From Kappaphycus alvarezii (taxonomy: Eukaryota > Rhodophyta > Florideophyceae > Gigartinales > Solieriaceae): a DNA stretch of 64,000 nt. This document shows positions 1 through 64,000 of the stretch, one piece after another (position 1 is the stretch's first letter; each line of letters begins with the position of its first letter). Both the position numbers and the translations under genes were made by a program. The stretch is taken from NCBI GenBank assembly GCA_002205965.3, contig NADL03000481.1, positions 1,488,001 through 1,552,000 on the forward strand, given 5' to 3'. The notes beneath the pieces were generated by a model. The model saw only the letters and a program-made list of their open reading frames with translations. It searched no databases and had not been told where the DNA came from.

Positions 1-97
1 ACGCCGTCGCCCCGACTTTCACGTTTTGTTCCAATTTTTGTTCCATCCTCTCCGTTTCTCGTCGGTGCTGTATTCCATTCGAGACAGTGTGGAATGG

Positions 98-105
98 TAT
101 AAATA
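98..105 (+). promoter_or_regulatory. Putative TATA box of the oxygenase-like gene
   Basis: TATAAATA lies about 180 bp upstream of the first ATG of the gene at 282, followed by a GTGCTGTACA stretch. It is a consensus match only; no transcript start can be seen. Confidence 0.35.
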
Positions 106-281
106 CTGTGCTGTACATCAGCTCGAAATTCCCGGCTTGAAATTCCCAGCTCTCTATTGCAATATTAGCAGATCGCAGTTCCTGGCAATCACCCACTCAG
201 CCTCCTCGTCAATCTTTGCCCGCTCCCTCATCACTCCGTGTTCACTAACAGCTCTAACTCTCCCCCTCACCCCCCCCAACC

Positions 282-3002
282 ATGTATTCGGAGCACTCCT
301 CCGACTCCAGTTCCTTCAGTCGCTCTTCCTCTGACTCTAACTCCATAAACGATCGCAACCCTGATTCAACCGGCGACACCAATTCCTCGACCTTCCAAAA
401 CCCATACTTACCAACTTACTTGTCCACAGCAGTTAATTCTCTCTCCGCCGATTCTCCACACTTCTGCACGGGCAAAGCAAACCTACCTTCCCCTGGGTTG
501 CGTGTTAGGGATGGAGACTCACTCCACTCCCTCTCCTTACCACTCGTTGACTCTGACAAGGTTTTCCTCGCCTCCATTGCTGACACTCTTCCTGGCGATC
601 CCATAATTATTGATACCGATGTTATCTCATGTGCCAACCCCGAATGGTCCGCCGCTGTCAACGCACTGGTCGACAAAGCCATGACCCGCATGAATATACC
701 CACTCACCTCGTGGATGTTCAACTCGCTCATTTGTGGCTCCAACAGAAGCTCAACATCTCCTCCTCCCATGCTCATCATGCTCACACCTTTGCCACATTT
801 GTCGTCCAACTGCCCTCCACTATCGAGGGGGAGAGCTCTGCTTTATCGTGGAGGGCACCAAACAGTTTTTGAGCTCGGAGCAGACACCGGCGCCGCAGAG
901 TTTGATCCCCATTACGTCGCTTTTCTCTCCGATGTCTGTATTGACTGGGCAGCACCCACCACGGGCTGTCGTCTCGCCCTCGTCTACCACCTCAGCTGGA
1001 AAGGCGTGGGGATGGCCCGGACAGGTCTTGGACTCCTATGGATCACCTCGTTGAGGCCTTAAAAAAGTATGCTCATGATGAGGGCAGACGCACCTGCGCC
1101 TGGAAGGTTGCGTTCTGCTTGACGGAGCAGTACAACCAAGCGGCAGCAGAAACCATGCTCTTAAAGGGAGAGGACGACAATGTAGTTTCCGCCTTAAGGC
1201 GCGCCTCCGACAGGGCTGGTTTTGGGAAACTGGAGGTTGTTGTCTGTTGTCTGGTGTGGGAAAGAGGTGCACGGAACCACAACGGGAGGCACACGGTTCA
1301 AGTTGCAGAGGCTTTTGGAGAGGACGGCAGGATGTGGACACAGGATCTCGGCTTTATCCACTGGGGAAACGTAGTCAACGAGGAAACATTAGTTGAAGAA
1401 CACAATGGCATGGGAATGTCACGAGAGGAAGGAGTATTTGCAGTCGCGCTCTGGCCAAAGGATAAGAATCTTGAAGTATTCTACACCCCAAATGCAACTT
1501 TGGATGCAATACTCAGTGAGGTTGACAGCGACGCCATGAATGAAGCGCTGGGTAGGTTGCTGGGATGTATCGAGTTCGCAGGCCCGCGCAGGGCCTCCGC
1601 GTGGAGTCAGACAAAGGACATGCTGGACTATTGTACCAGGCACAATTTTGCGCACCACGCATATAGAGCCATTCGATTCGCAAGTAATCTGCACGAAACC
1701 CCGGGCATGGACGAATGCTTGCTACGGCTTCTTACTGCCATTGGCCCTATCAATTTGGCGAGCATCGTCGGCGAGTACCTCTGCCCGGTACCCTCCAGGT
1801 TCCCCAAGGCCATTGTCCACCGTTTGGAATCAATGTATGCATTGAGGGACATTATTTCGACCGACGTCTGCAGGCGCGGCCTAGCAGCTATCGAGAAACA
1901 CGTCGAAACTCGTCAGGGAATGCGGAATGTCAAATTGGACAGCAACGAATCCAAGTACGCCCACCGTCGACGGCTTGACCATTGGTGGACCATGTTTTTG
2001 CGTATTCTCGTAGCACATGAAGACGACTTTTCCACCAGAGACATGTGGCATCCGAAAGCTTGGGCTAACCGAATGATAGAGATTGTCCGTTATCTACAGC
2101 CGATGGAGTGTGACGCAATGTACAAGGCGTTTTTGACAGTTCAATCGTTTGGAAGCATGAGGGAACTGTTCAGGACTTTGGAAGCTTCCCGCGAGGCTAT
2201 GAACTATCCGCTTTTCTTTGCACTAGTCAACAAATTCGTGAATTTCGAGCACCCCAGGTGTGAACATGACTCGTCTTTTGAGATTATCAACTGCAGCTGG
2301 TCAAATTGCTTGGACCTCCTAATCACGGGGTCATCTGCGGCACAGACACGCCAAATGTGGTCAAAAATCTTTGGAAAGTTTCTGAATGCCATCCTGAACA
2401 TGACAAGTTCGCAGCTGCGGCAGATGGCCGAGGGCGCATGCAAACTCTCTCAGAAGCGACGATCGAGAGTTCCGAGCGAGGTAGTTCCCAAAGCGAAGCT
2501 TGATTTACAGCATCTCTTCCTCGGAAAGTTACTTTTGGCGGCGAGGGATAATCTCCGAGCCTTGATCGACGAGGAGCCCGCAGAGGTGCAGAAAAGTTTT
2601 CCAGAATTCCGTTGCGGCGACAAGGACATTGAGGCATTCATGGCCAGCGATACGCTGCAGTATTCTATTGATGTGAAGAATGTGGCAAAGGGAAACGCGG
2701 TTGTAGCGCGGATCGGGTCTTTGTTCCCTGCAAATACAATAATCGAAGTCAAACAGTTCGGGAGCAGGCCAAATATTGTGATTACAAAGGGAGCACTTGA
2801 AGCAGAACAAATGTGGACTGAATATAGGAAGAACCGCAAGGTACTAGAGGCTGTGGAGGGCGCACTGGCATGGGTCGAGGGGGAAATTGGAACGGCGGAG
2901 ACGTGGGATACTGGTGACTCCGATGACAAATCTTCCGATGAGAGTTTGAGTGACGATAGTACGGGGAAGCGGGCGAGTAAGCGGCGCAGAACCGGGGTTT
3001 AG
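282..3002 (+). CDS. 2OG-Fe(II) oxygenase-family protein, reading frame broken three times
   Basis: Resembles the large fungal/algal proteins with a prolyl-4-hydroxylase-like 2OG-Fe(II) domain. The first segment (from ATG 282) starts Ser-rich and reaches FATFVVQLPS, the usual strand before GGEL. GGELCFIVEG follows in a second frame and SDVCIDWAAPTTGCRLALVY in a third. From 1038 a long open frame of 654 residues runs to TAG at 3000-3002 and holds the family's KVAFCLTEQY...LLKGED segment, a helical middle and an acidic Lys/Arg-rich tail. Joining the frames needs single-base losses near 823, 870 and 1025. The iron-binding HxD expected before FATFVV is not evident (SHAHHAH there), and the distal CEH-type histidine is absent (DVCID). 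It may be a catalytically dead relative. Family call fairly firm, activity doubtful. Confidence 0.6.
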
Positions 3003-4189
3003 GACCATGTAGAGATTGCTTGGTGAAGAGCGCGGACGCGGTTGTTAGTGACTGAGTCTGTTGCGAAAGCGGAACTTGAGACGTGCCAGTCTGGTAGACA
3101 GATTCGTGAAAGAGTAGAAGAGGATCAAAAATTTAGGTTGCAAATGGAATAGTGCGCTTCTGCATGTGACGTGAGGTGATAGATGCGAGGAAACTGCGGA
3201 TGCGGATCAGGCCAAGGCATTAGGAAGACGACTTGTGCCGTTCGGTAACAAGCGGCCGGGCAGGCCAGTGTGGTCCCAAGATGCAGCTACGAATTCGCAC
3301 AGCGGAATTATCTCTCAGCACAGTACTGGTCGCTTCTTAATGGAAGTTGGATAGGGTGAAGGATCGTCTCGCCAACTCACAACACTTCTAACGCCGTCTG
3401 TCCGCTGACAGGGCTCGTAGCTACTTTCAAGTAGCCATTTCATAGCGCGCCCATCGTCACCGCATTGCGTCCTTCGCCGCCGCTATACTGCACAGGTTAA
3501 TGGGATTTTCACCCTATGTTCCACTCGCAGTAAACCAACCCAAAGTTCCCCGTTCTCCACACTCTCCCCTCTCATCACTCAACCCAACAACTTCAGAGCT
3601 TCAAAATTTCGCTGCTTTCGGCGCCCGCCCGTGGGACATGTCGTCGAGCGCGGGCGCAGCCACTTCCGCCGGTCTAGCGGGTTTCTCGTGCAGATCAATA
3701 CGCCGCGACCGCTGCGCTCTTGCCGCCCCGATCTCGTCGATACCCGTGTCCACAGTACCGCCACCTGTCGCCCCCGGAGCACGTTGGACGAACCGGGAAT
3801 GGCGCGCAAGAAGGATGACGTTGCTTTCAATGGTATTCTTCAAGGTTGCCCGTCCCAAAGAAACAGGTACATAGTCTTTTGGTGCCAAACACCCCGCGCC
3901 CGTCACTTAGTGACGGGAAGCTCCAATCTTCCATTTTGGAGGCCGCCCAATTTCAAACAAAACCTGAAGGCGTCTATGGTAGACGTCAAGGCGCGAGAGT
4001 GGGGTTATCACGGCCGCGGAGACGGACATTGACCTGCCTTTGATGGGACCATACGCAACCGAGCGATTGTGGGTGCCTGCTTGTTGCACGGACTGGTAGT
4101 ATGTTCAACCCTTTCGACTTTGCACTCAACCCCCGTTATCAGGAAATTTGAGTAAACCACCCCAGTACGATCACTGCCCTCCAATCTTA
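3003..4189. other. Intergenic and unassigned DNA
   Basis: Several overlapping short open frames occur at 3500-4030 on both strands without recognisable domains. The stretch may be the decayed 5' part of the reverse transcriptase remnant that follows. No RNA gene or promoter was recognised. Confidence 0.4.
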
Positions 4190-5003
4190 CACATCCGCAG
4201 TTCGGCCACATGATGAGTGGAAGACACAAGTGGCACCCGAGAAGGTTGTCCAGTTCACGGCTATCGACTCAAGCCAGCGGTTTGGGCAGGGGCAACTCGC
4301 TCGCCCAGTTGAGGAAAAGGCCTTTGACTGCCATGCGAAAGGGGAATAAGGGAACCGTGGCGTTCCGAGCCTCGTTGTCAGTGAATGGTTGCACGGACTG
4401 GCTTTCATGTCAACCGGCTCCAGGCTTTGCACCTGCATGTCGGACCGCAATTACAAGACGTGGTTGCAGTTCTATTGCAGGGTGCCACTGTTTCCTCCCG
4501 CTTCAAAATTCCACAAGAGAGGATGCACGACACTCATGGATCAGTACGGTGACCACGCGCTGTGCTGTGCCCGCGGATCCACCGCGGCTTGCAAACACGG
4601 TTGTTTGCCCTAGACCTCTCCAAAGCCGCCTGACACCCTGTCCTCGAGCCCCTACAATGCGGCCATGCAGTTTGGCCGGACATCAAGGTGCTTGGAGAGA
4701 ACGGGGCACAGACTACTATGAGGAAATCGTCATCCATCCCTTGATCCCCGCCCGCCTCCCCTCCCTGGCGCGATGCCCACTCAAGGCCCCTTAACCATGC
4801 TCGCCTTGGCAAGCACACTCGTTTTGCCGACTTGATACGTTCAATGGGTCCTGGCATCGGTTCATTGCCCTTCCACTCTCCACGTTGGGGGGCTGTCACC
4901 GGACTGCCTGGGACTTAGCCAACCGGGTTCCGACTGGCATTGCCGCACGGGCAGACGTTCAATTGCTGATGCGCGACAAAGGATGTTCGCCCGTCGCGCG
5001 GTG
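4190..5003 (+). mobile_element. Non-LTR retrotransposon remnant, 3' part of the reverse transcriptase
   Basis: Pieces of the C-terminal region of a non-LTR reverse transcriptase are visible in shifting frames. At 4389-4613 the frame carries RVPLFPP, then CTTLMDQYGDHALCCARG, the cysteine/histidine segment (C...GDHALxC...H) typical of this region. At 4860-5003 a second frame reads FIALPLSTLGGCHRTAWDLA, the conserved 'PLSTFGGWH' block near the end of such proteins, ending at TGA 5001-5003. No full domain is left, so the copy is dead. The same protein type occurs in the larger remnant at 21.6-25.6 kb. Confidence 0.6.
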
Positions 5004-5084
5004 AGATTTATGTAGAATAACACCAGTTGTTTGTTGGAAGGGATTTCGAGCAAACTTACAGTGAGGCCACAATTTGAGAGTATA

Positions 5085-5270
5085 CACTGCCGCCCATAAT
5101 TATAAAGCAACCCCCAGAATGCAGGTGTATCATTTATACACGTATATTTGTAAAAAAGTAGTACCGGATATGAATTTAGCGCACTCTGAAACGGTGGAAA
5201 CCAAGGAAATTTTGTACAGTTCGTGCAACTGTAGTGAAATAAGTATAAAAATGTCATTTTCGGGGTAACT
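5085..5270 (+). repeat. Solo Tc1/mariner terminal repeat (relic)
   Basis: About 186 bp closely similar to each terminal inverted repeat of the Tc1/mariner element at 44.6-46.1 kb. It begins CACTGCCGCCCATAATTATA directly after TA, the dinucleotide used by this superfamily, and shares the block around TTTTGTACAGTTCGTGCAAC. No transposase and no partner end are found nearby, so it is a solo end or a deleted element. Confidence 0.75.
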
Positions 5271-5545
5271 TGTGGCGGTTGTTATACGCGCAAGCGGCAG
5301 GGCCGCACTGTGCTGGAAGGTGGGTTTTATTAGACGCCTCTTTCAAAGATTGGGTATCGAAAGAGCCAATACATTTGTAGAAAGAGGACCTCCTTCAAAT
5401 AATAAATTCATATTAAAGTAATGAGCACCAAAAAATAAAAGACAATTAAGACCCGAAATGATAAAGGGCATACATTGTTACCGCGCAATTCCGAAATCAG
5501 ACATACTGATCAATCAGTTCAAACTAAAAGCAAAAGCCCGCTCTT

Positions 5546-6933
5546 TTGGTAATGGCTCAGTCATTACATAACAGTGCCTGTCTCGCAGACTTGATGCAGA
5601 TCGAATTGACCTGCACCAAGTCCTACATCTCTCCTGCCAACCCGAAACGAGAATTGGCAACACCCAAACCCCAATCATGCCAACCCCTTCACGACATCCC
5701 ACTCCCCTCATCCGATCAGGCAGCCAACGCCCTGAAAATTTTAGCAGATGTGGCCGTCGAGCGCGAGTGTGAACTGAACCAGTTCACAGATGATCGTGAT
5801 GAAAACACCGACGACGAAAATGACTCCCCGTGCCCGCTTTTTGACGTCTTTTATGAATCAGGGGCGCAAATTCCATCCATGACATGACCAACTTCGACGC
5901 CGCCGAATTTCATACCCTATGGAACAACATCTCCGACATCGTCAGCGAAAACTACAACATTGGCCCAGGTCGAAAGTGTCACCACACAGATAAGGATATT
6001 TTGTTTATGACTTTGACAGTACTGAAACGCAGTGGGCAGTGGGAACTTGTGGCAAATATTTTCAATCTCAAGGGGCCAAACTTTGAGAGAATGGTAACTA
6101 GATTCATTCAAATCATCTCTGAACCCCTTCATGAGGCGGTCTTGAGTTGAAATAACTCCGTTTTTTCTTGTAATGCTATGTTGAACGAAAATAAGAAGTT
6201 CCATTATCATCCCTGCGCTCGGTACGTTACGGATGTAACTTTCCAGCAAGGAAATCGCCCAAGTGGAAATTTGCAGGAAGGAAGGCTGTACTTCAGCGGA
6301 AAGCACAAATTATACGGCTACAAGGTAGAGGTGAGTGTACTAGCGAATGGGCTGGCAGTGAATTATTCTCGCCACTATCCTGGGTCTGTTTCGGACTTGG
6401 AGATTTTTCATCGAAGTATCGAGTTTAATAGAAAAGCTCTACGCAAATCTAGAGTTGATGAGAGTATATCGGACATTGGTGTTCTCTGTGATCGGCACCC
6501 TATTGAATGGGCTGTGCTGATAAATAAGGGCTATCAAGGTGCGGCTGAGAGTGTTCGGGCAATTACTCCCAAGAAGAGGGCCAAGAGTAATATGCTTTCT
6601 CGGGAGGATGAGGCCATGAACAGGAAAATTGCTTCCGATCGGATCATTGGGGAGAATTTTTTCGGTAGGCTCTGCGGTTTGTGGAATGTTGTCGGGAGCA
6701 AATGGAGATGGAAAGAGGACAAATACGACTCTGTTTTTCAGTTTTGCGTTGCCCTCGCTAATGTGCACATTCAAATGCATCCCCTCAGGAGTGAGGATGC
6801 AAGTCATCATAGACGTTTTAAGAAGAGGCTCTATTCTATCGGCGATGACATATTTAAGAAAGGTCAGCGAGTACAGGAGCGATATCGCAGTAAACGCCGC
6901 CGTCGTATAGATTTGCAGTTCCGCACTGTTTAA
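5546..6933 (+). mobile_element. Harbinger-related DDE transposase, copy 1 (inactive)
   Basis: About 460 codons of a DDE_Tnp_4-type transposase of the kind abundant in oomycetes and algae. The N-terminal part ends IPSM and continues as TNFDAAEFHTLW after a one-base shift near 5884. The block LTVLKRSGQWELVANIFNLK follows. An in-frame TGA at 6148-6150 precedes the catalytic domain, which starts at 6178 with YVTDVTFQQGNRPSG, then YFSGKHKLYGYKVEVSV and HYPGSVSDLEIF. Third-acid block: IIGENFFGRLCGLW. The second catalytic Asp, normally in ADKGYQ, is Asn here (INKGYQG). The C terminus is basic (KRRRRID). Shift, stop and missing Asp show a dead copy. No terminal inverted repeats were recognised. Confidence 0.75.
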
Positions 6934-8584
6934 TTTAATGACCGTGAGATAGACTCTGAGTAGTCATCCAATTAAAATGAATTGCTTTGGTAATTGATGT
7001 TACACTTTGTCTATTTGTGGCTTATTAGCCTTTCTTCAAAGATACTGCATGAATTTATGAAATATGGTCATCAATAGGTACCAACGCGTGAAAATTCTTT
7101 TATTTTCATCATCTCCCAGTTACATAGTCATTGCGTATTTATGTAGTCTTTGGGGGATAGACCTATTAGGAATAATTCGCATATTAAATACACGTGTACG
7201 GTTTGAAATTATTTTCCACTATAGAATTAAACGCATCTCGCCCACCCAGCTGCCGGGCGAGATACAAGACAACCATCCCAACAACGGCAAGTCGCCACCA
7301 ACAGCGACAGTCTCGCACTCCCGCTTTACTTCCTCTTTCCCTTCCCCGCGCCGCTACTGGCGTCGTGACTACACCACCCTTCAACTCTGCCGACGCCGCC
7401 ACCCACTGCGCCTTCCTTTCCCTCCATTCGCCTTTATCGCGCGCACACAATGCGTCAACACTTCCCTTTTCATTCCTGCGGCCCCCGTCGGGCGCCTCAG
7501 CTGCAAATCTCTTTCAGCCGCCCAATTCCCTCTCACCGAATTGCCCTCATCCTGCAACAATTTCTGTATATAATACAGGATTTACGCAAACGGATTTCTG
7601 CAATATTTCATGAAATTCATATTCTCTGTTTACTTTCTCTCTGTGGCCAAGCGGAACCTACCTTTGCCCTCCTCCGGATTACGGCAGCCCTCTCGCCCTC
7701 TCAGAGGGGCTACCAGTCCGTAATCTATACGGGTGTATAGTACCTGTACATTGTACAGTACCACTATACATTGAACGGGCCCACTTCCCGCTCGTAAAGT
7801 GTACAGTGATACTATATACTGTACAAGTGAGCCGGCCCAATCAGAAAGCGACGCTGGGAGTCTCGTGACACAACTTCGCGAGTCACGCACCCCCACTCAT
7901 TGTGGGCCACGGGCGCACCACAAGAAATAACAGACTCCAACAACCACCTCCCCACACATAGCGGGATCCTTGTCTACACTCTCCCCGTCAAACTATGTCC
8001 TTCACCTCTCTTGTCCACATCAGTCTACATCTCTCTCCTCAACTTCCGTTGGGAAAACGACCGGGGTGCTGATAAACAGCCGGTATACTCCAAAAGGTGC
8101 CACATTCTTCATCATCCAACAATTTTTCTCTTCTCACCACATCGTCAATCGCCAAAAACCCTCTCCATTTCCTTCTGAGTGTGTCTCTCTTCCTCAGGTC
8201 TGATTCTCGAACTCGATATCCGGATAGGAACCATGCCACGTTTAGCAAGCATGGTTCCAAGGCTTCAAATTTGGGTCTGACCAATTCACAATTGCTACCA
8301 ATCCTTCTGATATGTTCTCTTTATTTCTTCTTTCCGCCTTCTCGTTAGTTATTCGCGAGAGATAATCGGCCGCCCTGATCGCCAGGCCCGGACGAAATAA
8401 TTTTAAAGAAATCTAAAATGTGAAATGTCGCGCGACTTTAGTTTCCCGGAACTACTAGTGCCTCAGTCTGATTGAACCGCTTCCCTCGTACTGGTAGAGT
8501 GTCCTGATTTCTGGAATATTTGAAACTTCCTGTTTGCCGCATTTGTGCATTGCGGGCGACTTATCGTAATTGAACGATGCTCAT
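6934..8584. other. Intergenic DNA with no recognised gene
   Basis: Overlapping short open frames at 7060-7610 and 7900-8350 have low-complexity, Ser/Pro/His-rich translations and match nothing I know. The stretch holds a GTAC-palindrome cluster at 7735-7835, listed separately. Confidence 0.5.
7735..7835. repeat. GTAC-rich palindromic motif cluster
   Basis: Several copies of GTACAGTAC/TACTGTAC-like motifs within 100 bp (around 7738, 7755, 7800 and 7820). Similar clusters recur in other gene-free stretches of the window. Confidence 0.55.
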
Positions 8585-8959
8585 CTAACAGTCTGGCTGA
8601 GACTGAGTCCCAGTTAGTGGTGCTCGGCAGACAAGCGACATTGCTTTGATTGCCTCACATGCAGTATTGAGCTCAACCGCTGCTATGGAAGACACCAAAA
8701 GAGCCACCGCAAATTGATCAGGTATCACAGTTTTCATTGCGGAGATCTGTTGAATTCTGCTTGCCATATCGTCTATGTAATTTCTAAGGTTTTTCTCAGT
8801 GTTTTTGGGTAGAATCGATACCAGCTCGCACATTTTACCAATTAGTGCTGCAGTTGAGGTAGATACGTAGCGTTTGTTTAACTTCTTAAGCATCTGTTTA
8901 AGGATTGCCAATTTCTGCATTAACAACTCGCAGAGCTTCATTAGATAACGCACATACAA
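8585..8959 (-). CDS. Copia-type gag fragment (tentative)
   Basis: A 124-residue open frame shaped like the UBN2/gag-polypeptide of copia retrotransposons: LNKRYVSTSTAALIGKM, then LRNYIDDMASRIQQIS, then a hydrophobic PDQFAVALLVSSI block. In that family these are the helical segments before the zinc knuckle. No zinc knuckle, protease, integrase or LTR was seen nearby, so at most a fragment is left. It could also be a chance helical frame. Confidence 0.4.
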   Translation of the reverse strand: MYVRYLMKLCELLMQKLAILKQMLKKLNKRYVSTSTAALIGKMCELVSILPKNTEKNLRNYIDDMASRIQQISAMKTVIPDQFAVALLVSSIAAVELNTACEAIKAMSLVCRAPLTGTQSQPDC

Positions 8960-9889
8960 GGTTCCCTTTTATTTTCCGTCTCTACCCCATATTTAACCGT
9001 TCATTTCATTGTTTGTTTGCGATATTTACTCACACTTGGCGCCCCGGAGTCCGGCGCCTATAAACAAATAGGACCTTCAAGTTTGTCCTTGGTGACAACA
9101 CCCTTATCTCTAAAGGAGGTAATCCAAAGGAGGTAATCAGCACTGCTGACCCAGTGCTACATATTTTTGTCTAATGTTGAACCCCCGTTGTCCACGGGAA
9201 TTTTGACTTGATTTTTCTCAAGGTTCTAGCATTTTGCGGATCCAGACCCGGCCTTACAACCCGGAGGACAAGTATACCGTCCAGCCGTCCAAGGAATCAC
9301 CCCGCTCTATCCCCACAACTTTTCCTCGCCGTCAGCGAGCTGTGCTACTGCATTGCAGGGTGCTTAAAGAGAAGGAGGGACAACGAACACCCTGTAAGTC
9401 TTGGTATGTGCGTGTGTCGGTTTTCTCGTTGTCTGCTGGTATTCCGTACCTAGACGAGAGCAACTGCGCACCGCGCACCGCGCATTGTACTGCACTTGAG
9501 TCAACTTCTTACCAATAGTACGCAGCTCTTTCCTTCGCCGAAACCCTGCGCTCTGTCTAGTCTGCTGTCTATTCTGCCCTTTACATGGACTCCGCCTTCT
9601 CCAGGACCACTATCCATTCCCTTTCCCTCCCGATGCTGTCTTGAACGGAAAACGTCGTCGCCTCGTTCCGGTGGGCCCGGACGCCGACGGCTTTACTAAG
9701 GCTATACGCCGTAGCCGAGCACTGCCTTCCGGGACTTCCCCTACGCCCACAGGTACGAAACTGCCCATTCCTACCGACGCCTGCAGTGCTTTGGAATACG
9801 TCCCGCCTCCCGATTTAATGCATGACCACTGACCAGTGCCGTCCTTTTTTATTCCGCAACAAACCCAGTATCGGCGCACGACACGAGCT
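8960..9889. other. Gene-free stretch before the reverse transcriptase remnant
   Basis: Contains a GC-rich self-complementary block near 9039-9060 (GGCGCC...GGCGCC) and a short tandem duplication of AAAGGAGGTAATC at about 9112-9138. The short open frames at 9208-9832 may be the decayed 5' end of the following non-LTR element, but no domain is visible. Confidence 0.4.
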
Positions 9890-12655
9890 AGGCCTGCTGG
9901 TGGCTTTGGCCCCGTTACTTCAACGACGCTTCTGCACTCAATTTCTCCACCCTACTCTCGGCACGCTCCCCGATCCTTCGTTTCACATCCCGCCCTGTCT
10001 AACTTGTCGCGTATGATCTTTACCAAAAGTCGCTTCAGAACGTTGTTTCCACTAATTTCAATGTTCATTGCGAACGGGCTGTCCTTGAACTTCTCGCTCT
10101 CCCCAAACTTGTCTTCCGTCGTAACGGCCCTCCTCACCTCCGCTGTGAGGAGGGCAGCGCGACGATTGTCACACCAGCCTGGTCGAGCGGATTTGAATGG
10201 CCTCGGCCGGCCTCTTTGATGACCTATTTGCCGAAGCCGTCTCCATTTTTGACGTCACTGCGCTCCTTAGGTCTCCGCCTCATCTTCCATCCCCCTTTCC
10301 AACCCACAACGATGTCGGTGGTAACTCTACCGTGGCAGTCCCTCCCAAGCTGCATCGGCCCTTCTCCAGGTTCATCGCCCCGTCCCGACGAACCCAGCCA
10401 ACCTTCGCACCCTCCAGGCCCTCCATCCCTCACCCCAACTTTAGCTACTCCAACCCCCGCCATCGCCTTCCACCCTCCGCCATATCTGTTTCGGAAGTTC
10501 GCTGGGCTATCCGTGGCGTCGACTCCTGCACTGCCCCCGGAGTCGATGGACTTTCCCCGCCTTTACTCCGCATGCTGCTCCGCCCTGTCGGCGACGTCCA
10601 CCCAGAGCGCAACTGCCTTTACATGCTCATCAAGTTTCTGAACATGTGCTCCCTACGGGGATTTGCCTGACACTTGTCGGCCATACTTATGCGGCGGTCG
10701 CCTTATCGCCGTCCCCAAACCAAACGGTGGTATGCGTCCGATCGCCATTGGTCTCTTCCTCCAACGCCTCGTCGCACGCATCCTTACGCCCCGCTCCGAC
10801 GCCTCGTCGCACGCATTCTTGCTCGCAAGGCTTCAGCTGTCGTGCCTTCTTACTTTTTGCCCCATCAGCATGGTGTCGGGGTACGGAATGGAACCGAAGC
10901 CATCATCCACGCCGTCCGCCGATTGGCTCAACGCCCGTAGTATCGTGAACACGTCCTGATCCAGATCGATGGGCATAACGCGTTCCAACATATTCTCGAT
11001 GCTGTCGCCGACCATGTCCCTGGCATCGCTCGATGGGTGCACTATTGATATGGCGACGATACTGCTCTATCGTTTGGACCTTTTTCGATTCCTCGTTCTA
11101 CTGGCACTCAGCAAGGCGACCCTCTCGGTCCTCTTCTGTTCGCTCTCGCACTACATCCCCTCCTCCTCTCCTTTCAGGAACGCCTCCACCCCACGTTGAA
11201 TGCTTGGTACGCCAATGATGGTAACGTTGTCGCCCACTGCTCCTCAGCGTCTGTTGCGTTGCAATTTGTCCTGGATCACCGTTCTCGTAGTGGATTTCGA
11301 CTCAACCTATCCAAAACCGGCGTCCTTGGGTTTTCCGCAACTCCCCCCCCCTTTCCCTACCCTGCTCTTTCTCTAATAGTGATGTTTTTACCGTACTCGG
11401 CTTCCCCATCGGTCCCGACAACTACGTCACTCATCATTTCGCTGCCCGCCAAGCTGACGTTGATCGCACCTTTGCATGTCTCCAAGACCTCGACGACGCT
11501 CAGCTGGCTCATCACCTGCACCGCTTCTGCGCGAGCGTGTGTAATTTCGTTTATTTGCTGCGGATCCTCCCCCTGACCAATCTACGGCCGTGGCCGTCGG
11601 CTTCGATACGAAGTTGCGGAAGGCATTCACGCAGATTCACGGCTAGCACTAATGATGAATGGAACCAAGCGTCGTTGCTGATCTCAAATGGCGGCCTTAG
11701 TCTCTCCCTCGCCCCGGATATCGTTGAAGCAGCGATCGCCGCCTCTACCATTGACGCGTTCTGACTGGACTCTGACATCCTCTCCTTCTCAAAAGACTGT
11801 GCCCTGGTCGAAATACCACGCTCAGCCACCTCACTGTTATCGGTTCGCCACCCTTCGCTTTCCGCTTCTCTCACTCCCACAGTTCTCTTTCAGCGCTGCG
11901 ACTCTCCGGTCCTTGGGGAGCGTCTTCAATCAGTCATCACTTATCAGTTCCTGGCTTCGAAGTTCGACATAATCTTCCTCTCCTCGTCCGCTCCAGCGCG
12001 AGCTCGCCTTCTCTCTGTCCGCGAGCCATCCTCTTTTGCCGTCTTCTCCGGTCTTCCTCACCCTCACCGCGGCAAATGCCTTTCCTCTCAGGCCTAGATC
12101 ATTTCCGTCTCCCTTCGGCTTGATCGGGCCCTGTTTTCCAGTCAGGATCGCTGTCCAGTCTGTTCCCGTCGCTCCATGGAGCTGCCCCGTTGCTAGATTC
12201 GGCCGGGAAACGTGCTCTCACCTGTAAGTATAACGATGTTCAGACGCGTCGCCAAATGTCGTCCGCAATGCCATTCACAGGTACTGTTAGGAACTCAACA
12301 TTTCCGCCGCTATCGAATACCCTTCCCATGCCGTTCCTCCCTCCGCATCGACCTCGTCATCCCGGCTCCTACGGCTTAGATTTCCGCGATATCGCTGTAG
12401 ACGCCACTGTTGCACATGCTCATGCTCAGTCACGCCTCTCCCAGTCCGCTGCATCGGGCGGGGCTGCCGCGAATCTTTCGGAACTCGCCAAACATTCCCA
12501 CTACGATGATGCCTGCCAGGCGCTCAACGTCCTTTCCGTGGGTATCGATGTCTACAGTGCTTTAGGACCCAAAGGTACAGCGTTCTTTCGCCGTCTCGCT
12601 ACTTTCGCTGCCTATCTCGCCAAGTGTCCTCCCTACAGCAGGACTTCCTGCAATT
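9890..12655 (+). mobile_element. Decayed non-LTR retrotransposon, same family as the 34.7-38.8 kb element
   Basis: A frameshifted copy of the protein encoded intact at 34.9-37.6 kb. Matching blocks in order: ALPKLVFRRNGPPH near 10095 (intact copy: ATPKLVLRRNGRHE); APGVDGLSPPLLR near 10535; GGRLIAVPKPNGGMRPIAIG near 10695; NAWYANDGN at 11200-11226, where the catalytic YADD has become YAND; NLSKTGVLGF near 11305; a CPVC cysteine pair near 12155; and the C-terminal block DIAVDATVAHAHA to GIDVYSALGP at 12380-12570. Every block is in a different frame from the next, so the copy is inactive. It shows that the C-terminal domain of the intact element belongs to the family. Confidence 0.7.
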
Positions 12656-14467
12656 GATTACCCGTTTAATAATATTTACTCACCTGTCATTTCGAGTGAA
12701 CACTGCCTGACGGCCTATTAAGATTAAAATCTAATCGGATGATCCACATCGGTCACGTACGGTTTCTGCCTGCAAGGCATGCAAGCCAGTCAGGTGCTTG
12801 CCCGCCGCGCATCCTTCTATGTAGATGCCTACCCACCCTGGTATGTTCGCATGCTTCTTACCGTACCCAATCCCGTATACGTATGAAGATTGCGTTGTTC
12901 TCCTCTGCAGGTGGCCGACGTGGCATACTTGGATAGCAGTTACAGTAGTCAAATAGTCGGGCTAGTCAGTACGTACAGTATACCGCACAGGCATAATATG
13001 CAAATATTATTTGGTACTAAGGTAAAGATTATCATTACAGAATATCATCATTACAGTATTATGAGATATTTTCTAACCTAAGTGAAGGTATGTACAGTAC
13101 AACTTGCAACGATTGATACTGTGCTGTACCCTTCAGCTATACGTAATACTGTACAAGAGCCAAACTATGGCTACGGTGCATGGAATAACACATGTACAGC
13201 CCTGTACTTTACAATGTAGCTAAAATCATTGGACGGGAGCAAACAAGTTCTGCATTCTGCCAGAAGATTTGGAACAACAGTAATTGGGGAGAAGCATAGG
13301 CAGACTGGACTGCGTTGTAGACGGAATGGATGGGTGGCAGAATAGTATGAGTAGGGTTTTCGCCAAATTAATAAGAGGACATGACTCCCAACGGTAATAT
13401 GTGCGTAATACGTGCGCAGAAATAATTCATTGGCGCAAAGATCTCTTCCGTCAACCGCCTCCATCGCTGCCATCACTTCTCTACCTTATCCCAGGGCAGC
13501 TTGCAAGCTACAGTATGCCAAACATTGCATATGAGACTTCCTGATTTCGAGAATCTCGCAGCAATCCAAATAACAACAGCGCAAGTTTGAATGAATAAAT
13601 ATCATCTTCTCTCTATCCCGTCGAAATCTCGCAGCGGAAGGATTGGTCGCACCCGATGGCACTGGGCTCAAGGATCGATTCTCTTGCAATTCTACAGCAG
13701 AGAAATCGTACTGTACTTGATTACGGCCTATGTAGTTGCGCCAGTAAATCCAAGACAAACGTTTCTCGACGGCTATGCCTTACACAGGAAACAGTCTCTC
13801 CCTGTCCTCATCAAACTCTGATTCTCACTACCCCCTGAGCGGCTTATGACCTCCTCTCTCCAAATTTATCCTACTCCGTCCGTTAAGTGCTGCAACTCAC
13901 CAGCGCTCAACTTTCCGACACGGCAATGCCCCGTAACCATATCTCACAGCTTGACGTCCATATTTGCAATCCTGTACAGCTGTGATGCCGCCTGTCCTTT
14001 GGCATTGATGGGCGCTTTCAATCCTTTCTCTTCCTCTATGATCCTGGCACACGTCGACTTCATTTCGCGTCCCTCGTCAGCGATGTTTCTATCCATTTTG
14101 CTGGATGTAGTTTGAAGGCAGAGTCTAAGCTTGAGTTACCGGTTGGGCTTATCACCTGCGATGGCAAAAGTATTCAAGCCTGTTACAGGTCAGCAACTCT
14201 ATTTTTGTTTACCCGTCCTTTGCTACATTATTATCCTAAGTTACCATCCCAACTGCTCCCCCACGTACCACTTTCCCACCACAGCTCACAAACACCCCTC
14301 CAACTCCCATTTTCATTACTCATTCCTATAGTACAGCTCACGTAATGCTGAAGTTTCAGAGTATGTACACAACAGACCCACCACTCCTAATTCTCTCAAC
14401 TTCTCTCCTCTCAAACCTCGCTGTCCTACCTACTTTTCCGCCAGTCCAAAGTCGGCCCGAATTCCGT
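12656..14467. other. Intergenic DNA with no recognised gene
   Basis: Short frames only. GTAC-type palindromic motifs occur at about 12968-12985, 13085-13155 and 13193-13215. It forms the 3' flank of the kinase gene. Confidence 0.5.
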
Positions 14468-16957
14468 TCAAAGTCTTTGCAATTGCCAGAAAGTCGGGCG
14501 CTTATTCACGTCCTGGTCCCAACATTCCCGAATAAGGCGCTGCACAGCTGCCGGCACCTGATCTGATTTCAAAAAACTTTGGTCTTTCCCCCCTCACTGC
14601 TACCTTCATCACCAGTTGCGCCACTTGCGTAGTCCTCCCAAATGGAATCCTTCCACAGAAGATCTCCCAGCAGACAATGCCAAAGCTGTACACATCTGAT
14701 CCCGTTTGATACTTTTGCTCATTCATAACTTCCGGTGCCATTGTCACTAAAGATCCTGTCAAACCCCTGCCGACCGGGTACCAGTGAGGCTTGTGTTGAA
14801 TTGATTTTCGACAATCCAAAGTCGATGATAGTTGCCTTGTATTCCCGTCGTCTTGACGAGACACCAAAATGTTTGGCCGATTTCAGATCCCGATGCAGCA
14901 CTATTGGGTCTCTTCCATGCAAGTACAACATGCCTCTTGCAATGTTTTGCATCAGCAGCAGCTTTTGCTTGAGGTTCAGGTCTACTTTGTGAGCCCCGTG
15001 CAAGCAATCAAAGAGACTTCCACCCGCAATCAGCTCGCTCACAATACAAAGTGGATACCTCGGGTCCACGCATGCTCCCATGTACAGCAACAGGTTTGGA
15101 TGCCGTATAGATTTGAGTAGCGAAACTTCTTGCAAAAATCTCACACGATGGTTCGCCATTTCACTATCGGGTCCGCCGTTGTTCTCATCATCATCTACTG
15201 GTTCCCTATCGCCAATCATACTGTCGAATTCCGGTTCAAAGCTCTCATCGCCCTCGCAATAGTGCTGTTTAGGGTCGTCGGGATCACCAGCGGTTGCCGA
15301 TCCGTCGGGATTAAGGATCAGTCTCGGCCCTATCTTAAATACTTTCACCGCCACTGGAGAGTCAAGCCACTTGGCTCGCCACACGGTGGCAAATGACCCA
15401 CTTCCAATTTGATTTTCAAACGTCAGTGTCCTAAAGTCAACTTCAAACGTCCCAATCGCATTGAGCGTTAATGATCGATTATGCCCTGGTGTCCGCTGTT
15501 GATTTCCCGCCCTTCCTGGTGATGGCTGTTCCGGAGTGTGATTCGCATTGGATAGTGCTCCCTCCGCAGCGTGAAGTGGTGATGGATTTTCTGAGTACTG
15601 GGGCGGTGACTCCATCTCACCTGAATCATCACCGTACGTGCCTGGCTCTCCAGAATAATCGGACGACATTGCAGCTGGCAAAACGGAGGAACTTGCTTGC
15701 GATGAGGGGTTGAGAGCAAAACTTTCTCGCCAAAACTCCTTATCGGCGAAACCCAGTTGATCTAACTCCTTTGCCAACAGCGCCTTTTCACGTTCACTGC
15801 GTAACCTGGCGACCCCTCTTGCTGTCCGTGGGCAAGCATATCCATCCAGGTCTTGACGACCGGGTCTTTCGCGCACCATTTTGCAAACTCTGTAAAGCCG
15901 ATCTTACCGTCACCATCCATATCATGTTCTAATAGAGTTTTCAGGGACAGTCGTCAAGATTTTCGGAATTACCACGCCTGAGACTCGCCAAGGACTTGCC
16001 CTCAACTGACTCGGAGGCCTTAAAGTCTTGACTCTTTGCAAAACTGCTCATGATGCGAAAGACACGCTTAATCTGCTGGGCACCAAGGAAACCAGTGCCC
16101 TCGGCATCGTACATCAAAAACAGGTACCTCAATCTTTCCTCCTCACTCCCCTTACTCAGAATCGTCATTCCAGCGACAAACTCCTTGAGGTTGAGCATTT
16201 CGCCAGAGGAATAAAACAAGAGTATGCGAAATTGAACATGGGACTATGATCCAAGTCGTCCTCGTCCAAATCCAAAATGGAGGAAAACAACTCAAAAAAC
16301 TGTGCCCTCGACAACCAGCCCTTACCCTCGGCGTCCAGGAGATTGAACTTTTGCTTCAAAGCGGTAAGCTCTGCGTAGTCCCACCTGCGGCTCGTCCATT
16401 GAGCCCCGGACTACTCCCGTAATCACTGTAACTAGGGCGACTCGGGACTGGACTTTGCGGGCTAGGAATCTCGAGGGGATGTTGGACCGGAGGTACAAAA
16501 GTGCCCATCTTGGCATGTTGTCGCATAGGTGAAGGACCAGCACTTGGGACACTGCCATCGCTACTTTCCACGGTAGCATGACCACTTGACGTACGAACCC
16601 AACACCTGGCATGGCGCCGCGTCGGAGCCCGGAGGAGTGGCTATTCTCCTGGCGCCATTCTCTCCGATATCAATAGTATCAATGCTATCACCGGACGTGG
16701 TTCATCCCAAGCGACATTGTTTGCAACGGCAGGCCATTACGACCTTGACTGGCGAGGACGCTCCAACGAGATTGAGCGCGGTCAAAGTCGACGGAACGAT
16801 AGGCACGTGCTGGGGGAGAGCGGAATGAGGGGCGTGGGGGATTGGTGGTGGCGAAAGAGGGAAGGGAATCGGCGGGGGGGGATGGGACGGGGGGAGGACG
16901 TTGGGAAGGGGGAGAGGAGGTGGCACGCCTGCGGGAGCGACCTGGGAAACGGACCAT
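14468..16957 (-). CDS. EF-hand and TKL-type protein kinase (frames interrupted)
   Basis: Reading from a start near 16957 (alternative 17104): a Pro/Ser-rich N terminus, EF-hand-type loops (DAEGKGWLSRAQ and DAEGTGFLGAQQ degenerate, DMDGDGKIGFTE canonical), then a Ser/Thr kinase. Kinase motifs: IGSGSFATVW, VAVKVF (Lys), HPNLLLYMGAC, HRDLKSA, IIDFGLS, TMAPEV, DVYSFGIVCWE, and the C-lobe LIRECWD...RPTFWQL ending at TGA 14468-14470. The HPNLLLYMGA and HRDLKSA blocks point to the tyrosine-kinase-like group. An acidic insert of about 60 residues separates the Lys strand from helix C. The likely role is calcium-responsive signalling. At least seven frame changes break it, some apparent insertions, unlike the other host genes. 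All catalytic motifs are present, so the living gene is probably functional. Confidence 0.7.
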
Positions 16958-18745
16958 GGCGTTGGGAGTTCTATTTTTGTGACGGGGGGGTTGGGGTGGG
17001 GGGGAGGGAGGGTGGGGGTAGTTGAATGATTGGGATGGGATGGGGAATGGGTGAGGTGGGTTGTGGTGGGGTGAAGGGTGGGTGTGCGTGGAGTGATTAG
17101 GCAACCTATGACTAGTACAGTACAGGGGTTCATCGGTCTACGAAAGTGAAAAAGGGGCAGAAATAAATTAACAAGCAAGCCTGTGCCGGGAGGACCCTGA
17201 GGGGTTTTGTTTTATTTATTTATTTATTTTCGTTTGGTGATGAAAATTACGAGTGCCGCAGAAAATGGTGATTGGGGGATTTTTGTTTTAAGAAAGGCAG
17301 CTATTGGATTGCAAGAGTTGTTTTCTTGCATGTTGTCGACAATTTCATACCGTTTTTTTTCTTCCATTGCAATAATTTTTTTGCTGGATTTTCACGGTTT
17401 TTTAGATGGCATCAAGGTCTCCAAATGTGGTATCCATCGAAAGAAATTAAAGAAAATACTGGTTGGTCCTGACATTCCGAACTTTAGAGGATAGATTTGT
17501 GTAGATTTTCAAAAAGATTTTCCAAGCCGCACTCACATACGCTACACATGCCGTACCACGTGCCTGTGACGTGTTTCCGCCGCTTTCACACAACTGTACA
17601 ACGAATTCCTAGCCATTTGCAGGGGCCAAACACGGATCTCCACCCCTCCATATGCTCACAATTACCCCCCTCCCTATCCTCGTTGTCCTTTTCTGTCCCA
17701 AAGTCCCACCATGCAAACTTATTTGTCAGCAATACTGTACTACACTGTACCTCGCTGTCCTATGCCATCACCACACTCACCCCGTCCCTCCTCCCCTCAA
17801 GTACCCTGCAGATATAGAATTCATATCGACGCCCATCCTCGCTGCGCTGGACACCCGTCATCGAAACGCAGCACGCCCGAGCCCACTGCAGTAAAGTGCG
17901 CCCCAACTTGCCAACCGCTAGTTGCACCCCCATGGTCCGACAACTGCCGACAAAGCGCGCCAGTTACACCCAACGTTCACGTCGATGTACAGTACTCTAC
18001 GGTACTGTACCTTTATGACCAACCAACTTTAAAACCCCCCCTGTACAGTACAGTGCCGTACAATACATACGGCAAAAAGTAGCTGTAATTTGCACACTCG
18101 TTGCCAAATGTAAGGAAGCATGCTGATTGCACGAAGAGGAATGATGATTCGGGGAACCCTGAACAATTTCCCCCAAAAAAACAAAATGATCCGCCAATGG
18201 AAAGCCGATAATTGGTTGTTGTCGGTAAGCGCTGCGGTGTATTTTTTGTGCTTGATTCGGTGCCTGTGTCGCTATTCACCAATGATGCGTCTCGACACGT
18301 GCGTGCAACGACTTGCAGATCGTGTGCTACAAACCATGGTGCATTCTGTGGCTGCATACTCAAGTCATGGAGAGCCTGTGACGTCGAGTGCTGAGCATGG
18401 TGTAACTGTGTAGCAAACGAGAAACTTGATCTTAGTGACGAGGCGCCTGCTAGGACGGATGGATTGCAGCTGTTCATGTAAGTGCCCTGCTTGTCCTGCT
18501 GGGACTTTGTAGATTACACAATTCTGCAAACGCAGAATTGTCAACAAACCAAAATTTGCTCGTGGCATCAATACTTGGTCAGTATGCTGTCTTTGGTAAG
18601 TACAACTTACAGTACAAGACGAACTGTAATGAACAGTACACAGCGCTGTATACGTGTAGTAAACCGGACGAGTAGAGTCTGCACTTGCAACATTTTGCAT
18701 CGATTCTGAGATTAACCATCCTCCTCTAAGCGAATCTGGATCCAG
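16958..18745. other. Intergenic region between divergent kinase and UROD genes
   Basis: No gene recognised. Holds strongly G-biased DNA at 16960-17110, a short TTTA tandem run at about 17208-17232, and GTAC-palindrome clusters at 17735-17755, 17983-18070 and 18600-18660. It should contain the promoters of both flanking genes, but no TATA box could be assigned. Confidence 0.45.
17983..18070. repeat. GTAC-rich palindromic motif cluster
   Basis: Repeated TACAGTAC, GGTACTGTAC and CTGTACAGTAC units over less than 90 bp. Same motif class as the clusters at 7.7, 13.1, 21.5, 27.4, 27.8 and 49.2 kb. Confidence 0.6.
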
Positions 18746-20141
18746 ATGGAAACCCTAAAACGTCATCACAATAATTACGAGATTTGCGATGCCCCATCTC
18801 CCCGTTCACTCCCCCCGCAATCTTACTATCCCGCCAAATCTCCTCCGCCAGTTGCCTCCGTTCCCATCGTTCCGTCCTCCCCCCTCAACAGACACTGCAC
18901 ACACCAAACACCACCTACAATCAACCACCTGCCTCTGCAATGTCTCCGCCCCCCTTTCCTCCGTCCCCTTGCCCTCCCGCTCACCGCTCACCCCCCGCTT
19001 CCCACCCCCACCATTCTTCCCCTTCCGCCACTGCCGCCCCCTCAAAACCACCCCCCCTCCCCTTCCTCCTCCCCGTCTCCCACAACCCCACTTCTCATTC
19101 GTGCCGCACGCAATCAACCAGTCCCCGTCCCCCGTCTGGCTCATGCGTCAAGCCGGCCGTTACATGTCCGACTTTCGCGCATATTCCAATCGTTTTCCGT
19201 TTCGCAAACGCTCCGAAACACCCTCCATCGCCGTCGAACTTTCCATGCAACCGTATCGTGCCTTTCATACCGACGCTGTGATTATGTTTTCCGATATTTT
19301 GACACCCTTGCCCGCATTGGGTATTGAGTTTGATATCGCTGCTGGAAAGGGGCCTATGATTACTCAACCATTCGTACTATGCAAAGGGTCAACGAGTTGG
19401 AGGGCGTTTTGTTTGAGCCGGAGAGGGATTTACCCTTTGTCGCAGATGTGTTGGAGAGGTTGCAAGTCGAATTGGAAGGGGGTGATGCCGCATTGATTGG
19501 CTTTGTGGGCGCTCCGTTCACCTTGGCCGCGTATTCCATAGAGGGCGCTGCGGCGAAAAACTTGATTCAGACAAAGGCTATGATGTATGGCCATCGGAGC
19601 GGCAACGCGTCCTGACGCGAGTGTTGGAAAAATTCGCATGCATGGTCGGCCAATATGCCTTGTTTCAGATTGATCATGGGGCGCAGGTGGTCCAGTTTTT
19701 TGACTCGTGGGCCCATCATTTGTCGCCGACCAGTACATGCAGTATGCGTTGCCGTACGTCAAACGAGCCATGGAACAGGTGAAACGACAACGACCGGACG
19801 TGCCGCTCATTTTTTCGCAAATGGGGCGGGCGGGAAATTGGAGATGATTGGGGAGGTTTTGGATGGGGTCGTTGATGTGATCAGTGTGGATTGGGGGGTT
19901 CGAATGGAAGATGCTAGGAGAAGGCTGGGGATAGGGTGGTTTTGCAAGGGAATGTGGACCCCAGCGTGTTGGCAGTGGGCACAGAGGCTGCGATTAGAGA
20001 GGCAGTAAGGGAAACGGTGAGGCAGGCTGGGGGGAAAGTCATTTTGAATTTGGGCATGGTGTGATCAAGGAGACGCCAGAGGAGGCTGTTAGAGTATTTT
20101 GCGATGAAGCAAGGAGACTATCTGTGGCCGATATGTCGTGA
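18746..20141 (+). CDS. Uroporphyrinogen decarboxylase (frames interrupted)
   Basis: Converts uroporphyrinogen III to coproporphyrinogen III in haem and chlorophyll synthesis, normally plastid-located in algae. Both family signatures are present: [12 protein letters not shown] near 19130 and [16 protein letters not shown] near 19500. Also seen in order: [64 protein letters not shown] and GKVILN followed by GHGV, ending at TGA 20139-20141. A long Pro-rich N terminus could be a plastid transit peptide; the start is uncertain (18746, 18784 or 18951). Joining the frames needs losses near 19375, 19595, 19718, 19815, 19933 and 20053 and one apparent gain near 19133. Catalytic blocks are well conserved, which argues against a long-dead pseudogene. 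Confidence 0.85.
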
Positions 20142-20451
20142 TACGAGCGGGATATGGAGAAAACTCCCGGAGTGTTAAGAGACGGGTGCGTGAGGACTGA
20201 AGGGTGGGGAGAGTCATTCGTTGTTACATAATCTTAAGTTAATGATACAGTGGTGTATACACGCCCTTCTCGCTCCATTTGTTCCGCCTACGGCTTATGA
20301 CATGGTCACAGTTGATGCAAGTGTATCCACTGCAACGAACAGCACATCCCTGTCTGTATGCCGGAATCCAGCATAGCTTTAACGCGCCGGCCTATATTTT
20401 GACATTTGTAGTGCGCAAGCACAAGCACGATTGCAAGACGCCGTGTGGTGT
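20142..20451. other. Spacer between convergent genes
   Basis: About 310 bp separate the UROD stop from the stop of the minus-strand ubiquitin-domain gene. No ORF of note. It should hold both polyadenylation regions; no clear AATAAA pair was found. Confidence 0.4.
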
Positions 20452-21218
20452 TCATTTGTCGTTTGTTAACATGACTACGCCGAAAACAATATTGACAAGA
20501 GCACCCAGACTGATGCCCCTCTTCCACCGCCTCGATAAAACTATACTCCTGTCCATACTCAAAACCAGCATAATCAAGCCCAACATGGCACCCAGCAAAA
20601 ACCCCCACAAGCAGTCATTCCACGGACCCTCCAACTCCAACTCGGCCTCTCTCTCATTCCTCTCCAACTCATCCAAATCGACACCCAAGGTTCCAACAGT
20701 CAAAGCGGGGTTGACATCATCAGAATTCGCGGGCGGTGTTACTTCCTCGAATAAAAACGGGAAACGCACGGCAATAATCTGCTCATCACTTAAACCGGCG
20801 GCACGAAGCGAGGCCACACTTTGTGTACTAGCGGGCAATAAAATGCGAGTCTCAGCGGATGGATTGCGGTCCGAGGGAGAGGAAGGGGACGTAGAATCGG
20901 GATGTGAGGTTTGGTTGGTGGGGAAGTGTTTGCAGGAAAGGTTGTGATCTCGGAGATTGCGCAATGGAGATACGAATTGTCGGTGAGGTTTGCAGAGGTG
21001 AGGGTGTGAGTGGAGAGCAAAAGTTTGCCCGCGGAGATGAGACGGAGACGATGGGTGTGTGGGGATATGGTAGGGACGGTGGCAAAGATTTTGGAACGGA
21101 GTTGGGAAATAGTTGAGGTGGGTGGTAGAGAGAGGGAGAGTGGAGGGTCGACGCCACCGAGGGATATGCGGAGGGATATTGAGGGGGGTGGTGACGGCGG
21201 TTGTGAAAGCGTGGACAT
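20452..21218 (-). CDS. Dsc3/TMUB-like ubiquitin-domain membrane protein (one frame break)
   Basis: Starts at ATG 21218 (MSTLSQPPS). Residues of about 15-95 form a ubiquitin-like fold: ISLRISLGG, the TISQLRSKIFA helix, HRLRLISAGKLLLS and NSYLHCAIS. After a Ser/Thr/Pro-rich linker the C-terminal half reads LRAAGLSDEQIIAVRFPF, an acidic stretch, WNDCLWGFLLGAMLGLIMLV (membrane segment), SRRWKRG and LGALVNIVFGVVML (second membrane segment). This order matches DUF2407 proteins such as Dsc3, a subunit of the Golgi Dsc E3 ligase, and the related TMUB proteins of ER-associated degradation. One lost base near 20950 separates the halves. It converges on UROD. Family call good; Dsc3 versus TMUB is open. 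Confidence 0.6.
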
Positions 21219-21644
21219 ATTTGATAGTTGGAGGGGAGGAGAGAGGAGGGTGAGTGTAGAGGTGACGTAGGCTGCTGCGGGGGGAAGGGGGTGGCGGGCG
21301 GTTGAAAGGTGACTTGCGGTGAGGTGGTTGGCGAGTACTCCAGTTGGTTGGGCACTGGTGCAGTAGGGTTTGCAGGCCGGCCTTTGTATGAGCACCGTAA
21401 ATATCATCATTGTGAGTGTTGGAATTGGAAGAAAGCACTGTAATGATTACACTCTAGTACACTTGAGGAGGTTTACTGTCGGACAGTTTGCTGTACAGGA
21501 GGTTCAGCTCAGTTCAGTTCAGTGCACTACTGTACGTACTGTACTGTACTGCGTGACCGCGACAGCTGCCGAGTATTTCTCTAGTACCTTGGCTGGTATC
21601 GCAGAGGGTGATCCAAGCGAGTGAAAAGCTAGCGCACAGAATTC
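21219..21644. other. Intergenic stretch with GTAC motif cluster
   Basis: Upstream of the ubiquitin-domain gene. Contains a Pro-encoding skewed stretch and, at about 21488-21555, GCTGTACAGG, three TCAGT units and the run TACTGTACGTACTGTACTG. No gene recognised. Confidence 0.45.
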
Positions 21645-24600
21645 CATCCTAGCCTCGATCTCCCGCCAGGACCTCGCCAGGAATGGCAGCCACTTTCGTG
21701 GCTAGATCCCTCTTCTTCCGCTTTTCTGCTGCATTGGCAACGGCTCGCGCTTCCCGTGCTCCCATTAAAGTATCGCTCTCCTGGAATGGCGGGGATACGG
21801 TCATGTCGTAGGCCACTGGGAGAGGGGACCAGCTGTTCGTTGCTCCAGACCGCGGGTGCACCAGATATCTGCGGGTCCCACATTGAGTCCAGGGATTAAG
21901 TGTACTTAACCTCGTACTGGACGCCAACTCTGCTGCCGTTAACAGCTCTCGCCCAAGTATTTTCACCACTGCTGTGTGCCGCTTGGTCCACCCAAGGCCT
22001 TTCCTACAGACATCTTCGGCGTGGTCTCCGAAGAGATCCATGGGCCTGTTGCACCCTGCGCACCGCTGTGGTGCGGTGTCTTCAAACGCCCAAACTCCCA
22101 GGTGACGGCGCAACATCACTGACCACATCTCGTTGGACCTTCGGTTGATTACGGAGGGGTTTCCGCTCTCGTGTCCAGGGTCTCCTTGTTTTGTTATAGC
22201 GGGCCACTGGTGGAGTTTCTGGCTCCGGTGCTGCGCGAGGGGTGTCTTTCGCATCCGGGTCAACTTGTTGGTTGTCGTTGACTTGCACATCGTCGGGTAG
22301 GGATCCATCGTTTTGGTCTGTTTCCGGTGCCAGGTGTGGGCACCCCCTGTAGAACCTCGAAATGAAATTCTCCGCAAAGTCATTTATGCGTGTAGGGTGG
22401 CCGCTGCTGTGTCAACGAGGCGACTAGTTGCTCCCGCTAGGGCTTTGCGATCTCTCACGCTAATATCGGAAGGTATGGTCTTGAGGAACCCAACCTCGCG
22501 GGCGGCTGCAATGCAAGCAAGACCTTCCACTCGACCGTAGGAGGCTCGGCGATGAGATCGGATAGTGTGTTCGTCGAGAGACGAGCACCAGGGAGATCAT
22601 TGCCGAGCATTTTCTAGGATTTTGGGGAGAGTTGGGGAATCCGCAGCGTAGTGCACTACAACTGTCTAGTCCCCCACCTTGAGGAGAGCGTGTTTCGGCA
22701 GTACCTCTCCAGCACCTTCTGCCGCTATCAGCAGGCATGCTTGTGCGTCCGCGTAGGATGACAGGGCCCACTTACCTGGCGGCCCGCTGAGAACGCGAGA
22801 GTTGATATCATCGGGGCCAATTCATACTCAAGCCCCGTCGTTCCGTTGACTGGGGCCGGCTCGATACTGACTGCGTATCGGCTGTGGCGTTACGGGGCCT
22901 TGGGTGGGACAGGTTCCGGTGCTTGTTGCAGTGATCCAGCCTGGAAACGGCAGAAATCTCGTACTGTGGAAGGGATCGTTGCGACTCTTGTCTACGTGTG
23001 CGCCTTGGCTATGTCCGCCTAGGAGCGCGAACGTGCCTTGTCGGTTCTGGCTTTCGCCATACCAGGCGGGGATGTCGAACCCAGGTTGGTCACAGTTTCT
23101 TGAGTGGGTTGATGGACGGAACGAGGGAGAGAGGGAGCGAGCGAAAGAGAGAGTCTCAAAAGTCGACACAGTCTAATCAGCGCCTGAGAAAATGTCAATG
23201 AGCACCTGCGGCCTTCCCCACCGCTTATTCATGTCCGCTCCCTGCGTTTTCCGCGCTTATGTCCTGCGCCCCCGCCTCCCGCACGTTCATTCTCTGCCAT
23301 GACAACGCCAAACCGTCAACATCCACCGTAACCAACAACAAAGTACAATTCGTCAGAAAAGAGAAAGGGCACACTACCCGCCTTCCCACTCCATATCCCG
23401 AAATCCCCACTTCTCCAACGCGCCCATCCCCCGAGCTCCGTGCAAACCCACAGCGCCCTTAACATACACCATCTCCAATTTCAGACCCCTTCATGTAGGA
23501 CAAAAGGCGAAGGTCGGGGAGGTGAAGGTCGGGGATACATTGGACTGTCGGGGAGGTTGAGGGATCGGCAGGCACCGTAGCTCAGTGTCTTGTACGAGTA
23601 GGGGGCCTCTAATTCGCAGTCAACTCCCACAGTTCGAGTCAATAGGAACACAAGCGCGATACGAACCGATGTTTGGCGATGCGGTCGACCGAAATCAGAC
23701 GGGCAGAGATGAGCAGCGTGGTCTGCGAACACATCAATTCGCGTGGGCAAGGGTAGCAAGTAAGCGGCGGCTCTCTGGGCAGACTGAGAGGCCAAGTTGC
23801 TGCTGCAGTATGACGGCATAGCAGGTGGCGGTGGTCGCGGTGGTGTTGATGGAGTGGTCAGTAAGGAAAGCAGCGGCAGGGCTGCGACGGAAGGCGAGTA
23901 CGCCAATGCGGAGGCGTTTGTCGGCGTCAGAGTATCGGGATGATGTGGGATTGGCAATCCAGTCGTCCTCCTCGCAGTAGGCCCAGGCCGTGGCGTCGCG
24001 CTTTAACTTTGTATGATACAGAGGGTGCTAGTGGGTGAGGCACCGAGAACGCTTGGAGCAAAAGGGGGAACGGTCAGAGTGGGACGGGTAGCTGGAGATG
24101 CCTAGGAAAGAGCAGAAACGTGGTGCGGCTTGAGCAAAGAGGGAACCCTTGAGAGCAGGGCATGGGTACCCAAGTATCGGAGAGGTGCAGGGTGTTTAGT
24201 ACCAACCAGTGTGAGCCCGAGCGGGGCCTGCATCGATTATGTCGGCGGCGGCATAGCGAGAGAGGCAGGCGGAGGAGGAGGCCTGCTCACCCAGGCGGAC
24301 TGGGAGAGGAGCGTGGACCCAAGTCTGGTCGGTAAGGGCGACACTGTTCAGGGACTCGTAGAAACCCCTTCGTGGGTCGTTAGATTGAAGAGCCGCGCTC
24401 ATAAAGTGCTGCGAGTCGGAGAATCAGGAAGTGTGGGTCATAATGCAAAACGAAGCTCACAGGCGATGCATGTGGAAACGAGCACCATTTTCGCGAACGA
24501 TGTGCAGAAGGTGGTGTGTGTTACGACCTGCCTGTATTTGGGCCAGAACGAAAGATTCAGCGAAGAGGCAGCCCCTGAGCGGAGGATCGAGGAATTCGAA

Positions 24601-25600
24601 ACCTTTATCCATAAAATCTTCGAGAAGGAAGTCATGGCGGAAAGAAGAGTGGGCTAGACAGGAGGTCGAAGGCCAGAGGATCCTGATTTTGCCTAGGCTG
24701 GGATAGAGGCTGACAGTGGGGCCGTAGCCGGAACAACCGCAGCGCTCTGCGAAGAACGTCAAGCGCCCTAATGAGTGTACCATCATTTGCGGGTCATAGA
24801 TAGAGAAGGATGTTGGTGGTGTCTGCGATCCGGCGAACTAGGGAGTGGTTGCAAATGAAAAAGGAGCATACTGGCAGAGTCTACTTGCCGGGTACCCTGG
24901 GCACAGGGAATCAGGGTGCGTTGGCGGTTGAGTACCAGCAGAGGCGGCTTGCACCTTGGGAACGGCCGTGTAGCATGTTCTTGAAACACGCTAGGGTGGC
25001 CGTATAAGTAGGCAGAATGCGTTGCGGACACCGAACAGGACAGTCGCAAAGTTTGGCTCGTGGGAGGCACTTTGAAGGTGGGCGCACGCACCGTGAGCAA
25101 TGGCGTCGATGCCGGCTTTGATGCCAATCACCGTTTGGTATGTTAGAGGAAATCCCTTGTTTATTGAGCGGAGGGGAACAAAGCTGTGGAAACAATTCGG
25201 CGCAAGACAAAGCCGAAGCAGCAGGTCGGATCTTGTGCGGTCGGGGTTGGAGTGATAGTCGTGTGGTCTCCCGAGTCGATGCAGCAGACCGGCTTTGTAA
25301 GGACAGAGAGCCGTAACATCGTAGCTGACGAAGGTCTCAACCAATAGATGGAATCACCAGGAAGGGGTGCGGTCAGGCGCTGCAACGGGAAACGGTGTGG
25401 TGGTTCTCTTGAGATGCTCTGCGTGGAGCGTGCGACGGCAGCCACGGTGAAACGGGGCGGGGGGAGTAGACTGGGGACAAGGAGATGAATAATGGGCTGT
25501 GGGACCGCGATGAAGCTCGCGGAGCGCATGCCGCTTGCACGGGTTGTTCATGTCGGCTAGGGGATCTATATGCTGAGACCGCACGGCTTTGCCCAGCATG
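21645..25600 (-). mobile_element. Decayed non-LTR retrotransposon
   Basis: Minus-strand remnants run 5' to 3' from about 25600 to 21645. Near 25000-25140 the blocks GIKAGIDAIAHGACAHLQ and ATVLFGVRNAFC match the reverse transcriptase finger/palm region (usual form GVxxGxEAIxHA...DxxNAF; the Asp is replaced by Gly here). Near 24560-24600 GFEFLDPP resembles the thumb region. At 21649-22383 a frame of 244 residues carries CAGCNRPMDLFGDHAEDVCR followed by KRHTAVV, the C-terminal Cys/His motif, then YDMTVSPPFQ as in the endonuclease-like tail. Frames change repeatedly and no complete domain is left. At 22800-24200 the frames are unreadable and could include another insertion. Confidence 0.6.
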
Positions 25601-26031
25601 TGCCCCGGACCGCAAGTTTTAGCAAGTTGTGGTTGACCTAGCGAGTGCCTCGTCCTCCGCCAAAACTCCCCTGATAGAATTCATCCTACAAATCACCCGC
25701 AGACAAAACACATGTACATTAGCGATAAGGCGGCGTATCCACCAACGAGTCTGCTCCATGATCTTACCTACAGTTGCCACATCAATCTTTTCTCGAGCCC
25801 CTCTGCACGCTCGCCGAGTACTACCTGGCTAGCGGTTGACTGCACGGTGAGTATGGTCAACCACCCCGACTCAAAGCTCACAAAGAGGTACTTCAGACAT
25901 ACAAGCACCTAGATCACTTTTTCCCAATGTCACATGCCTGATTTATGCAAAGTAGAAGAGACGTGTACCTTTTCGACAACAGTCTCGAAATCCTCACTCC
26001 CACCAGCTCCCGCTAGAGGTTTGTAGCATTA
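25601..26031. other. Spacer, no gene recognised
   Basis: Short frames only; 3' flank of the Era gene. Confidence 0.4.
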
Positions 26032-27167
26032 TCATGCATTGAAGTCGAGTCCCCACTGATTGTAGTGCCGTTCCTCCTCCTTCCATTTCGCCCTTACCTT
26101 GACTGTCAAAATGAGATGAACTTGAACTCCCAACATCTCCTTCAAGTCAAACCTACTCTGCGAACCAATCTTCTTGATGACCGCGCCGCCTTCCCCTAGT
26201 ACAATTGCCTTCTGACTCTTTCTCTTTACGAATACATCTTGGGTTATCCTCACACTCTTATCCTTGAGTTCCGAATAACTCGTAGTCTCCACCGCAATGT
26301 CATACGGTAATTCTTGCCTCAACACTAAAAACGCCTTCTCTCTCGTCATCTCTGCGGCCATCAACCTCATCGGCATGTCAGTCAAATCGTCCTCCGGATA
26401 CAACCAATTGCCTGGCGGCATTCTGTCCACTACCCATCTACCCATATCCTCCACCCCCGCCCCATTCCTAGCTGACATCATGAGCGCCCTCGCCCCCACC
26501 TCCGCAAGCCCACACTCCTCAATTATCGACGTAAATTTCTCTAGAACAAACGTATGGTCCTTTTCTGGAATCATATCCATTTTGTTTCCACAAACCAGAA
26601 CTTGGGCCTCGTGCCCCTTCTTCCTTCTTTTGATCACCCCTTTGAACACTTCTCCCACCTCTTCACTTACTGCCAACTTTCTGAGCCCTACTCGCCTCCC
26701 TTGATGATACATATCTGCAACATCTAATACAATGGCCACAGCATCCGCCTGTGCGCCACTTTTCCATGCAGTTTTCACCATGGCTCTGGATAAGCGATTA
26801 TTGGGAGCGAATATCCCAGGGGTATCTAGATAAATCACCTGTGTTGAATCATAGGTAGCGATGGCTGTAACTCGACAGCGGGTAGTTTGAACTTTTGGAG
26901 ATACAATGGCTACTTTGTGGTCGACCAAACGATTCAAAAGTGTGGACTTTCCTGAATTGGAGGGCCCAATTAATGCGGCAAAGCCGCAGAATTGGTCGGA
27001 TGAGGTAGGAATGAGCGGCGAGGGGAGTTGAAGATGAGATGTATCGGGGCTGAGGTTGTGGAGCTGGCTTGTATCGTGTTGGGAGGAGTTTCATGAGAAG
27101 GATTCCTTCTGCAAATGGGGCGGAAGCGGTGGGTTGAAAGGAGCGGAGGAGGCAAGAAGGCAGTCAT
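26032..27167 (-). CDS. Era-type GTPase, probably organelle-targeted (one frame break)
   Basis: Era GTPases bind 16S-type rRNA and act in small-subunit ribosome maturation. G-domain motifs: P-loop ALIGPSNSGKS at 26979-26944, switch KVQTTRCRV, LDTPGIF, CGNKMDMIP and SARNGAGV. A C-terminal KH domain follows with KSQKAIVLGEGGAVIKKIG and LKEMLGVQVHLILTVKV, the Era arrangement, to the stop near 26032. No ATG precedes the P-loop in its own frame before a stop at 27091-27093. One missing base near 26985 would join it to the frame starting at ATG 27167, whose first 60 residues (MTAFLPPPLL, Ser/Arg/Pro-rich, no acids early) look like a plastid or mitochondrial transit peptide. It is divergent from the Mediator gene. 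Confidence 0.85.
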
Positions 27168-28082
27168 GGCTGATAGACTTTCGAGATGATTGGTAGTCCG
27201 CAGTGTTCTTTAAGACGAGGTACGCGGAGAGATATCGCATTGCACAGTATGTATTTCCTAAAAGGATGCGGATGCAGCAGAGTTAGGATCAATTACAAAT
27301 GATCCATGGGAATCAATTTCATGTGAATCTTTCTAATTGACATGGGAAAGCATAATTACTTACAGCAACAGAAATCTGTCTAGAATCTCGCACAGTAGTA
27401 GAGTACAGTGTACAGTAAAGTACAGTACGGTACAGTACAAGAGGGGTCACGCAATATTGCCACTTTGCAACTTTGGATAGTACTTGCCTCGTATTACGCC
27501 CACATACATACAGACGATGTAGCTATCGTTTGCCAGCTTCCGTCAATGGCCGAGATTCACGAGCCCGTTCAACCTCTCCGAAATCTTGCCTTTGACTGCA
27601 ACGTAGCCGATACAGGTGCCGGACTTCGGCGCGCCTTGCATGGCTTCCTGAACGCCATTGAGCAAGCCAACGTGGGGAACACGCGTCAAGTCCTGACCCT
27701 GGAAATTGTCCTTAAATACGTCATCAAATAGTGCCGACTGCCATTAGTGCCTATTATAACCTCGTGCCGCGGTATGGCACTATACTGCTGTACCTGGTAG
27801 AGGATACTGTATCACCAAATGTATACGTACAGTACTGTACTGTACGCTACCCTAGAGTGTACATACTGTACTGTATTGTACTGTCCTGTACTGTACGTTG
27901 TGCTCTACGTACAGTACAGTACGGTACAACGCGACACAGTACAGACCTGTACAGGACAGTTTTAATTGAAGTTGGCTCATTTTCTGCTACACCGTTCCAG
28001 TCGCGCGACGTCCGTAGGTGCATCATTGTTCCTTCCCAGTTGCCAGCATCCAAACTTTTCTCGACATTTGGGTTTCCCCAAC
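27168..28082. promoter_or_regulatory. Divergent intergenic region of Era and MED17 with GTAC clusters
   Basis: 915 bp between two divergently oriented genes, so it should contain both promoters. Two dense GTAC-palindrome clusters lie at about 27398-27440 and 27786-27960, the second ending about 120 bp before the MED17 ATG. The short frames inside them are shadows of the repeats. Confidence 0.45.
27786..27960. repeat. Densest GTAC-rich palindromic motif cluster
   Basis: Repeated GTACAGTACTGTACTGTAC-like units, with variants CCTGTACTGTACG and GTACAGTACAGTACGG, over about 170 bp just upstream of MED17. The units are mostly self-complementary on TACAGTAC or GTACTGTAC cores. Confidence 0.7.
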
Positions 28083-30277
28083 ATGCAATCTCCCAACATT
28101 CCCTCTACAGACCCTTCCTCTACCCCCGACCGGAAGCGACTACGTCTCCACGTCTCCATCGAAACGTCTGCCGATGGCAAAACCCCAGTCCAACAAGTCT
28201 TCTCCGATGGGTCCTACATCCCAGCCACAGACACACATTTCGAGCGTACATCCGCCATTGCCACCGCCTTTGTCACTCGTGCACTCGCTGCTCCTACAGG
28301 AACTGCTTCAATCGAAACAAACGCTGCGGAATCAAGAAATCCCTCCGCGAGGTGGGCAGCAAAAGCAGTCACAGGTATCGAGGGTACCTTATATGAATTG
28401 GGTAGAGCTTTGGCAGTTATTGAGGCTTTGAGATCTCAGCAACCGTTGTTGGAGTTGAAGAGGACGGTAGCGAGAGGCGTTAGACAGGGAGAGGGTGTGG
28501 CATCTGAGCTTGCGGAACGAGAGGGTGAGGGTATGATGCAGATGAAGAAGAGACTCGTTGCTAGGAGTGCCGAATATTTAGATGAGAAGATCAAAGCTTC
28601 CCGAAAGTGGATTGAGGCCGATAACGCCTTTTGTGATGCCTTTCTGACAATGAGGAAGCGGTGCAATGGTGTTCGCCGCACCCCGAACGGCATCCCGTTG
28701 ATAGACGTGGGCGATGCTAATTTTGTGCCTATAACAAGGGCTATAGAAATCAGTGCGGGGACGAAACAATGGAGATGAGTACCGGAGAGGAAAGTCAAGC
28801 CTCAAAGCGTTTGGTTCATGTTCAGTTTCCGGCCCACACCTTTTTGAAATTTGGCATCAATCCCTTGGACAGTGAGTACAAAACAACCACCGCCCCAGTG
28901 GTGATGGAGAGCGAGCGAATTGCAGAGGAAAAGTCATTGATGGCCGTAATCCGACGAGTGAGATTAGCTCGCGTATCTGCCTTCCGCCGCAGGACCTTTA
29001 ACCAAATCCGGAAAGAGGCCGACTCTCTCCCATTATTAACAGAGCTAACCACTAGTTCAGTGGGCGTGGAGAGCGGCCCCGTTGATATTTTGCGGGTGGA
29101 GAAAAGTAAGCAAAGCGAGGGTGCCAAATCGTTGGATTTAGGCGTGGAGGGTATCGCGGGGAATCCAGACAGTATCGGAGCGTTGCAAACGGCCAGTTTA
29201 CTGCAAATGGTAGCCATGCATGCATGTCTGACGTCGGCCGTTAATTCTGGGGCGCAGTCGTCAACAATTATGGATCGGTGCTGGCCGTAACAGCTGCGGC
29301 AAGTGTGTTACAAAGGACAGAACAGGTTTTGGATAAGGCTGTGGAAGTGCTTCCCGTTCGCTTAGAGTGGACCAGGGGGGCTCGAGATTGGAGGAGGCTC
29401 GGATAAAGGTGTTTTCGACAACCACAGACGGTGATGGCCCGGAGCGCGCGTTGGCAACGATTGAACCGATTTCCGCTGTGAATAACGGGGGGAAAGAGAG
29501 TCATAATGGGCATGTGAGGATTACTCCCGCCTTCGGAGTTATTATTGCGGCTCCAGATGATCCGGGTGCCAGGGGACGGGCGGTAGCTCCGCATCCTTCG
29601 AGCACTGGCGGCGGATCGTCGGCGTTGGGTTTGGATGACGTGCCCAGATCGTACGTGTGTCCGGTTGGGGGGAGGTTCTGTCAGTGCTGACATTGTTGCT
29701 GTGCATTCGCCTACTCGATGCACTGGAGGCAGAGGCCCGGGCAGGAGTGGAAGAGATGCTGGATGTTGATCGCCAATGTTTCACGGTGATTGTGTGTGCG
29801 CCAAGAAATGGCCACACTTTGAAGGCCAAGGTATGGCCGAAAGGACCTTGCGTAGGAGCAGAGGTACCTGGGTCGACGGCTTGGTTTAATGGACAGAAAA
29901 TACACGGCTTTCCTGCCGTCGGCCCGGGTCGCGTGGTGGCCTGGAAAGAGTTGCTCAAGAGACTTGTCGCTGGGGATGTGGACACTGGAAGTGACCCGGC
30001 AGAGGTGAGAGCGGAAGCCAAGGTAGGTGGTCTATCTGGGCAGATTGGTGCCGCCAAAGATCCAGAGGCGAAAGAAGAAGGCTTGGATGGGGCAGCTGGT
30101 AATACGGGTCTTACGGGTGGGACGTCGCAGAGGCAGGCGCCGGACGGAGCAGCGGCGGCGGCGGCGGCGGCAACGGCAGCGGCACAAGCGGCGGCACAAG
30201 CTGCGGCTCAAGCGGCTGATAGATTCGGATTTGGACATTCAGCAACGGATTCTGGTCAGTTTCAATTTGAGCTATAA
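28083..30277 (+). CDS. Mediator complex subunit 17 (frames interrupted)
   Basis: MED17 is a head-module core subunit of Mediator, which links transcription factors to RNA polymerase II. From ATG 28083 the N terminus RLHVSIETSADGK...VFSDGSYIPA resembles the MED17 start (VRISIES...DGTETYLP in human). A helical region follows with MKKRLVARSAEYLDEKIKAS and the Glu/Arg-rich FCDAFLTMRKRC segment, then RRVRLARVSAFRRRTFNQIR, like the 'AR-slF-elf-qL' helix of the family. The C-terminal part includes ITPAFGVIIAAP and GRVVAWKELLKRL, then an Ala/Gln-rich tail to TAA 30275-30277. Four single-base losses (about 28770, 29262, 29380, 29640) break it and no gains are needed. The assignment rests on motif order, chiefly the N terminus. 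Confidence 0.6.
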
Positions 30278-30280
30278 AGG
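30273..30280 (+). promoter_or_regulatory. TATA-like box overlapping the MED17 stop
   Basis: TATAAAGG, 62 bp before the xylulokinase ATG (30342). Its TAA at 30275-30277 is the MED17 stop codon. A TATA-consensus match at a sensible distance for a core promoter. Confidence 0.4.
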
Positions 30281-30296
30281 CCCTTTTCCGAAGGTG

Positions 30297-30302
30297 AATA
30301 AA
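30297..30302 (+). terminator. AATAAA polyadenylation signal candidate of MED17
   Basis: AATAAA 20 bp after the MED17 stop, inside the 64-bp gap before the next ATG. If used, MED17 transcripts end at or past the xylulokinase start. Confidence 0.35.
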
Positions 30303-30341
30303 ATCGAGCATCATGGCCCTGCAGATACCGTTTCCATAACT

Positions 30342-32073
30342 ATGGCGTCATTGTCATTCATACTTCCAACGGCAGCGTTTCCTCTCAAACATTCAGCTTT
30401 TGTCGGTCAAAGCTCATTCCAACGGCACCGACGGTCCCGCGATGAGCGCAACCACTCTCAAGTCCTTGGTAATCCTCATATCTCTCTCTCCATCTCCCCT
30501 TGCACCGATGATCAAGCAATTCTCTCAATCGATGTCGGTACCTCCGGTACGAAAGCCGCCATCTATCGACCATCTCAAGCCAGCCCTCTTACTAAAGTCC
30601 ACCGCATCTCTTACAAAACTCGCACCGCAAAACCTCTCCACGTCACACAAAAACCCTCAGACTGGTTCCACGCTGCGATCGAGGCCTCCAAAGCCGCTTT
30701 ACAGGATATTCCGCCATCACAACCTATTTGCGGTGTAACGGTAACCGGTATGTGTCAAATTGTTTTCCTCAAGACTCAGAACGCCGAGGGCTCACCCCTC
30801 GCAAAGTACTAACATCAATTCTCACATCCAATATTTGCTCCATATTATGACAAATCTTCACAGGCCAGATGCAAGACCTTATCGCGGTGGGTCCTGATCC
30901 CCCTCAACTTTTGTCCTCCTCTGCGATACTATACTCCGATGCACGTGCCCATGTCCCTGCTGCGAGGCTCTCCTCTTCTCTTTCCCTCTCTATTCCACCC
31001 ACGGACATACTCCCCAAACTTACTCTTTTGCCGCCTCCATCGACTCCTTCATACTCTCTCCTTCTGGGTGCTGCAGATTACCTACTATATTCCTTCTCCG
31101 TTCCTCCAAAACCTACGGTTACAGATCCTACGACGGCATCAACCACTGGACTAACTTTGTCTCCGCACCGCATCTACAACGAGACGCTGCTCAAAGCGGC
31201 AGGATTGGAGGGCTTTTTGGGGTTGTTGCCGAGGATTCTAGAGCGACCGCAAGTGGTAGGTCACTTGAGCGGGGAGGTGGCGCGGATGTTGGGACGACAG
31301 GATATGGAGGGAGTAGCTCTAATTCATGCGGGGGGCGACGCATATAGCACAACAGTGGGGCAGGATGTGACGGGAAGGAGAGTGGGACGTACGTTTATTG
31401 TGGAACCTCGGGATGGATCGGGGGTACGAGACGAGTGGGCACCGAAGTACGGAACGGTTTATTCGCTCTGGGACACATGGAGAATGAGGGGCTGGAAATT
31501 GTGTTAGGAAGTATGGGCTCTGCTGGGGGGAACTGGACTTTTGTTGCTGGAGAGATGATGTCTGTTGAGGTAGATGAGATCTGTAAAATGGCAGAGGGAG
31601 TCCAGGTTGGGGCGGGAGGGGTGATGTGGGTGCCATATCTAGGGGGGAGGAGATGCCCCATGCCAGACGGGATGGCGAAAGGAGGGATGATAGGTTTAGG
31701 CAGTGGATGTGGAAGAAAGGAAATAGCCAGGGCGGTGGTGGAAGGTGTCGTTTTCGGGTTTGGAGAAGCGGGAGATGTGGTTGGGGGGCTGAAGAAGGGA
31801 TTAAGGGTTGTGGGAGGAGGGAATAAGTGCAAGGAGTTCATTAGGGGGATTGCGGGTGTGCTCGGAGAGGGAAATGTAGAAGTGGGGTGCGGCGAGGGAG
31901 TTGGAGTGCTTGGCGGCGGGGTAGTTGGTAGTAGGGTGCTGGGAATTAAGGGAAAGGAGTACGGCAGGGGCGATCGGGTCTCAATCGGGAAACAAGAGAC
32001 TGAAGAGTGGAAGAGAGCGTTTGGGATGTGGAGAGAAGCGTGGAGGAGGATTGATGGGCTGAATGGAGTTTGA
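30342..32073 (+). CDS. Xylulokinase of the FGGY family, plastid-type, one intron
   Basis: Phosphorylates xylulose to xylulose 5-phosphate, feeding the pentose phosphate and plastid isoprenoid routes. ATG 30342 gives a Ser/Arg-rich leader of about 50 residues resembling a plastid transit peptide, then the FGGY phosphate-binding start ILSIDVGTSGTKAAIY. The first exon ends in VTVTG; splicing out 30748-30863 gives VTGQMQDL, the xylulokinase block. Later come LLLGAADYLLY, TTASTTGL, GLEGFLGLLP, HAGGDAYSTTVG and GHMENEGLEIVL, then the C-terminal GLRVVGGGNKCKEF block, ending at TGA 32071-32073. One lost base near 31430 shifts the frame. About 540 residues, normal for the plant plastid enzyme. Confidence 0.8.
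30748..30863 (+). other. Spliceosomal intron in the xylulokinase gene
   Basis: 116-nt intron with donor GTATGTG at 30748, branch-site TACTAAC at 30807-30813 and acceptor CAG ending at 30863. Removing it restores VTGQMQDL across the junction, with the Gly codon split after its first base. It is the only intron I can support in the window. Confidence 0.85.
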
Positions 32074-34343
32074 GGGGTTTTGGGAAGTGTTTTTGCTAAA
32101 CTCACTGCTTTGAACCAGTCCTGTAGCAAGCAAATTCGAGTGAAAGGGTTGAGCTGCGCAATACTTCGCAAGAGGAGGTAGCAGAGTCCTAGCAGGGATT
32201 GGAGGTTTAAAGTTAACTCCGCATTTGCATCTCCCGTCATTGTACTTATCTGTGACGGAGAGGTCCATCTGCAGATCAGAACTGTGTCATTGCAGTTCCG
32301 TTCCAGTGAAAACCCGTACTTATGGCCTCTTCCACATACCCCAGAAACTATTCAGTTTCGGTAATGACGAACACCTTTCATTTTGCTGTCATGACGTTCC
32401 CATGAAGCAGTCGGGATTGAAAGTGGTGTAGTGCTTATTTCGACGTTCCCGGAGGAGAGCAGCGGATACAGGGGAAGTTAAATACGCACAGAGCATTGTT
32501 TCGTACAGTAGAAGGCAGAGTTGGAGCTCGGAATGATCGAAGCCTGAATCAGAGAAAGGGATTGTGCAAACGGTGCATATTCCTATAACCCTTCCGTTGT
32601 ACAATGAGACGAAAGGCAGATGCGGCAGGGTTTAGTCCTTCAAATGACATCGCTATCGGAATACATGGGTGAGGATGAGCATTTAAGGAGGAGGGAGCAG
32701 ATTCTTTTTGCACTAATGCAGACTGATTTCCATGAATTCGCAGTGCTTGGAATGAAAGTGGCTAGCAACGTAGTCTACAACAGTACTGACTTGTGGTGCC
32801 TCGTGACCTGGAGAGGAAGATTGCTCATCCTCTCAACTGCTGGCTCCGTCTCTATACCACGAGACGCTCGGAATTCTGCTGGTCCCCCTGAGCTTACCAA
32901 TGCTACGAAATCTAGAATATCTCAGCAGAATGTGCGCGACGCCCCCATTCCCCGTGCTTATCCGTTCCTCCATGTCTAAAAGCACTTAAAGACGCTTGAT
33001 TTTGGTGGCCTTGGCCCCGTATCCGCGCCTTTGCAACGTGTTGTCGTTGATTATGCGAAATTCATCGCGTTCCGCTCCGAGCGAGAATATCATGCGACGA
33101 AAGATCTCATTCAGTAATTGCGTAGATATCCAATCTAGTCCATTGTCACAGCTGCCCCCTTACATTGTGGCAGAGAGGGCAACTCTCAACCACAGTGACC
33201 TGTATTCCCTGTTCCAGAAACTATGGCGAACCTCTTCCATTCAAAGTTTAAAGCAGGGCTTTGGGACGGGATGATTTTACCTCGTGATTGTAGCATTCGT
33301 TCTCGTCGTTCGCACTTTGTGTGCCTCGTACTTGTGGCTCGTTTTCTGGCTCAGAATGGAGTATGCCTTGCCGTCTGGGCATGTCCTCGGAGTCTGGATA
33401 CGATGCACTTGTAAAATATTGATCTGCCTGCGATGTGCAATATCATGTTACCTTATGAAAGGCACCTGGGGGAATGTACAAACTCTCGTAATGCCACGCG
33501 TAATGGCACAAAAGACGAACTGCAGCCCCGCCAACAGCGCGGCTAGGCTTTTGGAGCACTCAGTTTCACTTATTCGGTTACGAGTCAGTAAGGCAAGAAT
33601 GCATCATTTGCAAGCTGCACCGTCAGATATTTATGTGGACGTCAGACCATGGGTTGATTACTTTATGTGAATGTGATTGCAGCAGGATAGACTTGCTTCG
33701 GTGGCGGCCCTTTGTGTTGGATATGATATGATACAATGCGATGTTGCTGTCGCTGTTGCTGTGCTTGAAACACATGCTCGCTGTTGGATCTGCCGTGTCT
33801 AATGCCCCAAAACACGGAAAAAGTTTCGAGTTTTAGCTAGATACCGCATCAAAGCCAGGCACGTAACTTGAAATGATCGTCCTCTCGGTGGTAATAACCT
33901 CCTGCAGGTGGCACTGCAGTTTGCTTTGTACTTTCAGCTGCATTATGAACTTTATCCTTTAGTGCTGTTTCGAGAGGATGAAGCTCTGGACGAGTGGCGA
34001 ATAGATTTAATGGGGCTGTTAATATCGGCTTCGGTTAGCAGTTGGGCCTGGACAGCAGCCCCTGAACGCAGGTGTTGGACAGCACTTGCAGGCAAACTGT
34101 GCAGGTCCGAGATCATAATATGATATTGCATGTGTACCGCAGGGCAGACAGCGCACAAACTTGCATATTTCGACTGCATTGCAGTGCTGTAGTATCTGTT
34201 TTCAAGAGCGGGAAAGTTTCTTTAATATTTGAAAGATGCGAGCGGCTGTGTCCCAGGATAATCCGCCAGGTATCCGGCAGCGGCCTGCACTGATCAGTAC
34301 GAAATACCCTCTCCACTAGGGGGTTTGCCTCTCTCTCTCTCTC
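32074..34343. other. Long stretch without a recognised gene
   Basis: One open frame at 32620-32979 (119 residues, no known motif) and another at 33284-33670 are the longest; neither looks like a known protein. A CT dinucleotide run at about 34327-34344 borders the direct repeat that follows. Confidence 0.45.
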
Positions 34344-34705
34344 TTTAACCACACCTTTCTGAGTTCTGCACTACGGAAACAAACTGTGCTGTACTGTGGG
34401 GTAGACATGCCAGACACCCAAACAGTCAGGGCAGGTTGTATTCAAAGAGCAACCTCGTAGCGGGTGCTCTACTGGAGGAGTGAAGACTCGCCTGTATCAG
34501 AAGCTTAGCTATTCAATCTGGTCAACATGTGCAGCATCCGTAATTTGTCGCGCACCGCAACACGCAGGGATCAGCCACCCAATTCCAACTTGATTTTCAG
34601 TACTTTGCAACGTTGCACATTTGGACTGTACACCAGTGATAAAACATGGAACCTTGTCGAGAATAACAAACGATGTTTGGAATAGATACAGTAGTTACAA
34701 TGTAC
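34344..34705 (+). repeat. Left direct repeat flanking the non-LTR element (362 bp)
   Basis: Begins TTTAACCACACCTTTCTGAG and ends GTAGTTACAATGTAC. A second copy in the same orientation lies at 38765-39143. By eye they differ at about ten positions plus one 19-bp tandem duplication present only in the right copy, so identity is roughly 97 percent. Confidence 0.9.
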
Positions 34706-34749
34706 AACAAACTCTTTTATTACAGATTCACTAAACCGAGCAGGGTCAC

Positions 34750-37625
34750 TCACGCATCAGGTGATGCGAGAGACAGGGCACGGCGAGCTACGGCATGGGC
34801 CGTGAGCTGGAGGACGAGGGAGGAGAGGGTGGTGACCAGGCGGTCGTATTCGACGGCAGCGGTAGTGCCGCGTCGTGTGGAGAAGAAGGCGGCTATCTTC
34901 CCTAGCGCGTGTGGAGCAGAGGAGCCCAGTGCCCCGTGTGTGTCAAAGCCAAGGGGGTAGAAGTCAGCGTGTATTGTTGCGCAACGGTCGGCGTAGCGTG
35001 CCCTCTTCTGGGTCTCCACAGGGAAAGTGGCGCCGCCTGGGGTCTTGCGGCGTGGGGGATGGCGGCAGCTGTGTACGGGCTGGCGACAAAGACATCTATG
35101 GCGCAGGGGCGAGGAGAGAGCTCGTAATTGTCGATTAAGATGTCCATCCTGTGACGGTCTTGGGGCGGGAGGTGGTTTTCCGCGGGGAAGGTGTACTCGA
35201 GGGTGGGGTTGAGCAATGCGGATGGGTGCCGAAGTAGGGAGAACAGCTTGTTCCGTAGGTGGTTGTGCCTTCGGAGAAATCCTTCCATAGTTGGGCAATG
35301 AGTCGCGTGTCTGCCGAGCGGGTCGAGGATGGGCGGTGAGCGAGCGTTGGAGAGCAGACATCGAGGGCACTGGTCGTGGCCACTGAAGACCGGGTTGCCG
35401 AGGCGCAGTAGGACCATGTACGTCCAAATCTCGGGGGAGACTCGAGTAGAGCTGCGTGAGTCCGGGAGTGTGAGGAAAGGGGAGTTGGCAGAGCGGGTTC
35501 GGCAGCTAAGGTTCCTCGCGAGGCGTTGGGCTGCGGTTTCATGTTGCGGGGGAGAAGTTAGGTATGCTTGCAGGCGTTGCTCATGAATGGCATTGGTGAT
35601 AGTTTGCTGGACGCCTTGCGGTGGGCCCACCGTATGAAGGCGGGCGAGCAGGGGCTCGAGTTGGAGGTGGTCGGGGAGGAGGGACTGGTTGAGGGAGCTG
35701 TGCGTTCTGCGGATGGCAGAGGTGAGTAGGTGGCGCCCGTCGTCCGGGAGCAGGTCGAGGATGATGTGATAGGAACTGAGCATGGAACATAGATGAGCGG
35801 CGGCGTAGATTGAGGATGTGAGTGTGAGTCCCAGGCCGCCCATTGTGAAGGGAAGTGTTGCGCAGTGCCAAGAAGCCTGATGAAGGTCGCGATGAATCCT
35901 TTGAAAAGCCCCTCGCAGTTCTTCATCAAACGCATTTGACGAAGAAAGGGTTAGGTGCGGCGGGGTTGTCCGAAGGGTGTACACGAGCTTGCATGCGCTT
36001 GCGCAGTGGCGAAGGAGGTGGAAGGAAGTTTGGGGATCCCGGAGGGCTGGAAGGGCTGCCCAGATGTTCCGGGCGGACTGGAGGCTGTGTGGGAGGAGAG
36101 AAAAGCATCCGCGGTCAGTTCCGATCGGGGACCCGAGCACTGTAGTGGCCTCAGCAGTGACGATTTTGCATTGGAGGCGGGGGAGGTTGTCCTGTCCGAA
36201 CCACCATGCTTCAGTCTTCTGCATGTTAATAAACATTCCTATCTGCCTGCCTTCCCTCTCGATTGTATGCAGTAGATCCAGGGCGTCACGGGAGGGAAGG
36301 ATGATATTGCCGTCGTCGGCATACCATGCGTGCATCTTTGCTGCGGGGAAGGATGTGTGCAGATGGCGGAGGAAAGGTTGGATGGCGAGTGCGTACAGGT
36401 GCATGGCGAGAGGGTCGCCTTGGTGTGTACCTGTGGCAGACTGCAGGACGTAGGGGCCGAAGTGCAAATCCGAGGCCCTCCCGTAGGTTAGGTGAACGAA
36501 CCTGGCCGCCTGTGGAGCGTAGTCGATGACCGAGCGGAGAAAATAGGAGCGCTCCACGCAGTTGAAGGCGTTGGAGAGGTCGATTTTCAGTAGGACGTAG
36601 TCTTGATCTTTGAGGGCAGAAGCCGTGAGGCGGAGGGCGTGTATGATAGCTTCAATGCCGTGTCTAGAGCCAACTGCGTGTTGCAGCGGACGTAGGTGCG
36701 AGAGAAAGACGCCGTCGTTGCTCAGTCTAGCTGCTAGGAGCCGTGCCACAAAACGTCTGTATAGGATCCCTATTGCTATAGGCCGTAGACGTAGAGAGTC
36801 AGGTGAGCTTTTCGGGATTGCGATTAGTGATGCGGCGGAGAGGCAGGTTTGGAGTGAGGAGGGTACAGTGCCGTTTGCGAGCTTGTTGACGAAGTCCGTT
36901 AGGGCTGATAGTGCGTTTGCTTGTGGTTCTCCGCCCGCTGGAGCCGTGGAGAGGACGCGAAGGATGGAGGGTCGCATGCCATCCGGTCCGGGTGCCGAGT
37001 GCCTATTGAGGGCTTGCAAGGCTCGTCGAACCGTGGACTCGGCGAAGGGGGTGACGGTAGAGAGTTCGAGCTGAGGGGTTGGCGTGGCTTGTTGGAGGGG
37101 CGAGGGGTGAAGGTTCTGGAGGATGGGAAGTGTGTGTGGGGAAGGCGTCGCCGGTGGCGTGTTCTGTAGGAGGGCAGCCGTTGCTTTGGAGGGACATCCG
37201 TCCTGGACATATCGTTGACATCGTTGTATTGGAGACTGGGTCGCCCTCTGCGGCGCAGTGGGATGTTGCAGTGGTGGAAAGGCGTCAGTGCAGCTCGTGT
37301 AAAGCTGTTGCCATTGTCCTTGCCTAGCGAGGCGGATGCGGTTGCGGAGGGTTGAGATGAACGCCAGTGAAGAGCGAGTTCGTGTCTCGTGCCGGCCATT
37401 CCTGCGGAGAACTAGTTTTGGCGTTGCCAGGATGCAGGAGAGTGCGTCAGCTTGGGTGTCTTGTGTGCGGGCTGAGTTGTATCGGGAGTAGAGGTCGTGG
37501 AATAGGCGATGGAAGTCTGCGCGGAGGCTGTTGGGTAGGTATTTCAACGTTGGGATCCGCAGTTGATAGATAATGTCGGGTGTCGGGCATGGTTGGGGGG
37601 TCGAGGATGTGGGTGATGCACTCAT
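34750..37625 (-). CDS. Non-LTR reverse transcriptase with zinc-finger and endonuclease-like tail (ORF2)
   Basis: A nearly unbroken 907-codon frame (37625-34902) plus a C-terminal part in the next frame to 34750, joined by one lost base near 35010. Order: APGPDGMRPSILR near residue 214; SLIAIPKSSPDSLRLRPIAI; RHGIEAIIHALRL; LLKIDLSNAFNCVERSYFLR; TGTHQGDPLAMHLYAL; catalytic AWYADDGNI; and FTMGGLGLTL. Then CPRCLL...GRHATHCP...RRHN, a CCHC-type motif with R/K-H-N, and HRMDILIDNY...CAIDVFVASP followed in the other frame by KRARYADR and FYPLGFDTHGALG. That order is typical of early-branching non-LTR elements with a restriction-like endonuclease. Catalytic residues are intact, so recent activity is plausible. 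A 3' AATAAA follows the stop on the minus strand near 34720. Confidence 0.8.
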
Positions 37626-37706
37626 TGGGAGGTGACCATGTCAGCATCAAGTGGAGGCGGTGTGCCAAGCGGGGTCGTGGGGAGTGGGCCGTCAATTTCG
37701 AAGTCG

Positions 37707-38749
37707 TCAAGAACACTTTGAGGGGGAAGCGGGGGGGCTGGGGGATGTCGGTGGGTGGGGAGGGCACGGGTTCGGGAGTCGCGGGGTCAGGGGGCGGGGC
37801 TCTTGCATACGGGCGGGTGGGGTCCCGGAGGGGGCTTGGGTAGGGAGGAGTGAGTCGGCGATTTGGCGAAGGGTTGCGAGGAAGTCGTGGCGCAGGCGCC
37901 ATTTGCACTCGTCAGAGGAGAGGCGGGCGATTTCGGCGGTGATGATTTGACGGAATGCGGCGAGGTCGGCGTCAGATCGGCAGGCTTCGCGGGGATTCTG
38001 TATTTCCGTGAACTGCAGCTGGGGTACAATGAGGTCCTCGGTGGTGGCTTGGTGGCGGAACCTCCTGTAGGCGTGAGGGATGAGCGGGACAGCACGCTCG
38101 GGTGCGATCAGGAAGAAGATCGAGGGAGTGGCGGACTGGAGCACAGCAAGAGGTGCGCGCAGTCCTCCCTCACGCAGGGCGTGACGGATGTGAGAAGGGC
38201 TGCGGATTCGTCCAGTGGATTCGGTAACTTGAACGTGGATGATGCGGCACGGTTCAGGTGCACAGAGCCTGCGGGCGGTGGATGCGATGGTGGAGCGGGC
38301 GCGACGGGTGAGAAGCGTGGGGTAATCGGGATCGTCGGCGGTGTCGGTCGGGGGGCGTCTTGGAGGCGGAGCGCCGGGAGGGAACGCGCGGGGCGCGCAG
38401 GTGCGGGGCGTGCGGCGACTGAGGCGTACGTGGGGGTGGCGTTGGCTGGGTGGCGCGTGACGTCGGCTGTCGCGTCGACGTTTTCCGAGCTCACGGGTGA
38501 GCCGGGTGAAGCAGAGTCGGGGAAAAAGGCAGTGGACAGTTTGTGCAGCAGGGCAAATTCCTGCCGCATCATTGTTTCAACAGCGCGGAAGCCAGGGCCT
38601 TTTTTCATGGCAGCTGCGAAACGCGAAACGGCGTTCTCGTCCCCGAGGTCAAGGGGGCAGATGGCGGTACGGAAGGACATGGCAAGCTTGAGGAAGGAGG
38701 CGGCGAAGTTCTCCGGCTGGAGGGAGGGGGGGTTGGGGGGGGTGCGCAT
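37707..38749 (-). CDS. ORF1 of the non-LTR element (function unknown)
   Basis: Upstream of and co-oriented with the reverse transcriptase. Starts at ATG 38749 (MRTPPNPPSLQ), about 15 bp inside the boundary with the right direct repeat. A helical N-terminal part (FAASFLKLAMSFRTA, MMRQEFALLHKLSTAFF) is followed by a long Ala/Pro-rich linker, a frame break near 38120, then VPLIPHAYRRFRHQ and WRLRHDFLATLRQIADSLL and a Pro-rich end. No zinc knuckle, RRM or coiled coil is obvious. Position suggests an RNA-binding gag-like role; that is inference. It may be continuous with ORF2 in the intact element. Confidence 0.5.
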
Positions 38750-38764
38750 GACGAAACTCAGTAG

Positions 38765-39143
38765 TTTAACCACACCTTTCTGAGTTCTGCACTACGGAAA
38801 CAAACTGTGCTGTACTGTGGGGTAGACATGCCAGACACCCAAACAGTCAGGGCAGGTTGTATTCAAAGAGCAACCTCGTAGCGGATGCAACCTCGTAGCG
38901 GATGCTCTACTGGAGGAGTGAAGACTCGCCTGCATCAGAAGCTTGGATATTCAATCTGGTCAACATGTGCAGCATCCGTAATTTGTCGCACACCGCAACA
39001 CGCAGGGCTTAGCCACCCAATTCCAACTTGATTTCCAGTACTTTGCAACGTTGCACATTTGGACTGTACACCAGTGATAAAAGATGGAACCTTGTCGAGA
39101 ATAACAAACGATGTTTGGAATAGATACAGTAGTTACAATGTAC
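38765..39143 (+). repeat. Right direct repeat flanking the non-LTR element (379 bp)
   Basis: Same orientation and sequence as 34344-34705, with an extra 19-bp tandem duplication of the unit GCAACCTCGTAGCGGATGC near 38872-38909. Confidence 0.9.
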
Positions 39144-39281
39144 TGATTGGTCGTAGCCCGCAACATGCAGAAGTTTGCCTCCCGCTCCAAAGCTAGTCAA
39201 TTTTAGTGGCTCTTTACAAGTATTGAAGAAAATTAATGAGTAAATACAGTAACCCTCTCCATGGTATGTACTGTACAGTAA

Positions 39282-39345
39282 GACAATCTGGTCGTCTAAT
39301 TCAGTCTCTTTTTTCGCGCATGTCGCTGTACGTGGCCAACGGAAC
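39282..39345 (+). repeat. Short dispersed repeat, inverted copy at 49158-49222
   Basis: ACAATCTGGTCGTCTA and CGCGCATGTCGCTG are shared with the reverse complement of 49158-49222, with a slightly variable spacer and similar GTAC-rich flanks. The element it belongs to is not recognised. Confidence 0.6.
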
Positions 39346-39360
39346 ATAGGCTAACCTATT

Positions 39361-39598
39361 TTTCGTCTAGTGTAGACTTGTTTGTGCGGATGAAACGTCA
39401 ACAGATGGATAGCGAGGCTGGGACTACAGAGGACAGTACACGATGCGTAAGTGTCACCTACCTAGAACTGTACTAGTGCCGTCACCGGTCTTGGAGGAGG
39501 ATCCCAACGATTGAGCAAGAGCAAAGTCGGTTTGTGCAAGAATGGGGATAATTAAGCATCGCGCTTAGTGATAGGTAGGAGGCATGCCTCTCTCTCTA
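39361..39598 (+). repeat. Left direct repeat of the DIRS element
   Basis: Starts TTTCGTCTAGTGTAGACTTG and ends in ATGCCTCTCTCTCT. The right copy at 43496-43731 is about 95 percent identical by eye and in the same orientation. Same-orientation end repeats suit a PAT-like or Ngaro-like split-direct-repeat organisation. Confidence 0.85.
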
Positions 39599-39753
39599 TG
39601 CCTCTCTCTCTCTCTCGAGAGTCCCCAGGTAGACCCAGGTGGTAGGCACGTTTCAAGCAGGTCAAAAGAATCCGACCAAGTTAGAGAAAGAACTCAAACA
39701 AGAAACTCAATCTGTGTATCCTTTCTTTGAGAACTCATCAATAAGCACTTAAC

Positions 39754-40428
39754 ATGTTTAAGGACAGTGTTAACGAGGTCAATTCACTTCTTGTCAAGGC
39801 AAAGAAAGTTGCTAAAGGTGAACCACTTTCCGAAGCTGCGATTGAGCCGGAGTGGACGCACACCTACGCGAAAATTGCCCGTTGTTGCCGAGATGATGGT
39901 GGGTTTGGGCTAACACGTTATCCTTACTAGCCAGGACCCTCCGTCGGCGCCTTTACTGGTGGGTTCTTCGAGCACACTGAGTGGCTCCTAAGGAAAGGTA
40001 TAGAAAAGAACAATAGTCTAGGTGCAGTATCGGAGTATGAAGTACATTACATCAACTCCGCAGGATACTGGATGGCTTTTCATGAGGAAGCAATTGGCTT
40101 ACGTCAAGAAGCTATCGAAGCCAGTAACGAAGCAGATGCTAAGAGTTATGACGTATGGGCATTGATGTCGATTCGATACGGCCTCCGGGTTGTTGGTCTT
40201 CGTGCAGAATTCTATAAGATGTCCTCTCGCGATCCTGCCCATGCTGATATGGTTATGCCAAGCCTTCAAAGGCGCTGCGATATTGCAGCAGCTGATGATC
40301 GTGTTGAGCCCTTCGAAAATATGGAGTCGCACATGGCAACTAAGGTGATGAAGGCAGTCGCCACTCTCAGTGCAAACATCGCAACGAAGCTTGCCAATGG
40401 AAAGGGTGGAGCCGCCAATGTCCAGTAG
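39754..40428 (+). CDS. DIRS element first ORF (gag-like), one in-frame TAG
   Basis: From ATG 39754 (MFKDSVNEVNSLLVKAKKVA) a single frame runs to TAG 40426-40428, interrupted only by TAG at 39928-39930 (TRYPY stop PGPSVGAF). The product, about 224 residues if read through, is mostly helical with no zinc knuckle. It lies directly ahead of the reverse transcriptase frame inside a DIRS-type element, so a gag role is inferred from position. Confidence 0.5.
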
Positions 40429-40433
40429 TCTCC

Positions 40434-42414
40434 ATGCGACGCGAGCGCCCGCTTTGGCGATACACGCAACGGCAAGCCAAAGCGTGGCGCAAACTGGGTG
40501 CATCCGACTATTTGTGTCGAGCCGTCCAGTTCGGTATCTGCCAAAACTTATTGACACCTTTTCAGCCCGAAACGGAGGCATGGCTGTCCGAGATACCTAA
40601 AAAAGCGGAAGATCGGGCGTATACGGAGGCCGATCTTGTCGAGGGATGCCGTTCGGGATCGTACGAGGAAGTCTCACTGCAGCATGTCCAGCGTGCTCAC
40701 AAAGCTGGTGCAGTGATCTCGTCCTCGTTGACAGTATGGCAAGAGAAAGATGGAATCAAGAAGGGAAGATTCGTGGTCAAACTTTCCGTGCAATCGAAGC
40801 ATTGGAAGAAAGGGTCGGTGCGTATGGAGAATCTGGCAGAGTTTGCCATGACTCGCCAAAAAAGGGACCAAATGCTCTCCATGGATATTTACCGTAGCTA
40901 TCGGGCGTTCTGTCTCCACCCATCAATGAGAGATTGGTCTATATTCCATTACAGTGGCCGGTTTTATCGCTGTGTCGCTTTATATTTCGGCTAGGGAAGG
41001 TCCCCGTTATGGTTTACGCAGCTCATGGATCCGTTAGTGACAGAAATGAGGCATCGGGGGTGGAGAATACTTCACTATATCGAAGACTTTCTTGTGGTCC
41101 CGTCACCCTACGGTTGCCATTTTGGATCACTGCGAACTTGCTCGTCCGCAGCTGGAGAAGCTTCTAGCCACGTTTGGGCTGAAGCGTCACCCAGACAAGG
41201 GGGAATGGTTAGATTCAAAGGTTGTGGATCATCTAGGGGTTTTCGTGGATACGACCGAACTCAAGTTTTACGTGCGACCGGACAAAGTCTTGAAAGTCGA
41301 AGTACTAGCAAGGAAAATAATGAATTCAGCGATGATCGGAAAGCGATGGGTTCCAGAGTCATGGTTGACGACCTTCTGCGGTACCTGAGTGTCGCGAAGC
41401 TTAGCTACGCCATGGGTACGGTACTATACTCGCTCTCTATACTCGGACATGAGCATATAATGACCACGCGATGCTCGCGGAAGGTGCCGCCTTCCTCACC
41501 AGTAAATTCGAGACTTAAAATTCTGGAAGAATCTGTCTTGGGAAGACCTACAAGGACGCCTTGTGCAACCAGCTACGCCAAATGGGTCTATGCATACAGA
41601 CACGGCCGACATTGGTTATGGTGGGACACTTCACGACTCGGACCTCCGTCCAGGTCGCCCTGGACTGTGGTGTGCCCAAGGCGTCTGGCATTGGGAGGAG
41701 CGGGCAAAAAGTATCACCCTCCGCGAACTACGTGCAATACGGAAACTCCTCTTGAGCGCCCTTGGAGACGAGGCTATACGATGGGATATGCGACACTTGC
41801 GTTTGTACGTCGAAAATCAAGCGGTAGTCCATATTACGAACAGCATGGTGTCCGCGAACACGGCGCTGATGCGCGAATTACGGCGCCTGAAATGTTTGCT
41901 CGATCGAATGAGTATATCAAGTCGCGCGTAATGGCTCCCCTTAGCGTTAAATCGCTTCGCAGATGCATTATCGCGACGCTTCCCTCGCGGAGACTTGCAG
42001 ATCTGAGGGCAGCTATTGCGTTCCGTCGTGGCTGGGATGAAGGCGCCGATCGACACCTTCAAGTTCCGCCCGTTAGGAGAACCGCCATGGTTCGCTCGTC
42101 GACAAGCGTACAAGGAGCTCGCTGGAGAATGGAAGCCCAACGAAGTTCGGCTCCTATGCCCACCGATCGACCACCTCAACGCCACAGTCTTGAAGCTGGC
42201 TCAGACCAGGGCACCCGCGTTCCTCATCATTCCGCATTGGCCGAGGCAACCGTGGCACCAGGCTGAGGTACGAATGGCTTCCAAGGTTACGGTATTGACG
42301 GAGCCAGCTCACGAAATATGGATGGGCCAGCGACGCGTGAACCCAGCATGGAAAGCGCTTCTGCTTGAAGTCAATCTCGACAGACGCGGTCCCATACCCG
42401 AGTCAATCGAGTGA
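40434..42414 (+). pseudogene. DIRS reverse transcriptase and RNase H, several stops and shifts
   Basis: DIRS-type polymerase. RT blocks: MLSMDIYRSYRAFCLHPSMR, FHYSGRFYRCVALYFG, then TAG at 40992-40994 where the family has Trp (FGWGRSP), GRSPLWFTQLMDPL in the same frame, YIEDFLVVPSP (the YxDD box is degraded to YIED), a one-base gain near 41113, then LEKLLATFGLKRHPDKGEW. The RNase H part begins HTDTADIGYGGTL near 41575 and ends near NRFADALSRRFPRGDLQ, with TAA and TGA stops at about 41929 and 42004. The final frame ends at TGA 42412-42414, overlapping the ATG of the recombinase. Family assignment clear; this copy is dead. Confidence 0.75.
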
Positions 42415-43385
42415 TGGGTCATCAAGTCGAGAACGTGGCTGGTGCTACTCGTGGGGCTCGAGCGGCGGCAATTCTCATAACCGAATACGCTTTGAACAAC
42501 AGGACGATTTCTTCCCGTAACTCTCAGTGGCAGGCATGGTTGGAGTTTTGTAATTCTGAGAACCGAACACCACTACCTGTGACTGAAGCCCACCTGCTAG
42601 CCTTTATTGGTTGGTTGAAGGTGGAGCGAGAAGAAGGTCGTCGAAACGTCAGTAGATCTTCTATACCACAGTACTTTAGTGCTGTGCGGAAGATGCAACT
42701 GGAACTGAGTAATCAGCCAGTTCCGTCATTCGGTCTGGTTGGTCACGTTCCTCGCGATTATGCAAAGTGGGAAGAGGAAAATTTTCCGCAAGAGGAGGTA
42801 AGGTGCGGCATTGATGCCACACAGGCGCATCGAATCTGGGGGTTAGGCATGTCTTCAACATCTATCCGTGTTATCCGCAATGCCACAATGTGTGTCTTTG
42901 CGTACTATTTCAACGGGCTACGCGACAGCTCGGTGGTTTCAATCGCTACGCCCAACGTACAGTTAACTGAACAGATCATGACCGTGCATTTATCAGTCGT
43001 TAAAGGGAAGGAAGCCAGTCAAGTTTCGCTATTAAACTACGAAGGCAACAACGACCTGTCATCTCCACTCGATCTCTTCCGCAAGTGGAACTCCTGCCGT
43101 GGACAACATCCGCGATACTTTGCTCTCCCTGGTGAACGAGTCGAATAGACACGGGGTGGGCTCAATCAGGCACTGAAGAGTTGTATCGAGATGTTAGAGC
43201 TAGTACCAACCATCCATGGCAAGTTCACCTCGAATTCGTTACGCATCGGCTCGCATACGGAACAGGTGTTGTTGGGAATTCCCGTTGAAGCACGACTCGC
43301 AAAGTTCGGTTGGGGCTAAAACAGCCAAGACATGGCTAATTTATTTGTACTTTGACCGCCGAATTCGTCCTACCGCCTCGTCCTA
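42414..43385 (+). pseudogene. DIRS tyrosine recombinase, two in-frame stops and a shift
   Basis: Starts at ATG 42414, sharing TGATG with the upstream stop. An N-terminal SAM-like core-binding domain (WQAWLEFCNSENRTPLPVTE, HLLAFIGWL) is followed by the catalytic domain: FNGLRDSSVVSI (first Arg), VVKGKEASQVSL (Lys), NSLRIGSHTEQVLLGIP (second Arg; the His of HxxR is Asn here) and, after a shift, YFDRR (nucleophile Tyr). TAG at 43146-43148 and TAA near 43318 interrupt one frame. Such recombinases integrate the circular cDNA of DIRS elements, replacing an integrase. Confidence 0.75.
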
Positions 43386-43495
43386 ATGGTTTTTGGGATG
43401 CTATGCCTTGCCCGCATCCGTTGCCATTCGTGGTAACGAACCCTTGGCGTAATGGCCGCGGTTCTGTCGGTTTCCTCGCTCATGAATATTGGAAG

Positions 43496-43731
43496 TTTCG
43501 TCTAGTGTAGACTTGTTTATGCGGATGAAACGTCAACAGATGGATAGCGAGGATGGGACTACAGAGGACAGTACACGATGCGTACGTGTCACCTACCTAG
43601 AACTGTACTAGTTCCCGCACCGGTCTGGGAGGAAGATCCCAACGATTGAGCAAGAGCAAAGTCGGTTTGCGCAAGGATTGGGATACTTAAGCATCGCGCG
43701 CAATGATAAGTAGGAGGTATGCCTCTCTCTC
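43496..43731 (+). repeat. Right direct repeat of the DIRS element
   Basis: Same-orientation copy of 39361-39598; followed by further CT runs at 43770-43790. Confidence 0.85.
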
Positions 43732-44235
43732 TTCCGCCCTCCCTCCCGTGGTTAATACCACATCATGCCTCTCTCTCTCTGAAGGAGTGTACAGAGGGGT
43801 ACACAGTGGGGTAACGAACACATGTACATTTGTGAGGTGGAGTTCAAAAGTTATCCTGGCAGGGGCGGCGGTGCAAGGGGAGGGTGAAGAGGTGGTGGGT
43901 GGGCGATTTTGTCAAATGGCAAGATGGCGGAGATGTCAAAGTGTCAGACATGAAACATAACGTGTCAGGAAGTTCCGAGTTCGACTCCAGATGGGGACAT
44001 GTCCACGCTGTTGCGTTCCTTTTATTTGATTGATGTTTCGCTCTGTATCAATTGGAGGCGGTGACAAGAAGTCACGCACTGTGGAGTTCTGTCGCTACAG
44101 CATTATGCTTAATAAACGACGTTTCAATCATTAAAACACCCCAATTTTCCCCCGTAGCCGGCGTGGACCACCTTGCCAGCCCTCAGGTAGCAATGTCGTT
44201 GGATCTTGCAACGGACACATCTCAAACTAATTCTT
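43732..44235. other. Unassigned DNA between DIRS and the palindrome
   Basis: Only short frames; CT microsatellites at 43770-43790. No gene recognised. Confidence 0.4.
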
Positions 44236-44565
44236 CATTGGCGCTACTCTCTACAACCACCGCGCTTACTTGCAATAGGTGTTTTTCAAGCTATCGTCGC
44301 CTTGGCTTGTCAGGGCTTCGGTAATGCAGTTTTCTTCCTTCCCTTTTCCGTGTGCGAGCATCGGTTCAGTCGTTGCCGGATTGAGTTGAGTCTTTTTGGT
44401 CTCTCTTTCTTTCCCCCTCTAGTACTTGCAGGGAACAGTTTATCGGATATTTACAGTACCCTCCGAAGTTGTAAATTTGACTAATTTCTCAGAGACTCTC
44501 TAGCTGTCTGCGTGACTCTGCTGCTCTGGTCGATGGCGGTGACCAGGTCAAAATACTGTAAAGTA
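44236..44565 (+). repeat. Left arm of a 330-bp palindrome around the Tc1 element
   Basis: Nearly identical to the reverse complement of 46086-46416, with a few substitutions and one-base indels toward the outer end. The arms meet exactly at the TA target dinucleotides of the Tc1 element. Confidence 0.85.
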
Positions 44566-46085
44566 CACTGCCACCTATAATTATAAAGCACCCCACAGAA
44601 TGCAGGTGTATCAGCTATACATGCATATTTTTAAAAAGTGATACCTGATATGGAATCAGCGCCCTTTCATGCGGTGGTAACCAAGGCAATTTTGTACAGT
44701 TCGTGCAACTGTAGTGCAAAAAGTATAAAAGTGTCATTTTATGGGCAACTATAATTATAAAGCACCTTCACTTAACTCAGCAGAGTAGGGCCTTCACGAG
44801 CTTCGCGGCCACTTTATTCGCATATCAATAATAAATACCTCCGCCGGAACGCTCAAGCACCTCGATACACCAGTTTGGCATTGAAAAAAGTAGAGAATGA
44901 TCAACAGAGCTGTGCATTTAACTCCAACATTGTTTCACACAATTAATGAGCTCTTCAACTGACCCAAACTGCCTCGCATTCGCGTATACCTTTCTTACTA
45001 ACCATCCTCAAACATTATCTATCTGATTCAGGTCCAGAGGTTGAGCGGGCCAGTACATTAGACGAATTCCATTCTCTGAGAACCACTTCCTCGAGTCTTG
45101 AATCACATGGATGGGAGCATTGTCTTGCTGATACGTCCAGTCTAACGGCATAAAATTTTCCACCTTCAGATAGATCTTTTTTGTTTGTCTTCCATTCAAA
45201 ACAACCAAATGCTTCTTCCCGAAGCCAGATATTCCTCCCTAAAACATTGCACCGCTACTACCATTCTGACTTCTGCTAATAAGCGTATGATTGTTACACA
45301 AATCATGCCAGTATGCGTGAAAGACATCGATACCATCCAAACAGATGCGTTTCTAATCGTTGAACAAAATGCTTTTCCACTTCCCATGGTTCCATGTAAC
45401 ATGATCTCTTGCCCACTTCAGAAAATTTTCCTTATGAGATTGACTTAGCGGGGAGCGTTCTGCGCCTTGCGAAAGCACATTTGGGGGTCTTTAGCCAGAA
45501 TTGCGGGCGTCCGCGACAGAGAGACCGGTAGCCCACACCTTTTTTGTCAGTGTCCACACCTTTTCGGGGCTCTCGGAAGAGATTGCGCCCATCTTGGTCG
45601 CTTATTTTTGAGGGGCGGCCATTGCGAGAATTTTTGTGCTTTTCTGCTGGATCTTTGAGTAAGTTTTGGACTGCGGCTCGGCTGCGTTCGATATCTCTTG
45701 TAGTTTGGGCATCAGATTTTCGTTCCTGGTGTAGTGCCAGTATTTTCCCTTTCTCAATATCGGTAGGGGCTTTTCCGCGGGGCATTTTTGTGTCCAGAAG
45801 TTTTTGCTGGATGAGAGCAGTACGGATAAAGGGAATGAGATCCATTAAGACGCAGGGGAAGGTTACTAGCATCTTCGTTTATAGAAATACTTTATAATTA
45901 TAGTTGCCCATAAATGACACTTTTATACTTTTTGCACTACAGTTGCACGAACTGTACAAAATTGCCTTGGTTACCACCGCATGAAAGGGCGCTGATTCCA
46001 TATCAGGTATCACTTTTTAAAAATATGCATGTATAGCTGATACACCTGCATTCTGTGGGGTGCTTTATAATTATAGGTGGCAGTG
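44566..46085 (-). mobile_element. Tc1/mariner transposon with IR/DR-type ends
   Basis: 1,520 bp flanked by TA on both sides (44564-44565 and 46086-46087), ends CACTG...CAGTG. The terminal inverted repeats are about 200 bp and each holds two copies of an 18-nt element (CTATAATTATAAAGCACC at 44575-44592 and 44749-44766; the inner right copy near 45890-45903 is shorter), the IR/DR arrangement of transposase binding sites. It encloses the minus-strand transposase. Confidence 0.85.
45008..45785 (-). pseudogene. Tc1-like transposase (frameshifted)
   Basis: From ATG 45785 (MPRGKAPTDIEKGKILALHQ) a helix-turn-helix domain leads to NGRPSKIS, the GRP linker of Tc1 transposases. In another frame CLDGIDVF follows, near the first acidic block, and then DWTYQQDNAPIH (second Asp) and PAQPLDLNQIDNV, the usual SPDLNPIEN block with its third acid as Asp. 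At least two shifts and stops in about 260 codons, compared with about 340 for an intact Tc1 protein. Confidence 0.7.
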
Positions 46086-46416
46086 TACTTTACAGTATTT
46101 TGACCTGGTCACCGCCATCGACCAGAGCAGCAGAGTCACGCAGACAGCTAGAGAGTCTCTGAGAAATTAGTCAAATTTACAACTTCGGAGGGTACTGTAA
46201 ATATCCGATAAACTGTTCCCTGCAAGTACTAGAGGGGGAAAGAAAGAGAGACCAAAAAGACTTAACTCAATCCGGCAACGACTGAACCGATGCTCGCACA
46301 CGGAAAAGGGAAGGAAGGAAACTGCACTACCGAAGCCCTGACAAGCCAAGGCGACGATAGTTTGAAAAAAATCCTATTGCAAGTAAGCGCGGTGGTTGCA
46401 GAGAGCAGCGACAATA
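46086..46416 (-). repeat. Right arm of the 330-bp palindrome
   Basis: Reverse complement of 44236-44565. It runs into DNA upstream of the Myb-like gene of the adjacent Harbinger element. Confidence 0.85.
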
Positions 46417-46674
46417 GTGAGCTTACGCATGCAGATTTCTTCGCAGATTTGCGAAGAATTCTGCGAAATAAATTACAGTGCTTGCAGCCAAGCAGAATTT
46501 CGACAACAGCATTTCTGAAATCACACAGAATAATCAGCCGTTGCTGAAGTCCCATGAGGGCGTGTGCTCTCGTTTGGGAGACAGTCTGTCTACTAGAATT
46601 GGCTAGAACTTGGGACATGTAACCCAACTTCTGGCAGTAGAGACGAGCATGCAGCGCGTGCAAAGTGGTGTGAA

Positions 46675-47532
46675 GATGGCCGAAGTCTCCGACTCCGCCC
46701 CTACTCCGACACCTTTGAAGCAAAGCAAGAGCTTCCGCTTCAACGATGATCAGGATCACGTTTTGTAAAGGAGGCTTACGCCGTAAAAGCTCACGTCGCT
46801 GCGCATGGCCACAAAAAGGAGCTTTTTTGCTAAGGGTGCAGCAAGGACCAACGCAAATACGGCAATCAAGGACACTCCCGTAGAGTAGAAGCCGGTTCAA
46901 GACCGTTACAAGCGGCTACAGGAAGAGTACGTGAAGCACGATGATGCAAACCAGCGTTTGTCGGGGTGGGGGGCGGAGAGACGAGAGAGATGGCCGACCT
47001 TCTTATGAAGATGCGGGAGGAGACGGGCGACTTCTATGCGCGGAAGAATGCGATCAAGGTGGCGAAGCGTAAGAGCGAACAAGACAAAGAACTCATGGGT
47101 ACCGCCTTAGTGCAAGATGCTACAAAGCGCAGAGGTAGCAGCGGGTCGGAGAGTGGATCGGAGTTGGTTGGTAGTGGAGATGGGGAGGAAGAAAGTGGTG
47201 CAGGGAACGACGAGGGGGTGGAAGGTGCAGGTGGAAGTGGAAGAAGGAAGAAGCGCAGGACGCAGGGACCGTTGTTTAACAGCGAGATGGATCGCTCTGG
47301 AATGCACATGAAGGAAGCAGACCTCGCTCGTATTGAGTTAAAGCGGGAAAGGCTTGCGTTTGAACAGAGCAGAAGTGCTGCAGACCGTATCGAAGGCGAG
47401 CAGGAGCGCGAGGAACGTAGGGAGGAGCGCAGACTGGAGAGAGAAGAGCGTCGGGAGGAGCGTATTGCGCACAAAGCATTGGAAGAGAAGAAGTTTCAAG
47501 CTATGATAGATCTGCTGATGAAGCGCAAATGA
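46675..47532 (+). pseudogene. Myb/trihelix-like partner protein of a Harbinger element
   Basis: PIF/Harbinger elements carry a second gene for a Myb/MADF-like DNA-binding protein that helps the transposase enter the nucleus and bind the ends. From ATG 46675 (MAEVSDSAPTPTP) come FRFNDDQDHVL, KEAYAVKAHVAAHGHKKELF and VQDRYKRLQEEYVKHDDANQ, then the long clean frame at 46966 with EMADLLMKMREETGDF, an acidic/Gly linker, RRKKRR and a Glu/Arg-rich coiled coil ending AMIDLLMKRK at TGA 47530-47532. Two one-base shifts and a TAG (TPVE stop KPV) lie in the Myb part. It converges on the transposase at 47703. Confidence 0.65.
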
Positions 47533-47607
47533 GGCGTTTGCGAGTTTTTTTTGGAGTAGCAACGTGCGTAGAAGGATGCCGAAATCGCCCTGGCTTCTCC
47601 TTGGGGA

Positions 47608-47694
47608 GGGCTCCCTGCGGGGCTGCGGCAGTCCGCTCGCTTCGCGCCCCTCGTACCTCGGGGTCGCGGACTTTTTCCTAGCTCCTCGGAGCCC
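47608..47694. repeat. Nested GC-rich hairpin between the convergent Harbinger genes
   Basis: Three nested inverted repeats: GGGCTCC (47608) with GGAGCCC (47688), AGTCCGC (47630) with GCGGACT (47666), and CCCC (47647) with GGGG (47660). It lies between the stop of the Myb-like gene and the stop of the transposase. Could act as a bidirectional 3'-end structure. Confidence 0.6.
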
Positions 47695-47702
47695 CCGCTC
47701 GG

Positions 47703-48916
47703 TTATTTATGGTTGACATACTCCTCAAGAGATGGAGGCTGGACTCGGAAGTACTGAGCATTTTGGTTCGAGTAGATGCCGTTTCTAAAGTTAGACAGGA
47801 GCATAGATCCGGTAAACAGCATTCCTATGGGCGACTCGAATATATTCATCTTACCCTTGTAATCAAGGGTTGCGAAGTCCATCTTCAGTTCCTTGAATAT
47901 AAACTCAACCGTTATCCTCGCCCCTGGCATAGCCTTGTTAAAGGCATTTTGGGCGTTGTTCAACGAGGCCCCCTGGAAAGGCACCTCCATGTACCAGCGT
48001 TGATTGTACCCTGAATCACCGTAGATGCAATACCTATTACCCTCATAGTCCAGCATAATCGGAAGTGCGTCGTCTAGATCAGAAAGTACATAGAGCGTCC
48101 AGTCGTAGCATCTGCCTTCTGCAGGTCCATATAGATGCATAATCATTCCGTCGGGGGTATTGAGTGCCTGATACTTGAGTGCATGCTTGCGCTTGTGCCC
48201 ATTGTAAACATACCTTTGTGCAAGATTACCTTTCGGTCTGGCTATGACTAAACAGTACCGTCTATAAACGCTACGCAGTTAGGTTGAATGTTAGATATGC
48301 GGTTAAATGCTGCGGAATACCTTGGCAAACGACTCCTTATAAACGCAGGATCAATAGGACCACTTATAAGATGCTCCCTTTTCTTAAGCAGGTGCTCTAG
48401 AGCCTCCCAGAATATTTCCGACAGCTGGGGACCACGCTTCCCAAACAACTCCTCTAGATCCGTCCAGCGAGCGGGCGCAGCAAGCCACCGCAAAATAACA
48501 CAAGTGGCCAAAAGCGGGTTGCAAGCATAACGGTTTCGCGAAGTATGATGCTGAAAGGAGGGCCACCCCATAACATTTGTAAGCTTCAATATGTCTCCTT
48601 TACAGAATCCAAAGTAGGCTAAGCACTCTAGGTCGGTAAAGCCGTTCAAATTGAAAGCAAAGTCGGTGTTGGAGATGCGGTTATTGCGGCGTAGATGGGT
48701 GTACCAGTTCTCCCTGCGCTGCAAGTAGTAGGATGCAAGCTGTCCGAGCGCAGCAGATGACGTAAAGGCCGATTCATGACCACCATATCGTTTTTCTATA
48801 ACGTACTGTAGTGAAAGTCGCGACGTCGAGGCCTTGGATTTGACTGCTGCAACGGGATGATCCTTCTGACGGTGGTCGACCGTCGCGGTGGGGTGTACTG
48901 TAACTGCGGAGTACAA
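47703..48916 (-). CDS. PIF/Harbinger DDE transposase, one frame break
   Basis: From about 48916 the N-terminal part ends with CVAFIDGTV, the first catalytic Asp. After one lost base near 48252 the next frame reads LVIARPKGNLAQRYVYNGHK, HALKYQALNTPDGM, YGDSGYNQRWYMEVP (second Asp) and ARITVEFIFKELK (catalytic Glu), ending at 47703 with SLEEYVNHK. All three DDE acids are present, and apart from the single shift the protein of about 400 residues looks whole. The partner gene lies tail to tail with it. Terminal inverted repeats were not found by eye. Confidence 0.75.
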
Positions 48917-50149
48917 GCTTGTGCTTAGCCCTAGGAGGTACTATTCACTTGCGCGAGAAATTCGGCATTGCGTAAGTGCATCAGTGACAGAATTCCGTTG
49001 TCCGAGCTCTACTTCTTCAGAATTCCAGCAATGTAGAATTCTTCCTATTTTGGGCAGAATTCTTCCGAGGCGTAAGCTCTATAATGAAGCATTAGTTTGA
49101 CATGTGTCCTTTGCAGGATCCAACGATATTGCTAGCTGGGAGCTGGCAAGGTGGTCCACGTCGGCCACGTGCAGCGACATGCGCGAAAAAATTGATTGTG
49201 CACTAGACGACCAGATTGTGCTCCTGTACAGTACTAATGCGTGGCACAGAAGTATAGTACTGTACAGTAGCGTTACTGTGCTACTGGTACCCTACTTTTA
49301 CAGTATGTACAGTTGTTGATATTCAGCATGCACGTGTTCCAGCTGGACAGCTATCAATGGCACGACGGAAACGTTATATGCGATGAAACGGGAAGATGAG
49401 CGATGGCGAACAGCATCAGCTGCACATGACCGATCGAGTGTAAGGCACACACTAGATTCATCTTAATGTCAAGATGTAAAGCAAGGACTTACAGACATGT
49501 ACAGGATTGCCACAAACGGAATCGCAAAATGCGGCTCCGAAAACAAACGCATAACAGGTTCAATAACCGACCGACTGTGGCTCACCTTTGCATTAAAAGG
49601 TGTAAGCAAAGAGAAAAGCTGACAATAAGCATAACGACTCGCAAAATGCAAGATGCAGTAGAGAACATATAAATGATAGAAAGCGACCCGAACCTAAAAG
49701 AAGAAAAAAGGGGAAGGACCGCCAGCGACTTTGTGCCGATCTAATTTGCCCCATAACTACATCTTTTCCCTTGACGCGTTTCCAGCCCTCTCCAACTTCA
49801 TTAAACCTCAAAACAACAGCCATCCAATCATTAACAGTACAGTACGGCACATTACAGTATTATGGACCAAGATTCGGTGTACCATGATTCCTTGTACCAC
49901 TTGTCGCCTTGTCAAACTGCGTGATACGGGACTTACTGTACTGTATACCCGCTAGCTACCTACAGTACCAGTATGTCTCCACTCCTACTACTGGTAAAAG
50001 GTCAAAGCAGCGCTACCAACGGCTTTTTTTAGTCAGGAGTTTAAATACTGTAAATGTTCACCACACCAATGCGCTACCAATGCACATTGGTAGCCCAATG
50101 TGGTAGCCCAATGTGCAATTGTAGCGCATCCACCCCTCTCAGTACGGGA
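48917..50149. other. Unassigned DNA with GTAC motifs and a dispersed repeat
   Basis: Includes the inverted copy (49158-49222) of the short repeat at 39282-39345 and GTAC clusters at 49205-49315 and 49838-49975. Short frames at 49104-49319 and 49466-49672 match nothing known. Confidence 0.45.
49158..49222 (-). repeat. Short dispersed repeat, inverted copy of 39282-39345
   Basis: See the other copy; shares CAGCGACATGCGCG and TAGACGACCAGATTGT as reverse complements. Confidence 0.6.
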
Positions 50150-51530
50150 AGGCTTCCAATAGCCCCCTGAGCGCTCGCTCGCGGTCTCCGACATGTCAAG
50201 AGCCTACGACCGCGTTGAACGCCACCTACTTTTATCTGAGTGCCACTGCTTGGTGCTACCCTTTCGTTGTATGATAGCTGCCTCGCTTCTCCTGTACACT
50301 GCCGCTACCAAAGGAGACGCAACTCGGTCCTAGTCCATGACCCTTGGTCTTGTACAAAGGTAAACCTCTGTCTCCGACCCTCTTTCTCATCTACATCAAC
50401 ATCCTGGCCACTGCAATATTCAATAGCGCTGCACAACAATCACACACGGTGCCGTGAAAACTATTCGCAGATGACGTCCACCTACACACCACATCCCTGC
50501 CGCTCCTGCAGCAACTCCTCGCCATCTGCCGATAATGGGCGACCATATGGAACATGAAATGGAACGCAGACAAATCATTTATCATACCGCGGACCCTCCC
50601 CGCAAGCAACCCCCTTTGCTTACTCCAAGGAAATCAATACAGCGGGCCTCCCCTGCAATATATATACAAGTATCTATTACTTCTCAAGGACTCCATCATG
50701 CCGAAATCTTTGCACGCTCGCGTAGCACTCCGACAACAGTGGTCCGGCTTCATCGAGCAGCCCCGATTTCCTCTAACCTCCCTCCTGCGCTACGAGCCAC
50801 TCTGCTCTACACTTTCGTTCGCAGCTCATATCCCTATGCCGCATTCCTTCTCACCGACTATCCTCCACGCATCGGATCCAGCTTCAGCGCCACTTTTTCT
50901 CCGCAATCCTTTGTACCTCCTGCCCTATTCCAAATGCTCGCCTCTCCTGTCCGCGCTCTCTATAACTAGTCCCGGATACCGATACCCGCGTCAGTCGGCA
51001 GGCTCACCACTTTGTCGAATCCCTTCTGGTCAACGCAAACTCCCCCGTCGCCCGTATCCGTCAGGTCTCCCGTAGCACCCTCCACTCAATTTCCTCTCAC
51101 GGTGTCCACTTAACTCTCTTAAGAAAGCCACGCACAGACTACTTCTACGCCCGCTCTGGTCCGCTATCTTTCTCTCAATCTGGAACGGCCAAAGTCACTC
51201 CACGACTCGCTCACCCCGGATAAACTCCCCCGCGCCCCATACCTCGCATTATGCGAATAGACTAATACCCCGTTTCCTCAGATACTCCCTCTTTTGGGGT
51301 CAAAACAGACGCCTTATCCTTAGCTTGTTTCTTGATTGGCTCCCTCCACACTCACTCCGCTCCATATTTGCTTGTCCGGTTTCGCAGCCCACATTCACCC
51401 TCCTACATGTACTGCACCAACTCAGCCACCTGAAAGTACCTCCCTCCGTGTTTTCGCACCTCCCAGACGCCTTCTCCCCGTATGTAACCCACCCCGATTC
51501 ATGACCCCTGATTTATAGTTTGGAACCCGG
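50150..51530 (+). mobile_element. Decayed non-LTR reverse transcriptase of another subfamily
   Basis: Near 50190-50220 one frame reads DMSRAYDRVERHLL (the A box with catalytic Asp). After shifts, LIYINSLATAIFNSA and LFADDVHLHTTSLPLLQQLL give the FADD catalytic box near 50465, followed by WATIWNMKWNADKS, the typical next block. Further fragments run to about 51250. The FADD form and the DMSxAYDRV box differ from the YADD family at 34.9-37.6 kb, so this is a separate lineage. Inactive. Confidence 0.65.
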
Positions 51531-51694
51531 CCCCATGACGACACAGACTGCATTACCCGCTACAATACAGAAACAATACATTCAGCACTTCCATCATGGA
51601 ACTTTGGCCCCTGGCCCCCCCCCCATGTTCATAGCCCACAGAGGCTTTCTAACCGGGGTATTAAAACGTTCGACCTATTACTAGTTAAAATTAG

Positions 51695-51727
51695 CTAGTG
51701 TCTATTCGGCAAGGAAAATGTCATCAA
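51695..51727 (+). repeat. Left member of a terminal-inverted-repeat-like pair
   Basis: CTAGTGTCTATTCGGCAAG at 51695-51713, then TCATCAA at 51721-51727. The reverse complement, with one mismatch in 19, lies at 57762-57780, with TTGATGA at 57753-57759. Confidence 0.5.
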
Positions 51728-51893
51728 GAAAGAAGTTTATGCATCAATAGAGTTGGCCGCAAAGTACAATTTTACGTTGTATACTCGAGGTCAGCCACTG
51801 CTTAGCAAAACGGGTAGTAAAATAGCGTTGTGAAAATAGTATCAAATTTATTAGCAACAGTACTCGTGCCCTCGAAGTATTACTACCAGTTTC

Positions 51894-53017
51894 ATGTCGA
51901 AACCTGTAAGAGATCCCCTTTCCGCCAAGTTTAACAGGTATAAGCTTGCTCCTAGTCGAATCTGTATGAATTCTGCAACATTCCACCACGATCCAACAGA
52001 GCAAAATGACAGTGCAACTAGAAACCACGTCCCTACCAACAACCGACTTACTACCGATCTCTCTGAGGCTACTAATGTCACCGCAAGAGCTTTCATCGAT
52101 CTGAAAGATCATGAAAATGTTCAGCGACCACCAACTGACAGTCACACCGCCACAGCTGTAGAGAATCCGGAAGAAGACAATCGTAATGGTTTATCATCTA
52201 GAAATTCCAAGCAAACAATTTTGAAAAAAGCCGCAGGTAGTAGGACGATCAAAAAGAAGGGTTCCGTTGTCGGTATGGAAGCGTTGGTTGTTATAATTGA
52301 AAGCTATAACAGACATTTTGCAGCATACTTTAAAGGAAGAAAGAAGATAGTGCAGAAAGTGCCCAGATCTGTATGAAAAGGGGTATCTGATGATTATTTC
52401 AGCGACCAGAAGATGAAGTGCTCATAACACGGAAGTTCCTTCGAAAAAGGTAAGCTTCCATTGGAGCGCACATTGCAAGATGCACTCCGATCTGCCCTTA
52501 AAGACATGCAAATTGGAGTATCAGACTATAACGCATCTTAAATGGCTACTCTACAGGATGAGGACCTTATGACACGCTTGAAAGCCTCTGATTCTTACAA
52601 TAAGACATAGATGGAGAACTGCGGGCAGAGTTTGGTGGCCTCCAGTGTCGGGTCTTTCAAAAGCTCTGAGGAAAAGCGCAACTATACTAAAAGGAATTAC
52701 TTGAACAGAGCGTTAATGTCATGAACGAAATGGTTGTTGCTGCGGGCTCAAGCTCTAAGGACCTCTGCAATCTTGTCAAAGATCAGACGGCTATCCAGGA
52801 ACGAGAATATGAAGATAGAAAGCACCTTCGTTTAAGTCAAAAGGAAGCAATCGCCAGTCAGGAAATTGATAGAAAGATGGCATGTTTGATCAAGCTTCAT
52901 GAAATTGATGTTATTACTAAAGAAGAGTTAAACAAAAAGCTAAAAGGGCTGGTTGAGTTTTGGACAGCCTATTCTCCCACGTTGTCATTGATGCTACCGG
53001 ATATGAGTACACTTTAA
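51894..53017 (+). pseudogene. Partner protein of the second Harbinger element
   Basis: Broken frames. From ATG 51894 a charged, low-complexity part leads to KKKGSVVGMEALVVIIESYN and ends at TGA near 52374. The same frame continues with TAA, TAA and TAG stops (ALRSALKDMQIGVSDYNA). From 52721 a clean 98-residue coiled coil (KEAIASQEIDRKMACLIKLH, EELNKKLKGL) ends at TAA 53015-53017. Its position, ahead of and convergent with a Harbinger transposase, matches the Myb-like partner of the first element, but no Myb helix is recognisable. Confidence 0.45.
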
Positions 53018-53841
53018 TCTCTCCGCTGCCGATGAATGAATTTTGTAAGAATTGCAGCAGTAGTAAGCATATGCGAAAACGGCCTCCTTCTGTTCGGACA
53101 AACAGCTTGGCAACTTGCAATTTTTGTTTGAGGCCACCGATGCCCCACTCAACGGCTACTCTAAATCCCGAATGCATACAGTTGAATGCTCTCAATACAG
53201 TGTCAATATCGAAATTTTCGAACTCACGTTCATCAATTCTCCTTAAGATGAAGTGATCCATTCCAAGGTATCCAGGATCCCCGAGCAGGTAGTCAACAGG
53301 GTGGGGGTTGTTCGGCTCAGTAGTGAAATATTGCTGCCAATTTCGCGCGAGGTCTGTATCGCGTAAGATTCGAACGCCTTGAAATGAGCCACCGTAGCCT
53401 GGTGCAACGAACCTAAATAATCCGTCGTTGTCAACAACAACTGTGCTGTTAAAACAGTACATCCTTTTTCGACCGTTATAGTAGGCTAGGTTTTCTGCGC
53501 ATGTCGGTCGTTTAATACGACAGAGAGTTCCATTTACAGCCCGGTAATTGTGGTATTCTATTGCGTAGAAAGCTGCGCTCCGCGGGATTTGGCCAAGCTA
53601 TTTCATATTCCAGCACTTCGTTTATGACAGAGCACACAAACATTGCGTCATAACGCAAAGATGTGCGGCTTGCATTGCAGTTTGCTACTTCCGTGCGCAC
53701 CCCATTGTTATGGAGAATGTATATCACACAGGATAGAAGCCTCTCCTCTGCGCTTAGATTGGTAGGACGCCCCAAACTGTTCTTAGGAGCGTTGATGTGT
53801 CGTGCACGAGACAGCATTATGGGGCATACCAGCTGGCTCAA
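52917..53841 (-). pseudogene. PIF/Harbinger DDE transposase, second element (first Asp lost)
   Basis: N-terminal part from 53841: PTNLSAEERLLSCVIYILHN and NPAERSFLRNRIPQLPG. After a shift the catalytic part reads AVNGTLCRIKRPTCAENLAY, where the usual AVDGT has Asn instead of the first catalytic Asp. YNGRKRMYCF follows, then APGYGGSFQGVRILRDTDL, LLGDPGYLGMDHF (second Asp) and FRVAVEWGIGGLKQ (Glu), ending near 52917 where it overlaps the 3' end of the partner gene by about 100 bp. One shift plus the D-to-N change mark it as inactive. Confidence 0.75.
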
Positions 53842-55410
53842 CTGTTCAAATTACGACGGAGAGAACCCGGTGTTCACCTTGAACAGGAACAGATGTACTT
53901 CAATGAAATTCTTGGTGCATTTGGGTTTACGAAGAAGTCTTCGATGTCAAGCGTGTCTTCATCAGCAAATATCACTAGCGCAGCTGAAAGCGTTGTCGAT
54001 AAGACTCGATTGACAAGCATTGCGTGATGACAAACAATCGTTGATATAGTCCAATCTGCAAAAGACTCCTCAGCGTCATCAGTGATATTATTGGGTTCGT
54101 GATCCATCTTCACAATGGCGTGGTGTCACCGACAAGCGACGCCAAAGAAGCCTTTCAGTAAGAAATACTGTCCTCCTCTGAGATGAGATTTCATTATAAC
54201 AACGACATAATAAAATGTTCGATGTTTCTGAGTGGGTTTGCGGCCGCGATATTTTCAACATTTCACAACGTAAAAATAGTTGAAGTTTCCAGCAACTCTA
54301 GTGGATTAAATTTTTGTAATTAATTGATGACGTGAGTATTCGTACAAATTTTTAATAATAATACTGTATTTTCAAGCTCGCCGACCAGGAAGATCCCCGT
54401 TCTGCTGCCAAACCCTCTGAAGCCCTGCAATAGTCGTCCTTACCGGAGCTTCATGGTGCCATCCTTTCGGAGGGCGCATGGTCAGAAGCCACCTTGACCT
54501 TCTGCTATTGTGTATCGGCTTTAGACTTATCGAGCCTTTTCTATACGCCATTGCTGCCATGGATAAATGCGCCGTCTTATGGTCAACCGCTCCCCGTCCA
54601 GCTGTTCAGCAGTGCTTCCAATGTGAGCTTGCTTAGCTCAATGCGGCTTCTGCCTTCCTTTACTCCGTATCTCTAATGCATCCCATGTGCTCTACTCTTC
54701 CTGGCTGCTTCCCGTCACAATCTCCACCCCCTGCGGCTGGCACCCAGAGGCCTTTTTCCTCTTGACAGAAGCGTTACGTTCGGTCGCACTTGATACATCT
54801 CGAAGCACACCCGTTGTCACCACAGTGTTTTCTTCATGGTCGCGTCGTGGATGAGAACCATGAGCATGTGGTACTCGAGGGATGAAAAAATATGAAGTTA
54901 CAAATAACTTTCTTTTTGAAAAATTTTTTGAAAAAATGATACTTGGTGCATCTGATTTGCAACGTTCTCGCATTAGAATGAGGGGTTCAGTGCGGTTTTT
55001 TTCCTTTCAGCTCCACTACTGCTACAAATATATTAGGTCGCATTCGTTTAGGCATGACTTGTGTGGTGTAGTGGTTGACTGGAGTTCTTCTGCAGCTACT
55101 ACACCACATCAGTCATAGTTTCAACTACTCGCTTAGTTCTCTCTGGGAACTCGAAAACCCTTAACAGTGTTGAGGGCTCGAAAAGGCGCCCTCTATCATA
55201 AAGGGGTATTCCCCCATAGAATCAAGTACATATAGCATTTCTAATGAGGCAGATAAGATTTCCCGGGGGCTCCAGGAGAAAAACTTTCTGTATTTACCCT
55301 ATTTTTGTAAGGCGCTTACTGAAAAATGTTACGAATAGAAAGTTTGCAGTTCAGTGAAAATTTAAAATAGATCCAAGCATAGCCAGCTATAGCAAATAAA
55401 GATAGTTCAC
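53842..55410. other. AT-rich stretch without a recognised gene
   Basis: Short frames only. Base composition is visibly richer in A and T than the first 50 kb. Confidence 0.45.
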
Positions 55411-57454
55411 CTAAAATTTTTGAATTTCATACACAAGACGATAGTGCTGCTGGAAGCAGTAGCGTCCGCTATCTCCGTGACATATAAATAATTCCTTCTT
55501 AACTGTGCGAAAGCATCCATTTCACTCATGTTTAGTGGTCTTCTGATTACAAAATTTGCATTGCGATTGGCGCGCAAAATTTGTCTTCTTACCATTCAAA
55601 ATGCGTTTTCTTATTGTTGTCACCAGGTGAATTCCAACAATACTGGCACGTTCATCTGTCGTTCCTTCATCTTCAGAAGTCTGACGAGCTTTGGTTCTCA
55701 TTTCATTCACATTATTGTCAATAATGCCCTCTGCAATCTCACAATAGAACTCATTATGAGACATTGATTCACGATATAACAGACCTGTATTGTATCACTT
55801 GCAGGCATACATAAAAAATTTTGCAGGAATGTTGTGTTCACCCGCACTGATCGTTCAATAACCTCGAATTTCCTTTCCAAATTCAGGTCATCCTGACGAC
55901 AGCGGTTTTGGCGGTCTACCCCAGCACAGGTACGGTAATACTTTTCGCAAACCGTAGGATTATCTATTTCCGAACTTAAAAGCTGTGGTAGTTTTTGCAA
56001 TAGATCTCCATCGTTCGGCGTAAATTAGAGTTCCAGCAGTGAGTGTCCCATACGCACTGACGAAGTATCTTATCGATGGGTCAACCAAAATGACTGCTGC
56101 GATTTTCACCTTGCCATCTGTGGTAGTTGTCATTGCTGTGTGCTCACCTTGGTTGGCAATCTTCTGACCTGAAAGATGTTCCGTCGCAATTTATCGATTT
56201 GAATTCTAGACCAATCCGATATAACGTGAGCCCTTCTCCAACAAGGCCTCCGCTGCCTGAACGGAGGAAAATAAAAAATCCCGACAAAAAAATATACTTG
56301 ATCCAGAACATGGCTCCACAAGCCCCATCACAGCTCTTTTTAGTTGTAAAAATACCGAATTAGAACCTTCAGTGTCTTCAGAAGACTTACAAATCTTGAG
56401 GTTAATAATTATACCACTTTCTTCACATGCAGCAATACGAAGCTGACAACCATTTCCGGGTTTCCTGTCAATTGCGACGTAGTGTGGAAGTCTTTTTTAG
56501 TAAACTTACTGCCAATTCAATACCATCGTGACATACATTCATCTACAAAAATTGAATCTGACGACTTCATATGGGGGTGCTGATGTTCATTGATAGCTTC
56601 AACAAAGTCGCTGACCAGACTCCAACGCCTCTTAGGACTAGATTATCCCTCCTCTGTAAGAGTTTTAGATTTTGAAAAAGAAATTTAACGGCGGAGAATT
56701 TGAAACCTTTTACGTGGCACGACATTTCCAAAATTTGGACTCCGTATGTACTTCGACGGAGAAGAGCTACCCACAAGGTCCTTCGGGCGCCAAACTCGGA
56801 ACACGCCATGAGAACCAGAACCCCAAAAAATCCCAAAATTTCACCTGCTATACATGGAATCAAAGCATTACCTTCCAAAGTGAAGTTTGTAGAGAAGAAA
56901 ATTGAGGAAATGAATTGCACTGGAAACATCCACATAAAATACTGATATGGTGTCATACTCTGGGGAGCAGTTCCTGCAAAAACGAGCTTATTCACTGATA
57001 CATGCACTTTCCAACGTCTCTATGTGATAGGCCCATTCAAATTTAGCATTATCTCGTTTCGAGTCCACTCTCTGCCATATGCAACTGCTTTTGACCAACT
57101 AGATTCCTCGCTTACTGTCCTTGCACCTTCAAAATGAGCTTCTTCGATGCGATTTTGGCTTGTACTCGGCATTATGCTTGGGCTCCTACTCCTATCACAT
57201 TCCGCGGGATTGTCGGTCTCCACTGACGAACTTCCTTGAATCTGGACTTTTGCTTCTGTTGTCCCAGGTGTAATTTAGTTGGACATCGAACAGGCTTAAT
57301 CTTCCACAGGAGGAGCATTTATTTCTCTGACACTCGATAGGTGAATCGCCAACTGTTTAGGACCATCCAACATCTCCCACTTACTGACCATCATTCTCTG
57401 AAATCTTCCACCCTTGGTCACATTTTCGATTCCTACGACTGTTCCTGACACCAT
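55411..57454 (-). pseudogene. piggyBac-type transposase (DDE_Tnp_1_7) with zinc-ribbon tail
   Basis: From ATG 57454 (MVSGTVVGIENVTKGGRFQR) through REWTRNEIMLNLNGPIT and TPYQYFMWMFPVQFIS, EILGFFGVLVLMACSEFGAR, RWSLVSDFVEAINEHQHPHM, FVDECMSRWY (first acid block), LPHYVAIDRKPGNGCQLRIA, EALLEKGSRYIGLV and KYYRTCAGVDRQNRCRQDDL to SVRVNTTFL. The tail holds CKFCNQKTTKH, then CHGDSGRYCFQQHY, a piggyBac zinc-binding domain, ending at TAG 55411-55413. The block order matches piggyBac-like proteins of oomycetes. TAA, TAG and TGA stops and about four shifts break it. Flanking TTAA sites and ends were not identified. Confidence 0.75.
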
Positions 57455-57752
57455 TTTTGTCTTCCAACGGGATCTATACAGCCTATTATACTTTACGTCA
57501 GATGTAAGTAAGCGCTAATTGGTGTTAACCCTAATTCCTGAGAGCAGACGTCCGTCGTTTGATATCACCATTTTGAAGGGGATTTGAGTCGGATAGCGGG
57601 AACGAAATATTTGTCTAAGCCAGTAAGAGTGCGAAAGCTCTGAATGGAAACTTTTCACTGGTAGAAAAGACCTAAGACCAAAATGTGAGGCTAAAAAAGG
57701 CGGTAAGAAAAGTTTCGAATTTAATATTTTCGTTGCTATAAAATTTCATCAA

Positions 57753-57780
57753 TTGATGAAACTTGTCGAATAGACACTAG
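57753..57780 (-). repeat. Right member of a terminal-inverted-repeat-like pair
   Basis: CTTGTCGAATAGACACTAG at 57762-57780, inverted match to 51695-51713; the adjoining TTGATGA matches the inner part. Confidence 0.5.
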
Positions 57781-58500
57781 AGCTTGAGAGTTGTTTTGTG
57801 ACAGCGGCAAAAATGGCACATTTATTGATATTTTATGCACTGTCTACCGTGGCCGCCTCAAATACGAAAAATTAATGAGCACATCCAGATTTAGTAACGT
57901 CTTCCAAAAAAATAACAGATGACCAGAATAACGGAAAACTTGACATCTGTAAGAATGTACTACTGCAGCTCTACATTTGAAAAAAGTCGGTCAGTTTTGT
58001 ATACACCAATTCAATTCCGAAATGTGCCGCTCTTTTTCGGTACAGTGCAGCACATCAACCATTCAGCAATATCAAATCTTTTACTGACTTCCTTTCCCGT
58101 CATTCGCTCCTATTACGCCCATCTACACACTGCTCTGGCCCCTATTGGCTGAAGCCGCAGAAAATGCAGAGACTTAAGTCAGAAAATTTATAGCACGCAA
58201 AAAAGCTGGAGCATTCTGATAAAGAGACTGATAAGACTTCCTCTTTCTTTGACAACTACGATACCGGGGGTTCCAGCAGTATTAGAGAGATGAATAGCTT
58301 CTCCACCGCAGAGTTTTGTGCCATATGTAATCACTACTCCGATTTGATCACTAGCAACTATGTACAATGTGGGCCGTGGTAAACGTGCCCAATTTACCGG
58401 CGAAAATGTTTTTCATGACAATTACCACACTTAAGCATGGAGGTGTGGGATTTTCTTGGAAAAATGTTTGGGATCTCTGGTCCGAGATTTGAACCCACCG
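57781..58500. other. AT-rich stretch without a recognised gene
   Basis: Short frames only (77 residues at 57919-58152, no known motif). Confidence 0.4.
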
Positions 58501-59372
58501 TCCCAAGTTTTATTTATCTGGTATCAGAAGCTTTAAGTGCATTGTAAACCTGGGTGAAGAACGGAAGATTGAGAAACTGACAGAGAAGGGGAAATTGTTC
58601 AAGAACTTCCCGTACGCTCGTTATGCCACCTATGTAACTTTTCAGCAACGCAATGGGCCTGATTGTTATATGCAAAATGGTAAGAAATATTTCAGTGGTA
58701 AACAAAAATTATATGGAGTAAACGTTGAAGTATCAGTGGTATTAATTAAATTAGCAATAGGACGCAGTACCGTATTCCCAGGGTCAGTTGCAGAAATATA
58801 CATTATGCATCAAATGGTTGATTGGTGCGATACGGAATGCCAAAAAAGGGTCACAGAGATGGATTTGGAAGATGATGGTATTGGCTTTGTTGAATACAAA
58901 GGGACTTGGGCCATTGTTGCGGACAAGGGATATGAGATGGCAATGTATTTTTTGTGGGTTGTGAACCCGCAAAAAAAGCCTCACAGTGGTGGCCTTACTA
59001 AAGATCAATTTGCGTTGAACAAGACAGATGCATCCGGCAAGATTATTGTTGAATTTTTTTGGGCGTTTATGTGGACTGCCAACTGTGTTTTCTAGCAAGT
59101 AGAGATGGTAGGAAAAATCCACTGTGCGATGCTTATTCTGTCTGTAATTTGGCTTGACTTGATTGCATTTTTTTTGGAGTCCGCTTCATGCATCCGACCT
59201 GCTTCTGTTTACTACAGTGAAGAACAAATTGTATGCAATTAGAAAAGATTTAGTTGCGAAGCGGGCAAGAGCGCATGCGAAGTATCGAAATAAGCGTCGC
59301 AGAAGGATGGATGTAGAGTACAGATCAATTGCGCACGCGCATTACCCATCGGAATCTAAATATATAGAGTAG
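58501..59372 (+). pseudogene. Harbinger-related DDE transposase, copy 2 (inactive)
   Basis: Same protein family as 5546-6933. YARYATYVTFQQRNGPD shows Tyr in place of the first catalytic Asp (copy 1 has TDVTFQQ). KKYFSGKQKLYGVNVEVSV, FPGSVAEIYIM, WAIVADKGYEM (second Asp kept) and KIIVEFFWAFMW (Glu kept) follow. After a shift TAG, TAG, TAA and TGA stops interrupt the end, which matches copy 1 at RARAHAKYRNKRRRRMDVEY. Comparison with copy 1 puts two of these TAG codons at Trp and Lys positions. Confidence 0.7.
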
Positions 59373-60318
59373 TGAAGTTTTTAGTCATTTCTGCCATTTT
59401 CAGATACATTCACCTGCTGCTTAGTAAATTTGATTTATTGATGAGAAATAGCCTTAAATACGTATGAAGGAGGCATTAATTTGCCCGTATGGCTTTTGAG
59501 TTATGTTTTGTCGCCGCACGATTGAGATTGACTAATTCCATACTTAGTGGACAAATGTGTTTGAGACTTACTGGTGATGACTAGCAATACTGAGTTTGTT
59601 TTGCAGGCCAAGAAATACACGTGTTTAATTTCTGAACTTTTAATTAACAAACTCGAACGTTCCCATCATTAACGCATTTTTCACAACCGCGGTGTTAGTT
59701 CACATTGAATGTGATACTTACTAGGAATAAACGTTAAAGGCTTCAAATAGCTGCGTGATTACCGTGTTCTGTAACTCTTGGGCCGTTATCATTTTACTGA
59801 CGCCTGTTACTTTAATTATATTGGCGTAATGCCTGTACTTTGGAAATGAATTCCTTTCTATCTAGATCCAGCGAAGAAACAACTAAAAAAGAAACTTCAT
59901 TTATTGATATCATTTGCCGGTAATTCAACAACGTCAGCAATTACTTTGGATGGATCCATTTTGGTAGTGGTACTGAAAGCAAAAAGCATCCGGGGCATGG
60001 GATTAGCCTAGGTGTTATTCCCTATTAGGGAACAAAATTGCTTCCATGAGTTAATGCTTTCAGATTGAAGTTTTTACGGACTCTTTAAGCTCCAATATGC
60101 CACTCTAGTTGATTAATTCAACTTTATACTACATAACTGTTAAAAATCCAGCTGTGATTCTTAACCTCGAGAAGGATATAAGCCCTCAGCATCAGTATCG
60201 GTCCTTATCTGACTCTTTGGACGGACTCTAATGCCCAATCGGCCACTTTTCAGCAAGAAAATCCTTGAATACATGTCTTAACTCACCGTACAATGTAATA
60301 TCCCATATTGTGCAAATA
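59373..60318. other. AT-rich stretch without a recognised gene
   Basis: No open frame worth reporting and no recognised repeat. Confidence 0.5.
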
Positions 60319-60813
60319 ATGTACAATTTTTTGTGTGCCTTATCATTCTGTAGGGGCAGCACTATAGAAATTTACGCACAAAGTGGTGAAAGCATCTTGG
60401 TACGATTGATGAGCCACCGATATCTATGCATGGAGATTGCAGCCGTCAAAGTCAGTGAAAACTGCGACCATCTCATTAAAAATAAGAAAGGAACCAAGAA
60501 ATATCATAGGGTCTACATTATCCAAAACAATATGAATGATGTTTGCAACAGCACAAATACCAGAAAGTTTAAGAGATTTGTATGGAAAAGAAAGTATGAG
60601 AAATACCAAAAAGCTTCAAGAGAATATTGCACTTATTATGGTATTAGAGGCGTTGAGAACCAATTACAGAAAATTAGATCCTCTGCAGCCCAAGCGAGGA
60701 ACGTGTTTCTCGCCCGAACCCAACTAAGCACAGAGAAAGTTACTGCATATCTTAGTATCCTGCTCCTTACCCGGAGAGAAGGGACCATAAACCCGCACAT
60801 TAGGGCCGCTTGA
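60319..60813 (+). CDS. Unrecognised 164-residue ORF with weak FGF-like pattern
   Basis: The longest frame in an AT-rich stretch of 3 kb. From ATG 60319 the product starts MYNFLCALSFCRGS, continues IEIYAQSGESILVRLMSHRY with LCME, a Cys after SEN and KKYHRVYI, then a basic region KFKRFVWKRKYEKYQKASRE, and ends near INPHIRAA. Spacing and residues around RYLCM and the following Cys recall the core of fibroblast growth factors, but loops are missing and I cannot verify this. It could equally be a chance frame in transposon debris. Confidence 0.2.
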   Translation: MYNFLCALSFCRGSTIEIYAQSGESILVRLMSHRYLCMEIAAVKVSENCDHLIKNKKGTKKYHRVYIIQNNMNDVCNSTNTRKFKRFVWKRKYEKYQKASREYCTYYGIRGVENQLQKIRSSAAQARNVFLARTQLSTEKVTAYLSILLLTRREGTINPHIRAA

Positions 60814-62475
60814 AATATAATATTTCTTGAAATATATTTCTTAGAGAAATAATACGTTACGGAACTTATGGTTCATCCATTTCTGATTAAATGGACGTTG
60901 ACAAAACTAAAAAAGCTATTGACATCGAGTAAAACATAGAACCATTTAAACGAAAGTAGAGGACTGCGATTATTCCAACGAATCTAACAATAACTTTTAG
61001 TAATGAAAGATACCGAAATCATTAGAGGAATTTATACATCAAAAAAATCTTGTTCAGGTTATAGAGAAGTTCAATTAACCACTACGACCATTATTTCAAT
61101 TTCTTGTTATCAGAACTTGTTAAAATAGTGCATGCATAGACTATAGAGTACGTTTTCAACAGCGACAAGGTCGACTGAAAATGATAAGTAAGGCACACCT
61201 TCGGCAACTTATCTACGATGAAGGTAAATGATTTTCTCAAGCAATATGAGAATAACCAAAGAATCCTCTGAATTGAAAAGCCTTAAACCCCTAGTGGGAA
61301 TAATTGGTTGCTCATATTGGGTAAAAGCCATCGAAAATGTAATTTTCACTTGAGCAAGAAGCATTCGGGTATTACCCATACTATTTCTAGTAGTAAAACG
61401 ATTAATGTTTACTCCGCCAAGTAATTATGAGCTTGCAATTCAATTACGATACCACAAGAAACACATAAATTGGCCTGTTATTTATAAATGATAGTCTTGT
61501 GAGAGATTTTAATTTATTAATTGCTAACTTCTCCTTAATGTAGACTTTTTTGGTCTTGATAACGATTGATGCAAAAAATTGGTTTTTAAATATTGCCATA
61601 ACATTTGGTAAACGGCAACGATTGACTTCCTTCATTAGAGCTATAAATAAAAAAAAGTTCAGCTAAGTTCAGAACAATATCTCGCAAAAGCAGCTGTAGG
61701 ATATTATTTACAACAGCGCCCACTTTGTTCGGCGGACCCTCCGCAAATATTATATGGATGGGTGCTTTAACCATGTAAGGTACACTGTTCTATTGGACTA
61801 CAGCTTGAGGTTATTAGCTATTAGCTTCCATATCTTCTTTCTTTTTTTCGCTGTTTTCCTAGGTGGAATGTCTAGGTGAATCAGCTTCACGTGCCGTATA
61901 CCTTTCAGTAATCTTCTGTTTATGGATTCCACAACATCTAGCACTTGAGATTGTGCAAAACCACCCTGGTTATGGTTAGCACAGAGGAGCTCGTTAAACT
62001 TTTATAACACTCTCCTGAAGAGTGAATTCTCTACTTAAAACGTTCTCCCGTAGTAATGAAAAGAGGAGGAGAGCACGATACAAAAAAAACCAACAACATT
62101 TTCCATTGACTTTACGCGTCTTCATCCTTGGGAATCCTGGTAATAATTTTGGTATGGGATCCTGAGCGATGAATGTACCGGTAAATCGAAAGTTACATAT
62201 ATACAACCCATCCGTCGGTGGACAAGTGTTAAATGAAAATATTACTTCTCATTATTAGGCCTCTTGTTGAAAACTGGGATTTACATCAAAGAACCGACAA
62301 CTACGCAATGCTAAAGTCTTTGCAGAGGTTTAAATTACACATAATGCTCTATGCAGTAGCTTTGAAATATTGCATTTATTCATAAAATTTTCGGTTATTT
62401 CTTAGTGGACCCGGTCAGCACAGAAGATATTAGACTACAGAAGAAATTAGACTACAGAACAGTAAATGAGATGTT
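60814..62475. other. AT-rich stretch without a recognised gene
   Basis: Small frames at 61444-61774 and 61994-62206 show nothing known. Confidence 0.5.
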
Positions 62476-64000
62476 ACGAATAATTGCAATTGTGATTACC
62501 TCCCGGGATTTATGATTCGGTTTCCGCTCATTCATTCCACAAATAAGGGAAATTACAGTCGCCTCGCCGGTGGCGCCGGGGCGAAAGCGGGTGGATCTTC
62601 TGTTGGTACTCAAGCAACACCCAGTAAACCTACCTAGCTACCAGGAGTTTCATCGAACTCAAGGAAATCAACCAACCTCCTGGAGGTATTTGTGCCCTTC
62701 CTCCTTACATTGCCTTCACGAAGAGCCCCTGCAACGTGCGTGCTGCAGATTGGCTACTCATCACTCTCGCCCTGTCCCTTTACCCGCCACTACCGCCGCG
62801 CTTCACCACAGTTATGGGCCTAGTAGGTTCGTCTTCGCAAGTTCGCGGTCATCTTGACCCGCCGCGCTACTCTCCAGGATCTTCAGGAGTACTGTCGTCG
62901 AATTGCTCGCTGGACCGACGAGATCAAAGCTGCCACCTAGCTTGGTTCCGAAAAGGTTTAAAAGAAAATCCTTGCGAATCTGGGACGTCAGCTCTACGAA
63001 TTTCTTCCCAGCTCCCAGCAGTAAATCATCAATAGGGATCAAGGTCACTGTAGGATTGACTACAAGCAATCTGATCAGATCACCGATGTCAAAGATATTG
63101 TTGATCTCATTGCTGCCAATCGTTCCATGGCCGTTGTCTCCCGCCTGATCAAATCGTTCAATAAGGTCACCGCTTACACTCGTGGTGTCAAGAATAAGGA
63201 AAAGCTTTCGAATTTCGCCTCTCGTTTCCATGGATTGGCTTTTGAGCATCTTATGAAATCGAACAGCACCGCTCCGTCGCAGGTTGTAGAGATCTTGGCA
63301 ATCAACCTTCTCAAAAATGCAAGGCTTCCTGGGACTACCCTCACTAATGCTACTATGCAACTAATTTCTCGTATAGAAATTCGTGCCAAGAACGAAGCTC
63401 AGAATCAGACGAAAGTCATTAATCTCAAGGGTACGCAAGGTGTACAGAAGGTAATGGAATGTTTGAACAATATGAACGATCCGGTAAAACTCGGTCGCTG
63501 TTAAAACAAGAATAAAAAGTGCAGGCTTGGATTTATTCTTCTGAAGAATAAGGTCAAGGAGATGAGCAATTTATTTTCAGCTGCTCTCTAGGAACTTTCG
63601 CCTGAACTCTCCACCGATGCAGAGCTCAAGGATCCTGTGGAAGCAATCAAGAAATCCAAGCAGAAACCATAAACTCTGTATCTCCGCGATGCCGTGGACG
63701 TTTTGAGCAATCAATAAGTTGCCACTACCCCGTCGCCTGCGATGGATGAAATGCTCGTTGAGAGACCCGTCTCACGAAAAGTTCAGAATGCCCAAATCCC
63801 AGTGAAGAAGTCTTAACAGGATGATCACAAGTCAGCAGACAAGGAATCTGGGAATCGAAAGGTTAAAGAGCGCAAGCGTCACAACCGCAATCGTCCTTCC
63901 ACTACGGACAAAAAGCCCGTTTCTGTTTCGACTGCGGTGATGACGGTCACCTTTGAGGCGATGATAGCTGTAAGCAGATGGGTTACCTCAAGAAAAAAGA
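62476..64000 (+). pseudogene. Retrotransposon gag with zinc knuckle, 11 in-frame TAA/TAG codons, runs off the window
   Basis: One frame (codons starting at 62521, 62581 and so on) reads as a coherent protein to about 63910. Helical gag-like blocks include LQEYCRRIARWTDEIKAA, ITDVKDIVDLIAANRSMAVV, LSNFASRFHGLAFEHLM and VVEILAINLLKNARLPGTTL, then a basic stretch KVKERKRHNRNRP. One lost base near 63912 moves to RFCFDCGDDGHL and GDDSCKQMGY, a CCHC zinc knuckle (C-x2-C-x4-H-x4-C) with a TGA inside. Stops in the main frame are at 62635, 62821, 62824, 62938, 62959, 63022, 63502, 63589, 63670, 63715 and 63814, all TAA or TAG. The polymerase part would lie beyond the window. Confidence 0.6.

Follow-up and report, generated by a model that had tools for sequence, protein, structure and literature searches.

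A probable target-site duplication of ~362 bp at one insertion of a putatively R2-like non-LTR retrotransposon in Kappaphycus alvarezii

Our data show that a non-LTR retrotransposon in the genome of Kappaphycus alvarezii lies exactly between two long direct repeats, and we consider it likely that both repeats stem from one insertion, in which a member of an R2-like family duplicated ~362 bp of host DNA that had held a single such unit. The element is ordinary and its insertion exceptional; it does not represent a new type of element. The stretch of DNA analyzed here, hereafter the window, spans 64 kb, and the features under study are collected in Table 1. Our literature searches found no publication on this element.

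Table 1. Coordinates, within the window, of the element, the two flanking copies of the unit, and associated features
Feature	Position	Strand	Remarks
(CT)n tract immediately outside the unit	34329..34343	.	Like the tract beside the unit in contig C6
Copy R of the unit (probable duplicated target), 362 bp	34344..34705	+	Adjoins element 3' end
~200-bp dispersed-repeat fragment in copy R	34454..34654	+	Unit positions 111-311
Non-LTR retrotransposon body	34706..38751	minus	Both ends common to other copies; 3' end ...AATAAAAGAGTTTGTT, 5' end TCATGCGCAC...
ORF2 (reverse transcriptase; CCHC / MD..D / K-like motif in its C-terminal domain)	34902..37625	minus	
ORF1 region	37707..38773	minus	Split over two frames in the window copy
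13 bp separating copy L from the common 5' end	38752..38764	minus	Private to the window copy
Copy L of the unit (probable duplicated target), 379 bp	38765..39143	+	Adjoins element 5' end
17-bp tandem duplication	38870..38905	+	Copy L only; spans left border of the dispersed fragment
Same dispersed-repeat fragment in copy L	38892..39092	+	Coordinates from copy R plus the 17-bp shift

The two copies of the unit, R and L, share the same orientation, and a global alignment spanning both in full contains 9 substitutions and one gap of 17 bp (BLAST places the gap elsewhere and counts 8 mismatches instead of 9). Their BLAST E value within the window, ~1e-155, rules out a chance repeat, and the gap is explained by a 17-mer that is doubled in tandem in copy L. 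The body with which we searched the genome (34706-38764), which includes the 13 bp private to the window copy, is separated from the repeats by 0 bp on either side. An earlier, sequence-only reading of this DNA had described same-orientation repeats of 362 and 379 bp flanking the element, and the exact coordinates, the absence of any gap, and the alignment over the whole length bear it out. The same reading had offered three explanations for the repeats, namely that the lineage makes very long target duplications, that the element inserts into a tandem 360-bp repeat, or that the repeats are part of the element.

The reverse transcriptase of ORF2 matched Pfam RVT_1 (2.5e-15), and a comparison of ORF2 with PDB sequences placed R2 proteins at the top (best 1.1e-8) and LINE-1 ORF2 second. 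These matches confirm the earlier assignment to the non-LTR type and agree with the LINE order. The C-terminal part of ORF2 displays, by eye, a CCHC-like pattern and MD...D...K residues, which we read as a putative restriction-like endonuclease; a Pfam search of this part returned no match and a PDB search nothing credible. The motif is altered in some copies (e.g., L023, L028, L030, L036, and L037). Measured against L010, pN/pS of the C-terminal part was 0.06-0.45 in 22 of 22 copies, and on these ratios it looks to be under purifying selection. The reverse-transcriptase part gave values of 0.11-0.55 in 21 copies and of 1.42 in the window copy, the latter derived from only 5 changes. The element is probably a member of an R2-like non-LTR retrotransposon family with a putative restriction-like endonuclease. 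The window copy itself is defective: its ORF2 changes frame near position 35030, and its ORF1 region, for which a Pfam search found no match, is broken up. When ORF2 of L010 and of the window copy are compared, the match stays in one frame up to residue 865 of 907. A structure prediction for the whole of ORF2, made without an alignment, reached a mean pLDDT of 39.6, too poor for use. Searching the 64-kb window against Rfam at gathering thresholds gave 0 matches, and a scan of viral contigs for ORF2 gave 7 pattern matches and 0 relatives.

All genome searches covered 336,021,096 bp in 884 contigs. The search with the body revealed a dispersed family (40 scored of 543 candidates); 17 of the scored loci (L009-L025) are near full length, and most of the others have lost 5' sequence or are broken. 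A 3' end at body position 4059 is common to many copies, with starts at positions 14, 113, 1388, 1587, 1854, 2157, 3025, and others, and this shared 3' end with variable 5' truncation is likewise found in the LINE order. A protein search yielded 14934 candidates (50 scored), a number which indicates that related subfamilies are abundant. Since the other listed copies begin no earlier than body position 14, except for L012 (position 10), the ~13 bp at the 5' junction of the window copy are its own. Bases of this kind, lying between a short duplication and the common 5' end, were also counted by eye in L014 (3), L021 (4), L015 (9), L017 (14), and L010 (27), and the 13 bp of the window copy are comparable to those of other full-length copies. 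A templated origin for these 13 bp was rejected, as the match was equalled by 382 of 2000 shuffles.

We compared the flanks of 41 loci (L009-L049, the window copy being L009), taking ~1.5 kb for L009-L038 (less for L026, L027, L028, L035, and L037) and 0.5 kb for L039-L049 (1.1 kb on one side of L049). The set is partly redundant: L049 is the same as L034, L038 and L046 are parts of a single copy, and the flanks are in common within the pairs L010/L011 and L022/L023. In seven loci (L020, L022, L023, L024, L033, L035, and L038), the match stops short of the 3' end. Only the window locus is flanked by a long direct repeat on both sides; 0 of the 40 other loci have one, and the same repeats are absent from all 16 other near-full-length copies (L010-L025). 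These counts rule out terminal repeats owned by the element, whose absence again agrees with the LINE order, as well as an LTR element or a Penelope-like element with (p)LTRs. Nor is a long duplication a regular feature of insertion, as in R9, given its occurrence at 1 of 41 loci. Short repeats of 18 and 24 bp lie within 60 bp of both ends at L026 and L027, those of L027 in simple sequence. The flanks differ from copy to copy, save in pairs that resemble duplicated segments. The bodies of one such pair, L010 and L011, are 43 substitutions apart, with L010 being the closer of the two to the window copy (20 substitutions). Another pair of loci, L014 and L016, are inverted copies ~4.5 kb apart on contig C143, and by eye the 5' flank of the former and the 3' flank of the latter have TAAACTAACTCTA in common, as if an inversion between the two copies had swapped flanks. 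The element resembles R2 and other elements with a restriction-like endonuclease in its best PDB match and, by eye, in its putative C-terminal motif, whereas it differs from the R2 group in that the flanks seen reveal no fixed target site, in its two ORF regions, and in the short T/G-rich tails that follow the 3' end in many copies.

Target duplications in the other copies, where recognizable, measure ~7-11 bp, which identifies the family as one that makes target duplications. For our junction test, we took the last bases of the 5' flank (45 bp plus 2) and the 55 bp with which the 3' flank begins, and recorded the longest stretch identical in both. The test covered 33 loci that retain a 3' end (L011 was omitted as a duplicate of L010; L009 and L049 were included). 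Matches of at least 9 bp occurred at 9 of the 33 loci versus 8 of 1056 mismatched pairs, and those enriched were 9-11 bp long. Clear cases are TTTACTGCACA (L017), ATGCTCTAA (L015), GTAGATGGAA (L021), and GCTTCTGGAT (L039). The nine matches need not all be duplications: those of L013 and L044 look like T/G-rich tail, and that of L019 is, by eye, simple sequence beside another 10-bp match. At the remaining 24 of 33 loci, no junction match of 9 bp was seen. Very long target duplications, which the sequence-only reading had offered as one option for the lineage, are therefore not its habit, and the proposal survives as the best explanation of one insertion.

Searching the genome with the full unit uncovered it at this locus only, and the other 38 scored matches were confined to unit positions 111-311 (40 scored of 1245 candidates); the same search found no tandem array of the unit. 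The confined matches correspond to the 5'-truncated 3' end of a dispersed repeat unrelated to the element. In addition, the first 110 bp of the unit occur in three places (3 of 3 candidates scored), two of them here and the third on contig C6, a site that was not among the 40 candidates scored in the full-unit search. C6:658036-668035 matches window positions 29251-34180 at 96.8% over 4940 bp, and the C6 segment matches window positions 34276-34460 at 91.7%. The unit stands there once, after a CT tract, and lacks both the dispersed fragment and the element; the homology stops at unit position 353, 9 bp short of the right end of the unit, past which C6 has other repeats. C6 thus shows a single unit and, to its left, the arrangement before insertion, but not the ancestral right junction. 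An FGGY-type carbohydrate kinase gene lies in the 5-kb segment that is duplicated on C6 at ~97% (window 29251-34460 and locus L073), and further along C6 are 380-bp direct repeats, a pair ~6 kb apart and LTR-like in appearance.

These searches also settle much of what the sequence-only reading had expected from a genome-wide check of copies. Empty arrays, which would have favored target specificity, were not found; constant flanks, which would have favored terminal repeats, were absent; and the flanks do differ between copies, as it had expected for target duplication. Site-specific insertion into an array of the unit was rejected given the differing flanks and the lack of any such array among the 40 of 1245 candidates scored, together with the single unit on C6 and the location of other copies elsewhere. 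The repeats are no part of the element either, the unit being host DNA with a fragment of an unrelated dispersed repeat inside it.

All 9 substitutions between copies R and L fall inside this 201-bp fragment and 0 in the 161 bp outside it, a clustering expected with P ~0.005 if they were evenly spread, and two pairs among them stand 2 bp apart. The element in the window has 11 private substitutions in ~4041 bp, which would predict ~2 differences between the copies where 9 are seen (P ~0.0002). Using 26 members of the dispersed repeat, which as the best matches to copy R are a biased sample, we assigned the derived base to copy R at 4 sites and to copy L at 5. At 7 of the 9 sites, the derived base is absent from all members (at one of these, only 16 of the 26 have a base), and at the other 2 sites, it occurs in 1 of 26. 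We rejected gene conversion from members of the dispersed repeat as an explanation for the 9 differences, with no donor among these 26 sequences biased to copy R. The excess may stem from local hypermutation, error-prone fill-in, or conversion by members outside this sample.

A duplication made by a single insertion is supported by the exact abutment on both sides, by the one unit on C6, by the full unit occurring nowhere else among the 40 of 1245 candidates scored, by the short target duplications that other copies do make, and by the 161 bp free of substitutions, which are expected for an insertion whose element has so few private changes. Against a single event stand the excess of substitutions, though it is confined to the dispersed fragment, the end of the C6 homology before the right end of the unit, and the occurrence of one such event among the loci examined. 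The excess speaks for a rival in which some unrelated event had already duplicated the 362-bp unit in tandem before the element entered at the junction between units, as an older duplication would raise the number of differences beyond that predicted from the age of the element itself. Yet, 161 bp without a substitution would not be expected from an old duplication, the insertion would have had to strike the junction exactly in order to abut both units, the C6 paralog has one unit, and no further site with a full unit was seen among the 40 scored of 1245; we regard such a prior duplication as unlikely.

An insertion with a short duplication might instead have been followed by template switching or break repair at the 5' end, copying the flanking unit across. 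Both the 17-bp tandem duplication of copy L and the 13 bp private to the 5' junction are compatible with repair synthesis, but ordinary copies also carry unshared bases at their 5' junctions and the second event would need to end exactly at the end of the element, which leaves this sequence of events quite improbable. We give the least credence to an assembly artefact, in which two haplotypes of one locus were joined via the element: the ~2.5% difference and the indel could be allelic, and the assembly does contain paired loci with common flanks (L010/L011 and L022/L023), but two independent insertions in the same orientation, one at each end of the same unit, would be required, and no substitution lies outside the dispersed fragment.

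For the single insertion that we favor, we propose that a nick in the + strand, at the right end of the unit (...ACAATGTAC), exposed a 3' end that primed reverse transcription of the element RNA. This + strand end, at the right end of copy R, does join the 3' end of the element, as target-primed reverse transcription predicts. The other strand would have been cut ~362 bp leftward, at the edge of the (CT)n tract, compared with ~10 bp in other members. Separation of the strands between the two nicks, followed by fill-in synthesis, would then have produced a copy of the unit on either side. Both the order of nicking and a role for the CT tract, which may have favored the distant second nick, are inferences. 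More generally, and as a tentative idea that may well prove wrong, a non-LTR element with a restriction-like endonuclease that normally cuts ~10 bp apart could finish integration with a second nick >300 bp away near a fragile (CT)n tract, thereby duplicating host segments, including a resident transposon fragment, with fill-in that is perhaps error-prone (9 substitutions and a 17-bp slip).

To our knowledge, L1 in cultured cells and R9 are the main sources of known large target-site duplications. The L1 endonuclease is of the APE type and its large duplications come from cell culture, whereas the present element has a putative restriction-like endonuclease and resides in a natural genome with no known repair defect. 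In the L1 study, duplications >100 bp never exceeded 10% of events in HeLa cells, a minority of insertions as in our family; nucleotide excision repair (NER)-deficient cells had many insertions with large duplications, for which the authors proposed a distant second nick (PMC5223499). R9 of bdelloid rotifers, likewise a non-LTR element, has a very long stretch of duplicated host DNA on either side, its stagger and target-site duplication being 126 bp; this duplication is reportedly a property of R9 as such (PMC6895275), whereas here it marks one copy and the other examined copies have short or no recognizable duplications. Our analysis suggests that an R2-like element in a natural genome, here one of 336 Mb, can produce large target-site duplications too. 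What appeared to be a puzzling "LTR-like" non-LTR element becomes an ordinary one whose insertion was extraordinary, and the case is a warning not to take long flanking repeats at a single copy for element termini.

The neighborhood of the insertion holds further repeats. A neighboring element is bounded by 250-bp direct repeats (39361-39610 and 43496-43745; 91%), and its ORFs (40072-43148) resemble, by eye, a DIRS-type RNase H and a tyrosine recombinase, with a weak Pfam match to an integrase (0.062). Beyond it lies a 527-bp inverted repeat (44237-44762 and 45890-46415) with 98% identity, and related repeats occur in C6.
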